Positions 1 to 64,000 of a DNA stretch of 64,000 bases are shown in pieces (positions within the stretch are counted from its first letter, which is position 1; each line of letters starts with the position of its first letter). A model generated the notes under the pieces. The model was not told where the DNA came from. It ran no database searches and saw nothing but the letters and a program-made list of their open reading frames with translations. This DNA is from Massilia sp. Root335 (lineage in GTDB: Bacteria; Pseudomonadota; Gammaproteobacteria; Burkholderiales; Burkholderiaceae_D): positions 178,854-242,853 of the forward strand of contig NZ_LMCY01000008.1 of assembly GCF_001425685.1 (NCBI RefSeq). Direction: 5' to 3'. Made by a program: the position numbers and the translations under genes.

Positions 1-2
1 TG

Positions 3-1331
<1,329 letters not shown>

Positions 1332-1342
1332 ATGAAGTGCAC

Positions 1343-1372
1343 AGACCGGAGCGCATGCGCCGGTCTTCGTGC
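1343..1372 (+). terminator. Hairpin between nusA and infB
   Basis: An inverted repeat, AGACCGG at 1343-1349 pairing with CCGGTCT at 1360-1366 around a GC-rich loop, is followed by a weak T-rich stretch. It may be a leaky terminator or attenuator, since nusA and infB are normally co-transcribed. Confidence 0.45.
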
Positions 1373-1428
1373 TTTATTAAGCAAGAAAATTTCTTTATCA
1401 TCTCGCGACACATAGAAAAGAGGACTGA

Positions 1429-4311
1429 ATGGCGAGTAACAACGTAGCCCAATTTGCCACCGAACTGAAGATGCCTGCAGATTTGCTGCTGACGCAGCTG
1501 CGTTCTGCCGGCGTCGATAAAAGTTCGACGTCAGATCCCTTGTCCAAGGATGATAAGGATAAGCTGCTGAACCATCTGCGCCGTACCCACGGTGCCGCCG
1601 AATCGGGCGAAAAGAAGAAGATCACGGTGACCCGCAAGGAAACCTCCGAGATCAAGCAGGCTGACGCGAGTGGTAAATCGCGCACGATCCAGGTCGAAGT
1701 GCGCAAGAAGCGCACCTTCGTGCAGCGTGACGACCTCGTCACGCCGAAAGCGGCCGCCCAGGAGGCACCGGTCGTCGACGCCGCCGAGCAGGCACGTCGC
1801 GAAGAGGACGCGCGCCGCCAGGCCGAACTGATCGCGCGCCAGGAAGCGGAACTGCGCGAGAAGCAGGACCGCCTGGCCAAGCTCGAATCCGAGAAGGCCG
1901 CTCAGGCCAAGGCGGCCGAGGAACAGGCCAAGCGCGATGCCGAAGAGCGCGCCAAGCGTGAAGCGGCCGAAGCCGCCGAGGCGGCAGCCGACAAGGCGGC
2001 TGCGGCCGCCCAGGCATCGGCCGGCGCCGCCGGCGCCGCCGAGGACGCAAAGCGTGCCGCGGCCGACGAAGCCAAGAAGGCAGCTGCCGAGGAATCCAAG
2101 CGCAAGGCCGAAGAGGCCGCCAAGGAAGCCGCCGAACGCGCCGCCGCCACCGAGCGTGCGCGCAAGGCGGTCGCCGACGAAGTGGCGCAGATCAAGGCCA
2201 TGATGGCCCAGCCGCGCCGCGTGATCAAGGCGCCGGAACCGGCACCGGCCAAGCCGAAGGCGGCCGAGCCGAGCACCCTGCACAAGCCGGCGACGACGGC
2301 GAAACCTGCCGACGCCAAGCCGGCCGACGCCGGTGCACGCGCCAAGCCGGGCGACAAGAAATCGATCAAGTCGGCCAATGTGGCCTCGACCTGGTCGGAC
2401 GACAAGAAGCGCGGCGGTCCGAGCAGCGGCACGAAGGGTCGCGGCAACGCGGCGCCGACCGGCCGTGACGGCTGGCGTGCGGGCGGCGGCCGTGGCGGCC
2501 GTCGTGGCGGTCACGACGATCGCGAATCGAACTTCCAGGCGCCGACCGAAGCCATCGTGCGCGACGTGCACGTGCCGGAAACCATCACCGTGGCCGAACT
2601 GGCGCACAAGATGGCCGTCAAGGCATCGGAAGTCATCAAGCAACTGATGAAGCTGGGCCAGATGTGCACCATCAACCAGGTGCTGGACCAGGAAACCGCG
2701 ATGATCGTGGTGGAAGAAATGGGCCACAAGGCCTTTGCCGCCGCCGAGGACGATCCGGAAGCGCTGCTGGCCGACCACGGCGAGCACCACGAGTTCGAGG
2801 CCAAGCCGCGTGCACCGGTCGTGACTGTCATGGGCCACGTCGACCACGGTAAAACGTCGCTGCTGGACTACATCCGCCGCGCCAAGGTTGCTGCGGGCGA
2901 AGCCGGCGGCATCACCCAGCACATCGGCGCGTACCACGTGGACACCCCGCGCGGCATGGTCACCTTCCTGGATACCCCGGGCCACGAGGCGTTCACCGCC
3001 ATGCGTGCCCGCGGTGCCAAGGCGACCGACATCGTCATCCTCGTGGTGGCGGCCGACGACGGCGTGATGCCGCAGACCAAGGAAGCAATCGCTCACGCGA
3101 AAGCGGCCGGCGTTCCCCTGGTCGTGGCGATCAACAAGATCGACAAGCAGGGCGCGAATGCAGACCGTGTGACCCAGGAACTGGTGGCTGAAGGCGTCGT
3201 GCCGGAAGAATACGGTGGCGAGTCGCCGTTCGTCCAGGTGTCGGCGAAAACCGGCCAGGGCATCGACGACCTGCTGGAAAACGTGCTGCTGCAGGCCGAA
3301 GTGCTGGAACTGAAGGCGCCGGTGGAATCGCTGGCCCGTGGCCTGGTGGTCGAAGCCCGCCTGGACAAGGGCCGCGGCCCGGTCGCCACTATCCTGGTGC
3401 AGTCGGGTACGCTGAAGCGCGGCGACGTCGTGCTGGCGGGATCGTCCTTCGGCCGCGTCCGTGCGATGCTGGACGAGAACGGCAAGTCGGTGACCGAAGC
3501 CGGTCCGTCCTTCCCGGTCGAGATCCAGGGCCTGACGGAAGTGCCGAGCGCCGGCGAAGAAGTCATGGTCATGGCCGATGAGCGCAAGGCGCGCGAAATC
3601 GCCCTGTTCCGTCAAGGTAAATTCCGCGACGTGAAACTGGCCAAGCAGCAGGCAGCGAAGCTGGAAAACATTCTCGACCAGATGGGCGAAGGCGAAGTCA
3701 AGAACCTGCCGCTCATCGTCAAGACGGACGTGCAGGGTTCGCAGGAAGCGCTGGTCGGTTCGCTGCAGAAGCTGTCGACGTCGGAAGTGCGTGTGCAGAT
3801 CGTGCACGCGGCCGTCGGCGGCATCACCGAGTCGGACGTCAATCTGGCGACCGCGTCCAAGGCAGTCATCATCGGCTTCAACGCCCGTGCCGACGCCCAG
3901 GCGCGCAAGCTGGCCGAGACCAACGGCGTCGACATCCGTTACTACAGCATCATTTACGATGCGATCGACGAGATCAAGACGGCACTGTCGGGCATGCTGG
4001 CACCGGAGAAGCGCGAGCACGTCACCGGCCAGGTGGAAATCCGCCAGGTCATCCTCGTGTCGAAAGTCGGCGCGATCGCGGGCTGCCTCGTCACGGACGG
4101 CGTCGTCAAGCGTACCTCGTCGGTCCGCCTGCTGCGCAACAACATCGTCGTGTGGACGGGCGAGATCGACTCGCTCAAGCGCTTCAAGGACGACGTCAAG
4201 GAAGTGCGCGCCGGTCTCGAGTGCGGTCTGTCGCTGAAGAACTACAACGACATCCAGGTCGGCGACGTCCTGGAAGTGTTCGAAGTTCAGGAAGTGGCGC
4301 GTACGCTGTAA
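1429..4311 (+). CDS. infB: Translation initiation factor IF-2
   Basis: IF-2 is the GTPase that places initiator fMet-tRNA on the 30S subunit and promotes subunit joining. The 960-aa protein has an IF2_N module at about residues 1-50 and a long Ala/Lys/Glu-rich helical linker at about 100-330. A Gly/Arg-rich stretch with a second IF2_N module follows at about 340-440, then the G domain with P-loop GHVDHGKT at 469-476, DTPGHE and NKID. The beta-barrel, domain 3 and C-terminal fMet-tRNA-binding barrel complete it. The ATG is preceded by a GAGG-type ribosome binding site. Length and layout are normal for betaproteobacteria. A strong terminator follows the gene. Confidence 0.99.
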
Positions 4312-4341
4312 TCACGGCCGATCGAACGATTGGAGTACCAT

Positions 4342-4395
4342 TTGGGGCCAGGAGCTCGCGCCTTGCGGCGCGGGGCGACTGGCCCCAAGTTTTTT
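4342..4395 (+). terminator. Rho-independent terminator downstream of infB
   Basis: TTGGGGCCA at 4342-4350 pairs with TGGCCCCAA at 4380-4388, with a smaller internal GC hairpin in the loop, followed by GTTTTTT. It would uncouple rbfA-truB from infB transcription. Confidence 0.75.
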
Positions 4396-4653
4396 GGCGA
4401 ACTTTCGACGAACAACTGAAACGTCGTCCCCGCGAAGGCGGGGACCCAAGTTTGCGTGCATGTCGGCAGGTTTTAAGCCGGTGGCGGCGCGAACAAATTA
4501 GGTTCCCGCCTGCGCGGGAACGACGATGCAAGTTGCGCCGTATCGTGCAAGTAGCGCCGCATCGTGCAAATAGCGTCGGTGTTGTAGGTAGCGCCGCATC
4601 CTGTACGTCGCGCCGCATCGCATCAGAACGAAAACACACAGCAGTAAAAGAAC
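4396..4653. repeat. Short-repeat cluster between infB and rbfA
   Basis: No gene is seen in this spacer. Two small palindromes of dispersed-repeat type are present: GTCCCCGC/GCGGGGAC at 4425-4444 and TTCCCGC/GCGGGAA at 4503-4520. From about 4526 to 4623 there are five degenerate tandem units of about 18-20 bases, best seen as GCAAGTAGCGCCGCATCGT at 4548-4566, with variants GCAAGTTGCGCCGTATCGT and GGTAGCGCCGCATCCTGTA. The promoter of rbfA-truB probably lies here but I cannot place it. Confidence 0.6.
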
Positions 4654-5112
4654 ATGGCAAAACACAGCAAAAGCATTCCCCAGCGCGGCTTGCGCGTTGC
4701 CGACCAGATCCAGAAAGACCTGTCGGAACTGATCGCCTTCGAACTCAAGGACCCGCGCGTCGGCATGGTCACCATCAGCGAAGTCAAGCTGACCCCGGAC
4801 TACGCGCACGCGAAGGTGTATTTCACGCTGCTCAAGGACAGTCCGGAAGAGATCAAGCAGACGCTGGAAGGCCTGACGAAGGCGTCCGGCTACCTGCGCA
4901 ACCTGCTCGGCAAGCGCCTGCACATCCACACGCTGCCGCAGCTGCATTTCCTGCACGACATCTCGACCAGCCGCGGCCTCGCGATGTCGGCCCTGATCGA
5001 CCAGGCCAATGCCACGCGCGCCAAGGACGATGATGTGGGCGACGCCGGCCACACCGAAACCGGTCGTGAGGTCGAAGGCACGCACACTGAAGAAGATTCG
5101 GATTCCGAGTGA
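4654..5112 (+). CDS. rbfA: 30S ribosome-binding factor RbfA
   Basis: RbfA is a small KH-fold factor that binds immature 30S subunits and helps mature the 5' end of 16S rRNA, with a role in cold adaptation. The 152-aa protein starts in the typical way with basic residues and [13 protein letters not shown], followed by the conserved [20 protein letters not shown] core and the [16 protein letters not shown]-terminal segment. It ends in an acidic Glu/Asp-rich tail. Its TGA overlaps the GTG of truB by four bases (GTGA), so the two are translationally coupled. Confidence 0.97.
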
Positions 5113-6032
5113 ACGCACGGCCCCCGAAAAAGCCCCGCGATCTCGTCGACGGGGTGCTGCTCATCGACAAGCCCGTCGGCTTGTCGTCGAACGATGCGCT
5201 GATCAAGGCCAAGCGCGTCGTCAACGCGAAGAAGGCCGGCCACACCGGCACGCTTGACCCGTTCGCCACCGGCCTGCTGCCGCTGTGCTTCGGCGAGGCG
5301 ACCAAGTTTTCGCAAGACCTGCTGGAAGCCGACAAGACGTATGAGGCCGTCGTCCACCTGGGCATCACGACGACGACCGGCGATACCGAAGGCGACGTCG
5401 TCGAGACGCGCCCCGTCGACGTGACGGTCGAACAGATCGAAGCGGCGCTGGCGCGCTTCCGCGGCCCGATCATGCAGGTGCCGCCCATGTATTCGGCGCT
5501 CAAGCGCGACGGCAAGGCGTTGTACGAGTACGCGCGCGAAGGCATCGTGCTGGAGCGCGACGCCCGTCCCGTGACGATCCACGAGCTCGCGATGCTGGCG
5601 TACGATGCGCCGATGCTGACCATCCGCGTCAACTGCAGCAAGGGCACGTACGTACGCGTGCTGGGCGAGGACATCGGCGCCGCGCTCGGCTGCGGCGCGC
5701 ACCTGAACGCGCTGCGCCGCATCCAGGTGGGCGCGCTGACCGTCGCCGGCATGGTCACGCTGGAACAGTTGCAGGCGCACGACAATCCGCTTTCGCTGCT
5801 GGCCCCGGTCGATGCGCTGCTGTCGAGCTTCCCGCCCGTCGAGCTGACGCCCGAGCTGGCCGCGCGCTTCCTCAACGGCCAGCGACTGGCGCTGAACCGT
5901 GAGCCGGTCGCGTTGCCGGAGACGCAGGGCAGGGTGCGCGTGTATCACGACGGCAAGCTGCTGGGCACGGCCATCCTGCAAGAATATGGCGTGCTGGCGC
6001 CGGAACGGCTGATCGCGCGGCCGCAGGCTTGA
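5109..6032 (+). CDS. truB: tRNA pseudouridine(55) synthase TruB
   Basis: TruB converts U55 to pseudouridine in the T-loop of tRNAs. The 307-aa protein shows the catalytic motif [16 protein letters not shown] with the nucleophilic Asp at residue 50, the KTYEA substrate-binding strand, the [18 protein letters not shown] motif, and a C-terminal PUA-like domain ([11 protein letters not shown] and VYHDGKLLG). The GTG start at 5109 overlaps the rbfA stop. Nothing unusual is seen. Confidence 0.97.
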
Positions 6033-6129
6033 AAACGGCGGCACCGCGCGCACATGGGGCCCGTCCCCACGTCATCGCCATTCAATATTTCGCCGGTATG
6101 CTCGGCTTTCTCCCCCGCTGCGACGCGGC

Positions 6130-6223
6130 AGGGGCCGCAAGCATGCTATACTAGTGGGTTCTCGGAATCGAAAGCTTCGTGCTCATCCGTCCATCACGCA
6201 ACAATTACTGTTGAAAAACGCAT
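6130..6223 (+). promoter_or_regulatory. Probable typA promoter
   Basis: An extended -10 element, TGC followed by TATACT at 6147-6152, lies about 70 bases before the typA ATG. No good -35 box is apparent, as expected for extended -10 promoters. The ribosome binding site before 6224 is weak. Confidence 0.5.
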
Positions 6224-8059
6224 ATGTCTAACACCAAACGCGCGATTCGTAATATCGCAATCATCGCCCACGTTGACCACGGCAAGACCACTCTCGTGGA
6301 CCAGCTGCTGCGTCAATCGGGCACTTTCCGCGAAAACCAGCAGGTGGACACCCGCGTGATGGACTCGAACGATCTCGAGAAGGAACGCGGCATTACCATT
6401 CTGTCGAAGAACTGCGCCGTCGAGTACGAAGGCACGCACATCAACATCGTCGACACCCCGGGCCACGCCGACTTCGGCGGTGAGGTCGAGCGCGTGCTGT
6501 CGATGGTCGATTCCGTGCTGCTGCTGATCGACGCCCAGGAAGGTCCGATGCCGCAGACCCGCTTCGTGACCCGCAAGGCGCTCGCGCTGGGCCTGAAGCC
6601 GATCGTCGTCGTCAACAAGATCGACCGTCCGGGCGCACGCGCCGACTGGGCGATCAACCAGACGTTCGAACTGTTCGACAAACTGGGCGCGACCGACGAG
6701 CAGCTGGACTTCCCGATCGTCTACGCGTCGGGCCTGAACGGCTACGCCGGCCTGGACGAAAGCGTGCGCGACGGCGACATGAAGCCGCTGTTCGATGCCA
6801 TCCTGAAATACGTGCCGGTGCGCGACGACAATCCGGACGGCCCGCTGCAGATGCAGGTCACGTCGCTCGATTACTCGTCGTACGTGGGCAAGATCGGCAT
6901 CGGCCGCATCAGCCGCGGCCGCATCAAGGCCGGCCAGGACGTCGTCGTGATGAACGGCCCGGACTCGACCCCGATCAAGGGCCGCATCAACCAGGTGCTG
7001 AATTTCAAGGGCCTGGAGCGCGTGCTGGTCGATGAGGCGGTTGCCGGCGACATCGTGCTGATCAACGGTATCGAAGACATCGGCATCGGCTCGACCGTCT
7101 GCGCCGTGGACACCCCGGAAGCGCTGCCGATGCTGACCGTCGACGAGCCGACCCTGACGATGAACTTCATGGTCAACAATTCGCCGCTGGCCGGCCGCGA
7201 AGGCAAGTTCGTCACCAGCCGCCAGCTGCGCGAACGTCTCGAGCGCGAACTGAAGGCAAACGTCGCCCTGCGCGTGCTGCCGACGCCGGACGACACCGTG
7301 TTCGAAGTGTCGGGCCGCGGCGAGCTGCACCTGACCATCCTGCTGGAAAACATGCGCCGCGAAGGTTTCGAGCTGGCCGTGTCGCGTCCGCGCGTCGTGT
7401 ACAAGGAAATCGACGGCGTCAAGTGCGAGCCGTACGAGAACCTGACCGTCGACGTGGAAGAAGTCAACCAGGGCGGCGTGATGGAAGAACTGGGCCGCCG
7501 CCGTGGCGACCTGCAGAACATGGAATCGGACGGCAAAGGCCGCGTGCGCCTCGAATACCGCATCCCGGCCCGTGGCCTGATCGGTTTCCAGGGCGACTTC
7601 ATGACGCTGACCCGCGGCACGGGCCTGATGAGCCACGTGTTCGACGCCTATGCGCCGGTGGACAACACCAAGGGCGAACTGGCCGGCCGTCGCAACGGCG
7701 TGCTGATCTCGCAGGATGACGGCGCCGCCGTCGCCTACGCGATCTGGAAGCTGCAGGACCGCGGCCGCATGTTCGTCGAGCACAACACGCCGGTGTACGA
7801 AGGCATGATCATCGGCATCCACTCGCGCGACAACGACCTCGTCGTCAACCCGATCAAGGGCAAGCAGCTGACCAACGTGCGCTCGTCGGGTACCGACGAA
7901 GCCGTGCGCCTGGTGCCGCCGATCCAGATGTCGCTGGAATACGCCGTCGAGTTCATCGAGGACGACGAACTGGTCGAGATCACGCCGAAGAGCATCCGCC
8001 TGCGCAAGCGCTTCCTCAAGGAACACGAGCGCAAGAAGGCCAGCCGCGAAGCCGCGTAA
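6224..8059 (+). CDS. typA: Ribosome-associated GTPase TypA/BipA
   Basis: TypA/BipA is a translational GTPase of the EF-G/LepA superfamily that associates with ribosomes under stress and aids 50S assembly and growth at low temperature. The 611-aa protein has the G domain at the N-terminus ([45 protein letters not shown]) and a switch region with the typical [14 protein letters not shown]. The beta-barrel and EF-G-like domains III and V follow, then the TypA-specific C-terminal domain ([21 protein letters not shown]). Length is normal. It has its own promoter and a strong terminator, so it is monocistronic. Confidence 0.98.
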
Positions 8060-8080
8060 TCGAGCTTTGCGCCGCACCAC

Positions 8081-8110
8081 AAAAACCCGCTGCTTGCAGC
8101 GGGTTTTTTT
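8081..8110 (+). terminator. Rho-independent terminator of typA
   Basis: ACCCGCTGC, a two-base loop, GCAGCGGGT and seven or more Ts form a textbook intrinsic terminator 20 bases after the typA stop. Confidence 0.93.
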
Positions 8111-8130
8111 ATGCCCATGCACAGGATCGC

Positions 8131-8232
8131 GTCAAAGGCTGGCTCGTCAAGCCATCGATTTGGCTCCGTGGACATGGCCGCCGGACTGCTTTTAGCAAAC
8201 GGAAAGTATTAGCATTGTTTCCACTTAATTGA
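8131..8232 (+). promoter_or_regulatory. Leader of the first DUF6160 gene, duplicated upstream of the second
   Basis: Blocks of this leader recur before the next paralogue: CCATCGATTTGGCT (8152-8165 and 8887-8900) and CATTGTTTCCACTTAATTGA (8213-8232 and 8948-8967), with related sequence between them. The first block sits in a hairpin loop (AGCCA/TGGCT). The conserved spacing suggests promoter or structured RNA elements copied with the gene. Confidence 0.55.
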
Positions 8233-8280
8233 TACCCGATTAAGTTCGCGTTCCGCCACTCAAACAATACTGGAGACTCC

Positions 8281-8826
8281 ATGAAACTGCTGAAACAACT
8301 GGCCGTCGTTGCCGCCCTGTCCTCGATCGCTTCGTACGCATCGGCCCTGACCCCGATCGCCGATGCCGATCTGTCCAAGGTGTCCGGCCGTGACGGTGTG
8401 TCGATCGCCGCCGACCTGCATGTGAACATCGGCTCCTTCGTCTACACGGACACCGACACGACCGGCGGCTCGGTGAGCTTCAACAACATCAAGATCAGCG
8501 GTGCGATCGCCGCCACGATCGACATCGTCAACAACGCCACGTTCCAGGGCGAAGTCAGCGCCTACAACGCCGACGGCAGCGTCAATGCCAACACGACCCT
8601 GGGCGTGATCTCGCCGCTGGCCGTACCCGGCGCCAGCGCAGGCCTGGCCGCCTTCCAGCCGACCGGCGACGTCGTCAAGATCGCCATCCCGCAAGTCGAC
8701 ACCGTCAAGAACCTGAGCATGTCGGTCGACTCGATCAAGATGGGCAACTCGACCGCTTCCTACGGTTCGTTCGCCGTCAACGACATCAAGCTGCAAGGCA
8801 CCACCGTCTACATCTGGGCACACTGA
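8281..8826 (+). CDS. Exported DUF6160/FilA-like protein, copy 1
   Basis: The 181-aa protein has a signal peptide (MKLLKQLAVVAALSSIASYASA) and then the family hallmark ALTPIADADLSKVSGRDGVS. The rest is a Ser/Thr/Asn-rich, beta-strand-type sequence without cysteines, ending in an aromatic cap (TTVYIWAH). This resembles DUF6160 proteins, one of which is FilA of the putative Acinetobacter Fil pilus-like system. The molecular role is unknown; export to the periplasm or surface is inferred. The gene is nearly identical to the next one except for a middle segment at about residues 83-110. A GGAGA ribosome binding site precedes the ATG. Confidence 0.8.
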   Translation: MKLLKQLAVVAALSSIASYASALTPIADADLSKVSGRDGVSIAADLHVNIGSFVYTDTDTTGGSVSFNNIKISGAIAATIDIVNNATFQGEVSAYNADGSVNANTTLGVISPLAVPGASAGLAAFQPTGDVVKIAIPQVDTVKNLSMSVDSIKMGNSTASYGSFAVNDIKLQGTTVYIWAH

Positions 8827-8832
8827 TCGCGT

Positions 8833-8860
8833 TCGGGCGCGCTCCAGAATGCGCGCCCGG
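8833..8860 (+). terminator. GC-rich hairpin after DUF6160 copy 1
   Basis: CGGGCGCGC pairs with GCGCGCCCG around TCCAGAAT, starting a few bases after the stop. There is no T tract, so it could be a terminator or an mRNA-stabilising hairpin. Confidence 0.45.
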
Positions 8861-8872
8861 ATGTGTCAAACG

Positions 8873-8967
8873 ACTGGCTCAGGAATCCATCGATTTGGCT
8901 TCCTGAGCAAGGACAAAAGGATGTGGTTATTGAATCGGAAGTAATAACATTGTTTCCACTTAATTGA
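8873..8967 (+). promoter_or_regulatory. Hairpin-bearing leader of the second DUF6160 gene
   Basis: GCTCAGGA (8877-8884) and TCCTGAGC (8901-8908) form a perfect 8-bp stem. Its loop carries CCATCGATTTGGCT, the same 14-mer found in the first copy's leader. The shared CATTGTTTCCACTTAATTGA block follows at 8948. A cis-acting RNA or an operator duplicated with the gene are both possible. Confidence 0.55.
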
Positions 8968-9106
8968 CTTCCAATAAAGAGATTTCAGTTAAGCCAAGCA
9001 GTCCGACGCTGCCGTCCCGATTGGCCACAAGCCGCAGAGGAACCGAAGCGGACGCGCGGGCAAGCCCGAAAAGATTCTCGTCGATCACAATAACACTGGA
9101 GATACC

Positions 9107-9616
9107 ATGAAACTGCTGAAACAACTGACCGTCGTCGCTGCCCTGTCCTCGATCGCTTCGTACGCATCGGCCCTGACCCCGATCGCCGATGCCGACCTGT
9201 CCAAGGTCTCGGGCCGTGACGGTGTGTCGATCGCCGCTGACCTGCATGTGAACATCGGTTCCTTCGTCTACACGGATACCGATACCGCAGGTGGTTCGGT
9301 GAGCTTCAACAACATCAAGATCACCGGTGCAATCGCCGCCACCATCGACATCATCAACAACGCCACGTTCCAGACCGAAGCCAGCGCGGCATCGGGCGCA
9401 TCGAGCGTGCTGGGCGTGAGCGGCGGCGCAGGCCTGGCGGCCTTCATGCCGGCTGGCGACGTCGTCAAGATCGCCATCCCGCAAGTCGATACCGTCAAGA
9501 ACCTGAGCATGTCGGTCGACTCGATCAAGATGGGCAACTCGACCGCTTCGTACGGTTCGTTCGCCGCCAACGACATCAAGCTGCAAGGCACCACCGTCTA
9601 CATCTGGGCGCACTAA
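9107..9616 (+). CDS. Exported DUF6160/FilA-like protein, copy 2
   Basis: This 169-aa protein is a tandem paralogue of the preceding gene. The signal peptide, the TPIADADLSKVSGRDGVS hallmark and the final KLQGTTVYIWAH are the same, with only scattered substitutions in the first 80 residues. The central linker is replaced by a short Ala/Ser/Gly-rich segment and is 12 residues shorter. An ACTGGAGA ribosome binding site precedes the ATG, identical to copy 1. A strong terminator follows. The pattern indicates a recent segmental duplication with divergence limited to the variable middle, as expected for a surface-exposed loop (inference). Confidence 0.8.
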   Translation: MKLLKQLTVVAALSSIASYASALTPIADADLSKVSGRDGVSIAADLHVNIGSFVYTDTDTAGGSVSFNNIKITGAIAATIDIINNATFQTEASAASGASSVLGVSGGAGLAAFMPAGDVVKIAIPQVDTVKNLSMSVDSIKMGNSTASYGSFAANDIKLQGTTVYIWAH

Positions 9617-9638
9617 GCATCACGGGTTGGGTGATGGA

Positions 9639-9670
9639 CGGCCCGCGGGCTTGCCCCGGGCCGTTTTTTT
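9639..9670 (+). terminator. Terminator after DUF6160 copy 2
   Basis: A long GC stem, ACGGCCCG pairing with CGGGCCGT, is followed by TTTTTTT. Confidence 0.88.
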
Positions 9671-9708
9671 GACCTCGCGTCGTTGCTCTTCGTTTTTCGG
9701 GTTCAAAC

Positions 9709-10476
9709 ATGCGCACGTTGCTCGCCGCGTCCCTCCTCGCGCTCTCGCTGTTGCCCTGCGCGGCATCGGCCCAGATGCGTCCGATGTCCGACAACGAACT
9801 GTCCCGGGTCAGTGGCCAGGGCCTGTTCACGGTCAGCAATTCCAGCTACAACGGTTTCGATTTCACCCGCATCGCCCTCGATGCCGACGTCACCCTGAAC
9901 GCCAACCTGGCCAATATGCGCCTGGGCGAATACACCTACGCGCCGCGCAACGGCACCGGCGCCGACCTCGACATCAGTGCACTGCAATTCGGCCGCACCG
10001 ACGCCAGCGCCGCCCAGCGGCTCGTGCAGATCACCAATCCCTATTTCGAATTCGTCTACAAGAACACCGGCGTCGACAGCCAGCGCGAGATCGTCGGCAT
10101 GCGCCTCGGCTTCGACGGCATTGCCGGCGACATCGGCACGAAGATCGCCACGCTGTCCGGCTCGATGCGCATCGACGCGGGCGCGGCCGGCATCGTCGAC
10201 AGCATGAACGACGCCGGCGGCGGCAAGCGCTGGGACGGCACCTGCACCGGCTGCACGCCGCTGTCCAGCGTGGGCGGCGTCACGGCAGGCGACGCCAACG
10301 GCCCGAGCCGCGATTTCTGGATCTCGATCCTCAAGACGCCCGTGCAATTCCAGGCCGCGTCCGGCATGCCCGCGCTGACGGAAGCACAGGCCGGCATCTG
10401 GCTGAACTGGCGCGACAAGCTGACCGCGCTGAACCTCACCGGCACCGTGCCGGTCAATAACGCGGCGGGGCATTGA
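9709..10476 (+). CDS. Exported DUF6160-like protein (255 aa)
   Basis: It has a signal peptide (MRTLLAASLLALSLLPCAASA) followed by a DUF6160-type entry motif, MRPMSDNELSRVSGQGLF. The remainder is a repetitive beta-rich sequence with one CTGC pair (about residues 183-186) that could form a disulfide in the periplasm. It is a more distant relative of the two upstream copies. The stop codon overlaps the ATG of the next gene by one base, so this and the next two genes form a tight unit. No function is assigned; a secreted or outer-surface structural role is inferred from the family. Confidence 0.7.
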   Translation: MRTLLAASLLALSLLPCAASAQMRPMSDNELSRVSGQGLFTVSNSSYNGFDFTRIALDADVTLNANLANMRLGEYTYAPRNGTGADLDISALQFGRTDASAAQRLVQITNPYFEFVYKNTGVDSQREIVGMRLGFDGIAGDIGTKIATLSGSMRIDAGAAGIVDSMNDAGGGKRWDGTCTGCTPLSSVGGVTAGDANGPSRDFWISILKTPVQFQAASGMPALTEAQAGIWLNWRDKLTALNLTGTVPVNNAAGH

Positions 10477-11321
10477 TGCTGACGCGCGCCGCGGCCACCG
10501 TCCTGTTCTGCGCGCCGGCGTTCGCGTTCGCACTCGAGCCGCTGCCGGACAGCGCGCTCGCCAGGGTCGCGGGGCGCGACGGCATGAGTTTCAACCTGTC
10601 GAATTTCGCCATGGCGGGCAACGCCGAGCTGCGCTACACCACGCCCGGCGGCGACAGCCTCGGCATCGGCAACCTGGCCGCGTCGCGCTCCGACAACACC
10701 GACGCGCCGTTCGCCGACCCGTACCGCCTCGACGTGGTCCCGGGCGGTCCTGGCCGCGCCGACATGATCAACATCGCCTTCCCGCAAAACACGGCCGGCC
10801 GCGAAGTCTGGCAGATCGCCTACGACTTCGGCATCAACGCCGGCGGCTTCGACGTCAAGAACGGCAGCGTGATCCTGAAGGACCTCGTGTACTACGGCGG
10901 CGGCCTGCAGTGGACGACCCCGGTCGCCGGCGACGGCCTCGCGTTCGGTCTCGCCACGCGCCTCGAACTGGGCAGCCTGACCCTGGCACCGAACGGGCGC
11001 GACGCCACCAGCGAAGCGATGGTGCTGTCCAACGTGAAGATCGGCGCGGCCACGGCGGACGGTTCCGCGCCGACGGCGCCGTGGCAGATCGCGGATGCGA
11101 CGAACCAGGCCGGCATCTTCAACGCACGCACGGATGCGGCGGGCAATGCGAGCCTGCACGTCGGCATCGGCTGGCCCGACGCCGGCCAGGCGGCGCCCAG
11201 CGGCACGCTGCAGATCGGGAACATCAGCTTCCGCAGCGACGCAGGCGCGAGCATGGACCTGGGCAGTTCGCGCATCGGGTCCATCCAGTTGCAGTACCTC
11301 GACGTCAAGTTCCGCCAGTGA
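10476..11321 (+). CDS. Exported DUF6160-like protein (281 aa)
   Basis: I place the start at the ATG at 10476, which overlaps the previous stop (TGATG). An upstream TTG three bases earlier is possible but unnecessary. A signal peptide of about 19 residues is followed by LEPLPDSALARVAGRDGMSF, the DUF6160 hallmark in diverged form. The mature part is rich in Gly, Asp, Asn and alternating hydrophobics with no cysteine, typical of extended beta structures. It ends in LQYLDVKFRQ. It overlaps the following gene by GTGA, so the three genes 9709-11785 are translationally coupled. Confidence 0.7.
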   Translation: MLTRAAATVLFCAPAFAFALEPLPDSALARVAGRDGMSFNLSNFAMAGNAELRYTTPGGDSLGIGNLAASRSDNTDAPFADPYRLDVVPGGPGRADMINIAFPQNTAGREVWQIAYDFGINAGGFDVKNGSVILKDLVYYGGGLQWTTPVAGDGLAFGLATRLELGSLTLAPNGRDATSEAMVLSNVKIGAATADGSAPTAPWQIADATNQAGIFNARTDAAGNASLHVGIGWPDAGQAAPSGTLQIGNISFRSDAGASMDLGSSRIGSIQLQYLDVKFRQ

Positions 11322-11785
11322 GTACGCGCCTGCGCCTCCTCGCCATCCTGGCGCCCGCCTTGCTGTGCCGGGCGGCGTGGGCGGGGCCGCAGCCGCTCGC
11401 CGACGACGAACTGGCCCAGGTGCGCGGCGCCGACGGCATCAGCTTCGCCGTGCGCCTGCAATTGAACCGGCCCGGCGACGGCACCACGAGCGACAGCCGC
11501 CTGACCATCGGCCAGGTGGTCGACGGACGGACGACGTACACGGTGCTGAAGAATGTCGGCGGCGTGATCCAGATGGTGGGCCTGAACATCAGCCCGCAGA
11601 CGGCCGCCGACGGCACGAACTACCTGGCGCTGACCCTGCCGGCGTACACGCGCTTCACGGACACCGGCTTCGAATCGCTCAGCGTGCAGGCCGATCCGCG
11701 CGCGCCCGTGACGCAGAGCCTGGGGCAGGTCACCCTGAACGGCGAACTGCAGATGCAGGGCCAGCTGCGCCTGTGGTCCCATTGA
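11318..11785 (+). CDS. Small exported DUF6160-like protein (155 aa)
   Basis: It begins with GTG overlapping the previous TGA (GTGA). The sequence opens with a signal peptide (VSTRLRLLAILAPALLCRAAWA) and the hallmark GPQPLADDELAQVRGADGISF. A short beta-rich domain follows, ending in LQMQGQLRLWSH; the aromatic-His ending resembles the YIWAH ending of copies 1 and 2. The longer frame that starts upstream at 10910 reads through the preceding gene out of frame and is an artefact. The 3' end overlaps the convergent AraC gene by about 55 bases. Confidence 0.72.
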   Translation: MSTRLRLLAILAPALLCRAAWAGPQPLADDELAQVRGADGISFAVRLQLNRPGDGTTSDSRLTIGQVVDGRTTYTVLKNVGGVIQMVGLNISPQTAADGTNYLALTLPAYTRFTDTGFESLSVQADPRAPVTQSLGQVTLNGELQMQGQLRLWSH

Positions 11786-12887
11786 CGGCGGCCTGGCCAT
11801 GGGCGTTGATGCGGTCCTGCTGGAACTCGCCGGGCGCCTTGCCGAACCAGCGCAGGCAGGCGCGATGGAAGGCGCTGGGGTCGGCGAAGCCCAGCTTGTA
11901 GCTGAGGTTCTTGACGCTGATGCGGTCGCTGCCCAGGTATTGCTGGGCGATCGTGCGCCGCACTTCGTCGACGAGGGTCGAGAAATCGGTGCCTTCGTCG
12001 GCCAGGCGGCGTTGCAGGGTGCGCTCGCTGATCGCGAGGCGCCGTGCGACGGCATCGCGCAGCGCGCCGCCCTGGTCGATCATCGCGGGCAGCAGCTCGC
12101 GCACGCGCGCGGCCACGCTCGTGCGTTCGGCCTGCGCGAGGCGTTCGTCGAGCAGGCGGAACAGGCCTTCCGCCGCGAGCGGGTTCGCGGTGGGAATCGG
12201 CGCCGTGATGTCCGCGCCCCCGAATTCGAGCGCGTTGGCGGGCGCGCCGAAGCGCACCGGGCAGCCGAACCAGCGCGCGTAGGGCGTCGTGTCGACCGGG
12301 GCCGGATAGGCGTATTCGACGAGGGCCGGCTTGAGGTCGGGCCGGCTGCCGACGAAGCGCATCGTCGCCAGCAGCAGGTTCCAGGTGAAGTCGTAGCGCG
12401 CCTGCGGCACCTGGCGCGCGCCGCCGACGAGGTTCAGGCCCACGCGCACCCGGTCCGCTCTCGGCTCGATGGTGGCGCGCACGACGGGCGACACGAGCGG
12501 CATGTAGCGCGTCAGGCTGTCCGCCGCCTGGCGCAGCGTGGGGGAGGCGAGCATCAGGTGGCCCAGTACGCCGAGCCAGCTGAGCGGGTCGGGGGCGAAC
12601 ACGCGAAAGCCGATCAGCGCATCGCCGCTGGCGGCCGCGAGGCCTTCCCAGAGCGTGCTGAATTGGTCGGACAACGCGAGCAGGTCGGCCGCCCGCTCGC
12701 CTTGCGCGCCGTGCTCGAACCATCCGAGGCCGGCCTTGGCGAACAGGGCTTCGACGTCCATGCCCTCGGCGCCGAGGCAGGCCTTGATGCGTTGCACCAC
12801 GTCCGTGGCGGACAGGTACTTCACGCTGGCGACCGCGTACGTGCGGACGCGTCCTGCGCTGGTCTCATGCTTGGTCTCCTTACTCAT
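11730..12887 (-). CDS. AraC family regulator with arabinose-binding-type N-terminal domain
   Basis: The 385-aa transcription factor has an N-terminal domain of the type found in OruR/ArgR-like AraC proteins (residues about 30-220). The C-terminal double helix-turn-helix is visible as ISERTLQRRLADEGTDFSTL and ISVKNLSYKLGFADPSAFHR, followed by RWFGKAPGEFQ. Such proteins usually sense a small molecule and control a neighbouring gene. The neighbours are the DUF6160 unit (convergent, overlapping by 55 bases) and a second AraC gene upstream. No ligand can be inferred. Confidence 0.85.
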   Translation of the reverse strand: MSKETKHETSAGRVRTYAVASVKYLSATDVVQRIKACLGAEGMDVEALFAKAGLGWFEHGAQGERAADLLALSDQFSTLWEGLAAASGDALIGFRVFAPDPLSWLGVLGHLMLASPTLRQAADSLTRYMPLVSPVVRATIEPRADRVRVGLNLVGGARQVPQARYDFTWNLLLATMRFVGSRPDLKPALVEYAYPAPVDTTPYARWFGCPVRFGAPANALEFGGADITAPIPTANPLAAEGLFRLLDERLAQAERTSVAARVRELLPAMIDQGGALRDAVARRLAISERTLQRRLADEGTDFSTLVDEVRRTIAQQYLGSDRISVKNLSYKLGFADPSAFHRACLRWFGKAPGEFQQDRINAHGQAAVNGTTGAAGPASAVRRSG

Positions 12888-13079
12888 TGAGTGGCCGCGG
12901 GTTCTTTTGTGTCTTTTGGTTCTTTTGCCCGGGTGCCGTTTTTTATTATGTGTGCATGCGAAAACTCAATGCTTCGGAAAATGATCCCATCTTTATCAAA
13001 AATTGCTCATTTTCGATAGGCAAGATTTTTTATTTGATGCAACGCAAACCGGCGCGTTTTCCGCCGGCGGCGCAAGCGT
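12888..13079. promoter_or_regulatory. AT-rich upstream region of the first AraC gene
   Basis: This 192-bp spacer has much lower GC than its surroundings, with AT runs at 12940-12950 and 13020-13035. It should hold the promoter of the minus-strand AraC gene at 12887. I see no clear -35/-10 pair. Confidence 0.35.
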
Positions 13080-13931
13080 TCAGGCACGCGCCTGCTGGCG
13101 CGCACGAGCGGGCGTGATGCCGTACGCGGCCGCGAAACAGGCCGTCATATGGCTCTGGCTGTTGAAGCCGCATTGCGCCGCAACACGGGCGATGGAGAAG
13201 CTGGTGCGGGTCAGTAATTCGTGCACCCGTTCGAGGCGTAAACGCAACACATAACGGTGCGGGGTCATGCCCATCGCTTCCTGGAAGATGCGGCGGAAGT
13301 GCGATTCCGACACGCCGGCGCGCTCGGCCAGTTCGGCGTTCGACAGTTCGCTCGACAGATTCTGGCCGATCCATTCCAGCACGCCCTGCAGGCGGCCGAG
13401 CTGGAGGGCGTCCGGCGGCAGGTGCCGGCCCGTCTTGCCTTCCAGTACGCGGCAGGCCTGCTCGACCATCAGCGCCGAGGCGCGCTCGACGAAACCGGCG
13501 TTCGGCGTACTGCTGCGGGCGATTTCCGCCAGCACCTGCTGGGCGGACGCGTGCACGAGCGGGTCGGAAAAGGTGGGCGACTTGGCGCGCGCGGCCAGCA
13601 GGCGCTGCAACTGTCGCACCATGTCGTGGTTCGGATCGAGAAAGTGGAACATGGCCATGTCGATGGCGCCGAAGAACGTCCAGCGGCTGGCGAAGCCGGG
13701 CTGGAACACGGTCGCGGCGCCGGCCAGGAAGTCGAACGAACGGCCCGGGTTGCGCCCGGCTGTTGCGCGCGCGCCACCCATGTGGCAGGCCAGCACCATC
13801 GAATCGAGCGGCGGGACCTCGCATCCGCCCAGCTGGAAGATGTAGCGTTCGGCCCGCAGCGGCACGCCGCCGATCTCGACGCTGATCACCGGCTCCCCCA
13901 ATGCATTGCTGATCCTGTCCCAAGTATGCAC
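13080..13931 (-). CDS. AraC family transcriptional regulator (283 aa)
   Basis: An N-terminal sensor domain of about 170 residues is followed by a C-terminal AraC DNA-binding domain. Its two helix-turn-helices are LSNAELAERAGVSESHFRRI and FSIARVAAQCGFNSQSHMTA, then the family's GITPARAR ending. It is divergent from the peptidase/porin operon starting at 14142, and an inverted repeat lies just upstream of its start. It may therefore autoregulate and control that operon (inference). Confidence 0.87.
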   Translation of the reverse strand: MHTWDRISNALGEPVISVEIGGVPLRAERYIFQLGGCEVPPLDSMVLACHMGGARATAGRNPGRSFDFLAGAATVFQPGFASRWTFFGAIDMAMFHFLDPNHDMVRQLQRLLAARAKSPTFSDPLVHASAQQVLAEIARSSTPNAGFVERASALMVEQACRVLEGKTGRHLPPDALQLGRLQGVLEWIGQNLSSELSNAELAERAGVSESHFRRIFQEAMGMTPHRYVLRLRLERVHELLTRTSFSIARVAAQCGFNSQSHMTACFAAAYGITPARARQQARA

Positions 13932-13959
13932 GGTGCCCCAATCTGAATGAGCGGTTTTT

Positions 13960-13982
13960 TATAAAAACGATAGCGTTTTATA
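13960..13982. promoter_or_regulatory. Inverted repeat, candidate AraC operator
   Basis: TATAAAAACG (13960-13969) and CGTTTTATA (13974-13982) form a near-perfect AT-rich inverted repeat 29 bases upstream of the minus-strand AraC gene, in the divergent spacer with the C39 operon. A second hairpin, ACGTGGC/GCCACGT, is at 14031-14050. Either could be an operator or promoter element. Confidence 0.5.
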
Positions 13983-14141
13983 ACATCGGCAAGCCCTGCC
14001 TGCATCCAAAATATAGAAAAACTGCAATAAACGTGGCCAAAACGCCACGTCGACATTGCATGAAATCCAGGCATCCGCACGCCACGCATGCGCACGGAGC
14101 AGGGCCACAAGGGGCTGCATGAAGCGCCCCAGGGAGACACC

Positions 14142-14903
14142 ATGTTCACATTCCTGCTGGGGATCCTCGCGGTCCTCGTGGGCGGGGCCGGCGTGCTTGC
14201 CAAGCACGAGGCGCAGGACCGTCCGCTCGACCGTTTCGACCTGCCGACGACCATGTCCGTGGCCGCCGCCGGCGTGCCGAACGTGGCGATCGAGCCGTTC
14301 TCCGAACTCAAGTTCAAGAACATCGTCCACCAGGCCTACGACTACAGCTGCGGCTCGGCGGCACTCGTCACCATCCTCAAGTACCACCTGGGTCTCGACG
14401 TCACCGAGCAGCAGTCGATGGAAGGCATGATGGCCTTCGGCGAGAAGGACAAGATCATCGAGCGGCGCGGCTTTTCGCTGCTCGACATGAAGCGCTACCT
14501 CGCCTCGATCCACGTCCAGAGCGCGGGCTTCCACGCCGAGATGTCGGACCTGCTCACCCTCGATTCGCCCGGCATCGTGCCGATCGACTACGCCGGCTTC
14601 AAGCACTTCGTCGTGCTGCGCGGCGTGCGCGGCGGTCTCGTGTTCCTGGCCGATCCATCGGCCGGCAACATCACGTTCTCGGTCGAGGAATTCGCCACCC
14701 TGTGGGACCGCAACACGCTGTTCATCGCCTATCCGCCGAAGGGTCATCCGGCCGTCGCCAAGCTGGCGCTGGCCGACAACGAACTGGGCGTGGTCGACAT
14801 GGACCGCATCCGCGACCGCGGCCTGCAGCGACCCATCGACACGCAGTTGGCGAACGAGCGCCTGCTGAACGGTTTCGGCGGGATCTCGATCCGCAAACAA
14901 TAG
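14142..14903 (+). CDS. C39-type peptidase of a Fap/Fil-like export system
   Basis: The 253-aa protein has an N-terminal hydrophobic segment (FTFLLGILAVLVGGAGVLA) and a papain-like C39 fold. Catalytic residues are visible: Cys70 in DYSCGSAALVTILKY, His155 in GFKHFVVLRG and Asp171 in FLADPSAGN. C39 domains cleave after double-Gly leaders in bacteriocin exporters; stand-alone versions occur as FapD in Pseudomonas Fap amyloid operons and in Fil-type operons. Here it is followed by a porin, which matches that setting. The ATG at 14142 is preceded by AGGGAGA; the upstream in-frame start at 14088 has no ribosome binding site. Confidence 0.8.
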   Translation: MFTFLLGILAVLVGGAGVLAKHEAQDRPLDRFDLPTTMSVAAAGVPNVAIEPFSELKFKNIVHQAYDYSCGSAALVTILKYHLGLDVTEQQSMEGMMAFGEKDKIIERRGFSLLDMKRYLASIHVQSAGFHAEMSDLLTLDSPGIVPIDYAGFKHFVVLRGVRGGLVFLADPSAGNITFSVEEFATLWDRNTLFIAYPPKGHPAVAKLALADNELGVVDMDRIRDRGLQRPIDTQLANERLLNGFGGISIRKQ

Positions 14904-14923
14904 ACCCACCACGAAGGACCACC

Positions 14924-15988
14924 ATGAAGATTTCCACGATGCTCGTGCCGGCGCTGGCTTGCGCCGGCCTGTGCGCCCAGTTGCCTGCACTGGCGCAGGA
15001 TACGGCGAGCGCCTCCACGCTGAATGCCGCCACGGCCGGCACGCCGCCCGCCGACGCGCAGCCCGCCTCCGCCGACGCGGTGCGGAATGCGCTGGCGAAG
15101 AAGGAGGGCGATGCCGACAACGCGACGCTGCTGAAGGAAACGCTGACCGCCGTCGACAAGCAGTACTCGCTGATCCGCAAGGGCAAGGTGCAGCTGAACT
15201 ATGAGCTGGGCTACACCTACATCGGCCAGGAAAAGATCAACACCGACCTGTCGTCCGGGACCGCCACGCTGTTCTCGATCGAGAACACGAACTCGCACAC
15301 GATCACCAACACGATCATGGCGGACTACGGCGTGCGCAACAACCTGACGGCGAACGTCACCGTGCCCATGATCAGCCGCTACTCCGATTCCGCCGGCTTC
15401 TCGGGTGTCTCGCACACGATCGGCGACCTGGGCCTGGGCGTGCGCTGGCAGCCGCAGGAAGTCAAGCGCGACGAGGTCGCGTACACGATCACGGCCGGCG
15501 CGCGCCTGGCGACGGGCACGAGTCCGTACAAGGTCGACGTGAACAAGGGCGTGGCCACCGGCTCCGGCGTCAACAGCTTCAACCTCGGCGCCAACATGAC
15601 GCGCATCGTCGATCCGGTCGCGCTGTTCGGCTCCTTCAACGTCGGCTACAGCCTGACGGCCAAGCACCTGAGCCAGCAGCTGTACGGCGCCACGCTGCGC
15701 CAGGTGAAGCCGGGCGCCAGCTTCGGCTTCGGCCTCGGCTTCGCCTACGCGCTGTCGTACAAGATCACGACGTCGTTCTCGTTCCAGGAATCGATCCAGT
15801 CCCGTTCCACGCTCACGTTCGACAACGGCGCCAAGGCGCAGACGCAGACCCAGAGCGCCGGCATCCTGTCGATCGGCGCGGGCTACCGCATGTCGCCCAA
15901 GACCACCGTCAACGTGACGGTCGGCGCCGGCCTCACCGCGGCCGCGCCGAACCTGTCGCTGACCATGAGCCTGCCGTTGTCGCTGTGA
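14924..15988 (+). CDS. FapF-like outer-membrane transporter/porin
   Basis: The 354-aa protein starts at the ATG after GAAGGA. A signal peptide (to about residue 25, ending PALA-QD) is followed by an Ala/Asp-rich helical segment at about residues 30-85. The C-terminal two-thirds is a beta-barrel of alternating strands (VQLNYELGYTYIGQE onward, ending LSLTMSLPLSL). A helical plug plus barrel is the architecture of FapF, which exports Fap amyloid subunits, and of related MetA-pathway barrels. Position directly after the C39 peptidase supports a Fap-like secretion role. The substrate may be the DUF6160 proteins nearby (inference). Confidence 0.65.
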   Translation: MKISTMLVPALACAGLCAQLPALAQDTASASTLNAATAGTPPADAQPASADAVRNALAKKEGDADNATLLKETLTAVDKQYSLIRKGKVQLNYELGYTYIGQEKINTDLSSGTATLFSIENTNSHTITNTIMADYGVRNNLTANVTVPMISRYSDSAGFSGVSHTIGDLGLGVRWQPQEVKRDEVAYTITAGARLATGTSPYKVDVNKGVATGSGVNSFNLGANMTRIVDPVALFGSFNVGYSLTAKHLSQQLYGATLRQVKPGASFGFGLGFAYALSYKITTSFSFQESIQSRSTLTFDNGAKAQTQTQSAGILSIGAGYRMSPKTTVNVTVGAGLTAAAPNLSLTMSLPLSL

Positions 15989-15998
15989 GGCCGACCCC

Positions 15999-17618
15999 AT
16001 GACCGCCGTGCCGTCATCGACCGCTGCGCGCGCGCTGGCCCTCGCCGGGCTGGCCGCCGCGCTCGCGCCGGGCGCGCATGCCGGCGTCACCGACAACCTC
16101 GTCACCAGTCCCACCGCGATGGCGATGGGGAATGCGGTGACGGCCGATCCGCCCGGGATCGAATCGATCCACTTCAACCCGGCCGGCCTCGCGCGCCTGA
16201 CGGGCACGCAGAAGATCGATTCCGTGTTCATGGCGGCGATCCGCAACCCGAACCATTTCGTCTCGGCGCCCGACATCGACATCGGCGGCTTCAAGGACGA
16301 CCCGATCAACGGCAAATCGAGCGGGCCGGTGCGCCAGGCGATGGAGATTCCGTTCTACGGCATCCCCAAGGCGCGCCTGCCGGCCGTGCTGGTGCCGGGC
16401 CTCGGCATGTCGTACAACGCGCCCGGGTCGCGCTGGACCTTCGGCACGATGGTCTACCTGTCCGCGGCGATGAGTATCGACCGCACCAAGGACCCGGATG
16501 ATCCGGCCCGCTTCGACGGCCGCCTGGTCCAGCTGCAGCGGCTCGTGTACCTGTCGCCGGCGGCCGCGTACAAGGTGTCGGACACGCTCAAGATCGGCAT
16601 CTCCGTGCCGATCGCGTATTCCGCCTTCGCCATCAACACGGACTTCCGCGCGCCCAACAAGCTGCTGGGCACCGTCGGCGAGCTGCAGAAGGCCGTCTGC
16701 CCGAACGGTAACGGCACCGTGATCGACACGCTGACCTTCGGCCTGTGCGGCGGCGGTCCGGAAGGCATGGTCAATCCGTTCAAGCGCGCCGCCAACATCG
16801 ACTTCGACCTGCGCGCGTCGTTCGACCCCACGGTCAACGTGGGTGTGCTGTGGGAGCCGAAGAAGTGGTTCGCGCTTGGCCTCGTGTACCAGGGCGGCGC
16901 GCGCACGACCTATACCGGGTCGTACATGTTCCACAGCGACCCGATGCTGCGCAGCTTCGTGCGCGGCCTGAATTCCAGCCTGCTCGGGCCGATCGTCGGC
17001 GCCGTCACCGGCATGCCGCAGGAGATCCCGGAATACCAGTCCGGGAACATGACGGCCAGGATCCCGTTCCCGTGGCGCGTGCAGGCCGGGATGAAGCTGA
17101 TGCTGAGCGATTACGTCCAGCTGAACGCGGACGTCAGCTATGCCGACTGGGCCCAGTGGAACCAGCTGACGTTCGAATTCGACCGCAGCATCAAGCTGCT
17201 CGAGATGGCGCGCCTGTTCGGCTATGCGAATTCGAGCCAGGCCACGTTCAAGATGGGGTTCCGCAGCGTCGTCAACTACAGCTTCGGCACCCAGATCAAC
17301 CTGACCAAGAAGCTCGCGCTGCGCCTGGGCTACGAGCCGCGCAAGAGCTCCATCCCGGGCGACAAGATGAGCCTCCTGGCGCCGCTGCCCGACACGAAAC
17401 TCAGGAGCGTGGGCCTGCGCTACCGCTTCGACGACGGCGGGGAAGTCAACCTGACGGGCAGCTACATGAAGGGCACGTACAACATCCCGGCGCGCAGCGA
17501 CTGCAACCTCAACTGCGACAATTTCTTCAACCTGATTTACAACCCTTATGCGGCCACCAACGTGTCCGGCAGCCTGATCGTGAAGTACGCGGGCGCCTCG
17601 TACACGCGGCCGTTTTGA
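15999..17618 (+). CDS. FadL/OmpP1-family outer membrane protein
   Basis: A signal peptide (ARALALAGLAAALAPGAHA) is followed by the FadL-type N-terminal hatch motif (MAMGNAVTADPPGIESIHFNPAGLARL, quoted in part) and a 14-strand-type barrel. The 539 residues are longer than E. coli FadL (about 420 mature). Two internal Cys pairs are present, one near the C-terminus (CNLNC). FadL proteins import hydrophobic molecules; here the gene sits 10 bases after the FapF-like gene in the same operon, so an envelope-assembly role is equally possible. Confidence 0.75.
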   Translation: MTAVPSSTAARALALAGLAAALAPGAHAGVTDNLVTSPTAMAMGNAVTADPPGIESIHFNPAGLARLTGTQKIDSVFMAAIRNPNHFVSAPDIDIGGFKDDPINGKSSGPVRQAMEIPFYGIPKARLPAVLVPGLGMSYNAPGSRWTFGTMVYLSAAMSIDRTKDPDDPARFDGRLVQLQRLVYLSPAAAYKVSDTLKIGISVPIAYSAFAINTDFRAPNKLLGTVGELQKAVCPNGNGTVIDTLTFGLCGGGPEGMVNPFKRAANIDFDLRASFDPTVNVGVLWEPKKWFALGLVYQGGARTTYTGSYMFHSDPMLRSFVRGLNSSLLGPIVGAVTGMPQEIPEYQSGNMTARIPFPWRVQAGMKLMLSDYVQLNADVSYADWAQWNQLTFEFDRSIKLLEMARLFGYANSSQATFKMGFRSVVNYSFGTQINLTKKLALRLGYEPRKSSIPGDKMSLLAPLPDTKLRSVGLRYRFDDGGEVNLTGSYMKGTYNIPARSDCNLNCDNFFNLIYNPYAATNVSGSLIVKYAGASYTRPF

Positions 17619-17649
17619 ATTCGCTTTGACTTTTCCTGTGGAGACGACG

Positions 17650-18207
17650 ATGTTTCGAAAGATGTGTGTGACGATGGCCTGCGTCGGCATCGGGCTCGGC
17701 CTGGCTGGCGGCGCGAACGCGGAAGGCATGAATGGCGTGCCGGCGTCCAAGCAGGCGCTCGTGCAGCGCGTGCTGGACAAGATGGCGCTGGACGCCGTCG
17801 GCCTGCAGATGCTGCAGACGCCCGTGGCCGACATGCTGCGCCAGTCGCGCGTGGTGGTGCAGAGCCGCGTGCCGGCCGAGAAACAGGATGCGACGATGAA
17901 GGACATCACCGCGGAAGCGACGAAGTTCATCGAGCAGGAAGGGCCGGCCCTGCGCACGAGCACGCACGCGATCGTGCAGTCCAGCGTGGCGCCGCTGCTG
18001 GCGCAGAAGTTCAGCGAGGACGAGTTGAAGCAGCTGGCGGGCATCCTCGAATCGCCCGTGCTGGCCAAGTTCGAGGGCGTCGTGCCGGAGCTGAAGAAAG
18101 CGGTCGGCGAAAACGTCGCCAAGGCGAATGCGGCGCAGATCCAGCCCAAGATGACGGCACTGCAGAACCGCGTCGGCCTCAAGCTGCGCGCGGCCGTCGG
18201 GCAGTAA
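17650..18207 (+). CDS. Exported DUF2059 domain protein
   Basis: I use the ATG at 17650 after GTGGAGACGACG; an earlier in-frame start at 17626 lacks a ribosome binding site and would interrupt the signal peptide. The protein is 185 aa: signal peptide (MFRKMCVTMACVGIGLGLAG..ANA) and an all-helical domain resembling DUF2059, including LAQKFSEDELKQLAGILESP and FEGVVPELKKAV. DUF2059 proteins are periplasmic and of unknown function. It lies in the operon between the FadL-like and MshEN genes. Confidence 0.7.
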   Translation: MFRKMCVTMACVGIGLGLAGGANAEGMNGVPASKQALVQRVLDKMALDAVGLQMLQTPVADMLRQSRVVVQSRVPAEKQDATMKDITAEATKFIEQEGPALRTSTHAIVQSSVAPLLAQKFSEDELKQLAGILESPVLAKFEGVVPELKKAVGENVAKANAAQIQPKMTALQNRVGLKLRAAVGQ

Positions 18208-18231
18208 TGACCACTACCTGAGGAGGCGGGG

Positions 18232-19020
18232 ATGAGCGACTGGACGACACGCAGTACCAACAGGTCCCGGTTGGGCCAGATCCTGATCGAGAAGAAGCTG
18301 ATCTCGCAGGAACAGCTGGACGCGGCAATCCGCGCGCAGGCGCAGAGCGGGCGCCGGCTGGGCGAGATCCTGGCCGACATGAAGCTGATCACGCAGGCGC
18401 AGGTGCGCGGCGCCGTGCGGCGCCAGCGCAGCCTGCGCATGGCGGCGGCACTGGCGACGGCATTGCTCGGGCCCCTGCACGCCTACGCGGCCGTGGCGGC
18501 GGCACCGGCGGCGGGCGTCTCGACGCGCATCGGCGGGGAGCGCGAGGGCGAACGTGAATTCGGGCGCGGCCTGCGTGCGCTGTCCGACGCGGAGCTGGGC
18601 GAGGTGACGGCGCAAGGCCGCGACGACGACGCGCTGCGCGACCAGGCGCGCCAGGCCGAACTGCGCCTGATCGCGCTGGGCGCGCAAGGCGGCCAGCAGG
18701 GCCTGCAGGCCGCCGCGCAGCACGCGCTGCCGAACGACGGCGTGCGCGTGCTGGGCGAACTGGCGACGTTGTTCAATCCGCTCGCGCTGATGCTGTCGGC
18801 CGACACGACGGTGCGCGACGTCAACTACGATCCGGACAACTCGCACGCAACCCTGAACAAGGACGGCTCGGTCACGCTGCGCCTGCCGAGCACGATCGGC
18901 GAGATCAGCTTCCGCAACATCCGCGTGGGCAGCCATCCGGGGCCGACGTTCGGCAGCATCGAGATCCACGATATCGATTTGCGCGGGACGACGATCAGCG
19001 TCAAGCCGATCACGCGCTGA
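18232..19020 (+). CDS. Membrane protein joining a MshEN-type double motif to a DUF6160-like exported part
   Basis: The N-terminus carries two 24-residue motifs separated by exactly five residues: R13-Q36 (starting RLGQILIEKKLI) and R42-Q65 (starting RLGEILADMKLI). This 24-5-24 layout with RLG at the start and Q at the end is that of MshEN c-di-GMP receptor domains, although the conserved Gly at motif position 10 is Lys in both. A basic stretch (RRQRSLR) and a transmembrane helix at about 68-90 follow. The exported part has ALSDAELGEVTAQGRD, like the DUF6160 hallmark, and ends in a beta-rich GSIEIHDIDLRGTTISVKPI. A topology with a cytoplasmic sensor and a periplasmic tail is inferred. It is the last gene of the operon. 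Total 262 aa. Confidence 0.7.
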   Translation: MSDWTTRSTNRSRLGQILIEKKLISQEQLDAAIRAQAQSGRRLGEILADMKLITQAQVRGAVRRQRSLRMAAALATALLGPLHAYAAVAAAPAAGVSTRIGGEREGEREFGRGLRALSDAELGEVTAQGRDDDALRDQARQAELRLIALGAQGGQQGLQAAAQHALPNDGVRVLGELATLFNPLALMLSADTTVRDVNYDPDNSHATLNKDGSVTLRLPSTIGEISFRNIRVGSHPGPTFGSIEIHDIDLRGTTISVKPITR

Positions 19021-19075
19021 AAGCGTCGTTCCCGGCACGGCCGGAAACGACTCCCCGCGGGGCCGGGGACGACGG
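19021..19075. terminator. Double hairpin between convergent operons (dispersed-repeat type)
   Basis: CGTCGTTCC..GGAAACGAC and TCCCCGCGGGGCCGGGGA form adjacent GC hairpins in the spacer between the envelope operon (plus) and the flagellar cluster (minus). They resemble the small palindromes after infB. It probably acts as a bidirectional terminator. Confidence 0.5.
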
Positions 19076-19086
19076 TATCACTAAAT

Positions 19087-20124
19087 TTAACGCAGGCCGA
19101 GCAGCGCCAGCACGCGATCGCGGCTGACGCCGACGAGCGCCGACGTCAGCGCCAGCAGCGACTCGTAGTCCGTGCTGGCGGCGGCTTTGCCGAAGTCGTC
19201 GGCCGCGAGCGTCACGTCCGGCGGCGGCGTTTCGGCCGCCGCTACCTGGGAGCTGGCGGCCTGCACGGCGCTGCTGGCCGCGGCCTGCGAACGGTGCACG
19301 CGTTCCAGGGCCTGCACCACTTCGCGCAGGCTCTGGCGCAGCGCGTCGGCATTGCCGGTGTCCGCGCTCACGTTCCACTGCTGGGGTGCCAGGTTGGCCG
19401 GCATTTCGTCGGTCGTCACGCGGCCGCGGCCGCTCACGGCGATGCTGTCCTTGACGGACGACCAGTTCGATTCCGGCGTCGTGAACACGAGTTCGCCGTT
19501 CTCGTCCAGGGTCGCGTGCACGCCCATCGGGGCGAGGGCACGGTCGAGGGCGCGGGCGACCTGCGCGCTCGACTGGTCCGGCTCGATGTTGACGGACATC
19601 TGCGGCCCGCCGGCGCCGCCGACCGAGAACGAAATGGTCTGCGGCGCGCTTTTCTTGATGCCGGCGATGTCGAGGCCGCGGATGCGGAAGCGCTGCACGG
19701 CCGGCTTCGTCGAGTAATTCAGGTTGCTGTCGATGCCGCCGCCGCCATCCTTCTTGCGCGCGGCCAGCGTCTGGGTCAGCTGCCGGGCGTGCACCTCGAG
19801 CTGCAGGCGCGAACCGGCGCGGGTGCCGGCCAGCTTGGCGGTCAGTTCGCCCTTCAGCGTTTCGAGCTGGGTGGCCACGCGGTCGAGGTAGTCGAGCGCC
19901 TGCTGGGCGCGCGCCACCTGGTCCTGCAGGCCGCCGGCGATTTTCGCCGCGCCGCCGGTGCTGCGCAGGGGCGCCGCGGCCGCCGGGGCGGTCGCGGCGC
20001 TGGCCGCCGTCGCGTCGGCGGCGAGGTCGGTCGCGCGGGCCGGCAGGAGCGGAGACGATGCGGTCGTCCGGGTGCCGAGGGTGCCGGTTCCGCCGGCGGA
20101 CGTGGGTCGAAGTGTGGTATCCAT
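19087..20124 (-). CDS. Flagellar-locus protein with flagellin hook IN-like motif
   Basis: The 345-aa protein starts at the ATG at 20124, six bases after the flgL stop; the much longer open frame upstream is antisense-type read-through of flgL. It has an Ala/Pro/Thr-rich N-terminus, a helical segment at about 70-130 and a domain at about 160-250 (TISFSVGGAGGPQMSVNIEP..HATLDENGELVFTTPE). That domain fits the flagellin hook IN motif found in hook and filament proteins. Lateral flagellar clusters often carry an extra hook-associated-like gene (LafW), and this may be its counterpart. The function is unproven. Confidence 0.6.
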   Translation of the reverse strand: MDTTLRPTSAGGTGTLGTRTTASSPLLPARATDLAADATAASAATAPAAAAPLRSTGGAAKIAGGLQDQVARAQQALDYLDRVATQLETLKGELTAKLAGTRAGSRLQLEVHARQLTQTLAARKKDGGGGIDSNLNYSTKPAVQRFRIRGLDIAGIKKSAPQTISFSVGGAGGPQMSVNIEPDQSSAQVARALDRALAPMGVHATLDENGELVFTTPESNWSSVKDSIAVSGRGRVTTDEMPANLAPQQWNVSADTGNADALRQSLREVVQALERVHRSQAAASSAVQAASSQVAAAETPPPDVTLAADDFGKAAASTDYESLLALTSALVGVSRDRVLALLGLR

Positions 20125-20129
20125 GGCCG

Positions 20130-21041
20130 TCAGAGCGCCGAGAACAGGGACAGGTTGCCGATCTTGCTGTAGGCCTTGTAGCTGGCCTGGAGGGCCGTCT
20201 GGTAGCCGTTCAACTCGATCGCGGCGGAGCCGACGTCGAGTTGGCCGATGTCGAGGATCGCCGTCTGGTTCGCCAGGCTGACGTTCTCGTGGTTGGCGTC
20301 GATCGTCTTGAGGATGTTCTGCTGGCCGCCGATCACGGCGACCTTGCCGCCGATCAGGCCCATCGCCGTATCGAAGCCGTCCAGGTTGTCCTTCAGCGTG
20401 CTGCGCACGGCCGGGTCGTTGGCGTCGACGTTGCTGGCCGACAGCGTGGTGATCGTCTGGTCGAGCTGGTTCAGCAGTGTTTCCAGGCCGCTGACGTTCT
20501 GGTTGCCCACCTGGGTGATGCCGTTGCCCACGACGACCATCTGGTCGTTCGTGTTGCCGGAATAGGTGTAGCGCGAGCCGGGCGCGGCGCTGGCATCGTA
20601 GGCGATGGCCGGGGTATCCGTCACGGTGCCGGAAAAGATGTAGCGGCCTTCCTGGTCCTTCGAGTTCGCGTTGTACATCAGGCTGTCGCGCAGCGAGGTC
20701 AGCGACGTCACCATGGCGTTCAGGTCCTGCGACGTGTTGGAACCGTTCGACGCCCACACGAGCAGGTCGCGGCCCGAATTCATGTCGTTGACCATGTTTT
20801 GCAGCGAACCTTCGTTCTTCGCCATGCGTTCCTGCACCGCGGCGATGTTGCTGCGGTATTGCGCGATCGTGGATTCTTCGCGTTTCAGGCGCGACAGGCG
20901 CACGCTGTCGACGGGATCGTCCGACGGCAACTGGATGCGGTTGCCGTTGGCCATCTGCTGTGTCACATAGGTGATGCGCTCCTGGTTGATCTGGAGCGAT
21001 TGAGTCATCATCGCCTGGTATTGACTGGTGGCGATACGCAT
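20130..21041 (-). CDS. flgL: Flagellar hook-filament junction protein FlgL
   Basis: FlgL (HAP3) forms the second ring of the junction between hook and filament. The 303-aa protein has a flagellin-like N-terminal helix (MRIATSQYQAMMTQSLQINQ..MANGNRIQLPSDDPV), a variable middle and the C-terminal helical D0/D1 region ending SYKAYSKIGNLSLFSAL. Length is close to E. coli FlgL (317). It is followed by the hook IN protein and preceded by flgK with an 11-base gap. Confidence 0.95.
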   Translation of the reverse strand: MRIATSQYQAMMTQSLQINQERITYVTQQMANGNRIQLPSDDPVDSVRLSRLKREESTIAQYRSNIAAVQERMAKNEGSLQNMVNDMNSGRDLLVWASNGSNTSQDLNAMVTSLTSLRDSLMYNANSKDQEGRYIFSGTVTDTPAIAYDASAAPGSRYTYSGNTNDQMVVVGNGITQVGNQNVSGLETLLNQLDQTITTLSASNVDANDPAVRSTLKDNLDGFDTAMGLIGGKVAVIGGQQNILKTIDANHENVSLANQTAILDIGQLDVGSAAIELNGYQTALQASYKAYSKIGNLSLFSAL

Positions 21042-21052
21042 GCTTCTCTCCC

Positions 21053-22423
21053 TTAACCCATCATCTGCAAGGTGGCGTCGAACAGCGCGTTCGCGACGGA
21101 CATCACCTTCATGTTGGCCTGGTACATGTTCTGGTATTCGACGAGGTGCACGGCTTCCTCGTCCTGGTTGACGCCGCTCGTCGACTGCCAGTCCGCCTCG
21201 GACTGGTCGCGCATCGTCTGCGCGGTGGCGAGGGCGCTCTTGTTCTGCTGGCTGTCCACGGCGAGGCGGCCGACGAGCTGGGTGTCGGCGTCGCCGATCA
21301 TCACGGTGCCGATCTTGGTCAGCGTGATCGTCTGGCTCTTGATGTCGACCAGTTGTTGCAGGTTGCCGGTGTCGCCCGGCGTGCCGTCGCCCGAAAACGC
21401 GAGGTCCGACGTCTGGAAACCATCCGCCACCTTCAGCATGTTCGAGGTGTTGCCCGGGGTGTAGACGAACAGCGGCTTGCCCGGGGTGCCGTCCATCGCA
21501 AAACCGGCGCCGAGCTGGGTGTTGACCTTGTCGGCGATCTGCTGGGCCATGTCGGCCACGCCCTGCTGCAGCGGCAGCAGCGTGTCCTGTTCATAGGCCG
21601 ACAGCCCGCCCAGCTGGCCGCCGGCCCGGGTCGTGTCGAGGTCGAACGAGCTGCCGGCGAACGTCAGGCTGAACGTCTGCGCGGCGCCGCCGCTGACGGA
21701 CAGCTTGCCGGCCACGCCGCCCAGCACGAGCGACTGGCCCGACTTGAGCGAGACGTTGCGGGTGCCGTCCGGCTGGTCGCTGACTTCCAGGCCCATCTGG
21801 CTTGCCAGGCCGTCAATGGCCAGGTCGCGCGCGTCCACCAGGGCCGAGGCGTTGCTGCCGGTGGCGTTGGCGTTGGCGATCTGGGCGTTCAGCGACGCGA
21901 TCGATGCGATCGTGCTGTTGGCCGAATCGACCAGCGCGCTGCGCTGCTGGCGCACGGATTGCAACTGGGCGTTGTAGACGTTGTTCAGGCTGTTGAAGCG
22001 TTGGGACAGCAGGCCGGCCGCCGTCACCACCTGCTGGCGCAGCGGGGTCGACGTCGGATCGACGCCGGCCACCGAGTTCAGCGCCGCGAAGAAGGCGTCG
22101 ACGCCGCTCGACAGGCTGGCGGTGTCGTCGCCCATCACCTGTTCCAGCTGGGTCAGATACGGCTGGGTCTGCGAGTGCGCGCCCAGGTCGGACGCGCTGC
22201 GCCACATCTGCTGGGTCTTGTAGCTGTCGGAGAACCGCATCAGTTCGGTCACGCGCACGCCGTTGCCGGCCTGGGCCGAACCGGCCGCGGGCGCGACGGC
22301 GGTCAGCAGCGCCGATTGGCGGGTGTAGCCCTTGGTCTGCAGGTTGGCGATGTTCTGGCTGCTGGCCGACAGGGCCAGTTGCGAAGCGACCGCTCCGGAC
22401 AGGGCGTTGTTCAGGATGCTCAT
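21053..22423 (-). CDS. flgK: Flagellar hook-associated protein FlgK
   Basis: FlgK (HAP1) is the first hook-filament junction protein. The 456-aa sequence starts with the conserved SILNNALSGAVASQLALSAS and NIANLQTKGYTRQ rod-type motif. It ends with the coiled-coil D0 segment (NLVEYQNMYQANMKVMSVAN in similar form). It is about 90 residues shorter than the 547-aa E. coli protein, with the loss in the variable central domains, as seen in other lateral-type FlgK proteins. A 45-base gap precedes it after flgJ. Confidence 0.95.
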   Translation of the reverse strand: MSILNNALSGAVASQLALSASSQNIANLQTKGYTRQSALLTAVAPAAGSAQAGNGVRVTELMRFSDSYKTQQMWRSASDLGAHSQTQPYLTQLEQVMGDDTASLSSGVDAFFAALNSVAGVDPTSTPLRQQVVTAAGLLSQRFNSLNNVYNAQLQSVRQQRSALVDSANSTIASIASLNAQIANANATGSNASALVDARDLAIDGLASQMGLEVSDQPDGTRNVSLKSGQSLVLGGVAGKLSVSGGAAQTFSLTFAGSSFDLDTTRAGGQLGGLSAYEQDTLLPLQQGVADMAQQIADKVNTQLGAGFAMDGTPGKPLFVYTPGNTSNMLKVADGFQTSDLAFSGDGTPGDTGNLQQLVDIKSQTITLTKIGTVMIGDADTQLVGRLAVDSQQNKSALATAQTMRDQSEADWQSTSGVNQDEEAVHLVEYQNMYQANMKVMSVANALFDATLQMMG

Positions 22424-22468
22424 CGTGCGAGTCTCTCGTGTGCGTGATCAGTATTAACAGGCGACCAT

Positions 22469-22807
22469 TCAAGACGATTTATTAAGCGGTGCCGGCAATA
22501 TCTGCCGCAAAATCGCGTCGGCGACGCCGAAAGCCCGCTGGTGCGCCATATTTCCCGCCAACATGTTGTCCACCATGTCCGTCATGTCCTGGTTGACCTT
22601 GTCCTTGGTCGGGCTGTCGTCCGGCGCGATGGCGCGCGTGCTTTCGCGCATCTGGTGCAGCATGTGCGAGATAAAAAAGCTTTCGAATTCGACGGCGGCC
22701 TTGGTTGCCTTGGCGACATAGGCTTTATCTGCGGCGGGAGCGACCTTGTCCTGGTCCGCGGCCTGGTCCGGCTTGCCCGGCTCGATGGCATTGACGTTGT
22801 TCAGCAT
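22469..22807 (-). CDS. flgJ: Rod-binding FlgJ, N-terminal domain only
   Basis: The 112-aa protein corresponds only to the rod-capping domain of FlgJ: KATKAAVEFESFFISHMLHQ followed by MTDMVDNMLAGNMAHQRAFG and ADAILRQILP. The peptidoglycan hydrolase half of classical FlgJ (about 313 aa in E. coli) is absent, but a separate glucosaminidase gene lies at 29663-30385 in the same cluster. The start overlaps the flgI stop by one base. Confidence 0.9.
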   Translation of the reverse strand: MLNNVNAIEPGKPDQAADQDKVAPAADKAYVAKATKAAVEFESFFISHMLHQMRESTRAIAPDDSPTKDKVNQDMTDMVDNMLAGNMAHQRAFGVADAILRQILPAPLNKSS

Positions 22808-23976
22808 CAGATCACCACCAGTTCGCCTTCGATTGCGCCGGCCTGGTCGAGCGCCTGCAGGATGGCCATGATGTCGTCCGGCGAGGCGCCGAGGCTGTTG
22901 ACCGTGTCGATGATCGTCTGCAGGCGGGCGCCGGCGGGCCAGTGGAACATCTGGCCCGAGCCCTGGTCGACGGAGACCTTCGATTGCGGCGTCACCTGCG
23001 TCTGGCCCTTCGAGAACGGTCCGGGCTGGCTGACGGCCGAGCTTTCCGAGATCACGACCTTGAGCGAGCCGTGGGTGATGGCGGCCGATTTCACGCGCAG
23101 GCCGTCGGAAATCACGACGGTGCCGGTGCGCGAATTGAACACGACGCGGGGCACTTCCTCGCCCGCTTCGACCGCCATATTCTCCAGCTTGGCGACGAAG
23201 GCGACGCGCTCGGTGGGATTCGAGGGCGCCACGACCTCGACGCTGGTGCCGTCGGCCGTGGTGGCGACCTGGCCGAAGCGGCGGTTGATCGCATTCACCA
23301 CGTTGGTCGCGGTGTCGAAATTCGGATGACGCAGGCGCAGCAGCACGGCCGGGCGCGTGGCGAAGTCGGTCGGGATCTCGCGCTCGATCTGGGCGCCGTT
23401 CGGGATGCGGCCGCCGGTCGGCGTGTTCACCGTCACCGACGAGCCGCTCTTGCCGGACGCGTTCAGGCCGCCGACGACGAGGTTGCCCTGGGCCAGCGCA
23501 TAGACTTCGTTGTCGGCCGCGCGCAACTGGGTCAGCAGCAGCGTACCGCCGCGCAGGCTTTTCGCATCGCCCAGCGACGAGACGGTCACGTCGATCTGCT
23601 GGCCGCGGCGGTAGCCGGGCGGGAACACGGCCGACACCATGACGGCGGCCACGTTCTTGTTCTTCGCTTCCTCGCCGTCCGGCAGCTTGACGCCGAACTG
23701 CTTGAGCATATTGACGACAGACTGGCTCGAGTACTTCACCTGCGTCGAGTCGCCGCTGCCGTTCAGGCCGACGACGAGGCCGTAGCCGACCAGCGGGTTC
23801 TCGCGCACGCCTTCGACGCTGACGAGGTTGCGCAGCGGCTGGGTGCGGGCGAGGATGGCCGCGTCGGGGCCGGCGGGGGCCACGCTCGCGGACTTCGGCA
23901 CGGCGGCCGCGGCCTGGGCCAGCACGGGCAGCGCCAGCAGCGCGGCCAGGGAAACGGAACGGAAGAGTCGGATCAT
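22807..23976 (-). CDS. flgI: Flagellar P-ring protein FlgI
   Basis: FlgI builds the periplasmic P ring around the rod. The 389-aa protein has a signal peptide (ending VLAQAAA) and the conserved [41 protein letters not shown] and [22 protein letters not shown] segments. An Ala/Pro-rich stretch of about 25 residues sits after the signal sequence. Length is slightly above E. coli FlgI (365). Confidence 0.97.
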
Positions 23977-23983
23977 TGCGTCC

Positions 23984-24652
23984 TCAGAACGGCATGAAGG
24001 GACCGGTGAAGAACCGGGTCAGCCAGCCGGGAGTGTTGGCGTCGGCCAGCGAACCCTGGCCGGAATAGGCGATGCGGGCATTGGCCACGCGCAGCGAGGA
24101 CACCTGGTTCTCGTTGTCGATGTCGGCGGCGCGCAGATAGCCCTTGATGCGCAGGTATTCCTCGCCCTGGTTCAACTGCAGGCGTTTTTCACCGGCCACG
24201 CGCAGCAGGCCGTTCGGCAGCACTTCCTGCACGAGCACGGTGATCGCGCCGGACAATGCGTTCTGCTGGGTGCTCGTGGCGTCGCCCGTGAAGCTGCGGT
24301 CGCCTGCGATGTTGATGCCGGTGCGGCCGAAGGTCTTGCCGAGGGCGCCGATCGGGGTGACGGACGCGGACGAGCCCTTGCTGAAGCTGGTCCCGGCCTT
24401 CTTGCTGGCCTGGGTCGTTTCCTGCAGCAGGATGGTGACGACGTCGCCCACGCGGAACGCGCGCGCGTCCGAGGTCAGCGAGACGGTGTCGGCGGTGAAC
24501 ACGCCGCCCGCGACGCCGCCGTGCGCCGGCTGCGTTTTCGGCAGGGCGAGGGTGTCGTCCGCGGGGGCGGGGGTGTTCAGGGGCACGTGCGAGGCGCACC
24601 CGGTCAGCACGAGGCTGGCCGCCATCCCGGCGGCGAGGGCGAAGCGTTTCAT
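23984..24652 (-). CDS. flgH: Flagellar L-ring lipoprotein FlgH
   Basis: FlgH forms the outer-membrane L ring. The 222-aa protein carries a lipoprotein signal with lipobox LTGC (Cys at about residue 19). The conserved core contains [36 protein letters not shown] and [15 protein letters not shown]. The gene lies between flgG and flgI in standard order. Confidence 0.97.
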
Positions 24653-24654
24653 GG

Positions 24655-25440
24655 TCAGCGGGAAGCCTGGGACAGGTATTGCAGCATGTTGTCGGCAGCC
24701 GACAACACCTTGGTGTTCATTTCATAAGTGCGCTGGGCGGCGATCATGTCGACCATCTCTTCGACGACCTGCACGTTCGAGCCTTCGAGCGCACCCTGCT
24801 TGATCTTGCCGAAGGCACCGTCGCCGGCCTTGCCTTCGTTCGGGGTGCCGCTGGCGGCCGTTTCCTGGAACAGGTTCTCGCCCATGGCCTGCAGGCCGGC
24901 CGGGTTGACGAAGGTCGTCAAGGTCAGCTGGCCCAGTTCCGTCGGGGTGATGGTGCCCGGGACGGTCGCGCTGACCATGCCGTTCTCGCCGATGGTGATC
25001 CCGGTCGCGTTGTTCGGGATGGTGATCTGCGGCACCAGGGGCAGGCCCTGGGCATTGACCAGCACGCCGTTCGAATCGACCTGCAGCTGGCCGGCGCGGG
25101 TGTAGGCCGGCTGGCCGTCCGGACGGCGCACCTGCAGGAAGCCGTTGCCCGTGATCGCGACGTCGAGGGACTGGCCGGTGGTCTGGATGCTGCCGTTGGT
25201 GAATACCTTCTGCGTGCCGACGATGTTCACGCCATTGCCCAGCTGGACGCCGTTGCTGACGGTGTTGTCGGCCGTCTGGGCGCCCGGCTGCTTGTCGACC
25301 TGGTAGAACAGGTCTTCGAACACGACGCGGTCGCGCTTGAAGCCGACCGTGTTCACGTTGGCCAGGTTGTTGGCGATGGCCTGCAGTTTTGCATCCTGGG
25401 CCTGCACACCGGTCTTGCTGATCCACATTGCTGGATTCAT
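24655..25440 (-). CDS. flgG: Distal rod protein FlgG
   Basis: FlgG forms the distal rod. The 261-aa protein matches the usual length (260). It has the rod N-terminal motif LQAIANNLANVNTVGFKRDR, the LDVAITGNGFLQVRRPDG strand region, and the C-terminal LEGSNVQVVEEMVDMIAAQR and TKVLSAADNMLQYLSQ helix. Confidence 0.98.
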   Translation of the reverse strand: MNPAMWISKTGVQAQDAKLQAIANNLANVNTVGFKRDRVVFEDLFYQVDKQPGAQTADNTVSNGVQLGNGVNIVGTQKVFTNGSIQTTGQSLDVAITGNGFLQVRRPDGQPAYTRAGQLQVDSNGVLVNAQGLPLVPQITIPNNATGITIGENGMVSATVPGTITPTELGQLTLTTFVNPAGLQAMGENLFQETAASGTPNEGKAGDGAFGKIKQGALEGSNVQVVEEMVDMIAAQRTYEMNTKVLSAADNMLQYLSQASR

Positions 25441-25474
25441 GGTTTCTCTCTCCTGATTCGGTTAGGGACGTGGG

Positions 25475-26200
25475 TCAGCCGGCGATCAGCTTGTTGCCCG
25501 TTTCGTTCATGCTGTCGCTGGCCTTGAACAGGCGCATCTGCACCTCGAAGCTGCGGTTCAGGCTCATGGTGGCGACCATTTCCTCGACGGCCGAGACATT
25601 GCTGCCTTCGAGCGCGCGCGGGCGGACTTTCACGTCCGGATCCGTCGGCAGGTTGCCGCCGTCGCGCGAGACGATGAGGCCGGCCTCGTTCTTCGTCAGT
25701 TCGGCGCCCGTGGCGTTCACGAGCTTCAGCTTGTCGACGACCTGCATCTGCGTGGCGCCTTCCGTCAGCACGGAAATCGTGCCGTCCGTGCCGATCTCGA
25801 CCGCGGTGTGCTGCGGCAGGACGATCGGGCCGCCTTCGCCCAGCAGCGGATGGCCGTGCACCGACAGCGCGCCATCGGAACCGATTTCGATTTCGCCGGA
25901 ACGGGTATAGGCTTCGCTGTCGCCGTACTGCACGGCGAGGTAGCCCTGGCCGCCGATCGCGACGTCGAGCGGGCGGCCCGTCTCGTGGACGGCGCCGGCA
26001 CGGGTCGAGATCATGTCGGCCTGCATCGACGACATGTGGCGGTCGTCGTAGCCGAACCCGCCCAGCTGCTGCTGGGTCGCCACTTCCATACTGGAGCGAA
26101 AACCCGTGGTGTCGAGGTTGGCCAGGTTGTTGGCGTGGATCTGCTGCGAGCGCATCAGGCGCTCGGCGCCGGAGACGGCGGTGAAGATGAGTTTATCCAT
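25475..26200 (-). CDS. flgF: Proximal rod protein FlgF
   Basis: FlgF is a proximal rod subunit. The 241-aa sequence has the rod motif QIHANNLANLDTTGFRSS, the GRPLDVAIGGQGYLAVQ region, and the C-terminal LEGSNVSAVEEMVATMSLNR. The order flgE-flgF-flgG is standard. A 34-base gap precedes flgG. Confidence 0.97.
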   Translation of the reverse strand: MDKLIFTAVSGAERLMRSQQIHANNLANLDTTGFRSSMEVATQQQLGGFGYDDRHMSSMQADMISTRAGAVHETGRPLDVAIGGQGYLAVQYGDSEAYTRSGEIEIGSDGALSVHGHPLLGEGGPIVLPQHTAVEIGTDGTISVLTEGATQMQVVDKLKLVNATGAELTKNEAGLIVSRDGGNLPTDPDVKVRPRALEGSNVSAVEEMVATMSLNRSFEVQMRLFKASDSMNETGNKLIAG

Positions 26201-26212
26201 GGGGCGTCAAGC

Positions 26213-27403
26213 TTACAGGGCTTGCATCAGGGCCTGCATCATCTGGCTTTCGGTGGTCAGCACCTTCGAGTTCGCCTGGTAATTGCGCTGCGACGTCATC
26301 AGGCCGACCAGTTCCGACGTGATGTCGACGTTCGAGCCTTCCAGCGCGCCGGTCGACAGTTTGCCGGCCAGGCCCACGCCCGGCGCATCGGTCAGGGCGG
26401 CGCCGGAATCGGCGTTGGCGACCCAACTGGTCTCGCTGATCGGCGACAGCGCGCCTTCGTTGGCGAAGGTGGCGAGGGCGATGGTGCCGACGACCTGCGA
26501 CTGGTCGTTGCTGTACTTGGCCACGAGCGAACCGTCGGGCGACATCGTCAGGCCCACGAACGCGCCCGACGCATAGCCGTCGCTGCGGTTGGTGGTGGTG
26601 GTGGCTTCGCCGGCGAACGAGGTCGTGCCGGTGTAGTCGATCTTGACGCTGGAGGCTGCGGCGCCGGTGCCGGTGAACTTTACCAGTCCCGACGTGGTGC
26701 CGGTCAGCTGGCCGTCGGCGCCGAACGACAGGCTCGCAACGGGATTGGCCGCCGTGTCCGGCGCCGCGCCATCGACACCATAATAAACGTCGACCGTGCC
26801 GGTGCCGGTCTTGACGAAGTATTGCGACACCGTGTGCTGCGTGCCCAGCGAGTCGTACGCGAGCGACTGCTTGACCATGTTGTAGCTGGACGAATCGGTG
26901 GCGTCGAAGGTGGCCGTCGCCGGCACGGTCCAGTCGGCCGACAGGTTGCCGACGTAGGAAACGCCGGTCGTCGCGACGGCCGGGATCTGGCCGGTCGGCA
27001 CCTGTACGTCGCCCATCGCGCCCAGCGCGCCGTTCTTGGACGGGCCGTAGCCCTGCACCTTGTTGCCGTTGCTGTCGATCAGGACGCCCTTGGCGTCGGT
27101 CGAGAAGATGCCGACGCGCGAATACTGCGAGGTGCCCTGGTTGTTGACGCTGACGAAGAAGCCGCGGCCGTCGATGGCGGCATCGAGGGCGCGGCCGGTC
27201 GTCTGGGTGCTGCCGTTCTGGCTGATGTTCTGCGTGACCGAACCGATTTCCACGCCGTTGGGCTGGGTGCCCGCCATGACGGACGCAAAGTTGGCGCGCC
27301 CGGCCTTGAAGCCGTAGGTGGCCGCGTTGGCGATGTTGTTCGAGACGGTGTTCAGTTGTTCGTTGATGGCCTGGATGCCGGACAGTGCGATGTCGAAGCT
27401 CAT
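26213..27403 (-). CDS. flgE: Flagellar hook protein FlgE
   Basis: FlgE polymerises into the hook. The 396-aa protein is close to E. coli FlgE (402). The N-terminus has FDIALSGIQAINEQLNTVSN and NIANAATYGFKAGRANF, and the C-terminus LEGSNVDITSELVGLMTSQR and TESQMMQALMQAL. The middle is Thr/Ser/Gly-rich. Conserved hook-type signature regions leave little doubt. Confidence 0.97.
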   Translation of the reverse strand: MSFDIALSGIQAINEQLNTVSNNIANAATYGFKAGRANFASVMAGTQPNGVEIGSVTQNISQNGSTQTTGRALDAAIDGRGFFVSVNNQGTSQYSRVGIFSTDAKGVLIDSNGNKVQGYGPSKNGALGAMGDVQVPTGQIPAVATTGVSYVGNLSADWTVPATATFDATDSSSYNMVKQSLAYDSLGTQHTVSQYFVKTGTGTVDVYYGVDGAAPDTAANPVASLSFGADGQLTGTTSGLVKFTGTGAAASSVKIDYTGTTSFAGEATTTTNRSDGYASGAFVGLTMSPDGSLVAKYSNDQSQVVGTIALATFANEGALSPISETSWVANADSGAALTDAPGVGLAGKLSTGALEGSNVDITSELVGLMTSQRNYQANSKVLTTESQMMQALMQAL

Positions 27404-27444
27404 GTCGATTCCTTAAATGCGTTGCGGTAGAGTGTGGGCGGCGT

Positions 27445-28110
27445 TCAGGAGCCCGTCTTGCCGTTGAAACCCGTGACGGACGAGGGATCGACCTCGCCGA
27501 TGTTCGCCACCTGGAGCACGACGTGGGTGCCGTTGACGCGCACGCTGTTCAGGCGCGCCGCCACTTCGACCGTGGGCGAGCTGCCGTCCGATGGCTTGGC
27601 CTGGATCGTGTATGAACCGGGCGCCAGGCCAAGGGCGTCCGGATCGATGGAAAACGACTGGGCGCCCGAACCGGCGCCCAGGTTGATCGTGTGCTGCTGG
27701 CCGTCGGTGCCGGTCAGGATCAGGTTGGTGCCCGCGCTCAGGCCGTTCAGCTGCACGGTGCCGTTCACCTTGTTGCCGTCGACCTTGATGGTGCTCGTCG
27801 CCACCGTCACGTCGGAACCGACCTGGCCGCCCATCGCAAGCGTTTGCAGGCTTTGCAGGACGGTTGCGCTGGCGGTCGTCGTCGACGACAGGTTCTGCAG
27901 CGCCTCCGTCTGCGACAGCTGCGCCAGCTGGTTGACGTACTGGGTCGGATCCTGCGGCGACAGCGGGTCCTGGTTCTGGATCTGCGCCACCAGCAGCTTG
28001 GTGAACATGTCCTTGTTGGCGTCGGTGGGCGCCTGGGTCGACACCTTGTCGGCCGCCGTGTTCGCCGTTGTGCCGAACTGGCTGTTGGTGGTGGAGGTGG
28101 TGGTCACCAT
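27445..28110 (-). CDS. flgD: Hook-capping scaffold protein FlgD
   Basis: FlgD caps the growing hook. The 221-aa sequence has the conserved N-terminal region DMFTKLLVAQIQNQDPLSPQ and TQYVNQLAQLSQTEALQNL. It is followed by the FlgD Tudor-like and FnIII-like domain (PGSYTIQAKPSDG) and ends FNGKTGS. It lies between flgC and flgE. Confidence 0.96.
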   Translation of the reverse strand: MVTTTSTTNSQFGTTANTAADKVSTQAPTDANKDMFTKLLVAQIQNQDPLSPQDPTQYVNQLAQLSQTEALQNLSSTTTASATVLQSLQTLAMGGQVGSDVTVATSTIKVDGNKVNGTVQLNGLSAGTNLILTGTDGQQHTINLGAGSGAQSFSIDPDALGLAPGSYTIQAKPSDGSSPTVEVAARLNSVRVNGTHVVLQVANIGEVDPSSVTGFNGKTGS

Positions 28111-28112
28111 GA

Positions 28113-28517
28113 TCAGGAATCTCCCAGCTTGAGCAGCGACTGCTGCATGGATTTGATACGTCCCAGGACTTCGACGTTGGTTTCGAAGGCGCGGCTGGCG
28201 GACATCATGTCGGCCATCTCGGACACTTCGTTGACGTTCGTGTAATAGACCATGCCGTCGGCGTCGGCCTTCGGATTGTCCGGCTCGTGCACGCGGCGCA
28301 GCGGCTCGGCGCTCTCGACCACGTCGAGCACCTGCACGCCCGCGCTGCCTTCGTTGCCCATGACGGACGCGAAGACCGGCTTGCGGGCGCGGTACGCTTC
28401 CGCTTCGGAACCGGCCGCGACGTCGGCGTTGGCCAGGTTGCTGGCGATCGTGTTCAGGCGCACCGACTGCGCCGACATCGCCGAACCGGCGATCTGGGAA
28501 ATGTCCTTGAAGCCCAT
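28113..28517 (-). CDS. flgC: Proximal rod protein FlgC
   Basis: FlgC is a proximal rod protein. I place the start at ATG 28517 (MGFKDISQIAGSAMSAQ), giving the family's standard 134 aa; an earlier frame start at 28559 would add 14 residues overlapping flgB. Motifs are RLNTIASNLANADVAAG near the N-terminus and VNEVSEMADMMSASRAFETN near the C-terminus. Confidence 0.96.
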   Translation of the reverse strand: MGFKDISQIAGSAMSAQSVRLNTIASNLANADVAAGSEAEAYRARKPVFASVMGNEGSAGVQVLDVVESAEPLRRVHEPDNPKADADGMVYYTNVNEVSEMADMMSASRAFETNVEVLGRIKSMQQSLLKLGDS

Positions 28518-28527
28518 TGTTGACCTG

Positions 28528-28887
28528 TTATTGACCGTTGATGGCTTTCGCCAGACCACGCAACTGCATGTTGATGAAGGTGAGGCTGGTATTGAAATCG
28601 GATGAGTTCTGGCCGAAGGCGGCTTGCTCGACGCCGATCTCGACGGTGTTGCCGTCGGCGCTCGGGTGGAACGGCACGCGGTACAGCGGCTGGTCGTCGC
28701 TCAGGCTGAGATCGCCGTTCTCGGTGTCGATGCGATCCTGCATCATGGCGCCAAAATCGATGTCGCGTGCGGTGTAGCCGGGCGTGCTTTCATTCGCAAT
28801 GTTCGCCGCCAACACCTTGGTGCGCTCGGCGCGCAGTTCCAGCGCGTCGGCATGCACACCCAGTGCGTCTTTGAAATTAATCGTCAT
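28528..28887 (-). CDS. flgB: Proximal rod protein FlgB
   Basis: FlgB is the rod protein closest to the MS ring. The 119-aa protein is near the E. coli length (138). It has VLAANIANESTPGYTARDID and ends in the rod helix FNTSLTFINMQLRGLAKAIN. It is the first gene of the flgBCDEFGHIJKL series and is divergent from flgA across a 72-base spacer that should hold both promoters. Confidence 0.95.
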   Translation of the reverse strand: MTINFKDALGVHADALELRAERTKVLAANIANESTPGYTARDIDFGAMMQDRIDTENGDLSLSDDQPLYRVPFHPSADGNTVEIGVEQAAFGQNSSDFNTSLTFINMQLRGLAKAINGQ

Positions 28888-28959
28888 GTCAGGAACTCCT
28901 GTCGGTTGAATTTCTGTGTGATTGGTAGAATCAGGTTTTTCCGCTGACGCTATTCTCTA
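28888..28959. promoter_or_regulatory. Divergent flgB/flgA promoter region
   Basis: A 72-bp spacer separates the divergent starts of flgB (minus) and flgA (plus). A GGAGTTCCTGACA-like ribosome binding site for flgB is seen on the minus strand. I find no convincing sigma-28 or sigma-54 consensus. Confidence 0.4.
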
Positions 28960-29673
28960 ATGATTGCTTTCTGTAAGGCAACCCTTGCCGCTTCGTCACT
29001 GATGCTGTTTTCTGCGTTCGCGCAAGCAGCAGCGCCGTCGATTCCGATGCAAATTGAACAAGCCGCCCGTGCCGAACTCGAAAGACAGATGGCGGCGTCC
29101 GGCTTGACCGAACCACAATTCGACATTGCCGTCGTGGCCGCGCGTGCGGCGCCGCCGTGCAGCCAGCAAGTGGCCATCGAACCGCTCGATACCCGTTCTC
29201 CCCAGAGGATGCGCTTCGTGGCGCGCTGTCCGGACACGCCCGGATGGCGGTACGAATACGTCGTCCGCGCGCGCGTGTCGGCCATGGTCGCGATCGCGGC
29301 GGCGCCGGTCGCGGCCAACGAGGCGTTGACGGATGCACAAGTCACGATCGAGCGCCGTGATATTTCGAACATTGCCGATCCGGTCAGTAATCCGGCCGAC
29401 GCGGTCGGACAAATGTCTCGCCGTATGTTGCGTCCAGGAGACATTCTGCGCAGCGGACAGCTCAGCACACCGATTCTGGTGAAGCGCGGCGATGCCGTGA
29501 CGATGGTCGCGCGGCGCGAAGGCATCGAGGTCAGCATGGCCGGAGAAGCATTGGATGCCGGCGGAAAGGGGGCTGTCGTGCGGGTTCGCAACGCCGGCAG
29601 CGGGCAGGTCGTCCGCATGCGTGTCGCCGGACCCGGCACGGTTGAGCCAATCGACATGGAGATCAGCCGCTGA
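28960..29673 (+). CDS. flgA: P-ring assembly chaperone FlgA
   Basis: FlgA is a periplasmic chaperone for FlgI P-ring assembly. The 237-aa protein has a signal peptide (ASSLMLFSAFAQA) and an SAF domain (LTDAQVTIERRDIS, RMLRPGDILRSGQL). The C-terminal strand region is VAGPGTVEPIDMEI. It is the only plus-strand gene in the flg half of the cluster and overlaps the convergent glucosaminidase gene by 11 bases. Confidence 0.95.
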   Translation: MIAFCKATLAASSLMLFSAFAQAAAPSIPMQIEQAARAELERQMAASGLTEPQFDIAVVAARAAPPCSQQVAIEPLDTRSPQRMRFVARCPDTPGWRYEYVVRARVSAMVAIAAAPVAANEALTDAQVTIERRDISNIADPVSNPADAVGQMSRRMLRPGDILRSGQLSTPILVKRGDAVTMVARREGIEVSMAGEALDAGGKGAVVRVRNAGSGQVVRMRVAGPGTVEPIDMEISR

Positions 29674-30385
29674 CGTTTTGCAATTTGCCGGCCAGGCGGG
29701 CGAGCTTGGCCGCATAGGCCGGGTCGGTGGCATAGCCGCCCTTCGCGAGGCCGGCGGCGAACGCATGGGCATTGTTCCCGGCGCCGAGCGCGCCGTGGAA
29801 GCGCGGATTGTCGATCAGCATTTGTGCATAGTCGCGGAAGGCGCTGGCCTGGTCCGGATAGGCGCGGAAGCGCGCGCTCGTCTTGAGCGCGGCGCCGCCC
29901 ACGTATTCCGTCGTGGCCGATTCGGCCACGTTGCCGCGCCAGCCGGCGTTGGCCTTGATGCCGAACAGGTTATAGGTCGAGCTGCCGTCCGCGTTGCGCA
30001 GCGGACGCTGGCCCCAGCCGGATTCCAGCGCGGCGTGCGCGGACACGAGTTCCGGCGCGACGCCCAGCTTGTCGGCCGCTTCCTTGGCCCAGGGGGCGAT
30101 GCTTGCCAGGAAAGCCTGCTGGTCGGGTGACGTGTCGGCGCCGTCGCCCATGACGGCGGCCGTCGCCCCCTGGCTGCGTGCGGCCCACATGCGGCCCTCG
30201 GCGCTGAGCGTCGCGCTCGGCGCGAAATCGCCGCCGCCGTTCTGGATGAAATCGGACACCTCGCCCTGGACCTCGTTGAAGATGCCGCCGAACTTCCCGC
30301 CGCCGTTGCTTAAAGGCGCGGTCGGCGCGGTGGCCGAAGTCGGGGTGAGGGCGGGGATAGCCGTCGTGAATTCAGCGTGGCGCAT
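29663..30385 (-). CDS. FlgJ-type flagellar glucosaminidase (separate hydrolase domain)
   Basis: This 240-aa protein is the peptidoglycan hydrolase half of FlgJ as its own gene. The glucosaminidase motif VSAHAALESGWGQRPL carries the predicted catalytic Glu121. NLFGIKANAGWRGN and FRAYPDQASAFRDYAQMLID follow. It ends with the characteristic FAAGLAKGGYATDPAYAAKL. There is no clear signal peptide, consistent with export through the flagellar type III apparatus as in FlgJ. It overlaps flgN by 14 bases. Confidence 0.9.
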   Translation of the reverse strand: MRHAEFTTAIPALTPTSATAPTAPLSNGGGKFGGIFNEVQGEVSDFIQNGGGDFAPSATLSAEGRMWAARSQGATAAVMGDGADTSPDQQAFLASIAPWAKEAADKLGVAPELVSAHAALESGWGQRPLRNADGSSTYNLFGIKANAGWRGNVAESATTEYVGGAALKTSARFRAYPDQASAFRDYAQMLIDNPRFHGALGAGNNAHAFAAGLAKGGYATDPAYAAKLARLAGKLQNVSG

Positions 30386-30800
30386 AGGTATCGTCTTCGC
30401 CGTGCAGCAGGCGTTGCATGATCGTAAATTGTTCGGCCATCAGATTGCCGTTGCGCGTCGTCGCCTGCTTGCAGTCGCGTACGAGCGTCTCGAGCGTGTC
30501 CCAGTCGTTCCGGCCGCGCGTGCGCAGCGAAGCCGGCAGGCTGCCGAACAGGTCGTCCATCGTCGCTTGCGGGCCCAGCAGGGCGCGCACGAGTTGCACG
30601 CGCTGCTGGCGGCGCTGTTCCATCGCGTCCAGCTCAGGCGCGAGTTGTCCGGCAAGCGTGGCGAGCTCCGCACCGCGGTGGCGCAGGGCGGCCTGGAACT
30701 GGCGTTCCAGCAGGTCGCGGATCGTGCCGCAGGCGCCAAGGTCGGCCTGGACGCCGTCCAGCAGGCGCGCGACGGCCTGGTCGCGGGTCAGGCGGCTCAT
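30372..30800 (-). CDS. flgN: Flagellar export chaperone FlgN
   Basis: FlgN is the cytoplasmic chaperone for FlgK and FlgL. The 142-aa, all-helical protein fits FlgN length and pattern (TRDQAVARLLDGVQADLGAC, then DCKQATTRNGNLMAEQFTIM). The NG-NLM..Q segment near the C-terminus is the recognisable part. It is coupled to flgM upstream (4-base gap) and to the glucosaminidase downstream. Confidence 0.85.
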   Translation of the reverse strand: MSRLTRDQAVARLLDGVQADLGACGTIRDLLERQFQAALRHRGAELATLAGQLAPELDAMEQRRQQRVQLVRALLGPQATMDDLFGSLPASLRTRGRNDWDTLETLVRDCKQATTRNGNLMAEQFTIMQRLLHGEDDTYAPR

Positions 30801-30804
30801 GGTG

Positions 30805-31086
30805 TCAAGCCTTGTTGCCGCTGCCGTGGAAGCGCTGGATCAGGCCGGCCAGGCGCCCCGCATCGAACGGCAATTCGCCCTTGGCCAGCGCGTCGCGCAG
30901 CTCGGCCACGCGGGCGGCATCGAAGTCGGGCAGGGATTTGATCGCTTTCTGCGCCGGCTGCAGCACGGCGGATTCGAGGGCATCCGTGCCCGCGGGCGCG
31001 GCTGCCGGGGCCGCGGCCGGCGCGGCGGCACCGCCTGCCTGCGGAGCGATCGAGACGGAAGGCGTGGAGGCGCTGGAGATCTTCAT
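30805..31086 (-). CDS. flgM: Anti-sigma-28 factor FlgM
   Basis: FlgM holds sigma-28 (FliA) inactive until hook completion and is then exported. I choose the ATG at 31086 (MKISSASTPSV), giving 93 aa; an earlier in-frame start at 31119 is possible. An Ala/Pro-rich linker is followed by the C-terminal sigma-binding region (DFDAARVAELRDALAKGELP, FDAGRLAGLIQRF). The presence of both FlgM and FliA in this cluster suggests it runs its own late-gene switch. Confidence 0.88.
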   Translation of the reverse strand: MKISSASTPSVSIAPQAGGAAAPAAAPAAAPAGTDALESAVLQPAQKAIKSLPDFDAARVAELRDALAKGELPFDAGRLAGLIQRFHGSGNKA

Positions 31087-31115
31087 GCGTGGTCCTCGGG
31101 TTTTCGATTGAATCG

Positions 31116-32084
31116 TCATGGTTTCTTTACCATCTGGCTGCGCAGTTCCTTGAGCTCTGCATCGTCCGTCCGGGCCGTGGACGCGTCTTCTGTCAGGGAT
31201 TCGGTGGCCGGCGGCGCGCCGAACATGGTCTTGACGGCAGCAGCCTGCTTGCTGGTCAGGATCAAGAGTTCGATACGGCGGTTGGCCGAAGCATCCGGAT
31301 GGGCCGCATCGATCGGGGCCCGATCGGCCATGCCGACCAGTTGCAGGATGCTTTCGCTCCGCATGCCGCCGATGAGCAGCTCGGACCGCGCAGCCAGAGC
31401 GCGGTTGACCGACAGGCTCCAGTTGGAATAGCTCGCCGGTCCCGCATTAGTGTACTGCAAGGAATCCGTGTGGCCTACGATCAACATCTGATTTTCCATC
31501 TTTTCGAACAGCGGTGCCATCGCGCGCAACAGTTTTGCGAAGCGGGCGGTCGGCAGCGGGCTGCCGCGCACGAACATGCCCTGGCGGTCGGTGTCGTGCA
31601 GCATCACGCGCAAACCGTCCGGCGTGATCACCGTGGCAAGGTTCGACGCGAGACCGGCGTCGACGCTCATCTGTTCCAGTTGGTGCGCCAGCGCCGCCAG
31701 TTCGGACGGCGATTCGTACTTCGTGCGCATGGCCGGGGTGTTCGATTTGTTACCGGTGCTCGGGCCCTGGCTGCCGCCGTTGCTCCTGGGGAGCTGGAAG
31801 CGCTCGATCAGGCTGCCGGCCGGGCTCGATTTCACCTCGGGCTTGCCGCCGGTGCCGTCGATCAGGCCGCTGGCCGTGTTGTCGCGCACGATGGCCTTGG
31901 CCTGCTGGGCGTCGCGGGCGGCGATCAGCCACAGTACGAGGAACAGCGCCATCAGCGCCATGCAGAAGTCGGCGAACGCCACCTTCCACGCGCCGCCGTG
32001 TTCGTCCTCCTGATGCTTGCCGCCACCACGTTTGACGATGGTGGCTTCGTGGTGCTTCTCGGGGCCTTTTTTGGTTGCTTGCAC
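31116..32084 (-). CDS. motB: Flagellar motor stator protein MotB
   Basis: MotB anchors the stator to peptidoglycan and forms the ion channel with MotA. The 322-aa protein has one transmembrane helix (FADFCMALMALFLVLWLIA), with Asp39 matching the proton-carrying Asp32 of E. coli MotB. The OmpA-like peptidoglycan-binding domain includes LIVGHTDSLQYTNAG and LSVNRALAARSELL. It follows motA by 18 bases. Confidence 0.95.
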   Translation of the reverse strand: MQATKKGPEKHHEATIVKRGGGKHQEDEHGGAWKVAFADFCMALMALFLVLWLIAARDAQQAKAIVRDNTASGLIDGTGGKPEVKSSPAGSLIERFQLPRSNGGSQGPSTGNKSNTPAMRTKYESPSELAALAHQLEQMSVDAGLASNLATVITPDGLRVMLHDTDRQGMFVRGSPLPTARFAKLLRAMAPLFEKMENQMLIVGHTDSLQYTNAGPASYSNWSLSVNRALAARSELLIGGMRSESILQLVGMADRAPIDAAHPDASANRRIELLILTSKQAAAVKTMFGAPPATESLTEDASTARTDDAELKELRSQMVKKP

Positions 32085-32102
32085 TGATTGCTCCAGGTCC
32101 GG

Positions 32103-32990
32103 TCAAGCCTTGCGTTTGGCGCCGGCATCGTCGCCGTCGGCCATCGCGTTGATCCAGGCTTCGAGCTGTGCGAAGCTGGGCTTGGTATTCAGCTGGATCA
32201 GGCGGCGGCCCGCGTCGATCGCCAGCAGGGGCGGTTTGCCGGCCACGTGGGTGCACAGCACGACCTTCACGGTTTCCATCGTCGATGCTTCGGAATTGAC
32301 CAGCTGCTTCATCATGCCGGAGATCGGATCGAGCACGCCGTAGCACATGAAGATACCGATGAACGTACCGACCATGGCGGCGCCCACGCGTTCCGCGATC
32401 TCGGCGGTGTCGGCGCCTTCGCCGACGGAGTTCATCGTCATCACGATGCCCAGCACGGCGGCCAGGATGCCGAAGCCCGGCATCGCCTCGGCGATCTTGT
32501 GCAGCGATTTGGACGGCTGGGTCAGCTCTTCGTGGATGGCGTCGAGCTCCTGCTCGAGCACGCCTTCCAGCTCGTGGGCGTTGATCTTGCCCATGGCCAT
32601 CAGGCGGAAGTTGTCGACGATGAAAGCCAGCAGCTTGGGCTCTTCCAGGATCAGCGGATAGCGCTGGAACATCGGGCTGTCCTTGGGTGCTTCGACGTGG
32701 GCGTCGAGCGCCTTGAGGCCGCCGGCGGCCGTCTGCAACAGTTCGTACATCAGGAGGAGCAGCTGGCGCTGGAACTCGGAGTCGTGCCTGTGTTTGCGCG
32801 TGATCCTTTTCGTCTGGGAAAACAGTTCGGCCAGCACGTGCTTGGGATTGCCCAGCACGAGGGCGCCGATGGCGGCGCCGCAGATGACGATCAGCTCGGT
32901 GGGCTGCCAGATGGCGTTCACTGTGCCGCCCATCATCGTAAAACCGCCGAACACGGCGCCGAGCACGATGAGAATGCCGAGGATTTGCAT
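32103..32990 (-). CDS. motA: Flagellar motor stator protein MotA
   Basis: MotA is the torque-generating stator subunit. The 295-aa protein equals E. coli MotA in length and carries four membrane segments (the first ILGILIVLGAVFGGFTMMGG). The conserved proline-containing helix is KIAEAMPGFGILAAVLGIVM. The H+-type MotA family is favoured over the Na+-type PomA by this layout (inference). The order fliA-motA-motB matches lateral flagellar loci. Confidence 0.95.
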   Translation of the reverse strand: MQILGILIVLGAVFGGFTMMGGTVNAIWQPTELIVICGAAIGALVLGNPKHVLAELFSQTKRITRKHRHDSEFQRQLLLLMYELLQTAAGGLKALDAHVEAPKDSPMFQRYPLILEEPKLLAFIVDNFRLMAMGKINAHELEGVLEQELDAIHEELTQPSKSLHKIAEAMPGFGILAAVLGIVMTMNSVGEGADTAEIAERVGAAMVGTFIGIFMCYGVLDPISGMMKQLVNSEASTMETVKVVLCTHVAGKPPLLAIDAGRRLIQLNTKPSFAQLEAWINAMADGDDAGAKRKA

Positions 32991-33017
32991 GATTATTATT
33001 ACCTTTCTTGTGGTCGT

Positions 33018-33758
33018 TCAGGCCTGGGCCAGCGCCGCTTTCATTTTGGCCAGCGCACTTTTGTTCAGCTGGCAGACGCGGGCGTCGGACAGGTCGAGCA
33101 CGGCCGCGATTTCCTTGTAGCTGAGCTCGAATTCGTAAATCATCTGGACGACGCGCTGCTCGCGTTCGTTCAGCGCGCCCAGCGCCTGCTCGAGGCTGCG
33201 GCGCACCATGAACTGCTCTTCCGGACCCGGGGCGCTGTGGGCGCGCTCGGTCGCTTCCTGCAGCATGTCGTCGAAGCTGAGCAGTTCCTCCGCGCAGTCG
33301 TCCAGCAGGAACTGGCGCCACTCTTCCTGGCCGATGCCGAGCGCGTCCGCCGCTTCCTTGTCGTTCGGTTCGCGGCCGAGCTTGCGGGTGAGGGCACGCA
33401 CGGCGTCGCGCATCTTGTGGCTGTCCTGGCGCACGGCGCGCGGACGCCAGTCCTGGCGGCGCAGTTCGTCGAGGATCGCGCCGCGCACGCGCAGCGAGGC
33501 ATAGCTGGAAAAGCCGGTATCCGGCGTGCCGTAGCGGCGCAGCGCTTCGAGCAGGCCCATCAGTCCGATCTGCTCCATGTCCTCGCGGCCCATCGCGCCC
33601 GACACCTGCGACGTGAGCTGGCGCGCGATGCGCTTGACGAGCGGCGCGTAGGCGACGAGGTGCTTCTGCTCTTCGGCCGCGCTCATGGCCGCGTGAATGG
33701 CGGCGTCGGCATATTCGCTGCTGGCGTAGCTGTCGGCGTAGTCGGTCATGTAACCCAC
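33018..33758 (-). CDS. fliA: Flagellar sigma factor FliA (sigma-28)
   Basis: FliA directs RNA polymerase to late flagellar promoters. The 246-aa protein shows sigma regions 2 (MEQIGLMGLLEALRRYGTPD, FSSYASLRVRGAILDELR), 3 (AVRALTRKLGREPNDKEAAD) and 4 (LNEREQRVVQMIYEFELSYK, DARVCQLNKSALAKM). The start used is GTG at 33758; ATG at 33749 (MTDYADSY) is an alternative. Its presence inside the motility locus, between fliL and motA, is the lateral (LafS) position. Confidence 0.95.
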   Translation of the reverse strand: MGYMTDYADSYASSEYADAAIHAAMSAAEEQKHLVAYAPLVKRIARQLTSQVSGAMGREDMEQIGLMGLLEALRRYGTPDTGFSSYASLRVRGAILDELRRQDWRPRAVRQDSHKMRDAVRALTRKLGREPNDKEAADALGIGQEEWRQFLLDDCAEELLSFDDMLQEATERAHSAPGPEEQFMVRRSLEQALGALNEREQRVVQMIYEFELSYKEIAAVLDLSDARVCQLNKSALAKMKAALAQA

Positions 33759-33772
33759 GTTGTCCCCGATGG

Positions 33773-34255
33773 TTATTCGATGATCAGCTTGCCGATCATG
33801 ACTTGCACGAACGGTTTTTCCGTGTGCTCGTGCTCATAATTGGCGTCGAAGGATTTGTTCAACTGGTCGGCGTACTGCTCGACCGTCATGTTGGCCGCTT
33901 CCTTCATCGTGTAGGCCGACAAGGTGCGGACCGCCAGGCTGCGCAGCAGCGGCAGGTTTTCCTTCGTTTCCTTTTCCTTCGACACTTCCGTCGACAGCAC
34001 GAGGTCCGTCGACAGGTAGTGCGTGTCGGTGTCTTCAGGGCCGCGGCGCAGCATCACGATGACCTTGTCCAGGGTCACGTACTTGACCGGCTTGCCGTCC
34101 CTGGGCTTGTCCGATTCTGCCTTCTTCGCCGCGCCGGCGGCCGCCGCGGGTTTGGGCATGAACCACCACACCGCGCCACCTGCGCCGGCCGCACTGACGA
34201 TCACGGCGCCGGCGATGGCGATAATCATTTTCATTTTGCTCATGTTGGTACTCAC
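33773..34255 (-). CDS. fliL: Flagellar basal body-associated protein FliL
   Basis: FliL is an inner-membrane protein around the stator. The 160-aa protein has an N-terminal transmembrane helix (IIAIAGAVIVSAAGAGGAVW) and a periplasmic domain ending VQVMIGKLIIE. The GTG start at 34255 is the longest option; ATG at 34243 (MSKMKMII) is plausible. It lies between fliK and fliA, as in lateral clusters. Confidence 0.88.
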   Translation of the reverse strand: MSTNMSKMKMIIAIAGAVIVSAAGAGGAVWWFMPKPAAAAGAAKKAESDKPRDGKPVKYVTLDKVIVMLRRGPEDTDTHYLSTDLVLSTEVSKEKETKENLPLLRSLAVRTLSAYTMKEAANMTVEQYADQLNKSFDANYEHEHTEKPFVQVMIGKLIIE

Positions 34256-34285
34256 GCCACAGGGCGCTGTGGATGCGTCGTTTGC

Positions 34286-35494
34286 TTACGAGTCGCGGCC
34301 GAGATTGAACACGGACGCGGGGTTGCCGGCCTCGGCCAGACCGCGGCCGGGCTCGTTGTCCTGGTCGCGGCCCTGCTGGCGGCCGCGGCCCTGCTGTTGC
34401 GGGTCGCCGAACGGCGCCGCATTGTTCCTGGGGGCCGGGGTCACCGTCACGGCGACCTCCGTGTACTGGCGCTGCGACAAGTCGTTGCGCAGGTTGTCGC
34501 TGACGGTCTGCAACTGGCGCAGCACGTCGCCGTTGGTGGCCGAGATGTTCACTTCCAGTGTGCCGGCGCTGTGGCGGATCGCGATGTCGATGCGTCCCAG
34601 CTGGGGCGGCTCGATGCTGATCGTTGCCTGCTGCACGTTGTTGCCGACGTGGACGTTCAGGCGGTCGCCCAGCGTTTCCTGCAGGGTCTGGCGCCATGCG
34701 GTCGGCGGGCCGGCGAGCTTGACGGTGTCGGCGGCCGGCTGGGCCGACGGCAGCGTCACGGTGCCCGGCACGGCCGCGGCTGCGGCGGTATTCGTGCCTG
34801 CTTGCGCGTTCGCGGTGGACGAGCCGTCCGTGCCGGCGTCCTGGCCGCCGGTGCCGGCGTTGCCGTTGGCGGCATTGCCCTGGACGGCCAGGTGCACGTT
34901 CGCGGCCGTCGCATCCGGCTGGGCCGCCTGCGTGGCCTGCATTGCCTGCACGAGCGCGGCCTGGGGCAGGGCGATTGCCGCGCGGCGGCCGTCCTGGCCG
35001 GCGACCGCCGGCGGCTGGGCCGGGGTGTCGGCCTTGCCGGCGTCGTCGGCGCTGGCACGCGCGCCGCCCTGGGCGGCTTGCACGGCCTGGGTGACCTGTT
35101 GCGGCGACAGCGGCATCAGCGGCATCGCCATCGCGGCCAGCAGGCTGCCGTCCGGCGTGGCGGCGGTCTTGGCGTCGTCCGTGGACTTGCCGTCGGCCGC
35201 GGCCGGCGTGCCGGCCGTTGCCGGTGCCGGTGCCGTGCCGTCGTCCGTGCCCGGCGCGGCCGGCTGGGCTGCCGCCAGCGCCTGCGCGGCGGCGCCGCTG
35301 TCCTGCAGGCCGAGCCAGCGCGCGAACGGCTGGGCCGGTGCCGGGGCGGCGTCGGAAGTTGCGGGCTTTGCGGGCGCTGCGGATTTGGCGGGAGCCGCCG
35401 CGGCCTGCGCGTCCTGGGCGGGTGCCGGCGCGCTGGCTTGCTTGGCCGGCTGGGCCGATGCGGACGGGGTTACGGAGTTGAGCATCATCATCAT
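34286..35494 (-). CDS. fliK: Flagellar hook-length control protein FliK
   Basis: FliK measures hook length and switches export specificity through FlhB. The start is one of four consecutive ATGs; the first at 35494 overlaps the fliT stop (ATGA), which favours it. The 402-aa protein has a long Ala/Pro/Thr-rich region and the C-terminal Flg_hook domain (VQQATISIEPPQLGRIDIAI, TLEVNISATNGDVLRQLQTV). Upstream in-frame sequence reading into fliT is an artefact. A second FliK-like gene is at 50043-50924. Confidence 0.9.
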   Translation of the reverse strand: MMMMLNSVTPSASAQPAKQASAPAPAQDAQAAAAPAKSAAPAKPATSDAAPAPAQPFARWLGLQDSGAAAQALAAAQPAAPGTDDGTAPAPATAGTPAAADGKSTDDAKTAATPDGSLLAAMAMPLMPLSPQQVTQAVQAAQGGARASADDAGKADTPAQPPAVAGQDGRRAAIALPQAALVQAMQATQAAQPDATAANVHLAVQGNAANGNAGTGGQDAGTDGSSTANAQAGTNTAAAAAVPGTVTLPSAQPAADTVKLAGPPTAWRQTLQETLGDRLNVHVGNNVQQATISIEPPQLGRIDIAIRHSAGTLEVNISATNGDVLRQLQTVSDNLRNDLSQRQYTEVAVTVTPAPRNNAAPFGDPQQQGRGRQQGRDQDNEPGRGLAEAGNPASVFNLGRDS

Positions 35495-35829
35495 TCTTGG
35501 CTTACGCCTGGTTCGGTTTCGCTGTACATCGCGTAGGCGATCCAGCCGTCTTTGTTGGCACGCATCTCTTCCAGGCGCGACTCGAGCACGCGCGCGGCGT
35601 GGGCAACGCCCTGGGCGGCCGCGTCGTGCAGGGCGACCACGCGTTCCAGCGCGGCGCGTTCGGCGGCCGTCCACGGACCGAGCACGGCGAGCTTGCGCAG
35701 CGCCGGGAGCAGGGCACGGGCCTGTTCGCCCAGCCTGTCCCAGTCCTCGCGCGCCGCTGCGGCCTGCAGGGCGTCACCCAGCTGAGCCAACCGGGCCGAC
35801 CGCGTCTGCCGCTCGTTCGCGTCAGCCAT
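35491..35829 (-). CDS. fliT: Flagellar export chaperone FliT
   Basis: FliT is a FliD chaperone and in enterics a regulator of FlhDC. The 112-aa helical protein fits FliT by size and position (fliD-fliS-fliT-fliK) more than by strong motifs, although EEMRANKDGWIAYAMYSETE resembles the C-terminal region. It overlaps fliS by 8 bases and fliK by 4. Confidence 0.7.
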   Translation of the reverse strand: MADANERQTRSARLAQLGDALQAAAAREDWDRLGEQARALLPALRKLAVLGPWTAAERAALERVVALHDAAAQGVAHAARVLESRLEEMRANKDGWIAYAMYSETEPGVSQE

Positions 35830-36211
35830 TGCGTGCCTGTACGCCGGCCCAGCCCTGGCGGATCGTGGTCATGATCCTCACGACCTCATCGACCATCGCC
35901 GGGTCCTGCTTGACGCCGGCGCCGTGCAGGTGCGTGACGCAGAAGTCATACAGGTTGGCGAGATTGGCCACGACCTGGCCGCCGCCCTCGAAATCGAGGG
36001 AGCTGGACAGGCCGTTGATGATATCGACGCATTTGTTGATGCTGCCCGCGCGCTGCTCGTAGCGCTTGGCCACGATGTGGGCACGGGCGCGCGCCAGTTC
36101 GTCGAGCAAGCCGTCGGTGAGCACCAGCACGAGCTCGATGGGCGAGGCGCGCGAAGTCTGCGCGTCCAGGCTGGTAGCGTGATAGCTGCTGTAGGCTTCG
36201 TTATAAGACAT
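35822..36211 (-). CDS. fliS: Flagellin export chaperone FliS
   Basis: FliS binds flagellin in the cytoplasm before export. The 129-aa protein has the typical start SYNEAYSSYHATSLDAQTSR and SPIELVLVLTDGLLDELARA. The helical body (NKCVDIINGLSSSLDFEGGG) is followed by LYDFCVTHLHGAGVKQDPAM. It is coupled to fliD upstream and fliT downstream. Confidence 0.95.
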   Translation of the reverse strand: MSYNEAYSSYHATSLDAQTSRASPIELVLVLTDGLLDELARARAHIVAKRYEQRAGSINKCVDIINGLSSSLDFEGGGQVVANLANLYDFCVTHLHGAGVKQDPAMVDEVVRIMTTIRQGWAGVQARNG

Positions 36212-36221
36212 CTCGAATCTC

Positions 36222-37637
36222 TCAGTTGGAAGAGCTGCTGAACAGGGAACTGAACAGCGAAGAATTGTTCTGCATCGTTGCCTGCAAGGTCTGCAGGGCG
36301 GTGTATTGCTTCAGGTAGCGCTGGTAGGCGGCGTCGTACTTGGAATCGAGGTCCGTCTGGCGCTGGGTCAGGTCCGACTGCAGCTTGCTGTTGGCGTCGG
36401 TACGCTGCTGGATCTGGCCGCTGGTCGTGTTGCTCCACTGGTTCAGGTAGGTGGTCAGGGCGCCCGCGATGCCGGTCGGCGCCGACGTGCTGGCGGTGCC
36501 CATCAGCGTGTCCAGGCCGGTCGGATTGACGGCCAGCTGACTTTGCAGGCGAGCCGAATCCAGGCCGATGGTGCCGTCGCGGTTGGCGGTGATGCCGTAG
36601 CTGGCCAGCGACAGGACGCCGGTCGGCCGCAGCAGGTCGACGAGGCGGGTGCGCAGGGCCATCACGCCCGAGTCGTGCGCAAAGGCGCCGGCGGCGACGT
36701 TGTTCTTCGGGTCGCCCGAGTTGACGAGACCGTCGATCGCGCTCTTGAGCTTGTTGTAGGCGTCGACGAAGGCCTGCACGTTCGACGTGGTGCCGCTGGC
36801 GTTGCCGCCGACCGTCAGCGTGATCGGCGCGGCGCCGGCCGCCTGGGCATGGGTCGCGGTGAACGATACGCCGTCGATGTTGGTGAAGACGTTCGAAGCC
36901 TGCTGGATCTTCGCGGTCGCCGGATTGGTCGGGTCGCCGAGATAGACGATGGCGTCCTGGGCGGCCGTCATGACGGTGCGCGTCGTGAAGCCGGTCTGCA
37001 GCCCGGCGTCGGTGGCCTGGGTCGCGTCGACCGAGACGGTGTTGGCCACGCCCGTGCTCTTCGACGTCAGCACGAGGCGCGGCGCGCCGCTGACCGTGAT
37101 GACGCCGGCCGAGACCTTGCCCGCGTTGCCGCTGGCGCTGTTGATGGCGGCCGCGAGCTCGCGCACGCTCAGCGCGCCGTCGCCGTCCGTGTCGGCGGTG
37201 TTGTCCAGCTGGACGGTGAAGTTGGCCGTATTCGTGCCCGCGCCTTCGTCGGCGAGGTTGATGGTCAGCTGGCCGCCGAGCTGGGAACCGTCCGCCAGCG
37301 TGTCGTACGAGACCTGGCTGCTGGTCGCCACCTGCTGCACGAACAGGCTGTAGGCGCCGGCGGCGGCGGTCGCGCTGGCGGTGGCGGTGCCGACCGTGGT
37401 GTCGGACAGGGTCGCGCTCTGGGCGAGCATCGTGTGGCCCACGCCCGCCAGGCCGGCGAGCGAGGTCTGGAAGGCCGAGATCGCGGAGCTGAGCGTGGTG
37501 AGGGCCTTGGCGGTGTTGGTCGCCGTCGTGGTCTGGTTGGTCAGCTGGGTCTGCGCACCTTCGATGTATTTGTCGGCCAGCGCCTTGGCGGTGCTGGTCG
37601 GGTCATAGGTGGGTGCGGTGATAGCGCTCGTTGCCAT
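36222..37637 (-). CDS. fliD: Flagellar filament cap protein FliD
   Basis: FliD caps the filament tip and guides flagellin folding. I use the ATG at 37637 after AGGAGAACC; an in-frame start at 37673 lies in the fliJ spacer. The 471-aa protein has the HAP2 N-terminal (TALTTLSSAISAFQTSLAGL in part), a flagellin IN-like region (ISLTVG-type strands) and the C-terminal coiled coil (LQSDLTQRQTDLDSKYDAAY, RYLKQYTALQTLQATMQNNS). Confidence 0.95.
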   Translation of the reverse strand: MATSAITAPTYDPTSTAKALADKYIEGAQTQLTNQTTTATNTAKALTTLSSAISAFQTSLAGLAGVGHTMLAQSATLSDTTVGTATASATAAAGAYSLFVQQVATSSQVSYDTLADGSQLGGQLTINLADEGAGTNTANFTVQLDNTADTDGDGALSVRELAAAINSASGNAGKVSAGVITVSGAPRLVLTSKSTGVANTVSVDATQATDAGLQTGFTTRTVMTAAQDAIVYLGDPTNPATAKIQQASNVFTNIDGVSFTATHAQAAGAAPITLTVGGNASGTTSNVQAFVDAYNKLKSAIDGLVNSGDPKNNVAAGAFAHDSGVMALRTRLVDLLRPTGVLSLASYGITANRDGTIGLDSARLQSQLAVNPTGLDTLMGTASTSAPTGIAGALTTYLNQWSNTTSGQIQQRTDANSKLQSDLTQRQTDLDSKYDAAYQRYLKQYTALQTLQATMQNNSSLFSSLFSSSSN

Positions 37638-37651
37638 ATCGGTTCTCCTGC

Positions 37652-38104
37652 TTATGCGTTCTTTGCCAGCCACGACTGTGTGGCGATCTCATCCTCGCGC
37701 TTGCGCTGCGTGCGTTCCTGCGCGCGCGCGTACGCGACCTCATGCTGCTCCAGCACTTTGCCCAGCAGTTCACGCCGCGTCCAGGCGTGGGCCAGGTTCT
37801 GCTGCGCGACGGCCATGTCGGCCTCGTGCAGCTGCAGGTCGGTGCGATGGGTGTCCGCGAGGGCGAACACGGCCTGCTTGTAATTCCCGCAATTCATGGC
37901 CAGCGCCGGCGACAGCGGCCGTGCGCCGGCCGGCTGGCCCGACGGGCCGCTGCCTTCGGCGAGGGCCGTCAGGCGGTCCACGCTGGTCTGGTAGCGCGCA
38001 CGCGTCGCTTCTTTCTTGGCCAGCGCCGTCTGCAGGCGCTCGACCTCGGTGCTGCGCACGCGTACGAGGGTGTCCAGGCTGGTGATCGTTTCGCGCTTGC
38101 TCAT
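37652..38104 (-). CDS. fliJ: Flagellar export protein FliJ
   Basis: FliJ is a coiled-coil component of the export ATPase complex. The start is the ATG at 38104, overlapping the fliI stop (ATGA); the longer open frame above it is out-of-frame fliI. The 150-aa protein is almost entirely helical and charged (LVRVRSTEVERLQTALAKKE, RRELLGKVLEQHEVAYARAQ), as expected for FliJ, although the sequence is diverged. Confidence 0.8.
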   Translation of the reverse strand: MSKRETITSLDTLVRVRSTEVERLQTALAKKEATRARYQTSVDRLTALAEGSGPSGQPAGARPLSPALAMNCGNYKQAVFALADTHRTDLQLHEADMAVAQQNLAHAWTRRELLGKVLEQHEVAYARAQERTQRKREDEIATQSWLAKNA

Positions 38105-39417
38105 GCCATCATCGCTTTCAACTGGTCGACGCAGGCCGCGAACGGCGCGTCTTCGCGCGTGCCCTGGCACAGGAACGCTTCGATATGCGGATGCAGCTTG
38201 ACGGCGCGGTCGGTCTCCGGATCGGCGCCCGGCTGGTAGGCGCCGAGCGGGATCAGGTCGCGCACGCGCGCATGCTTGGCCAGCGCGGCCTTGAGCTTGC
38301 GCGCGGCCAGCGTGTGTTCCGGCGTGACCACCTGCGCCATGCAGCGGCTGATGGATTGCGCCACGTCGATCGCCGGGTAGTGCCCGCGTTCGGCCAGTTC
38401 GCGCGTCAGCACGATGTGGCCGTCGAGGATCGCGCGGGCACTGTCGACGACCGGGTCCTGCTGGTCGTCGCCTTCCGCCAGCACCGTGTAGATGGCGCTC
38501 ATGCTGCCGTTCTCGTTTTCGCCGTTGCCGGCCGATTCGACCAGCTGCGGCATGTTCGAGAACACCGACGGCGGATAACCGCGCGTGGCCGGCGGCTCGC
38601 CCAGCGACAGCGCGACTTCGCGCAGCGCCATCGCGTAGCGGGTCAGCGAATCGCACAGCAGCAGCACGTTCTGGCCGCGGTCGCGGAAATGCGCCGCGAT
38701 CGAGTGGCACAGTTCCGTTGCCATCACGCGCATCAGCGGCGACTCGTCGGCCGGCGCCACCACCACGACGGCGCGTTTCAAACCCTCGGGCCCCAGCGAC
38801 TTCTCGATGAACTCGCGGACTTCGCGGTTACGTTCGCCGATCAGGCCCACGACGATTACGTCGGCCACGGTCTGGCGCGTGATCAGGCCGAGCAGCACGG
38901 ACTTGCCGACGCCGGAACCGGCCATCAGGCCGACGCGCTGGCCCTTGCCGATCGTGAGCATCGAATTGATCGCGCGTACGCCCACGTCCAGCGGCTCTTC
39001 CACCGGCGCCTTGCGCAACGGGTTGACCTTGGGCGGCGTCGTCGACAGGGTCTCTTCGCCACCCAGCTTGCCGCGGCCGTCGATCGGCTCGCCGAGGCCG
39101 TTCACCATGCGGCCCATCCACGACGGGCCGATCTGGATGCTGGACGGGCCGGTGGCCGGCAGCACGCGGGCGCCGGTCACGAGGCCGTCGGCCTGCTTGA
39201 ACGGCATCAGGTACGTCACCTTGTCGCGAAAGCCCACGACCTGCGCGTCGAGCCAGGTGCCGTCGACGGTCTCGACGCGGCAGCGCTGGCCCGTGTGCAG
39301 GCGGCAGCCCACGCTTTCGAGCAGCAGGCCCTGCACGGCGACGAGACGTCCGGTGGGCGTCGCGACCGGCGGGGCCTTGATCTCCAGCGCGCGCAGGGTT
39401 TCGGCCAGGGCGCTCAT
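38101..39417 (-). CDS. fliI: Flagellum-specific ATPase FliI
   Basis: FliI is the hexameric ATPase of the flagellar type III export apparatus. The 438-aa protein has Walker A AGSGVGKS at 166-173, Walker B-type VLLLCDSLTRYAMALREVAL, and the FliI/SctN-family segment LGEPPATRGYPPSVFSNMPQ. Length is close to E. coli FliI (457). It overlaps fliH and fliJ by 4 bases each. Confidence 0.98.
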   Translation of the reverse strand: MSALAETLRALEIKAPPVATPTGRLVAVQGLLLESVGCRLHTGQRCRVETVDGTWLDAQVVGFRDKVTYLMPFKQADGLVTGARVLPATGPSSIQIGPSWMGRMVNGLGEPIDGRGKLGGEETLSTTPPKVNPLRKAPVEEPLDVGVRAINSMLTIGKGQRVGLMAGSGVGKSVLLGLITRQTVADVIVVGLIGERNREVREFIEKSLGPEGLKRAVVVVAPADESPLMRVMATELCHSIAAHFRDRGQNVLLLCDSLTRYAMALREVALSLGEPPATRGYPPSVFSNMPQLVESAGNGENENGSMSAIYTVLAEGDDQQDPVVDSARAILDGHIVLTRELAERGHYPAIDVAQSISRCMAQVVTPEHTLAARKLKAALAKHARVRDLIPLGAYQPGADPETDRAVKLHPHIEAFLCQGTREDAPFAACVDQLKAMMA

Positions 39418-40106
39418 TCGGCGTCCTCCTTGGCGGCGCTGTCCAGGCTTTCGCGTACCTGCGTCATGCAGGCGGCCAGGCGGTTCTGGCAGCCGGCGTC
39501 CACTTCATGGTCGCCCGCGCGCACGCGGCATTCGCCCAGGTCCAGGCCCGGATCGGCCATCAGGTTCCATTTCTTGGCGCGTTTCGGATCCAGCTCCTGG
39601 ATGCGCTTGAGTTCTTCCGGATTCATGAAGACTTCCACGTCGTCGCGCGTCGGCGGCATCGCGGCCAGCGCCTCGTCGACGAGGTTCAGCATCTGCACGG
39701 GCTGCAGCGCCAGCTCGGCGCGAATCACCTGGCGGGCGATCTTGCCGACCAGGTCCACCACTTCCTTGCGCTGCGCGTTGCGGAATTCGGTCTTCATCTT
39801 CCTCAGGCTGCGCAGCATCGCGTCGACCGGCTTGGCCATCTTTTCCAGCTCGGTCAGCGCCTGCTGGCGGCCCTCGTCGACGCCGCGCTCGACGCCTTCC
39901 GCATGGCCGGCGTCGTAGCCGTCGGCGCGGCCTTCGTCCAGGCCGACTTCATAGCCTTCGCGCTGGCCCTGGCGATAGCCGTCGGCCACGGCGCTCTGCC
40001 AGTCTTCGGTCGGCGTGGCCGAGGACGACGATTGCGCGCCCTTGGCCGCGCCGGCGGCGATGAACTGCGCCAGCGGCGGGAAGTGGTAGGGCCGGAACTG
40101 CTTCAT
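39414..40106 (-). CDS. fliH: Flagellar export ATPase regulator FliH
   Basis: FliH binds FliI and docks it at the C-ring. The 230-aa protein has the glycine-repeat-like acidic helix (GYEVGLDEGRADGYDAGHAE, GVERGVDEGRQQALTELEKM). The C-terminal half is a peripheral-stalk-like domain (MLRSLRKMKTEFRNAQRKEV, LVGKIARQVIRAELALQPVQ). It overlaps fliG and fliI by 4 bases each. Confidence 0.93.
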   Translation of the reverse strand: MKQFRPYHFPPLAQFIAAGAAKGAQSSSSATPTEDWQSAVADGYRQGQREGYEVGLDEGRADGYDAGHAEGVERGVDEGRQQALTELEKMAKPVDAMLRSLRKMKTEFRNAQRKEVVDLVGKIARQVIRAELALQPVQMLNLVDEALAAMPPTRDDVEVFMNPEELKRIQELDPKRAKKWNLMADPGLDLGECRVRAGDHEVDAGCQNRLAACMTQVRESLDSAAKEDAE

Positions 40107-41125
40107 TCGGCGGTCGCCTCGGCAAACAGCTGGACTTCGATCTCACCGTTGTCGGCGAGCTCCTTGACCTGCGCCATGATCTCCTGGCGCGTTTGCACGA
40201 TGCGCGACATCGGCACGGGGCCGGAGCGCTTCATGAGGTCCTCGAAGCTTTGCGCCTGGCGCTTCGGCATGGCGCCGAGCAGGGCATCGCGCAGGGCCGG
40301 CTCCGCACCCTTGAGGGCGATCGCCCACTGCTCCAGCGGGATCTCGTCGAGCAGGCGCGTGATGGTCTGTTCGGTCTGTTTCGACAGGATGAAGAAGTCG
40401 TACATCGACATCTCGATCCTGGACACGACGTCCGGATCGTGCGCGCGCAGCAGCTCGACCATCGTGGCGCGGTTGTTCGGCAGGCGGTTGAGGATGTCGG
40501 CCGCCTGGCGCACGCCTTCCACGGTGGCGCTCTGGGTGTCGAGCGCGGACAGGCAGCGCTGCACCAGCTCTTCCAGCTCGGACAGCAGGTCGCGGTCGAT
40601 CTCTTCCAGGCGCGCCAGGTTCAGCAGCACCAGTTCGCGGCCGTCTTCCGGCAGCGCGTCGATGATCTGGCCGGCCAGCGCGGGCGGCAGGAACGCGAGG
40701 AACACGGCCTGCATCTGCACGTGCTCGGCGGCGATGTAGTCCGCGAGCCACTTCGGCGACGCGTACTGCAGGCGCGCCATCATCGGGCGGATCGCGTCGC
40801 CGTAGATCGTGTTGAGCACGGAATTCGCGATTTCGCTGCCCAGCGCCAGGTCGAGCGAGCGCTTGAGGTAGCTGCGCGACGCGCCGTGCAGGCCGCTTTG
40901 CTGGCGGTAGTCGTCGAAGAACTTCTGGATCGAGTTCTTCACGGCGTCGACCTTGATGCCGCTCATCCGGCTCATCACCTGGGTCAGCTCGATCAATTCC
41001 TCGCGTTCGAGGCAGCGCAGCACGGCCGCAGCCGGTTCCTCGCCGATGGACAGCAGCACGATCGCGGCCTGTTCGACCGGGCTCAGCACTGCTTCCTGCA
41101 CGTCGTTATTGTTCAGATCCGCCAT
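40103..41125 (-). CDS. fliG: Flagellar motor switch protein FliG
   Basis: FliG is the rotor component that contacts MotA. The 340-aa protein has the N-terminal FliF-binding domain, the middle domain with the EHVQMQAVFLAFLPPALAGQ stretch that corresponds to the EHPQ motif, and a C-terminal torque domain (LDEIPLEQWAIALKGAEPAL and DALLGAMPKRQAQSFEDLMK). It overlaps fliF by 20 bases. Length equals other FliG proteins (331-340). Confidence 0.95.
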   Translation of the reverse strand: MADLNNNDVQEAVLSPVEQAAIVLLSIGEEPAAAVLRCLEREELIELTQVMSRMSGIKVDAVKNSIQKFFDDYRQQSGLHGASRSYLKRSLDLALGSEIANSVLNTIYGDAIRPMMARLQYASPKWLADYIAAEHVQMQAVFLAFLPPALAGQIIDALPEDGRELVLLNLARLEEIDRDLLSELEELVQRCLSALDTQSATVEGVRQAADILNRLPNNRATMVELLRAHDPDVVSRIEMSMYDFFILSKQTEQTITRLLDEIPLEQWAIALKGAEPALRDALLGAMPKRQAQSFEDLMKRSGPVPMSRIVQTRQEIMAQVKELADNGEIEVQLFAEATAE

Positions 41126-42863
41126 TTTTCTTTTGCACCCATTGTTTGACCACTTCCGCCACCCGCTCCGGCTCTTTACCCGCCAGGACCTTCAGGTGGT
41201 CGACCATCACATCCACGGCCGAACCGGCCGGGGGCAAATCGTATTCCTCGAGCAGCGCCTGGACCGGCAGCGTGCCGCCCGTCGACGCCGTCTCTGGCGC
41301 GGCCAGTGCGCCCGCCGGGGCGTGCGCCGCGGCGCTGGCGCCCGGCGCCGGCAATGCGCCGGCGCTGTGCGCGCCAGGCAGGGCATTGCCTGCGCCGGCC
41401 TGGACGGTCGCCAGGTTCGGCGCCGATGCCGCCTGCGGCGCGACGCGCTTGTTCAGCATGCGCATCAGCGGACGCAGGACCAGGAGCCAGCCGAGCAGGG
41501 CGCCGATCGCGTACATCGCGTAGCCGGCCATGTCGACGATGTTGTCGCGCTCCTGGTACCACGGCTCGACCGGGATCGGGGCCGGGAAGTTCAGCGAGGA
41601 CACCGTCAGCACGTCGCCGCGGGTGGCGTCGATGCCCAGGCCGCCGCGCAGGATCTTGTCGATGTTGGCGATCTCGGCCGGGCTCCAGCCCGTCTTCGGC
41701 GTCGCCGACTTGGCGTTGTTCAGCACCACCGCCACCGACAGCTTCTTGAGGCGGCCGCGCGAGCGCTTGATCTGCGTGATCGCACGGTCGTAGGCGTACT
41801 GGCGCGTCGTCGCGTTCTTGCGCGCGCTGCCGTCGTCCGGCTGGGTGTTCGGCGCGGCGGCACCGTTCGCGGTGGCGGCGGCGTTCGGATCGGCCGGCGG
41901 ATTGCTCGCGACCGGCGGACGGTTCGACAGCGTGCCCGGCACGCCCAGCGCCATGCGGCTCTTTTCCATTTCCTCGCGCATCGCTTCGCTGGTGACCTTC
42001 GGGTCCGCGCCGTACTTCTCCTGCGTTTCCTCGATCTTGTCGTTGTCGACGTCGGCCGTCACGCTGACCTTGAAGTTGTCGGTGCCGAGCACGGGACCGA
42101 GCAGGCCGGCCACGTTGGCGCGCACGTCGTCCTGGTAGCGCTTGGCGGCGGCATCGCCCTGGGCGGCGCCGTCGAAGCCTTCGGTCAGGTCCACGCGCGA
42201 CGACAGGTAGTTGCCGCTCTGGTCGACGAGCGACACGCGGCTCGGGGCCAGGCCGGAGACGCTGCCCGCGACGAGGTTCACGATCGCGGCGATCTGTTCG
42301 TTCGACAGGTTGTGGCCCGACTTTACCGCTATCACAACGGATGCCGACGATTTATCGCCGTCGCTCGCGACGAACGACGACGACTTGGCGATGGCCAAGT
42401 GAACGCGCGCCGAGGCGATGGCGTCCAGCGTCAGGATCGACTGTGCCAGCTCGCCTTCCAGGCCGCGGCGGAAGCGCACGTCCTGCACGAACTGCGACAC
42501 GCCCAGCGGGTCGTTCTTGTCCATCAGCTCCAGGCCGGCCGGCAGCTGCGCGGTCACGCCCTTGGCGGCCAGCAGCATGCGCACCTTGCCCAACTGGCCG
42601 GTCGGGACCATCACCTGGCCGGAATCCGGATGGATGCGATAAGGGACGTGCTCGGCATCGAGCACGCCCATCATGTCGCTGGCGGCGACTTTCTCGTGGG
42701 CGCCGAACACCGGCTTGTAGCCGGCCTGGTCGTTCCACATGTACAGCATGACCGCCGCGGTAATGCCGATGGCCAGCACCAGCATCGGGGTCAGGTTCTT
42801 GGACAGCGCGGGCGGCAAGGCCAGGCGCTTGCCGCCGAAGGCGGACTTGAGGGTGGCAATCAC
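41106..42863 (-). CDS. fliF: Flagellar MS-ring protein FliF
   Basis: FliF forms the MS ring. The 585-aa protein has an N-terminal transmembrane helix (NLTPMLVLAIGITAAVMLYM), the periplasmic ring domains (QFVQDVRFRRGLEGELAQSI, ARVHLAIAKSS), a second transmembrane helix near residue 435-455 and the C-terminal cytoplasmic FliG-binding tail (VDHLKVLAGKEPERVAEVVK). Length is close to E. coli FliF (552). Confidence 0.97.
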   Translation of the reverse strand: MIATLKSAFGGKRLALPPALSKNLTPMLVLAIGITAAVMLYMWNDQAGYKPVFGAHEKVAASDMMGVLDAEHVPYRIHPDSGQVMVPTGQLGKVRMLLAAKGVTAQLPAGLELMDKNDPLGVSQFVQDVRFRRGLEGELAQSILTLDAIASARVHLAIAKSSSFVASDGDKSSASVVIAVKSGHNLSNEQIAAIVNLVAGSVSGLAPSRVSLVDQSGNYLSSRVDLTEGFDGAAQGDAAAKRYQDDVRANVAGLLGPVLGTDNFKVSVTADVDNDKIEETQEKYGADPKVTSEAMREEMEKSRMALGVPGTLSNRPPVASNPPADPNAAATANGAAAPNTQPDDGSARKNATTRQYAYDRAITQIKRSRGRLKKLSVAVVLNNAKSATPKTGWSPAEIANIDKILRGGLGIDATRGDVLTVSSLNFPAPIPVEPWYQERDNIVDMAGYAMYAIGALLGWLLVLRPLMRMLNKRVAPQAASAPNLATVQAGAGNALPGAHSAGALPAPGASAAAHAPAGALAAPETASTGGTLPVQALLEEYDLPPAGSAVDVMVDHLKVLAGKEPERVAEVVKQWVQKKNGGSEQ

Positions 42864-42880
42864 GATCGGTGTTTTTCCTG

Positions 42881-43246
42881 TCAGACCGGCAGCTTGAGCA
42901 ACTCGTCGACGGCGCCCATGACTTTGTTACGAACCTGCATCAGCATCGAAAAGGACAGGTTGGCCTGCTGCGACGACAGCATGGCGCCGACCAGGTCGTC
43001 GCTCTTGCCGCTGTCCACGGCTTCCATCTTCTGGTTGGCCACCTGTTGGTCCTGGTCCACGCTGACCAGGGCATTCTTCATGCTCTGCGCGAAGGAGAAG
43101 TTGCCGCTGCCATCCGCCAGGGCGGGGTGGCCGGAATCCACCGACGGCGCCACGACGGCAAGGCGGCTGGCGTCGTTGGTGAGGGCTGCCAGGTCGGCCC
43201 GGATTTGGCCGGCAAGTTCAGTTCCCATCGTGTTCATCGCTCCCAT
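42881..43246 (-). CDS. fliE: MS-ring/rod adapter FliE
   Basis: FliE connects the MS ring to the rod. The 121-aa protein has the conserved C-terminal region SFSMLMQVRNKVMGAVDELL and a central KNALVSVDQDQQVANQKMEA. Three in-frame ATGs (43246, 43237, 43228) are possible; none has an ideal ribosome binding site. It is the first gene of fliEFGHIJ and divergent from fliM. Confidence 0.93.
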   Translation of the reverse strand: MGAMNTMGTELAGQIRADLAALTNDASRLAVVAPSVDSGHPALADGSGNFSFAQSMKNALVSVDQDQQVANQKMEAVDSGKSDDLVGAMLSSQQANLSFSMLMQVRNKVMGAVDELLKLPV

Positions 43247-43581
43247 GCTGTAAGTTTGCGGGTTGTGACTTTTAGTAAATGTTGCTATCGACGACTAGTG
43301 TTACATTTGTTGCAACAACTGTTGACATTTAGAAAATTGTTAAATTTTCAGTGTCATACTGTGGCTTGGTTTCTCTCGCGGAACCGAGGAGAATAGCAGC
43401 GGTTCCGTCAGATACCCAGAGTGAGTTTTTGTTTTCCCCAGCGCAGTAACCGCATCTTACCGTAGGGCAATGGCGAATTCAAAGGGGAAAATCAAATGGC
43501 GTGACACAATTTCCCGGTTATAATAGTTGCCCAGAGGAATGAAAAGAAAGCATCTCTGCTTATCATTTTTTTAACTTGACC
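43247..43581. promoter_or_regulatory. Divergent fliE/fliM control region
   Basis: This 335-bp, AT-richer spacer holds no gene. It contains a perfect 12-bp palindrome TTGTTGCAACAA (43307-43318), a TTGACA (43322-43327), a GGAACC/GGTTCC inverted repeat at about 43380-43408, and a consensus -10 TATAAT (43519-43524) directed at fliM. In lateral systems this position controls the class II operons. The palindrome is a candidate operator. Confidence 0.55.
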
Positions 43582-44436
43582 ATGCCGATTGCAAACACCG
43601 AAACCACCCTGCAGCACCAAGTGCTCGACCCCTGCCTCCTAGGGCGTCCGGTACATATGCTGCCCCAGTTTGCGGCGCGTCTTCAGGAGGACCTGGACAC
43701 CGCGATGCAGGGTAGCGCCCGTCGTTACTGGGCCGGATGGCGTCTCGAACAGATTGAATTCGGCCGCGTGCCGCAGGAACACAACCTGCGCTGGATGGCC
43801 GTTCTGGGTGCGTTGGGCACCGTCGCGGTGACGTTCGAGCGTGGTTTATTACTGACACTGTTGGAACGGCGCTACGGCGGACGTAGCGCAGGCGCAACGC
43901 AACGGGACCCGCAAACGGAACGCGTGACGGCCACCGAGGAAAGATTGGGCGTCGTCTTGACGCAACAAATGGTGGATTTGTTGTATGCACGCGTCGCTGC
44001 CAACGTGGCAATGGACGTCGCGCCGCGACCCGTCCACGCCAATGCCGTGGTCGCTTCGACAATGCCCGGCGAGAGCAATTGGGCCGTGTGCGTGCGGGTA
44101 CGTGATAACAACGACAACACCGGCCAGTTCTGGATCGCGCCCGACCAGCAACTGATGGCCACCATCCTGGGCACGCTGCGCCCGGAAACCGGCCGCCAGA
44201 CCGCCGCGCGCGGTCCGGCCGAGCCGCTTGCGACCAAGCTCCAGGTCAAACTGGATGGCCGCCTGGTCAGCAAGGAAATCACCCTGGGCGCACTGTTCGA
44301 CCTGAAGGTGGGCGACGTGATTCCGGTGAACGTGGGCCGGGCCGACGTCCTGCTCGACGAGGCGCGGCTGTTCACCGCCGCCGTCGCCGAGCACAAGGGC
44401 AAGCTGTGTTTAACCTCTTTTGAAGACGCCGAGTAA
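43582..44436 (+). CDS. fliM: Flagellar motor switch protein FliM without CheY-binding N-terminus
   Basis: FliM joins FliG and FliN in the C-ring. The start is ATG 43582 (MPIANTETTLQHQVLDP); TTG 43576 is an alternative. The protein is 284 aa, against about 330 for primary FliM. It begins almost at the middle domain and lacks the LSQ-EIDALL-type CheY-P-binding peptide. The middle domain (GRVPQEHNLRWMAVLGALGT) is diverged, and the C-terminal SpoA domain (LQVKLDGRLVSKEITLGALF, DLKVGDVIPV) is clear. Operon with fliNPQR-flhBA. Confidence 0.85.
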   Translation: MPIANTETTLQHQVLDPCLLGRPVHMLPQFAARLQEDLDTAMQGSARRYWAGWRLEQIEFGRVPQEHNLRWMAVLGALGTVAVTFERGLLLTLLERRYGGRSAGATQRDPQTERVTATEERLGVVLTQQMVDLLYARVAANVAMDVAPRPVHANAVVASTMPGESNWAVCVRVRDNNDNTGQFWIAPDQQLMATILGTLRPETGRQTAARGPAEPLATKLQVKLDGRLVSKEITLGALFDLKVGDVIPVNVGRADVLLDEARLFTAAVAEHKGKLCLTSFEDAE

Positions 44437-44441
44437 TCATC

Positions 44442-44807
44442 ATGAACCTGAACGATCAATTCGCTGAAGACGACATCCTCATCGACGACACGCCGATGGC
44501 CGACGAATCCGCAGCCGAAGGCAAGCCCGCGGCCGCGCCGAAAGCGTCGGCGCGCCTGCCGCAGATGATGCGCCGCATCCCCGTGACGCTGACGCTGGAA
44601 GTGGGCTCGGCCCGCGTCTCGCTGCAGGAGCTGATGGCGATCGGCCCGGACAGCGTGCTGCCGCTCGACGCCATGGCGGGCGAGCCGCTCGTCATCAAGG
44701 TCAACGGCGCCGCGATCGGGCGCGCCGAAGTGGTCGTCGCGGGCGAGCAGTACGGCCTCAAGGTGATCGATCTGGACGGCCTCAACCTGGATCTGATCAC
44801 GTCATGA
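44442..44807 (+). CDS. fliN: Flagellar motor switch protein FliN
   Basis: FliN completes the C-ring and helps dock FliH. The 121-aa protein has an acidic N-terminus and the SpoA domain (IPVTLTLEVGSARVSLQELM, DAMAGEPLVIKVNGAAIGRA) typical of FliN. The stop overlaps the fliP start by four bases (ATGA), leaving no room for fliO. Confidence 0.93.
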   Translation: MNLNDQFAEDDILIDDTPMADESAAEGKPAAAPKASARLPQMMRRIPVTLTLEVGSARVSLQELMAIGPDSVLPLDAMAGEPLVIKVNGAAIGRAEVVVAGEQYGLKVIDLDGLNLDLITS

Positions 44808-45595
44808 CGTTGCAGGTTCGCGGCGCCGCGGTTTTGTCTCCCCTGCGCCGCCACGCGCCGGCACTATTGACCGGCGCCGTTCTTTTGCTGGCCGGCGCGA
44901 GCGCCTGGGCCGCCCCGGCGGGACAGGACGTCCTCCCCGGCATCATCCCCGGCTCGACCAGCGGCCTGACGGTGAAGTCGCAGATCCTGGTGCTGATGAC
45001 CATCCTGGGGCTGCTGCCCGTGATGGTCATGATGATGACCAGCTTCACCCGCTTCGTGATCGTGCTGTCGCTGCTGCGCCAGGCCCTGGGCCTGCAACAG
45101 GGCCTGCCCAACCGGATCATCACGGGTGTCGCGCTGATCCTCACGCTGCTCGTCATGCGCCCGGTCGGCATGCAGGTCTGGAACGACGCGTTCGTCCCTT
45201 ACGACAAGGACAAGATCTCGCTGGAGCAGGCGCTCAAGATCGCCGAGGTGCCGCTGTCGCGCTTCATGCTCGCGCAGACGAGCAAGACGGCGCTGGCCCA
45301 GATCGCGCACCTGTCCGGCGAGCCAGCCGAGATGAAGCCGATGGACCGCGGCTTCACCGTGAAGCTGGCGGCCTTCGTGCTGTCCGAGCTCAAGAGCGCG
45401 TTCCAGATCGGCTGCATGCTGTTCATTCCGTTCCTGATCATCGACCTGGTGGTGTCGTCGGTGCTGATGGCCATGGGCATGATGATGCTCTCGCCCCTCG
45501 TCATCTCGCTGCCGTTCAAGCTGCTGCTGTTCGTGCTGGTCGATGGCTGGACCCTGACCGTGAATACCCTCGTCGGCAGCATCCACGGCGTCTAG
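44804..45595 (+). CDS. fliP: Flagellar type III export protein FliP
   Basis: FliP is a core subunit of the export gate (FliP5Q4R1). The 263-aa protein has a cleavable signal-type N-terminus, typical of FliP, followed by FliP motifs: FTRFVIVLSLLRQALGLQQG, RPVGMQVWNDAF, LSELKSAFQIGCMLFIPFLI and MGMMMLSPLVISLPFKLLLF. Length is near E. coli FliP (245). It directly follows fliN, with fliO absent. Confidence 0.97.
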   Translation: MTLQVRGAAVLSPLRRHAPALLTGAVLLLAGASAWAAPAGQDVLPGIIPGSTSGLTVKSQILVLMTILGLLPVMVMMMTSFTRFVIVLSLLRQALGLQQGLPNRIITGVALILTLLVMRPVGMQVWNDAFVPYDKDKISLEQALKIAEVPLSRFMLAQTSKTALAQIAHLSGEPAEMKPMDRGFTVKLAAFVLSELKSAFQIGCMLFIPFLIIDLVVSSVLMAMGMMMLSPLVISLPFKLLLFVLVDGWTLTVNTLVGSIHGV

Positions 45596-45614
45596 CCGGC
45601 TGCAACCTAATCGT

Positions 45615-45884
45615 ATGACTCCTGATATCGCCGTCGACTTCATCGTCGAAGCCCTGCAGCTGGTGATGCTGCTCGTGATGGTGCTGGTGGTGCCGGGCCT
45701 CGTGGCCGGCGTCATCGTCGCCCTCGTGCAGGCCGCCACCCAGATCAACGAGCAGACGCTGAGCTTCCTGCCGCGCCTGCTGGTGACGCTGGTCGCCCTG
45801 ATCCTCGCCGGCCACTGGATGACCGGCAAACTGATGGACTATTGCGTGAGCGTGTTCCAGCGCGCCGCGACCCTGGTCGGCTGA
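45615..45884 (+). CDS. fliQ: Flagellar type III export protein FliQ
   Basis: FliQ is a small two-helix subunit of the export gate. The 89-aa protein has the family pattern (EALQLVMLLVMVLVVPGLVA and VQAATQINEQTLSFLPRLLV). Its stop overlaps the fliR start (TGATG). Confidence 0.96.
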   Translation: MTPDIAVDFIVEALQLVMLLVMVLVVPGLVAGVIVALVQAATQINEQTLSFLPRLLVTLVALILAGHWMTGKLMDYCVSVFQRAATLVG

Positions 45885-46663
45885 TGCTGGAAGTCTCCCA
45901 CCTGCTGCTGCCGTTCATCAGCGCGCTGTGGTGGCCGTTCTGCCGCGTCATGGCGCTGCTGTCGACGGCGCCCGTCATCGGCGACGCGCTGGTGCCGGTG
46001 CCGGTGCGCGCACTGCTGTCCGTGGTGCTCGCCTTCCTGATGCTGCCGCTGACGAAAGGCGCCGTCATGCCCGACCCGTTCTCGCTGGCCGGCGTCGTCG
46101 TGATGGTCGAGCAGGCCGTGATCGGCGGCGTGATCGGCTTCGCGCTGCAGCTGACGATGGCGGTCGTGAACATGCTCGGCTTCCTCGTCTCGAGCCAGGT
46201 GGGCTTTTCGATGGCGCAGATGAACGATCCGATCAACGGCCAGCAGTCGGACGTGATCTCGACGCTGCTGGGCCTCGTCGCGATCCTCGTGTTCTTCGCC
46301 GTCGACGGCCACCTCGTGCTGGCCGGCGTGCTGGGCCAGAGTTTCAAGGCCTGGCCGGTCGGCACCGGCTACGGCAATCTGCTGCTGCAGACGGTGGCGC
46401 TGAACGTGGGCTGGGTGTTCTCGGCCGCGATCCTGCTGGCGCTGCCCATCGTGTTTTCGACGATGGTGGTGCAGATCGGCTTCGGCTTCCTGAACCGCGT
46501 GGCGCCGTCGCTGAACCTGTTCTCGCTGGGCTTTTCGCTGGTGACGCTGTTCGGCCTGATGATGCTCGTGCAGGTCGTGCGCTTCATCCCGGAACACTAC
46601 GTGCAGATGACTAACCAGGTGCTGGAGATGCTCCAGCAGCAGATGGGGGCGGCGCATGGCTGA
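45884..46663 (+). CDS. fliR: Flagellar type III export protein FliR
   Basis: FliR is the single-copy subunit of the export gate. The start at ATG 45884 overlaps the fliQ stop; an earlier in-frame start at 45842 lies inside fliQ. The 259-aa protein is a multi-span membrane protein (RVMALLSTAPVIGDALVPVP, MLGFLVSSQVGFSMAQMNDP, FLNRVAPSLNLFSLGFSLVT). It overlaps flhB by 8 bases. Confidence 0.96.
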   Translation: MLEVSHLLLPFISALWWPFCRVMALLSTAPVIGDALVPVPVRALLSVVLAFLMLPLTKGAVMPDPFSLAGVVVMVEQAVIGGVIGFALQLTMAVVNMLGFLVSSQVGFSMAQMNDPINGQQSDVISTLLGLVAILVFFAVDGHLVLAGVLGQSFKAWPVGTGYGNLLLQTVALNVGWVFSAAILLALPIVFSTMVVQIGFGFLNRVAPSLNLFSLGFSLVTLFGLMMLVQVVRFIPEHYVQMTNQVLEMLQQQMGAAHG

Positions 46664-47795
46664 CGGCACGGGCGGCGACAAGACCGAAAAGGCGTCAGCC
46701 CAGAAGCTGAAGAAGGCGCGCGAGCAGGGCCAGGTCGTCCGCTCGAAGGACCTGGCGACCGCGGTCGGTATCCTGGTCAGCCTCAAGCTGTTCGTGTTCC
46801 TGCTGCCGGACTACCTGGAGTCGTTCCGTTCCCTGTTCCGGCTCGTGTACGCGCCGCTGGGCGCGGCCGGCGCGGTCGAGAACGCGATGTCCGTGGTGTG
46901 GAGCGGCGCCGCCGTGCTGCTCGTGAAGATGGTGCTGCCCCTGCTGGGCGTGCCGCTCGCGATCGTGGTGGCGAGCATCGTGCCGGGCGGGCTGGTGTTC
47001 TCGACGAACAACCTGATGCCCAAGTTCGACCGGTTCTCGCCCGTGAAGAACCTGGGTCAGCTGGCGTCAGGCAAGCACTGGACGACGTTCGCGACGTCGC
47101 TGGCCAAGGCGGCGGTGCTGGCGATGGTGCTCGTGCACGTGGTGCGCTCGGCGGTGGCGGCCTGGGTCGACCTGCAGCGCATGCCACTCAACGACGCGCT
47201 GCTGCACGGCGGCGGCATGATGTTCGACGGCCTGATGGCGCTCGTCGCCGTGTTCGTGCTGTTCGCGCTGATCGACGTGCCGCTGCAGGCATTCCTGTTC
47301 GCCCGCGGCCAGCGCATGAGCAAGCAGGAAGTGAAGGAAGAATACAAGAGCACCGAGGGCAAGCCCGAGATCCGTGCGCGCATCCGCCAGCTGCAGCAGC
47401 AGATGGCACGCCGCAACGTGAACAAGACGGTGCCGACCGCCGACGTGGTGATCGTGAATCCCGAGCACTACGCGGTCGCGCTGAAGTACGACATCAAGCG
47501 TGCGGAAGCGCCTTTCGTGGTGGCCAAGGGCATCGACGAGATGGCCCTGTACATCCGCCAGGTCGCGGCCCAGCACGACATCGAAACGATCGCGCTGCCG
47601 CCGCTGGCGCGTGCCATCTACAACACCAGCCAGGTGCAGCAGCAGATTCCCGCCGCGCTGTACCAGGCGGTGTCGCAGGTGCTGAACTACGTGCTGCAGT
47701 TGAATGCTTTCCGTGCGGGCCGGCGCCAGGCCGCCCCCCGGTTCCCGAATGACGTGGCCGTGCCGGCCGCTTTGAGTGAGGTATCCCCGACATGA
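46656..47795 (+). CDS. flhB: Flagellar export switch protein FlhB with NPEH site
   Basis: FlhB controls substrate specificity of export by autocleavage of its cytoplasmic domain at NPTH. The 379-aa protein has the N-terminal DKTEKASAQKLKKAREQGQV, four membrane helices, and a cytoplasmic domain (MSKQEVKEEYKSTEGKPEIR). The cleavage site reads NPEH at 268-271 (VIVNPEHYAVALKYD) instead of NPTH. The N-P bond that is cut is kept. The C-terminal tail after about 355 is Ala/Pro/Arg-rich. It overlaps flhA by 4 bases. Confidence 0.96.
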   Translation: MADGTGGDKTEKASAQKLKKAREQGQVVRSKDLATAVGILVSLKLFVFLLPDYLESFRSLFRLVYAPLGAAGAVENAMSVVWSGAAVLLVKMVLPLLGVPLAIVVASIVPGGLVFSTNNLMPKFDRFSPVKNLGQLASGKHWTTFATSLAKAAVLAMVLVHVVRSAVAAWVDLQRMPLNDALLHGGGMMFDGLMALVAVFVLFALIDVPLQAFLFARGQRMSKQEVKEEYKSTEGKPEIRARIRQLQQQMARRNVNKTVPTADVVIVNPEHYAVALKYDIKRAEAPFVVAKGIDEMALYIRQVAAQHDIETIALPPLARAIYNTSQVQQQIPAALYQAVSQVLNYVLQLNAFRAGRRQAAPRFPNDVAVPAALSEVSPT

Positions 47796-49888
47796 ATTTC
47801 CTGAACAGCTTGATGCTCGAGGTGCGCCGCCAGAAGATCGCCACGCCGGCGTTCCTGCTGACGCTCCTGGCGATGATCATGCTGCCGCTGGCGCCCGTGG
47901 TGCTGGACGTGCTGTTCACGTTCAACATCGTGCTCGCGCTGATCGTGATCCTGACGTCCGTCTCGGCCAGGCGGCCGCTGGACTTCTCGGTCTTCCCGAC
48001 CGTCATCCTCGGCACCACGCTGCTGCGCCTCGCGCTGAACGTGGCGTCCACGCGCGTCGTGCTGCTGCACGGCCACGAGGGCACCGCCGCCGCCGGCCAC
48101 GTGATCGAGGCGTTTGGCAACGTCGTCATCGGCGGTAACTTCGTCGTCGGTATCGTCGTCTTCGTGATCCTCATGATCATCAACTTCGTCGTCGTGACGA
48201 AGGGTTCCGAACGTATCTCCGAAGTGTCCGCGCGCTTCACGCTGGACGCGCTGCCCGGCAAGCAGATGGCGATCGACGCCGACCTGAACGCGGGCCTGAT
48301 CAACCAGGAAAAAGCGCAGCTGCGGCGCAAGGAAGTGGCGTCCGAAGCGGACTTCTACGGCGCGATGGACGGCGCCTCCAAGTTCGTGCGCGGCGATGCG
48401 ATCGCGTCGATCCTCATCCTGCTCATCAACATGATCGGCGGCGTCGCGATCGGCGCGGTGATGCACGACCTGTCGTTCGGCGACGCCTTCCGCCAGTATG
48501 CGCTGCTGACCATCGGCGACGGCCTCGTGGCCCAGGTGCCGGCGCTGCTGCTGTCGGCTGCGGCGGCGATCCTCGTCACCCGCATCAGCGACTCGGGCGA
48601 CTTCGAGCAGCAGGTCGGCGGCCAGCTGCTGGCCAACCCCTCGGTCCTGTACTCGGCCGCCGGCGTGATGCTGATCCTGGCGATGGTGCCGGGCATGCCG
48701 TCGCTGTTCTTCATGGCGTTCGCCGCGGCCATCGGCTACGTCGCCTGGAAGCTGGCGCGCGAAGAAGTGAAGGCGCCGGACGACTCCAACGTGGCCGCCA
48801 TCGAAGCCGCGTTGCGCGACGACCGCGCGCCGGAACTCGACTGGCAGCAGTTGCCGGTCGTGCAGCCGATCTCGATCACCGTCGGCTACAAGCTCGTGCA
48901 CCTGCTCGACAAGGCACAGGGCGAAGTGCTGCCGAAACGGATCAAGGGCGTGCGCCAGAGCCTCTCGGAGCAAATGGGCCTGCTGCTGCCTTTGATCAGC
49001 GTGCGCGACGACCTGACATTAAGGCCGAACCAGTACGCGATCGCGATCAACGGCACCGTCGTGGCCGAGGGCGAGGTCGTGGCGGAATGCCTGATGGCGA
49101 TCCCGTCGCCGAACGTGTACGGCGAGATCGACGGCATCCCGGGCATCGAGCCCGCGTTCGGCATGGCCGTCACCTGGATCGAGCCGGATCAGAAAGCGCA
49201 CGCGCTGGGGCAGGGCTACCAGGTCGTCGAGGTGCCGAGCGCGATCGCCACGCACACGTCCAAGGTCGCGCGCGACTACATGGCGGAACTGTTCCGCCAC
49301 GAAGACGTGCCGGCGATGATGGAACGCCTGACGGCGCTGTCGCCCAAGCTGGCCGGCGCGCTGGACAAGGCGCTCACGCACACCCAGCTGCTGCGCGTGT
49401 TCCGCGTGCTGCTGGCCGAACACGTGTCGCTCAAGGACATCGTCGTGATCGCGACGACCCTGCTGGACAGCTCGGAAACGACGAAGGATCCGATCCTGCT
49501 GGCGGCCGAGGTGCGGTGTGCGCTGCGCCGCCAGATCGTATCCGGCCTGTACGGCAAGAAGAAGGACATGCCGGCCTTTAACCTGTCCGGGGAGCTGGAA
49601 AACATGCTGCTCGGTTCCCTGAACCAGGCACGCCAGAACAATGGCGGCAAGGTCGTGCTGGACAACTACCCGATCGATCCGCAGTTGCTGTCGCAACTGC
49701 AGCTGAACATGCCGGTGGCGCGCGAGCAGATGAAGCAGCAGCACACACCGCCGCTGTTGCTGGTCCTGCCGCAGATCCGCCCGCTGCTGGCCCGTTACGC
49801 GCGCCTGTTCGCGCCGGGCCTGCACGTGCTGTCGTATAACGAGATCCCGGAAAACCGCGAAGTCTCGATCATCGGCACCGTGGGCTGA
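47792..49888 (+). CDS. flhA: Flagellar export platform protein FlhA
   Basis: FlhA forms the nonameric export platform. The 698-aa protein matches E. coli FlhA (692). It has the FHIPEP-type membrane domain (DFSVFPTVILGTTLLRLALN, STRVVLLHGHEG, VDATLDALPGKQMAIDADLN-like region) and the C-terminal cytoplasmic ring (TWIEPDQKAHALGQGYQVVE, RHEDVPAMMERLTALSPKLA). It is the last gene of the fliMNPQR-flhBA operon. A terminator is 120 bases downstream. Confidence 0.98.
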   Translation: MNFLNSLMLEVRRQKIATPAFLLTLLAMIMLPLAPVVLDVLFTFNIVLALIVILTSVSARRPLDFSVFPTVILGTTLLRLALNVASTRVVLLHGHEGTAAAGHVIEAFGNVVIGGNFVVGIVVFVILMIINFVVVTKGSERISEVSARFTLDALPGKQMAIDADLNAGLINQEKAQLRRKEVASEADFYGAMDGASKFVRGDAIASILILLINMIGGVAIGAVMHDLSFGDAFRQYALLTIGDGLVAQVPALLLSAAAAILVTRISDSGDFEQQVGGQLLANPSVLYSAAGVMLILAMVPGMPSLFFMAFAAAIGYVAWKLAREEVKAPDDSNVAAIEAALRDDRAPELDWQQLPVVQPISITVGYKLVHLLDKAQGEVLPKRIKGVRQSLSEQMGLLLPLISVRDDLTLRPNQYAIAINGTVVAEGEVVAECLMAIPSPNVYGEIDGIPGIEPAFGMAVTWIEPDQKAHALGQGYQVVEVPSAIATHTSKVARDYMAELFRHEDVPAMMERLTALSPKLAGALDKALTHTQLLRVFRVLLAEHVSLKDIVVIATTLLDSSETTKDPILLAAEVRCALRRQIVSGLYGKKKDMPAFNLSGELENMLLGSLNQARQNNGGKVVLDNYPIDPQLLSQLQLNMPVAREQMKQQHTPPLLLVLPQIRPLLARYARLFAPGLHVLSYNEIPENREVSIIGTVG

Positions 49889-49898
49889 TCACGCCCCT

Positions 49899-49978
49899 CG
49901 TAGGGCGGGCTCCCCGAGCCCGCGCGGACGCACGTGCCACGCAAACGCCGCGCGTGGGCACGGTGTGCCCACCCTACG
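49899..49978. repeat. Long imperfect inverted repeat after flhA
   Basis: CGTAGGGCGGGC (49899-49910) pairs with GCCCACCCTACG ending at 49978, with a CGCGCG-rich middle. It has the look of a dispersed intergenic repeat in this lineage, but a genome search would be needed to show copies. Confidence 0.5.
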
Positions 49979-50010
49979 CCTGAACCGCGCCGGTGCGGTA
50001 ACAAAGAATG

Positions 50011-50038
50011 CCGTCCGGTGCGCCGGACGGTTTTTTTT
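50011..50038 (+). terminator. Terminator downstream of flhA
   Basis: CCGTCCGG, loop TGCG, CCGGACGG and eight Ts form a strong intrinsic terminator for the fliMNPQR-flhBA operon. Confidence 0.92.
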
Positions 50039-50042
50039 ATGC

Positions 50043-50924
50043 TTACGGTCCGTCCGCGTGGCGGTTTTCGGCCGGCAGCAGCAGCGCCAGTTCGGCCATC
50101 GCGCGGAACACGGGCAGGCTGAGCGCGGCGGCGGCCTCGGTCGACGGCAGGCGCGCGTGCACCCGGCCTTCCGGCAGGTTGTCGCGCCAGGTCCAGCCGA
50201 GCACGCGCAGGCCGGAACGGCGCACGGCGTCTTCCAGTTGCGGCTGCAGGGCGCGCAGGTGGAGGAGGGTGTCAGCGTTGGGTGTGCACAGTTCCAGCAT
50301 GACGCCGTCGGCCAGCGGCTCCGCCTGTACGGTGACGACCGAGCCGTCGGCCAGCACCAGTTCCAGGCGCAGGGCCGTGCGGCGGCGCCGGCGCTGCGAT
50401 TTCTGCTGCAGTTCCTCTTCCCCGATCACGCGCAGGTGCTGGGCCTGCGGACCGCCCGGGTGCACGGTGAAGCGCCAGGCGTCGGGCGGCAGGGTGGCCA
50501 GGTCGGCCTGGCGCAGCACGCGTCCATCCAGCCCGCTCTGCAGCAGGGCGCCGGGCAGCGACTGCCCGCGCTGTTGCTGCGACGCCTGGATCGCGCGCGT
50601 GACCAGTTGGCTGCCGTAGCTGCGCACCATGCCGCGCCAGGAGGTCGCGAGTGCGCCGCCGTCCGGACTCGGCCACGTGAGCTGGCGTGCCATCACCACC
50701 TGGTCGGGGCGCATGGCCGCGGCGTCGGGCAAAGCGTCGCCTGCGGACAGGACGGGCGCCGGCTGCGCGGCAGGCAGGGGCAGGGGGATCGCCTCGAGCT
50801 CGGCCTGCAACAGGGCGACCGGGACGGCGGCCGCGACCGCGCCGACCGGCGTTGCCGGCAGCGGACCGGCGGCGCTCGCCGGTATGACGGGCGGCGGAAG
50901 GGCGGGAAAGGAAATGCTGGCCAT
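50043..50924 (-). CDS. Second FliK-like protein next to flagellin
   Basis: The 293-aa protein has an Ala/Pro-rich N-terminal half and a C-terminal domain with basic cluster QKSQRRRRRTALRLELVLAD. The sequence that follows (VVTVQAEPLADGVMLELCTP, then LRALQPQLEDAVRRSGLRVL) resembles the Flg_hook domain of FliK. The main fliK is at 34286-35494, so this would be a paralogue, or a type III needle/hook-length-like regulator. It is downstream of the flagellin gene on the same strand, but a terminator separates them. Confidence 0.55.
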   Translation of the reverse strand: MASISFPALPPPVIPASAAGPLPATPVGAVAAAVPVALLQAELEAIPLPLPAAQPAPVLSAGDALPDAAAMRPDQVVMARQLTWPSPDGGALATSWRGMVRSYGSQLVTRAIQASQQQRGQSLPGALLQSGLDGRVLRQADLATLPPDAWRFTVHPGGPQAQHLRVIGEEELQQKSQRRRRRTALRLELVLADGSVVTVQAEPLADGVMLELCTPNADTLLHLRALQPQLEDAVRRSGLRVLGWTWRDNLPEGRVHARLPSTEAAAALSLPVFRAMAELALLLPAENRHADGP

Positions 50925-50944
50925 GATCTCGGCAGTGTAAAGTG

Positions 50945-50971
50945 AAAAGGCCAGCTTGTGGCTGGCCTTTC
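50945..50971 (-). terminator. Terminator of the flagellin gene
   Basis: AAAGGCCAGC, a five-base loop and GCTGGCCTTTTC on the minus strand form a stable stem ending in four Us, downstream of the flagellin stop. Confidence 0.8.
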
Positions 50972-51022
50972 ATGCATGCCCGGCTGTACCAGCCCGGGCG
51001 GTGGCCAATCCTGGCCCTGCGA

Positions 51023-51922
51023 TTACTGCAGCAGGGACATGACCATCGACGACATGCTGTTGGTCTGCTTCAGCATGGCGGTACCCGCTTGCATCAGCAT
51101 CTGGTTCGAGGTCATGCTCGACGATTCGGTCGCGAAGTCGACGTCCATGATGCGGCCGGTCGCAGCCTGCGTGTTGCTCGAGATGTTCGACAGGTTGTTG
51201 TAGACGTGGTCGAGGCGGTTCGACACGGCGCCCAGCTTCGAACGCAGGGCCGAGACGGCGTCGATCGCATCGCTCAGGTCGCCGATCGCGGTGTTGGCAC
51301 CGGCGGTCGTGGTCAGGTTGGTGCCGGCGGACGGGGTGGCCGCCAGGGTGCCGTCACCTGCGTAGGTGGCGCCGGTGGCGGTGGAGATCGAGGTGTTCAC
51401 GGTACCCAGCTCGGTGCTGAAGTTCGCGGTCATGGTTTCCGAGCTGTCGGCGCCGATCTGGAACGTGACGCCGGCGGTGGCGCTCAGCTTGCTGGTGTCG
51501 GCAGCCGTGCTCAGCAGCTTGGTGCCGCCGAACTTGGTGTTCGAGAAGATGTTCGACAGTTCGTCGGTCAGCGAGTTGTACTCGGCCTGCATCGCGGTCT
51601 GGTCATCGGCGGACGACGAACCGTCGGCGGACTGGGTGGCCAGGTCCTTCATGCGGGTCAGGATGTTGTTGACTTCGTCCAGCGCGCCGTCGGCGGTCTG
51701 CAGCATGGAGATCGAGTTCTGGGTGTTGCGCATGGCGACCGACATGCCGCTGCTCTGGGCTTTCAGGCGGGTGGCGATCTGCAGGCCGGCAGCGTCGTCC
51801 ATTGCCGAATTGATACGGTAACCGGTCGACAGGCGGGTCATCGACGTCGACAGGCTCGACTGGGTGCGGCTCAGGGAATTTTGTGCGGAAAGCGATGCGA
51901 CGTTGGTGTGAAGGCTCAGCAT
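51023..51922 (-). CDS. fliC: Flagellin (lateral-type)
   Basis: Flagellin is the filament subunit. I use ATG 51922 (MLSLHTNVASLSAQNSL) preceded by AGGAG; the in-frame extension to 51979 has no ribosome binding site. The 299-aa protein is a minimal flagellin with conserved D0/D1 ends (TRLSTGYRINSAMDDAAGLQ, and C-terminal NRLDHVYNNLSNISSNTQAA with SSSMTSNQMLMQAGTAMLKQ). The short Thr/Ala-rich centre, about 80 residues, is typical of small lateral flagellins. It ends SSMVMSLLQ. Confidence 0.96.
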   Translation of the reverse strand: MLSLHTNVASLSAQNSLSRTQSSLSTSMTRLSTGYRINSAMDDAAGLQIATRLKAQSSGMSVAMRNTQNSISMLQTADGALDEVNNILTRMKDLATQSADGSSSADDQTAMQAEYNSLTDELSNIFSNTKFGGTKLLSTAADTSKLSATAGVTFQIGADSSETMTANFSTELGTVNTSISTATGATYAGDGTLAATPSAGTNLTTTAGANTAIGDLSDAIDAVSALRSKLGAVSNRLDHVYNNLSNISSNTQAATGRIMDVDFATESSSMTSNQMLMQAGTAMLKQTNSMSSMVMSLLQ

Positions 51923-52166
51923 GATATGGCTCCTAGTGGCTTGGATACTGTTTGGAGGTTGCGCATCTCGCGCTCTCACAAGTACAAGACGACCGTTCAG
52001 CCGAACTCATTAAATGCCGAGTGGAAATTTTTTGAAAAAAAAATTTTTAGGGGTCTCGGACGGGGCCGATATGAAGAAAGCGGATAAGCAAAATTGAAAC
52101 GATTCGTTCGCGGTTCGACGCGTGCTCTTTACTCTATGGCTTCCCGAACCCTGAACGAGAGAACAC
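51923..52166. promoter_or_regulatory. Divergent flagellin / binding-protein upstream region
   Basis: This 244-bp spacer separates the flagellin gene (minus) from the sulfate-type binding protein (plus). It contains a strongly AT-rich block with runs of A and T at 52020-52050, which could be an UP element for either promoter. I looked for a sigma-28 consensus on the flagellin strand and did not find a good one. Confidence 0.4.
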
Positions 52167-53174
52167 ATGCTGTCGAAAACACTGACCCAGGCCCTGCTGG
52201 CCATCGCGCTCGCCGCCCCGGCCGCGCACGCCGCCGACGTCACGCTCCTGAACGTGTCGTACGACCCGACGCGCGAGCTGTACCAGGATGTGGCCAAGGC
52301 GTTCGCCGCCAGATGGAAGGCGCAGACGGGCGACAACGTCACGTTCAAGGCGTCCCACGGCGGTTCGGGCAAGCAGGCCCGCGCCGTGATCGACGGCCTG
52401 GACGCGGACGTCGTCACGCTGGCCCTCGCCTGGGACATCGACGCGATCGCCGCGCGGGGCCTGATCGCCAGGGATTGGCAGAAACGCCTGCAGCACAACA
52501 GCTCGCCCTACAACTCGACCATCGTGTTCCTGGTGCGCAAGGGCAATCCGAAAGGCATCCACGACTGGAACGACCTGATCAAGCCGGGCGTGCAGGTCAT
52601 CACCCCGAACCCGAAGACGTCGGGCGGCGCGCGCTGGAATTACCTGGCGGCCTGGGGCAATGCCCTGAAACAGCCGGGCGGCAGCGAAGCGAAGGCGCGC
52701 GACTACGTGGCGAAGCTGTTCAGGAACGTACCCGTCCTCGACTCGGGCGCCCGCGGCGCGACGACGACCTTCGTCGAGCGCGGCATCGGCGACGTGCTGA
52801 TCGCCTGGGAAAACGAAGCGATCCTGGCCATCAAGGAGCTGGGGCCGGACAAGTTCGACATCGTGGCGCCGCAACAGAGCATCCTGGCCGAGCCGCCCGT
52901 TTCCGTCGTCGACAAGGTGGTCGACCGGCGCGGCACGCGCAAGGTGGCGGAGGCCTACCTGCGGTTCTTGTATACGGATGAGGGCCAGGAAATCATCGCG
53001 AAGCATTTCTACCGTCCGATCGATGCGAGGATCGGCCGTAAATACGCCGCGCAGTTCCCGAACGTGAAGCTGTTTACCATCGACGACGTGTTCGGCGGAT
53101 GGAGCCGGGCGCAGAAGATCCACTTCGCGGACGGCGGGACGTTCGACCAGCTGTACCGGCCGGGCGCGAAATAA
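52167..53174 (+). CDS. sbp: Sulfate/thiosulfate-type ABC transporter substrate-binding protein (orphan)
   Basis: The 335-aa periplasmic binding protein has a signal peptide ([13 protein letters not shown]) and the Sbp/CysP fold. Visible signatures are [55 protein letters not shown] and [18 protein letters not shown]. It would bind sulfate or thiosulfate in the periplasm for import by a CysTWA-type ABC transporter. No permease or ATPase gene follows, so its partner is elsewhere. Confidence 0.9.
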
Positions 53175-53299
53175 GCGGACGCCCGCCGGCTTCACGCGCC
53201 GGGCCGCGTCCATGTCGAGCCGCGCTGCCGCACAAGATCTGCTCGGTCGTGTTCGAGGAAATGATATAAACCCGGATATCGACCGATCAGGAGACCCGT

Positions 53300-55795
53300 A
53301 TGCAGGACCACCACGCCCTCAGGAAGGGCATCGCCGCCGTCGCGCTGGCGCTGTCCGCTCTCGCCGCCGCGCCGGCCCAGGCGCAGCCGGCGTCCATCGC
53401 CGCCCAGGCCGACGGCATGGATGTCCGCCAGGGCAGCCTGCGCATCCGCGTGCTCGCGCTCACCGACGACATCCTGCGTGTGACGATGGGCGCGGCGGGG
53501 ACGCTGCCGGAAGACGCCAGCTGGGCCGTGCCGGCCGACGTGCGCGCGCACCGCGTACACGTGCAGGCCAGCCCGACGGGATTTTCCACGCGCACGCTGC
53601 GCGTCGACGTGCGCGACGGCCGCCTCGTGGTGAGCGACCTGGCGGGCAAGGTCATCTCGGCCGACGCTATCGATCCCGTCAAGGTCGACGGCCACGCGTT
53701 CACGCTGCGCAAGCGGATGCCGCAGGCCGAGCATTACTTCGGCCTCGGCGACAAGACCGGTGGCCTGGACCGGCGCGGCAAGAGCTTCGTCGACTGGAAC
53801 ACGGACGCCTTCGGCTTCGGCTCGGCCGACGACCCGATCTATAAATCGATCCCGTTCTTCATCGGCGTCGGCGGCGCGGGCGGCAGCTACGGCGTCTTCC
53901 TCGACAACACGTACCGCAGCTGGTTCGACTTCGGCCACCGCGAGGACGGCGTGCTGGCGTTCGGCGCGCCGGACGGCCCGATCGACTACTACCTGATCCA
54001 CGGCCCGTCGACGGCCGAGGTGGTGCGCCGCTACACCGACCTGACGGGCAAGGCGCCGCTGGCGCCGCGCTGGGCCCTGGGCTACCAGCAGTCGCGCTAC
54101 AGCTACATGTCGGCCGACGAGCTGCGCGGCGTCGTCGCGCGGCTGCGCGCCGAACGCGTGCCGACCGACGTCGTCTGGCTCGACATCGACTGGCAGGACC
54201 GCAACCGGCCGTTCACCGTCGATAAAAAAGCGTTCCCCGACATGCCGGGCCTGATCCGCGACCTGGGCCGCCAGGGCATCAAGGTGATCACCATCACCGA
54301 CCTGCACGTGGCCAGGGTGGAGCAGGGCTATGCGCCGTACGCGAGCGGCGCGAAGGGCGACCATTTCGTGAAGAACGCCGACGGCACGACCTATGTCGCG
54401 CCGGTGTGGCCCGGCCCGTCCGTGTTCCCCGACTTCACGCAGGCCGCCACGCGCGACTGGTGGGGCGGCCTGTTCAAGGAGCAGGTGCAGTGGGGCGTGG
54501 CTGGTTCGTGGAACGACATGAACGAGCCGGCCATCTTCAATACACCGACCAAGACCATGCCGGACGAGACGCGTCACCGCATCGCGTCCGACGATTTCGC
54601 GCCGCGCACCGCCGACCACCGCGAGATCCACAACGTGTACGGCATGCAGAACACGCGCGCCACCTACGACGGGCTGCGCAAGCTGGCGCCGGGCGAGCGC
54701 GCCGTCGTGATGACGCGCGCCAGCTATGCCGGCGGCCAGCGCTATGCCGTCACCTGGACCGGCGACAACAGCGCCACCTGGGACCACCTGAAGCTGTCGG
54801 TCCAGCAGATCATCAACCTGGGCCTGTCCGGCTTTTCGTACGGCGCGGCCGACGTCAGCGGCTTCACCGGCGGGCCGGGTCCCGACCTGCTCACGCGCTG
54901 GTTCGAGATCGGCGCGTTCTACCCGCTGTTCCGCGATCACTCGGCCAAGGGCACGCCGCGCGTGGAACCGTGGGTCGACGGCCCGGAACACCTGGCGATC
55001 CGGCGCAAATTCGTCGAGGAGCGCTACAAACTGATGCCGTACCTGTACGCGCTGGCCGAGCAGAACGCGCGCACCGGCGACCCGATCCTGCGGCCGGTGT
55101 TCTACGACTACCCGTCGGCGTTGAACCTGCCGTGCGAGCAGTCGTGGACCTTCACGCTGGGCCGTGCGCTGCTCGTGTCGCCGCCGCCGAATCCCGAATC
55201 GCCCCAGCCCTACCGCACCTGCCTGCCGGAAGGCGGCTGGTTCGATTACTGGACGGGACTGCCCGTCGGCCAGCCGGCGCCGGCCGCGCACGACCAGGTG
55301 ATCCAGTCCGCCACGCAGGCCACCGGCGAGGCGCACGGCGGCGGTTCGTTCGTGACCGAGACCGTGCGCCTCGCGCACCTGCCCGTGTACGTGCGCGCGG
55401 GGACGATCCTGCCGCGCCAGAACGTCGTGCAGTCCACGGCCGACACGCCGCGCGGCCCGCTGATGCTGGACGTGTATCCGGGCCCCGACTGCACGGGCGA
55501 GCTGTATCTCGACGACGGCCATTCGATGGACTTCGAGAAGGGTGGCTATCTGCGCCAGGCCGTGAGCTGCACGGTGAAGCCGGACGGCGTCGCCATCGAA
55601 TTCGGTCCACGCGAAGGCCGTTTCGCGCCCTGGTGGCGCCAGGTGGCCGTCACCGTGCACGGCTGGCAGGGCAAGGCCGACGTGCGCGCAGGCGGGCACG
55701 CGCTGGCGGGCCGGGTCGATGCGGCCACGCGTACCGTGAGCTTTACGCTGGACGACGCGGCGCAACCTGCGACGGTGGTGGTGCGCAAGCAGTAA
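53300..55795 (+). CDS. Secreted GH31 family alpha-glucosidase
   Basis: The 831-aa glycoside hydrolase has a signal peptide (VALALSALAAAPAQA), an N-terminal beta-sandwich domain and a GH31 (beta/alpha)8 barrel. The catalytic motif GSWNDMNEPAIF carries the predicted nucleophile Asp406. Other GH31 signatures are YHLP-type RWALGYQQSRYSYMSADELR, VVWLDIDWQD and FSYGAADVSGFTGGPGPDLL. The C-terminal beta domains include a small DUF5110-like strand region (LMLDVYPGPDC). Members hydrolyse alpha-1,4/1,6-glucosides; substrate choice is not predictable here. A CAGGAGA ribosome binding site precedes the ATG. Confidence 0.92.
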   Translation: MQDHHALRKGIAAVALALSALAAAPAQAQPASIAAQADGMDVRQGSLRIRVLALTDDILRVTMGAAGTLPEDASWAVPADVRAHRVHVQASPTGFSTRTLRVDVRDGRLVVSDLAGKVISADAIDPVKVDGHAFTLRKRMPQAEHYFGLGDKTGGLDRRGKSFVDWNTDAFGFGSADDPIYKSIPFFIGVGGAGGSYGVFLDNTYRSWFDFGHREDGVLAFGAPDGPIDYYLIHGPSTAEVVRRYTDLTGKAPLAPRWALGYQQSRYSYMSADELRGVVARLRAERVPTDVVWLDIDWQDRNRPFTVDKKAFPDMPGLIRDLGRQGIKVITITDLHVARVEQGYAPYASGAKGDHFVKNADGTTYVAPVWPGPSVFPDFTQAATRDWWGGLFKEQVQWGVAGSWNDMNEPAIFNTPTKTMPDETRHRIASDDFAPRTADHREIHNVYGMQNTRATYDGLRKLAPGERAVVMTRASYAGGQRYAVTWTGDNSATWDHLKLSVQQIINLGLSGFSYGAADVSGFTGGPGPDLLTRWFEIGAFYPLFRDHSAKGTPRVEPWVDGPEHLAIRRKFVEERYKLMPYLYALAEQNARTGDPILRPVFYDYPSALNLPCEQSWTFTLGRALLVSPPPNPESPQPYRTCLPEGGWFDYWTGLPVGQPAPAAHDQVIQSATQATGEAHGGGSFVTETVRLAHLPVYVRAGTILPRQNVVQSTADTPRGPLMLDVYPGPDCTGELYLDDGHSMDFEKGGYLRQAVSCTVKPDGVAIEFGPREGRFAPWWRQVAVTVHGWQGKADVRAGGHALAGRVDAATRTVSFTLDDAAQPATVVVRKQ

Positions 55796-55819
55796 GCGCA
55801 GGCCGCGTGATGGCGTGCG

Positions 55820-56081
55820 GTCTCTGCGCGCCTGTTGCGCTGACCCGGTGCGGATCGGCAATACCACGCCGATCGCATCGAAGTACCAGTCGATGCGCTC
55901 TTTTAGGGTAATATACGCTGGCCCGCGATGTCGTTGAAGCGCCGGGCATCCATCTCGGCCTCGACCTTCCGCGCCCACGCGACGGCCTGCGCCTTCGTCG
56001 GAAATTTTCCGCAATGGATTTGTGACCCTTGTGGCGGGCCCGTGCCCGCCAGGCGCCCCCGACCTCAAGTATCGAAGCCAT
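55820..56081 (-). pseudogene. Frameshifted N-terminal remnant of a tyrosine phage-type integrase
   Basis: The minus strand carries integrase N-terminal sequence in three frames. They are MASI..GAWRARARHKG from 56081, then FPTKAQAVAWARKVEAEMDA with RRFNDIAG in a second frame, then ITLKERIDWYF in a third, before decay. The KA-AWARK-EAEMD pattern is diagnostic of the SAM-like N-terminal domain of phage-type integrases. The catalytic domain is missing. It is probably a relic of an earlier insertion at the adjacent dusA site. The whole spacer from 55796 to 56176 contains nothing else recognisable. Confidence 0.7.
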
Positions 56082-56176
56082 CTGCAGCAACAAGCCGCAG
56101 CGGGGGGAACAGGGCATTCTGCGGAACGTTCCGGGAAGTCGTATTGCTCCCTCACTGAGGGAAAACCAGGATTTTG

Positions 56177-56233
56177 ATGAAAGACAGCAAGAGAAAACTG
56201 AGCGTAGCTCCCATGATGGACTGGACTGAGTGA
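56177..56233 (+). pseudogene. dusA: Severed 5' end of dusA, left attachment site of an island
   Basis: An 18-codon frame reads MKDSKRKLSVAPMMDWTE and then stops. SVAPMMDWT is the conserved N-terminal FMN-binding entry of tRNA-dihydrouridine synthase DusA, and the 5' end of dusA is a known integration site of genomic islands and prophages. The remaining dusA sequence is absent from the window, so it is expected at the far end of the island. The core of the attachment site should lie within 56203-56233. Confidence 0.8.
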
Positions 56234-56742
56234 AACGTTGCTAGCCCCGAGAATCGCTTAAAAAGAGTGATTTGTGGCACTGATTTGTGGCACTGAGCTC
56301 ATCGGGTGCCACGCAACCGGAGGAAATATACAACCACCCATGGTGGCGATGCCGTGCAAATGGTGAACCCAAGTGTGCAGCAAAGTTGGAGACAAGCCAA
56401 CTCGGCATGCTTGGGAGCTATGTTTTCCATCGTATCCTTTGCAGTGCATAGGCGACGTGACGCCTCCTCCTGAAGGTCTCTACTGCAGGCCGCAAGGTAA
56501 GACCCTCCGCCGGGGACGTTGGCATCTGCCCAACTCCAAGCTAGCCGCTCAGGTTTTTTTGCGGCAAAAACATTCGCCCTCTACGATCTCGCGGCACGGT
56601 TCCCATCAGCACATTTTCTGTCCAGTAACGGGCAGATTCTGTTGTATGAGGAGCGACTTGCGGTAAAACAATGACCCAACTCCGACTTGCTAACTTACAA
56701 TTATACTTGTGACATCGAAAGGAACTTCGAGGAGAAAATAAA
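56234..56742. other. Gene-free left end of the island
   Basis: This 509-bp stretch contains no supportable gene. It holds a tandem repeat at 56268-56293, a few short GC-rich and palindromic stretches, and the ribosome binding site of the following ATPase gene (AGGAG at 56729-56733). A 97-codon open frame at 56373 has no ribosome binding site. Confidence 0.5.
56268..56293. repeat. Perfect tandem repeat of 13 bp beside the attachment site
   Basis: TGATTTGTGGCAC occurs twice in immediate succession (56268-56280 and 56281-56293). An inverted partner, GTGCCAC, follows at 56306-56312. Short repeats near attachment sites are often arm-type integrase or excisionase binding sites. Confidence 0.7.
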
Positions 56743-59700
56743 GTGCCGGTTAAACTGCCTGGATCTACATGGAAGAAATGGGACCTACACGTCCATACAC
56801 CTGAATCGCTGGTTCAAGAATACCCTGGTGAGAAGGAGGCAGCATGGCAGGTCTTCCTCGACGATTTGGAGAAGCTCCCCCCAGAGTTTAAGGTGCTGGG
56901 GATCAACGACTACCTTTTTGTGGATGGCTACGAACGTGTCTTGGAGGAGCGGCGCAAGGGGAGACTAGCCAACATTGACTTGGTTCTGCCTGTTGTCGAG
57001 CTCCGCCTTGACAAGTTTGGCGGTGTGGTGGAGCGAGGGCCAGACGGCCAATATTTGGCTTCATCATGGAGCCGGATCAACGTTCACATCATCTTCGACC
57101 AACTCGATCCAGAACTGATCCGAAGACAATTTCTTACCGGGCTCGACCGCCGTTTTTCGCTGGTTGACGGGGACAAGCATGGCTGGGGAGGTCTCATCGA
57201 CAAAGAAAACCTCATCAACCTGGGAAAGGCGATCGTCGAGTCGATGCCCGTAGAGATGCGTGCTAAAGCGCCATCGCCGATGAAGTTGGGCTTCAACAAC
57301 CTCAATATCACCTATGACGGCTTGATGGATGCGTTGAACAATCCCTGGCTGAAGGGGAAATTTTTGGTCGCCATTGGCAAAGGTGAATGGGAGAGTATGC
57401 GATGGAACGACAACAATATTGCGGATAAAAAAACGGTCATCAACGACGCACACCTCGTGTTTACTGCTGCTGCAAATCCAGAAGCGTACGCCAAGTCGCG
57501 AAAAGCATTGAAGGATGCCGCAGTCCAGGACCGCCTGCTCGATTGCTCAGATGCTCATCGGTTAAGCAGCACCGACCATAAGGACCGGATAGGCAACTGC
57601 TTCACTTGGATAAAGGCGGACTCGACCTTCCAAGGGCTGCTACAAGCCATACAAGAGTTCGATGATCGTGTCTATGTAGGCGACGTTCCACCCAAGCACA
57701 AAAAAGTTGAACAGAACAAGACGAAGTTCATTCGGTCGGTCAAGGTGGCAAAAAACGACAATTCGTCGCTGCCAGAGCCTTGGTTTGATTCTGAAATTCC
57801 ACTCAATCCAGACTTGGTCGCAATCATTGGTAACAAGGGCAGCGGCAAAAGCGCACTGTCCGACATCATTGCCCTCGTAGGCAACACACGGCACCACTCA
57901 AAGTTTTCGTTCTTGAAGAGCACGCGCTTTCGCAGTCCTAAGCGAAAATTCGCCTCCCATTTCACAGGTGAGATTTCGTGGCTCGATGGAACGTCACTTG
58001 AGCGGCATCTCGACGAGGATCCTGAACTCAGCGGTGTTGAACGGATCAAGTATTTACCGCAGAGTTACTTAGAGGACCTGTGCAACGAACTAGGCGAAGG
58101 AGGATCTGAAACTTTCGATGCCGAGCTCCGCAAGATCATTTATTCGCACGTTCCGGAGGCTGAGCGTTTGGGCAAAGCGTCGATGGATGAGTTGCTAGAC
58201 TTCAAGGTCGCCGAAATCGAGCAGGCACGGAAGGCCCTGAGCGAGGACATCGGGAAGATCAACGCTGAGATCGTGGAAGCCGAGCGACGCTTAACTCCCG
58301 AGTTCCGTAAGTCACTTGAACAGCTCCTGGCCGCTCGAGTGGCAGAACTCTCTGCGTTGGATGAATCCAGGCCTAAGGAAGTCCAAGACCCGAACGCGTC
58401 GCCAGAGGCGCTGACAGAATCAAAGCAAGCTGCTGATCGGGTGCAGATTCTGGAGGACCAGGGCAAGAAGATCGAGGAGGAAGCGGACGGTCTGAAAGCT
58501 GCTAGGGCCGTGGCAATCAAGCGCGAAGCAGTAGCCAAGCGAATCGCTTTTGCCTTGGCGAACCATCAGAAGCAGCACACGAGCTTCTTGGCCGAGTTGG
58601 CGGCCCTTATGGTTGATCTCAATCCGGGCGTCCCGCTAGAAGCCTTAGTGCAATTGAAGATTGACACCGGCCCGGTAGATGCCATCGCACAGGCGGCACT
58701 CGCCGAGGTTGCCGCCATTGATTCGAGCTTGGCCCGTCAAGACGAGGGGAGCATTTTCCATCGTAGGGCTCAAGCCGCTGCCATTCTGGCTGAAGCCAAA
58801 GGAAAACTAGGCGAGCCCCAGCGGCTCTTCATGCTGTACAAGGAAGAGTTGGCCAAATGGGCACTAGCGAAAGCCGAGATCGTCGGTGCAGCGGGTAAGC
58901 CAGGCACAATCGTCCAGGTGCAAGCTGAAATCGAATCGCTGTCCGCCCTGCCTACCTCGCTTGTCGAGCTTCGTAATAAGCGAGCGGCGAAAGCTCGGGA
59001 AATTCATGGACAAATACAGGCTATGGTCGACGAGTTCAGCCGGCTCTACCTACCGGTGCAACGCTTTGTGACCTCCGAAGAACAGCGCGAGATGAACCTT
59101 CCGCTAGATTTCCAAGTACGAATCGAAGAGACAGGCTTTGGAACGCAACTCTTGAAGCGACTCAACCAGCGTGTGCGCGGAACGTTCATGGGTGTCGATG
59201 AAAGCTCCCAGATGCTCCGTACGATGTTGCAAGCTGCGAATTTCACGACATCCGAAGATGCGGTGGCCTTTGCCGATAGTATCGACGACATGCTCCGCTT
59301 CGATCGGCGGGACGGACCAAACGGCAAACCCACCCGTCTCGATGACCAACTCGCTCGTGGCACCACAGCGCAAGACATACTGAACTACGTTTACTCTTTT
59401 GAGTATCTGTTGCCGAGGTACTCACTTACTTACGACGGCCAGGAGATTGGACAGTTGTCGCCTGGAGAACGTGGGCTGCTTCTGCTGGTCTTCTATCTCC
59501 TGGTCGACGAGGATGACATTCCCATCGTCATTGACCAACCCGAGGAGAACCTGGACAACCAAACGATTTACAAGGTGCTGGTCCGGTGTATTAAACGAGC
59601 CAAGGAGCGCCGTCAGGTGATCATGGTTACCCATAACCCCAACTTGGCAGTGGTGTGCGATGCTGAGCAGATCATCTACGCTTCGTGTGACAAGACGGCA

Positions 59701-59823
59701 AGCCGTTTCGAGTACGCTGCCGGAGCGATTGAGCACCCCGAGATACGGGCCAAGGTGGTCGAGATCCTCGAAGGGACGGAACCGGCCTTCAGGAATCGGC
59801 AGTTCAAATACCGCCTTGATTGA
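56743..59823 (+). CDS. PHP-domain plus SMC/ABC-type ATPase (TrlF-like), candidate defence protein
   Basis: The GTG start follows AGGAG with good spacing. The 1026-aa protein begins with a PHP-type phosphoesterase-like domain: WDLHVHT (His16, His18), GINDY (Asp56) and DCSDAH (267-272). An ABC/SMC-like ATPase split by a long coiled coil follows: Walker A GNKGSGKSAL at 363-372, coiled coil at about 460-790, signature LSPGERG at 905, Walker B IPIVIDQPEENLDN at about 926-939, and H-loop His964. This is the layout of TrlF-family ATPases. PHP-SMC fusions occur in mobile islands and are suspected in phage defence; no activity can be claimed from sequence alone. Confidence 0.8.
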   Translation: MPVKLPGSTWKKWDLHVHTPESLVQEYPGEKEAAWQVFLDDLEKLPPEFKVLGINDYLFVDGYERVLEERRKGRLANIDLVLPVVELRLDKFGGVVERGPDGQYLASSWSRINVHIIFDQLDPELIRRQFLTGLDRRFSLVDGDKHGWGGLIDKENLINLGKAIVESMPVEMRAKAPSPMKLGFNNLNITYDGLMDALNNPWLKGKFLVAIGKGEWESMRWNDNNIADKKTVINDAHLVFTAAANPEAYAKSRKALKDAAVQDRLLDCSDAHRLSSTDHKDRIGNCFTWIKADSTFQGLLQAIQEFDDRVYVGDVPPKHKKVEQNKTKFIRSVKVAKNDNSSLPEPWFDSEIPLNPDLVAIIGNKGSGKSALSDIIALVGNTRHHSKFSFLKSTRFRSPKRKFASHFTGEISWLDGTSLERHLDEDPELSGVERIKYLPQSYLEDLCNELGEGGSETFDAELRKIIYSHVPEAERLGKASMDELLDFKVAEIEQARKALSEDIGKINAEIVEAERRLTPEFRKSLEQLLAARVAELSALDESRPKEVQDPNASPEALTESKQAADRVQILEDQGKKIEEEADGLKAARAVAIKREAVAKRIAFALANHQKQHTSFLAELAALMVDLNPGVPLEALVQLKIDTGPVDAIAQAALAEVAAIDSSLARQDEGSIFHRRAQAAAILAEAKGKLGEPQRLFMLYKEELAKWALAKAEIVGAAGKPGTIVQVQAEIESLSALPTSLVELRNKRAAKAREIHGQIQAMVDEFSRLYLPVQRFVTSEEQREMNLPLDFQVRIEETGFGTQLLKRLNQRVRGTFMGVDESSQMLRTMLQAANFTTSEDAVAFADSIDDMLRFDRRDGPNGKPTRLDDQLARGTTAQDILNYVYSFEYLLPRYSLTYDGQEIGQLSPGERGLLLLVFYLLVDEDDIPIVIDQPEENLDNQTIYKVLVRCIKRAKERRQVIMVTHNPNLAVVCDAEQIIYASCDKTASRFEYAAGAIEHPEIRAKVVEILEGTEPAFRNRQFKYRLD

Positions 59824-59928
59824 TTGCCATTGGTATCCGATTGAAGTGAAGGGCAGAGGTTCCTAACGATTGCTGAGTGACCCAAGTGGTAAATCCACTC
59901 CTGCTAGCAACAGGCCTCCCGCCGCAAC

Positions 59929-60081
59929 ATGCTGCGGGAGCGTTCAGCCGAGCGCAACGAGCGGGCACGGGTGGCGATCGACTGGCAGATCGAAAAGCTA
60001 ACGAAATCGGGGGAGGTCCAGAGTCGCCCCGCCATAAGCTTTGCAAAGGCGGCGCGACATGACGCGTCAGCGTACCAATAG
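59929..60081 (+). CDS. Short basic open frame, possible DUF6262-like remnant
   Basis: A 50-codon frame (MLRERSAERNERARVAIDWQ..) is rich in Arg and Glu, with an IEKLTKSGE..AISFAKAARH stretch. This loosely resembles the N-terminus of DUF6262 proteins of Tn554-like elements, where VTFAAVAREAGVS is expected. It lacks a ribosome binding site and stops early. It may be a fragment of an older insertion or chance. Confidence 0.25.
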   Translation: MLRERSAERNERARVAIDWQIEKLTKSGEVQSRPAISFAKAARHDASAYQ

Positions 60082-60112
60082 GCACGCTGTATAAAGAAAG
60101 CCGTTTTAGACG

Positions 60113-60139
60113 GTCACAATAATAAATTTTTATTGTGAC
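60113..60139 (-). terminator. AT-rich palindrome, probable terminator
   Basis: GTCACAATA and TATTGTGAC form a 9-bp stem around AATAAATTT, immediately after the stop of the minus-strand 173-aa gene. T-rich flanks allow bidirectional termination. Confidence 0.6.
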
Positions 60140-60140
60140 G

Positions 60141-60662
60141 TTACTTCAACTGTATTCCAAGTGACCCGAACACTTCCGGTATCTGCATCGTCTTCATTCC
60201 CGGAGGTTGATACCAAATTCGTTCAAGAATGTCAGCTAGTATTAGCAGCTGCAATGGTTCGAGGTTGAGAAGTTTGCTAATAAGCGGCGCGGCGCTTGAG
60301 ACTTCGTAATTGTCAAGCTCGATACCTAAGTCGTTGCATACGTCTGATGCAATGGTGCTAATTTGGTGCGGGCTAAATACTATACCTTGATAGCAGTTTA
60401 TCAAAGTAAAAATATCCTTCTCGCTAAACACTCCGTTGAGTGTGGAGCGTGATTCGTAAAGCAGCCAGCTAAGGCGACCCGCTGCCATCAATCCAGACCG
60501 TCTGTCATCCAAGTCTACCTCATTATACGTATGCTCGTTGAGATATCGTGCAATGTCGTGCACGCTGGACATCCAACCTTCATCAAATTCGAGTGACAAA
60601 TCATCCGACGACCTATATAGCTGCATTGCTACATATTTAATTTTATTCGCACTTTGTTTCAT
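60141..60662 (-). CDS. Unrecognised 173-aa protein
   Basis: I do not recognise this protein. It is soluble, acidic and mostly helical by appearance (ARYLNEHTYNEVDLDDRRSG, LLNLEPLQLLILADILERIW), with a single cysteine pair and no signal or membrane segment. It starts MKQSANKIKYVAMQ and ends VFGSLGIQLK. Codon use is AT-rich, like the rest of the island. Its position beside a regulator-type gene on the same strand suggests an island-specific control or accessory role. Confidence 0.7.
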   Translation of the reverse strand: MKQSANKIKYVAMQLYRSSDDLSLEFDEGWMSSVHDIARYLNEHTYNEVDLDDRRSGLMAAGRLSWLLYESRSTLNGVFSEKDIFTLINCYQGIVFSPHQISTIASDVCNDLGIELDNYEVSSAAPLISKLLNLEPLQLLILADILERIWYQPPGMKTMQIPEVFGSLGIQLK

Positions 60663-60709
60663 TATGAACTCCAGATTTACTTTTGATGGTGTGTCGATCG
60701 TTAAAATTT

Positions 60710-60940
60710 TTACCTAGCAAAGATTTGCTTCGCCAAGGAGCGCTGCTGGTCAACATAATCCGCGAGGTCTCGGACATCGACCACACGGTTTTTGCCCATT
60801 TTTCTCGTTGGAAGTGGGAAAATTCCTGCTCCTATCTGATTGTGCGCAGTACCGACTTCCAACCCAAGTTCTGCCGCAGCTTCGGTTAGCGTGATGATAA
60901 GCTTGCCAAACTTCAAGCCATAATAAACGTGTGAATTCAT
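60710..60940 (-). CDS. AlpA/excisionase-like helix-turn-helix protein
   Basis: The 76-aa basic protein starts at ATG 60940 after a strong GGAGGT. It has a MerR/AlpA-type winged helix-turn-helix: LTEAAAELGLEVGTAHNQIG, then FPLPTRKMGKNRVVDVRDLA. Such proteins act as transcription activators or excisionases in phage-like islands. It is divergent from the small protein and replication gene module, with a 472-base AT-rich spacer between them. Confidence 0.7.
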   Translation of the reverse strand: MNSHVYYGLKFGKLIITLTEAAAELGLEVGTAHNQIGAGIFPLPTRKMGKNRVVDVRDLADYVDQQRSLAKQIFAR

Positions 60941-61412
60941 TTAGTACCTCCGAAAAAGAATTGCACAAGACTATCGATATGACGCAGCGGATCCGTGATC
61001 TGTAGGTTCATGTTTTGAAAAGTCATCATTTTAGTGAAAAGTAGATTGTGTGTATTTCGGACTATTAGGTTTTAAGCTTTTTCTGAAAACGTGTTTGCTT
61101 AATTTATGAAATGAATTCTATAAAGAAAGCGAATAAGGAAACAAGATGGAATTCCGAAATTTTTTGGATTTCATCGTATTTTCGCAAATTTCCAACACAG
61201 TTGCCATTTATGCAGTCAGCGGAATTTTTGAATGCATCGCTAAAACGAAAGATGTTTCGTTTTTTGTTTGAAATTAATTTCGATAAAAAATTTATTGAAA
61301 TGATTCGTTAAGTTTCTTGTCGGATTTTTGAAAAAAATCTACTCAATCGTCATTTTTAACCAAATTTAATCTGAAAAATTGGTATCGTAATTGCTCCGGG
61401 GTAGGAGGAATT
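60941..61412. promoter_or_regulatory. AT-rich intergenic region, possible replication origin or promoter
   Basis: This 472-bp stretch is very AT-rich and holds no supportable gene; a 66-codon open frame at 61111 has no ribosome binding site. It lies between the divergent AlpA-like and replication genes, where an origin or operator would be expected. I see no clear iterons. Confidence 0.4.
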
Positions 61413-61688
61413 ATGGCAAAAAGAGATAGAGTAGAAATGAATTCGGGCGTGGAGAAGAATTCTTCGCCAGCTTGGGCAATGCCTTTTATAGATGTAATGA
61501 GATTGCAGAATTGTATTGCCAAAGTGGAAATACAGTTGGAGATTCCGGGTCTTTGCCCAGCTGATGGCTTAAAAACATCTCTTTCTCGAAATGCGAAGCC
61601 AAAGACAAAAAGAAAATCATCGATGCCGCATAGGCAGAATCTTGTGATCGACCCTCGGCAGTTGCAGCTTCCATTTGCCGAAGCGTGA
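61413..61688 (+). CDS. Small protein upstream of the replication gene
   Basis: The 91-aa protein starts at ATG 61413 behind a near-perfect AGGAGGA. It is basic and low-complexity in the middle (SRNAKPKTKRKSSMPHRQN) and ends with ID-PRQLQLPFAEA. No domain is recognised. Its place, immediately before the gpA-like gene and in the same orientation, suggests an accessory factor for replication or a control protein. Confidence 0.65.
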   Translation: MAKRDRVEMNSGVEKNSSPAWAMPFIDVMRLQNCIAKVEIQLEIPGLCPADGLKTSLSRNAKPKTKRKSSMPHRQNLVIDPRQLQLPFAEA

Positions 61689-61710
61689 GATTCCAGTTCG
61701 AAAGAAAAAA

Positions 61711-63627
61711 ATGAACTGGAAATTCAATTTGCACCCGTCTCACGTAGGCGAACAGTGTACTGGCGATGAAGCTGCAATCAAAAAGGCTAGCGGAAAATTT
61801 GTTTTTAGCTCGCGTAGGGGCGTCGTTAAGCTACTTGCTTCATACAGGGAAGAGCAACTCAGCATACTGTTGAAACAACGCTATGGCCGTAATGTCCAAA
61901 CAGAAGATGAAATTCCGGCGTACGTTCGTAGAGAAGATGCGGAGGCGTTAGATAGGATTCGTCTCGAAGTTGACAAACGCGTAGCAGCAATTATCGAGAC
62001 AGAAGGGAAGATAGCGAATTACATTGATTTTGATCGATCCGACATCAGGCAGCTTGCTGTCCGCCTTGCTGAGCATGAGTATCGTGACCCAGCTGACAAA
62101 ATAAGATTCGCCGAAGCACTGCTGGGCGCTCCTATACCAGGTGCGTCGCTGGAATCGCAACACGAACGCACATGCACTGCCATGTTCTGGCGAAGAGCTT
62201 TGACTGTGCGCGTAAGCCGAGCAAGAGAGCAGTTTTTTCTTAGACTTGGTTTGATCGGAAGAAACAAGGAAAGATATTCTTCCAGTCTTAGCGTAGACGC
62301 ACGCGAGCAGCAACTTTATGCGCAAGAAAAATGGATGCGTGAGACCGTACTAGTGCCAGGGAAGGTCGATAATGACAACAATGACGTTACTCGCACGCGG
62401 CGAGAGATTAGCTTATCCGACGTCGTAAAACGACCCGAACATAAGTTCGCGAAGCTGTATACTTTCGTTAAGGGTATGGAGTCGCTAGGCGATCAGCAAA
62501 AGTTGGCTTCTGCTATGGTTACCATAACCCTTGATCCAAGATGGCATCCAAATCCATTACACGGCAAGAAAAAATGGAACGGAAAATCACCACGGGAAGC
62601 ACATAAATCTTTCTGCAAGGGTTGGCAGGCGGTTATGCGTGATCTTGATCGACATGGCATTAAGCTCAGCGGGCTACGCGTCGTGGAACCTCACCGTGAT
62701 GCATGCCCGCATTATCATATCTGGCTACTATATCGCCCCGAGCATGAAACGAAGATTTTGCTTGCAATTATGCGTTACTTTCCACTCGGGCTAAAAGTGC
62801 GTACGCCAGGCGCCGGCCAATTATCTGACAAAGATGAGATCTATGAGAATAGATTAGACCTCGCAGCAGGCGCTCCTCGCACATGGCGCGGCATAAAAGA
62901 CAAATTTCAGGTTGAGTTCTCGCGGATTGTTCGTAAACTGGATGCTAACGGTGAACGCCGTGCTTGTAGCAGCGCGTCGTATGTGATGAAGTACCTTATG
63001 AAAACCCTTCCCGCGAATGTCAGAAAGCCGTCGAATAAATCAAGAGATGGAGCGGGTACTGGCAAATCATCTGACGAAGTTGAAATTTCCCGTGTTGATG
63101 CTTTTCGTTCCGTGTGGGGCATAAATCAGGGACAACTCTTCGGTATTGCGAAGTGCTTGACTATCTGGGATGAACTCAGACGAATCCAAAACGCGCCGGA
63201 ACATCCTCTAATGAAGGATTTGTGGAAAAAAGCGCGTGGAGGGGAGGCGGTAGGCCGCGTCGAAAAATGCTCTGAACAGAAAGGTGACGCGCATGCATTT
63301 CTAGAGGCTTTAGGTGGACTTGACGCTGCAAGAAACGGAAAGCGGAATGGCAAGCGTTTGGTCGTCGCGCGTCTAGTTGAGGAAGTGCGTAATCGATATG
63401 GAGATGTAATAAAAAGGACGACTGGGATTCGCTTATTGGAAAAAGAGCGTAAGAAGGTGAAAAAGGTCGACAGTAAAGGCAAGGCGGTGCGGTACGGATG
63501 GAAAATTTTTACCGAGGTTGTCGTAAGTATTGCAACGAAAGTTGAGAAATGGAAATTTGAGAAAAAGAGGTCAAATTTATTTAATTTGGATAAAAAATCG
63601 ACCGCAGCAGGTTTTTCGACCGCTTAG
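61711..63627 (+). CDS. HUH replication endonuclease, P2 gpA-like
   Basis: The 638-aa protein belongs to the phage P2 replication gene A family. It has the HUH metal-binding motif CPHYHIWLLY (His334, His336), preceded by VVEPHRD, and the two-tyrosine motif SYVMKYLMK with Tyr424 and Tyr428, the predicted nicking residues. I choose ATG 61711 rather than TTG 61675, which would overlap the small upstream gene. These enzymes nick the origin and start rolling-circle replication. A phage or satellite ancestry of the island is therefore likely. Confidence 0.85.
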   Translation: MNWKFNLHPSHVGEQCTGDEAAIKKASGKFVFSSRRGVVKLLASYREEQLSILLKQRYGRNVQTEDEIPAYVRREDAEALDRIRLEVDKRVAAIIETEGKIANYIDFDRSDIRQLAVRLAEHEYRDPADKIRFAEALLGAPIPGASLESQHERTCTAMFWRRALTVRVSRAREQFFLRLGLIGRNKERYSSSLSVDAREQQLYAQEKWMRETVLVPGKVDNDNNDVTRTRREISLSDVVKRPEHKFAKLYTFVKGMESLGDQQKLASAMVTITLDPRWHPNPLHGKKKWNGKSPREAHKSFCKGWQAVMRDLDRHGIKLSGLRVVEPHRDACPHYHIWLLYRPEHETKILLAIMRYFPLGLKVRTPGAGQLSDKDEIYENRLDLAAGAPRTWRGIKDKFQVEFSRIVRKLDANGERRACSSASYVMKYLMKTLPANVRKPSNKSRDGAGTGKSSDEVEISRVDAFRSVWGINQGQLFGIAKCLTIWDELRRIQNAPEHPLMKDLWKKARGGEAVGRVEKCSEQKGDAHAFLEALGGLDAARNGKRNGKRLVVARLVEEVRNRYGDVIKRTTGIRLLEKERKKVKKVDSKGKAVRYGWKIFTEVVVSIATKVEKWKFEKKRSNLFNLDKKSTAAGFSTA

Positions 63628-64000
63628 CAACTTTAAATAAAGTGGAAAATGAAATAGAGCCGGCGAAGCCGGCTATTTGTCGTTGTATTTTCTAGTCGTG
63701 TTTGCGCGAGCTCGTAGGACCCGTTGATAAAATATTTCTTATTCTCCGAATTTTCGCGAGGATCGCTACTTTTTTATTTTATTTTTCTCCAAATTAAAGA
63801 TTTAATTATTATAAAAGCATTAGAGATAGTGACAATTTTTCTGAAGAAAAATTTTGCTTCCGGAAAACTTTTCCTAGTTCTCCAAGTTTGTACAAACGGC
63901 TTGGGAAAAGATTCTGTCCTGAAGCTTGCCCTTGTCTTAAGCGCTATTAATAGTGCCAATAAAATGTCGGAGAATGGCTAAAATCCGAACAATCAACATT
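63628..64000. other. Downstream region of the replication gene
   Basis: It contains the terminator at 63655-63675 and then 325 bases of AT-rich sequence without a supportable gene. An 85-codon TTG frame at 63724 lacks a ribosome binding site. The island continues past the window edge. Confidence 0.45.
63655..63675 (+). terminator. Terminator after the replication gene
   Basis: TAGAGCCGGC, a four-base loop and GCCGGCTA form a stable stem followed by a T-rich stretch, 28 bases after the stop. Confidence 0.75.

Follow-up and report, generated by a model that had tools for sequence, protein, structure and literature searches.

The window, that is, the whole stretch of 64,000 nucleotides analysed here, carries at 18232-19020 on the plus strand a gene for a 262-aa protein, and we regard it as an evenly balanced question whether this protein is a c-di-GMP-binding preprotein of the PA3740 kind whose bound ligand sets the export of a FilA-like part. 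The open reading frame, which the earlier note had already read there, is borne out by aligned relatives, and we are highly confident of its architecture, namely, an MshEN-type domain, a segment resembling an export signal and the FilA-like part. The domain order and family, the ligand contacts, the signal-peptide-like features, the likeness to FilA, the neighbourhood and the co-occurrence are all supported by sequence. c-di-GMP is a main biofilm signal and acts in the cytosol, whereas fibres form outside. If the export signal of a fibre protein indeed carries such a receptor, the link from cytosol to fibre would be very short, and the uncharacterised PA3740 family would gain a testable role and a tie to the Fil fibre system. 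Neither is the family unknown nor is the domain new; the novelty lies in the tie to Fil, in the reading as a signal peptide and in the occurrence of the same front on other exported proteins.

Domain order of the fusion protein

The gene, preceded 5' of its ATG by a Shine-Dalgarno-like GAGGAGG (18220-18226, plus strand), begins with what sequence comparison supports as an MshEN-type domain at residues 13-65. The 24-5-24 layout described in the earlier note is present, with RLGQILIEKKLISQEQLDAAIRAQ as motif 1 (residues 13-36; 18268-18339, plus strand), a spacer of 5 residues and RLGEILADMKLITQAQVRGAVRRQ as motif 2 (residues 42-65; 18355-18426, plus strand), both of which align with MshE 5htl. 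The NCBIfam model NF053729 matches residues 13-65 with an E value of 1.1e-17 and 63.5 bits (curated cut-off 38), and a sequence search of the PDB gave PilF 6f8l as the best match (E 3.3e-10, whole sequence) and MshE with c-di-GMP, 5htl, at E 6.2e-08. An AF2 model of residues 1-69 (pLDDT 75.6) has 5htl as its top Foldseek match (TMq 0.77, probability 1.00), although nothing in that search reached E < 0.001, the best value being 0.12; AF2 modelling of the whole protein gave a poor result (pLDDT 40). The profile search of the N-terminus proposed in the earlier note thus succeeds with NF053729 and fails with Pfam PF05157 (MshEN), which gives no match to the window protein at E 1 or better. In the MshE-type ATPase of the same genome PF05157 falls on the segment that immediately follows the motif pair, a segment absent from the fusion protein. 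Pfam DUF4388 matches the N-terminal region weakly (22.6 bits, cut-off 25) and exceeds its own cut-off of 25 on the MshEN region of two proteins described below, L112 (28.9 bits) and L156 (30.4 bits); the region is named here after NF053729 and not after DUF4388. A chance motif is ruled out by the NF053729 E value, the 6f8l and 5htl matches and the conservation of the contact columns. Two other NF053729 matches above cut-off are found in the genome, one (G000:C43:45098-45253) within a reading frame of 294 aa and one (G000:C64:2615-2782) within a frame of 1061 aa.

MshE of V. cholerae and NfrB of E. coli contain the same 53-residue 24-5-24 c-di-GMP domain as the fusion. The former is, however, a secretion ATPase and the latter a glycosyltransferase of the inner membrane, and in neither does the domain stand before an export signal. 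Unlike in these two systems, the MshEN_C subdomain is absent from the fusion.

The outer part is, judging from profile comparison, FilA-like at both ends. The profile of the exported part matches a FilA1/FilA2 profile in hhalign (93.9%, 128 columns, E 1.5e-07 with a one-profile database), and the match spans both the FilA hallmark LSDAELGEVTAQG (residues 117-129; 18580-18618, plus strand) and the FilA-like C-terminal signature FGSIEIHDIDLRGTT (residues 240-254; 18949-18993, plus strand). With FilA3 the hhalign match comprises the hallmark only (81.5%), with FilA4 there is none (3.5%), and Pfam PF19657 (DUF6160) does not match the window protein. That model does exceed its cut-off of 27 in four exported proteins encoded nearby on the plus strand, FilA-like protein 1 (8281-8826, 82.8 bits), 2 (9107-9616, 80.2 bits), 3 (9709-10476, 28.1 bits) and 4 (10473-11321, 29.3 bits). 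The fifth exported protein (11323-11785, plus strand) has no Pfam or NCBIfam match. The hallmark said in the earlier note to be common to the fusion and five exported neighbours is present in the fusion and backed by DUF6160 in four of them, but in the fifth it is recognised by eye only. By eye the hallmark presumably also resembles C39 double-glycine leaders, and its being such a leader-like element is offered as an idea; bacteriocin-leader models gave no match to the FilA proteins.

The hydrophobic segment and the ligand site

Q65 is followed by a basic tail and then by a hydrophobic core with a HAYA end, together residues 66-86 (18427-18489, plus strand), which we read as a probable Sec signal peptide. 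The features of such a peptide that are present are the basic end of the n-region, small residues at -3 and -1 and, in 20 of the 42 members only, a short core. A simple signal-peptide rule (lenient and with no null) places the cut after A84, and the alignment suggests A86. R66, R69, A72, P81 and A86 are invariant in the 15 rows of the protein's own family, and the dN/dS of the segment against eight relatives is 0-0.26; A86 is not retained in two other families (f161 and f234), where the presumed cut lies, by eye, one to four residues further on. Tat export was rejected, as the RR pair is RK in many members.

The earlier note had called this segment a membrane helix. A hydrophobic segment is certainly there, and in the window protein alone its sequence is ambiguous between signal peptide and anchor, but for the family a cleavable signal peptide is likelier. 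The uncharged run before a charged residue is 13 residues long in 15 of the 42 members, 18 in five and 22-28 in the other 22, of which the window protein (28) is one. The short cores (13 and 18) are too short for a stable span and fit a signal peptide, so the family favours the latter. Furthermore, seven relatives of 154-237 aa (L078, L079, L081-L085) have the passenger without MshEN, six of them being second copies in fusion-bearing genomes, and at least L082, L083 and L085 bear, by eye, a short signal-peptide-like leader. Taken together, a signal peptide is considered fairly likely over an anchor.

If the segment were instead an uncleaved anchor, the protein would be a bitopic inside-out receptor, in which cytosolic c-di-GMP binding alters the way in which Fil components, for example, the C39 peptidase FilB, are held or let go by the periplasmic FilA-like part. 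The 28 uncharged residues of the window protein are long enough for an anchor, as are by length the 22-28 residues of the whole group of 22 members, and the FilA-like hallmark could mimic a FilB substrate; nevertheless, the short runs in the other members, the invariance of P81 and A86 and the leaders of the MshEN-less relatives make such a receptor unlikely. Its logic would be akin to that of LapD, an inner-membrane c-di-GMP receptor which acts on a periplasmic protease, although Pfam finds no GGDEF or EAL domain in the fusion protein.

The preprotein reading requires that the domain bind its ligand. In MshE each motif contacts c-di-GMP through R1, L2, G3, L17, L21 and Q24, the Gly at motif position 10 makes a helix turn without ligand contact, and the isolated MshEN_N is a c-di-GMP binder (PMC5013675). 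The corresponding residues of the window protein are R13, L14, G15, L29, I33 and Q36 in motif 1 and R42, L43, G44, V58, V62 and Q65 in motif 2, so the R/L/G and L/L/Q pattern is kept with conservative changes at three positions, V58 and V62 replacing Leu in motif 2. In PilF, Ile for Leu at positions 17 and 21 had a 2.4-fold cost. Across the 42 aligned family members, of which the window protein is one, there is no variation in G3 or Q24 of either motif, in L17 of motif 1 or in L2 of motif 2; at R1, motif 2 has Arg in 38 members and Lys in four, and motif 1 (Arg13) has Arg in only 21. When 26 representatives were drawn from the 42 at under 80% identity, six of the 12 contact columns of residues 13-65 were invariant versus one of the other 41 (Fisher p 2.5e-4), and an entropy test of the contact columns versus the rest of the domain gave p 2.8e-4. 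In comparisons with eight relatives the MshEN pair has a dN/dS of 0.08-0.39, which is not always lower than that of the C-terminal part (L051, L060, L114).

As noted earlier, position 10 is Lys in both motifs (K22 and K51), and it was feared that this could alter or abolish binding. The worry is weakened because the Gly10 of MshE is off the ligand, because family members differ at this position (K 22, G 15, R 3 and Q 2 in motif 1; N 15, K 12, G 8, D 3, E 3 and Q 1 in motif 2) and because motif 1 of the MshE-type ATPase from the same genome likewise carries Lys at position 10; loss of binding merely through Lys-10 is thus rejected. The contact residues make it quite probable that the fusion protein binds c-di-GMP. 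In XpsE Gly3 of both motifs and Gln24 of motif 2 are altered (PMC5013675), and an MshEN that no longer binds c-di-GMP and serves as a protein dock only, as proposed for XpsE, would suit the missing Arg1 of motif 1 in half of the members, the Lys at position 10 and, in the window protein, the Leu-to-Val replacements of motif 2. Unlike in XpsE, however, Gly3 and Gln24 of both motifs are kept throughout the 42, and the dN/dS values of the pair and the c-di-GMP binding reported for the relative PA3740 also render a mere dock improbable. Two products, with a second translation start at Met70 giving a sensor-less exported FilA-like protein, are very improbable, for although Met70 heads the hydrophobic core in the window protein it is found in just 21 of the 42 members, the window protein included, and a conserved internal start there was rejected.

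The Fil-like operon, the wider family and PA3740

From its position the fusion gene is the last gene of a putative FilB-FilC-FilD-like operon. This comprises, all on the plus strand, genes for a FilB-like C39 peptidase (14136-14903; NF050078 218.5 bits, PF03412 66.1 bits), a FilC-like (FapF-related) outer-membrane protein (14921-15988; NF050079 247.8 bits, NF058560 65.4 bits), a FilD-like OmpP1/FadL protein (15999-17618; NF050080 407.7 bits) and a small protein with a weak DUF2059 match (17626-18207; PF09832 20.2 bits, cut-off 23.6), and a gap of 24 bases separates the last of these from the fusion. The Acinetobacter Fil (FilA-FilD) and Pseudomonas Fap systems likewise have DUF6160/FilA, a C39 peptidase, a FapF-related channel and a FadL-like protein in one cluster, but all the Fil scores here are below the curated cut-offs (475, 630 and 970 for FilB, FilC and FilD), each being nonetheless the best match. 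None of the Fil or Fap models matched by the neighbouring proteins matches the fusion protein. Two genes which look by eye like AraC-type regulators (11730-12887 and 13080-13931) lie on the minus strand between the filA-like genes and filB, and in several loci a relative of the former is found between filBCD and the fusion. Elsewhere the window's genome encodes another C39 peptidase, again of the FilB/FapD kind (G000:C37:135324-135779, 125.5 bits), perhaps as part of a separate Fap-like system.

The fusion is kept in nine named Massilia and Telluria genomes (250-264 aa, 72-92% identity over the best segment), and a search of plasmid records gave no match. FilB, FilC and FilD are encoded near it in 22 of 30 fusion loci, in stretches of up to 20 kb, L061 having them on the opposite strand and L071 several kb away; in the other eight loci the fusion is not beside filBCD. 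Across the genomes of the family the fusion tracks FilB: with at most 10 candidates scored per genome it was found in 20 of 245 genomes, a strong FilB (214 bits or more, the next score being 141) was found in 23, and 18 of these 23 have the fusion versus two of the 222 others (Fisher p 7e-21, with genomes counted singly and relatedness ignored). One of these two, G021, is 86% complete and has a 3.6-kb contig with FilA-like genes. The other, G139, has neither strong FilB nor DUF6160, and its fusion (L062, 8996-9823) adjoins bipA with no fil genes beside it; the MshEN motifs are kept, QG of the hallmark and GTT at the terminus are gone, and the gene looks as if it were an orphan after loss of the cluster. 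Decay of its passenger is not supported by dN/dS, as L059, with fil genes adjacent, has similar ratios, but only by the lost signature residues. Of the five FilB genomes in which no intact fusion is found, G141, G173 and G184 carry copies that are partial or devoid of MshEN, and G058 and G210 carry no copy. In a class sample of 185 genomes, FilB is found in four and the FilA-like fusion in only two of these (G000 and G251); G382 has another MshEN-signal-peptide protein (L112) and G254 only ATPase-size frames.

Four genomes from a further family of the order (f207) also carry the same fusion, as do f161, f234 and f9 within the class, and in the loci of these four families that were examined it stands apart from fil genes. 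The survey of homologues called for in the earlier note thus finds the fusion beyond the protein's own family, beside filBCD in most of the 30 loci but not in the loci examined among these relatives. A strong FilB is nevertheless encoded elsewhere in 11 of the 12 more distant fusion genomes, one such frame (in G1083) having an internal stop, and is missing from the fragmented G717; DUF6160 is found in all 12. Of the direct link from c-di-GMP to an envelope system proposed in the earlier note, the MshEN identity and the association with the Fil fibre system are supported at the level of sequence.

PA3740 of P. aeruginosa has been reported by peptide array to bind c-di-GMP (Duvel et al. 2016, as described in citing papers) and is cited as an MshEN swarming protein whose remainder is uncharacterised (PMC5013675). 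The published PA3740 peptide agrees at 11 of 12 positions with L151 of f161, at 10 with L148, at nine with L150 and L152 and at eight with L154; the best of 32 control loci reaches five, and the window protein four, elsewhere in the chain, so that it is tied to the PA3740-like members solely through the 42-member alignment. The L150 gene has as neighbours SRP54, tRNA m1G methyltransferase, Na/H exchanger, integrase-family and DsbC-like genes. This order we take to be that around PA3740 in PAO1. From the peptide match and this gene order, PA3740 appears to belong to the fusion family. The gene of the PA3740-like members stands alone with FilB elsewhere, whereas the window fusion is at the end of a fil operon. 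The literature passages on PA3740 covered by the analysis do not present it as a FilA-like or signal-peptide fusion; in one study, of P. aeruginosa fleS and fleR mutants with raised c-di-GMP, which labels PA3740 a PilZ protein, its deletion did not reduce biofilm.

Proposed c-di-GMP-dependent export and other exported proteins

On the most parsimonious view, c-di-GMP might act on the Fil system as follows. Residues 13-65 would form a cytosolic MshEN_N four-helix domain, residues 66-86 a Sec signal peptide and residues 87-262 the exported FilA-like part. c-di-GMP on the cytosolic domain of the preprotein would permit or prevent entry of the signal sequence into Sec, or set its speed; after cleavage by signal peptidase the FilA-like part would act in the periplasm or the fibre as a minor subunit, an initiator or a partner of FilB, and c-di-GMP would thereby gate fibre biogenesis through the export of one component. 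From the features above we infer binding by the window protein, cleavage, gating together with its sign, and the role of the released part, and the gating by c-di-GMP is put forward tentatively. A shortened MshEN_N domain of PilF is loose without ligand and folded with ligand, and in the low-confidence full-length AF2 model of the window protein helix 4 continues into the hydrophobic core (residues 55-89), so ligand-driven folding could make the signal sequence more or less accessible to the export machinery. On either view, export of a preprotein or its chief rival, the LapD-like uncleaved receptor, c-di-GMP would be expected to act on the Fil system via the fusion protein.

A c-di-GMP-operated signal peptide could also be a general device, with MshEN as an oversized n-region through which c-di-GMP would determine post-translationally whether a key component of a surface-fibre system leaves the cytosol, and which recurs on unrelated passengers, namely, FilA-like proteins in Fil genomes, proteins beside two types of chaperone-usher system and a serine hydrolase; we consider this possible but somewhat doubtful. 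Among the matches listed from the open-access literature, no MshEN fusion to FilA-like or pilus-linked exported proteins was found, and PMC9275015 is the sole one among them with both MshEN and chaperone-usher. Besides PMC5013675, the literature covered comprises PMC12002112, PMC8669469, PMC5557850, PMC11784438, PMC3498257, PMC12943098, PMC9765702, PMC8335546, PMC7122816, PMC3174259 and PMC8789108. The A2 searches covered 321 genomes of the class and 250 of the order, and the MshEN-plus-core models 369 genomes of the class (A4) and 329 of the phylum (A5); some of the recurring proteins had themselves been used to build the later models, which fixes their scores in those searches by construction. 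The signal peptides of L110-L113 and L156-L158 were judged by eye.

L112 (5322-6131), with an MshEN-type pair ahead of a signal-peptide-like core, shares its strand with genes for a TcfC/CooC-type usher and a PapD chaperone. L113 (9025-10005, facing the cluster) and L156 (9867-11045, on the same strand) are neighbours of a chaperone, an usher and two SCPU subunits, and both have more than one MshEN-type pair before a signal-peptide-like core. L110 (9267-9833), which has no Pfam match above cut-off, and L111 (9290-9847) consist of an MshEN pair, a signal-peptide-like core and a short passenger. Moreover, L157 (9182-10786) and L158 (8675-10054) have MshEN-type repeats and a signal-peptide-like core followed by a serine hydrolase of the Beta-lactamase2 type.
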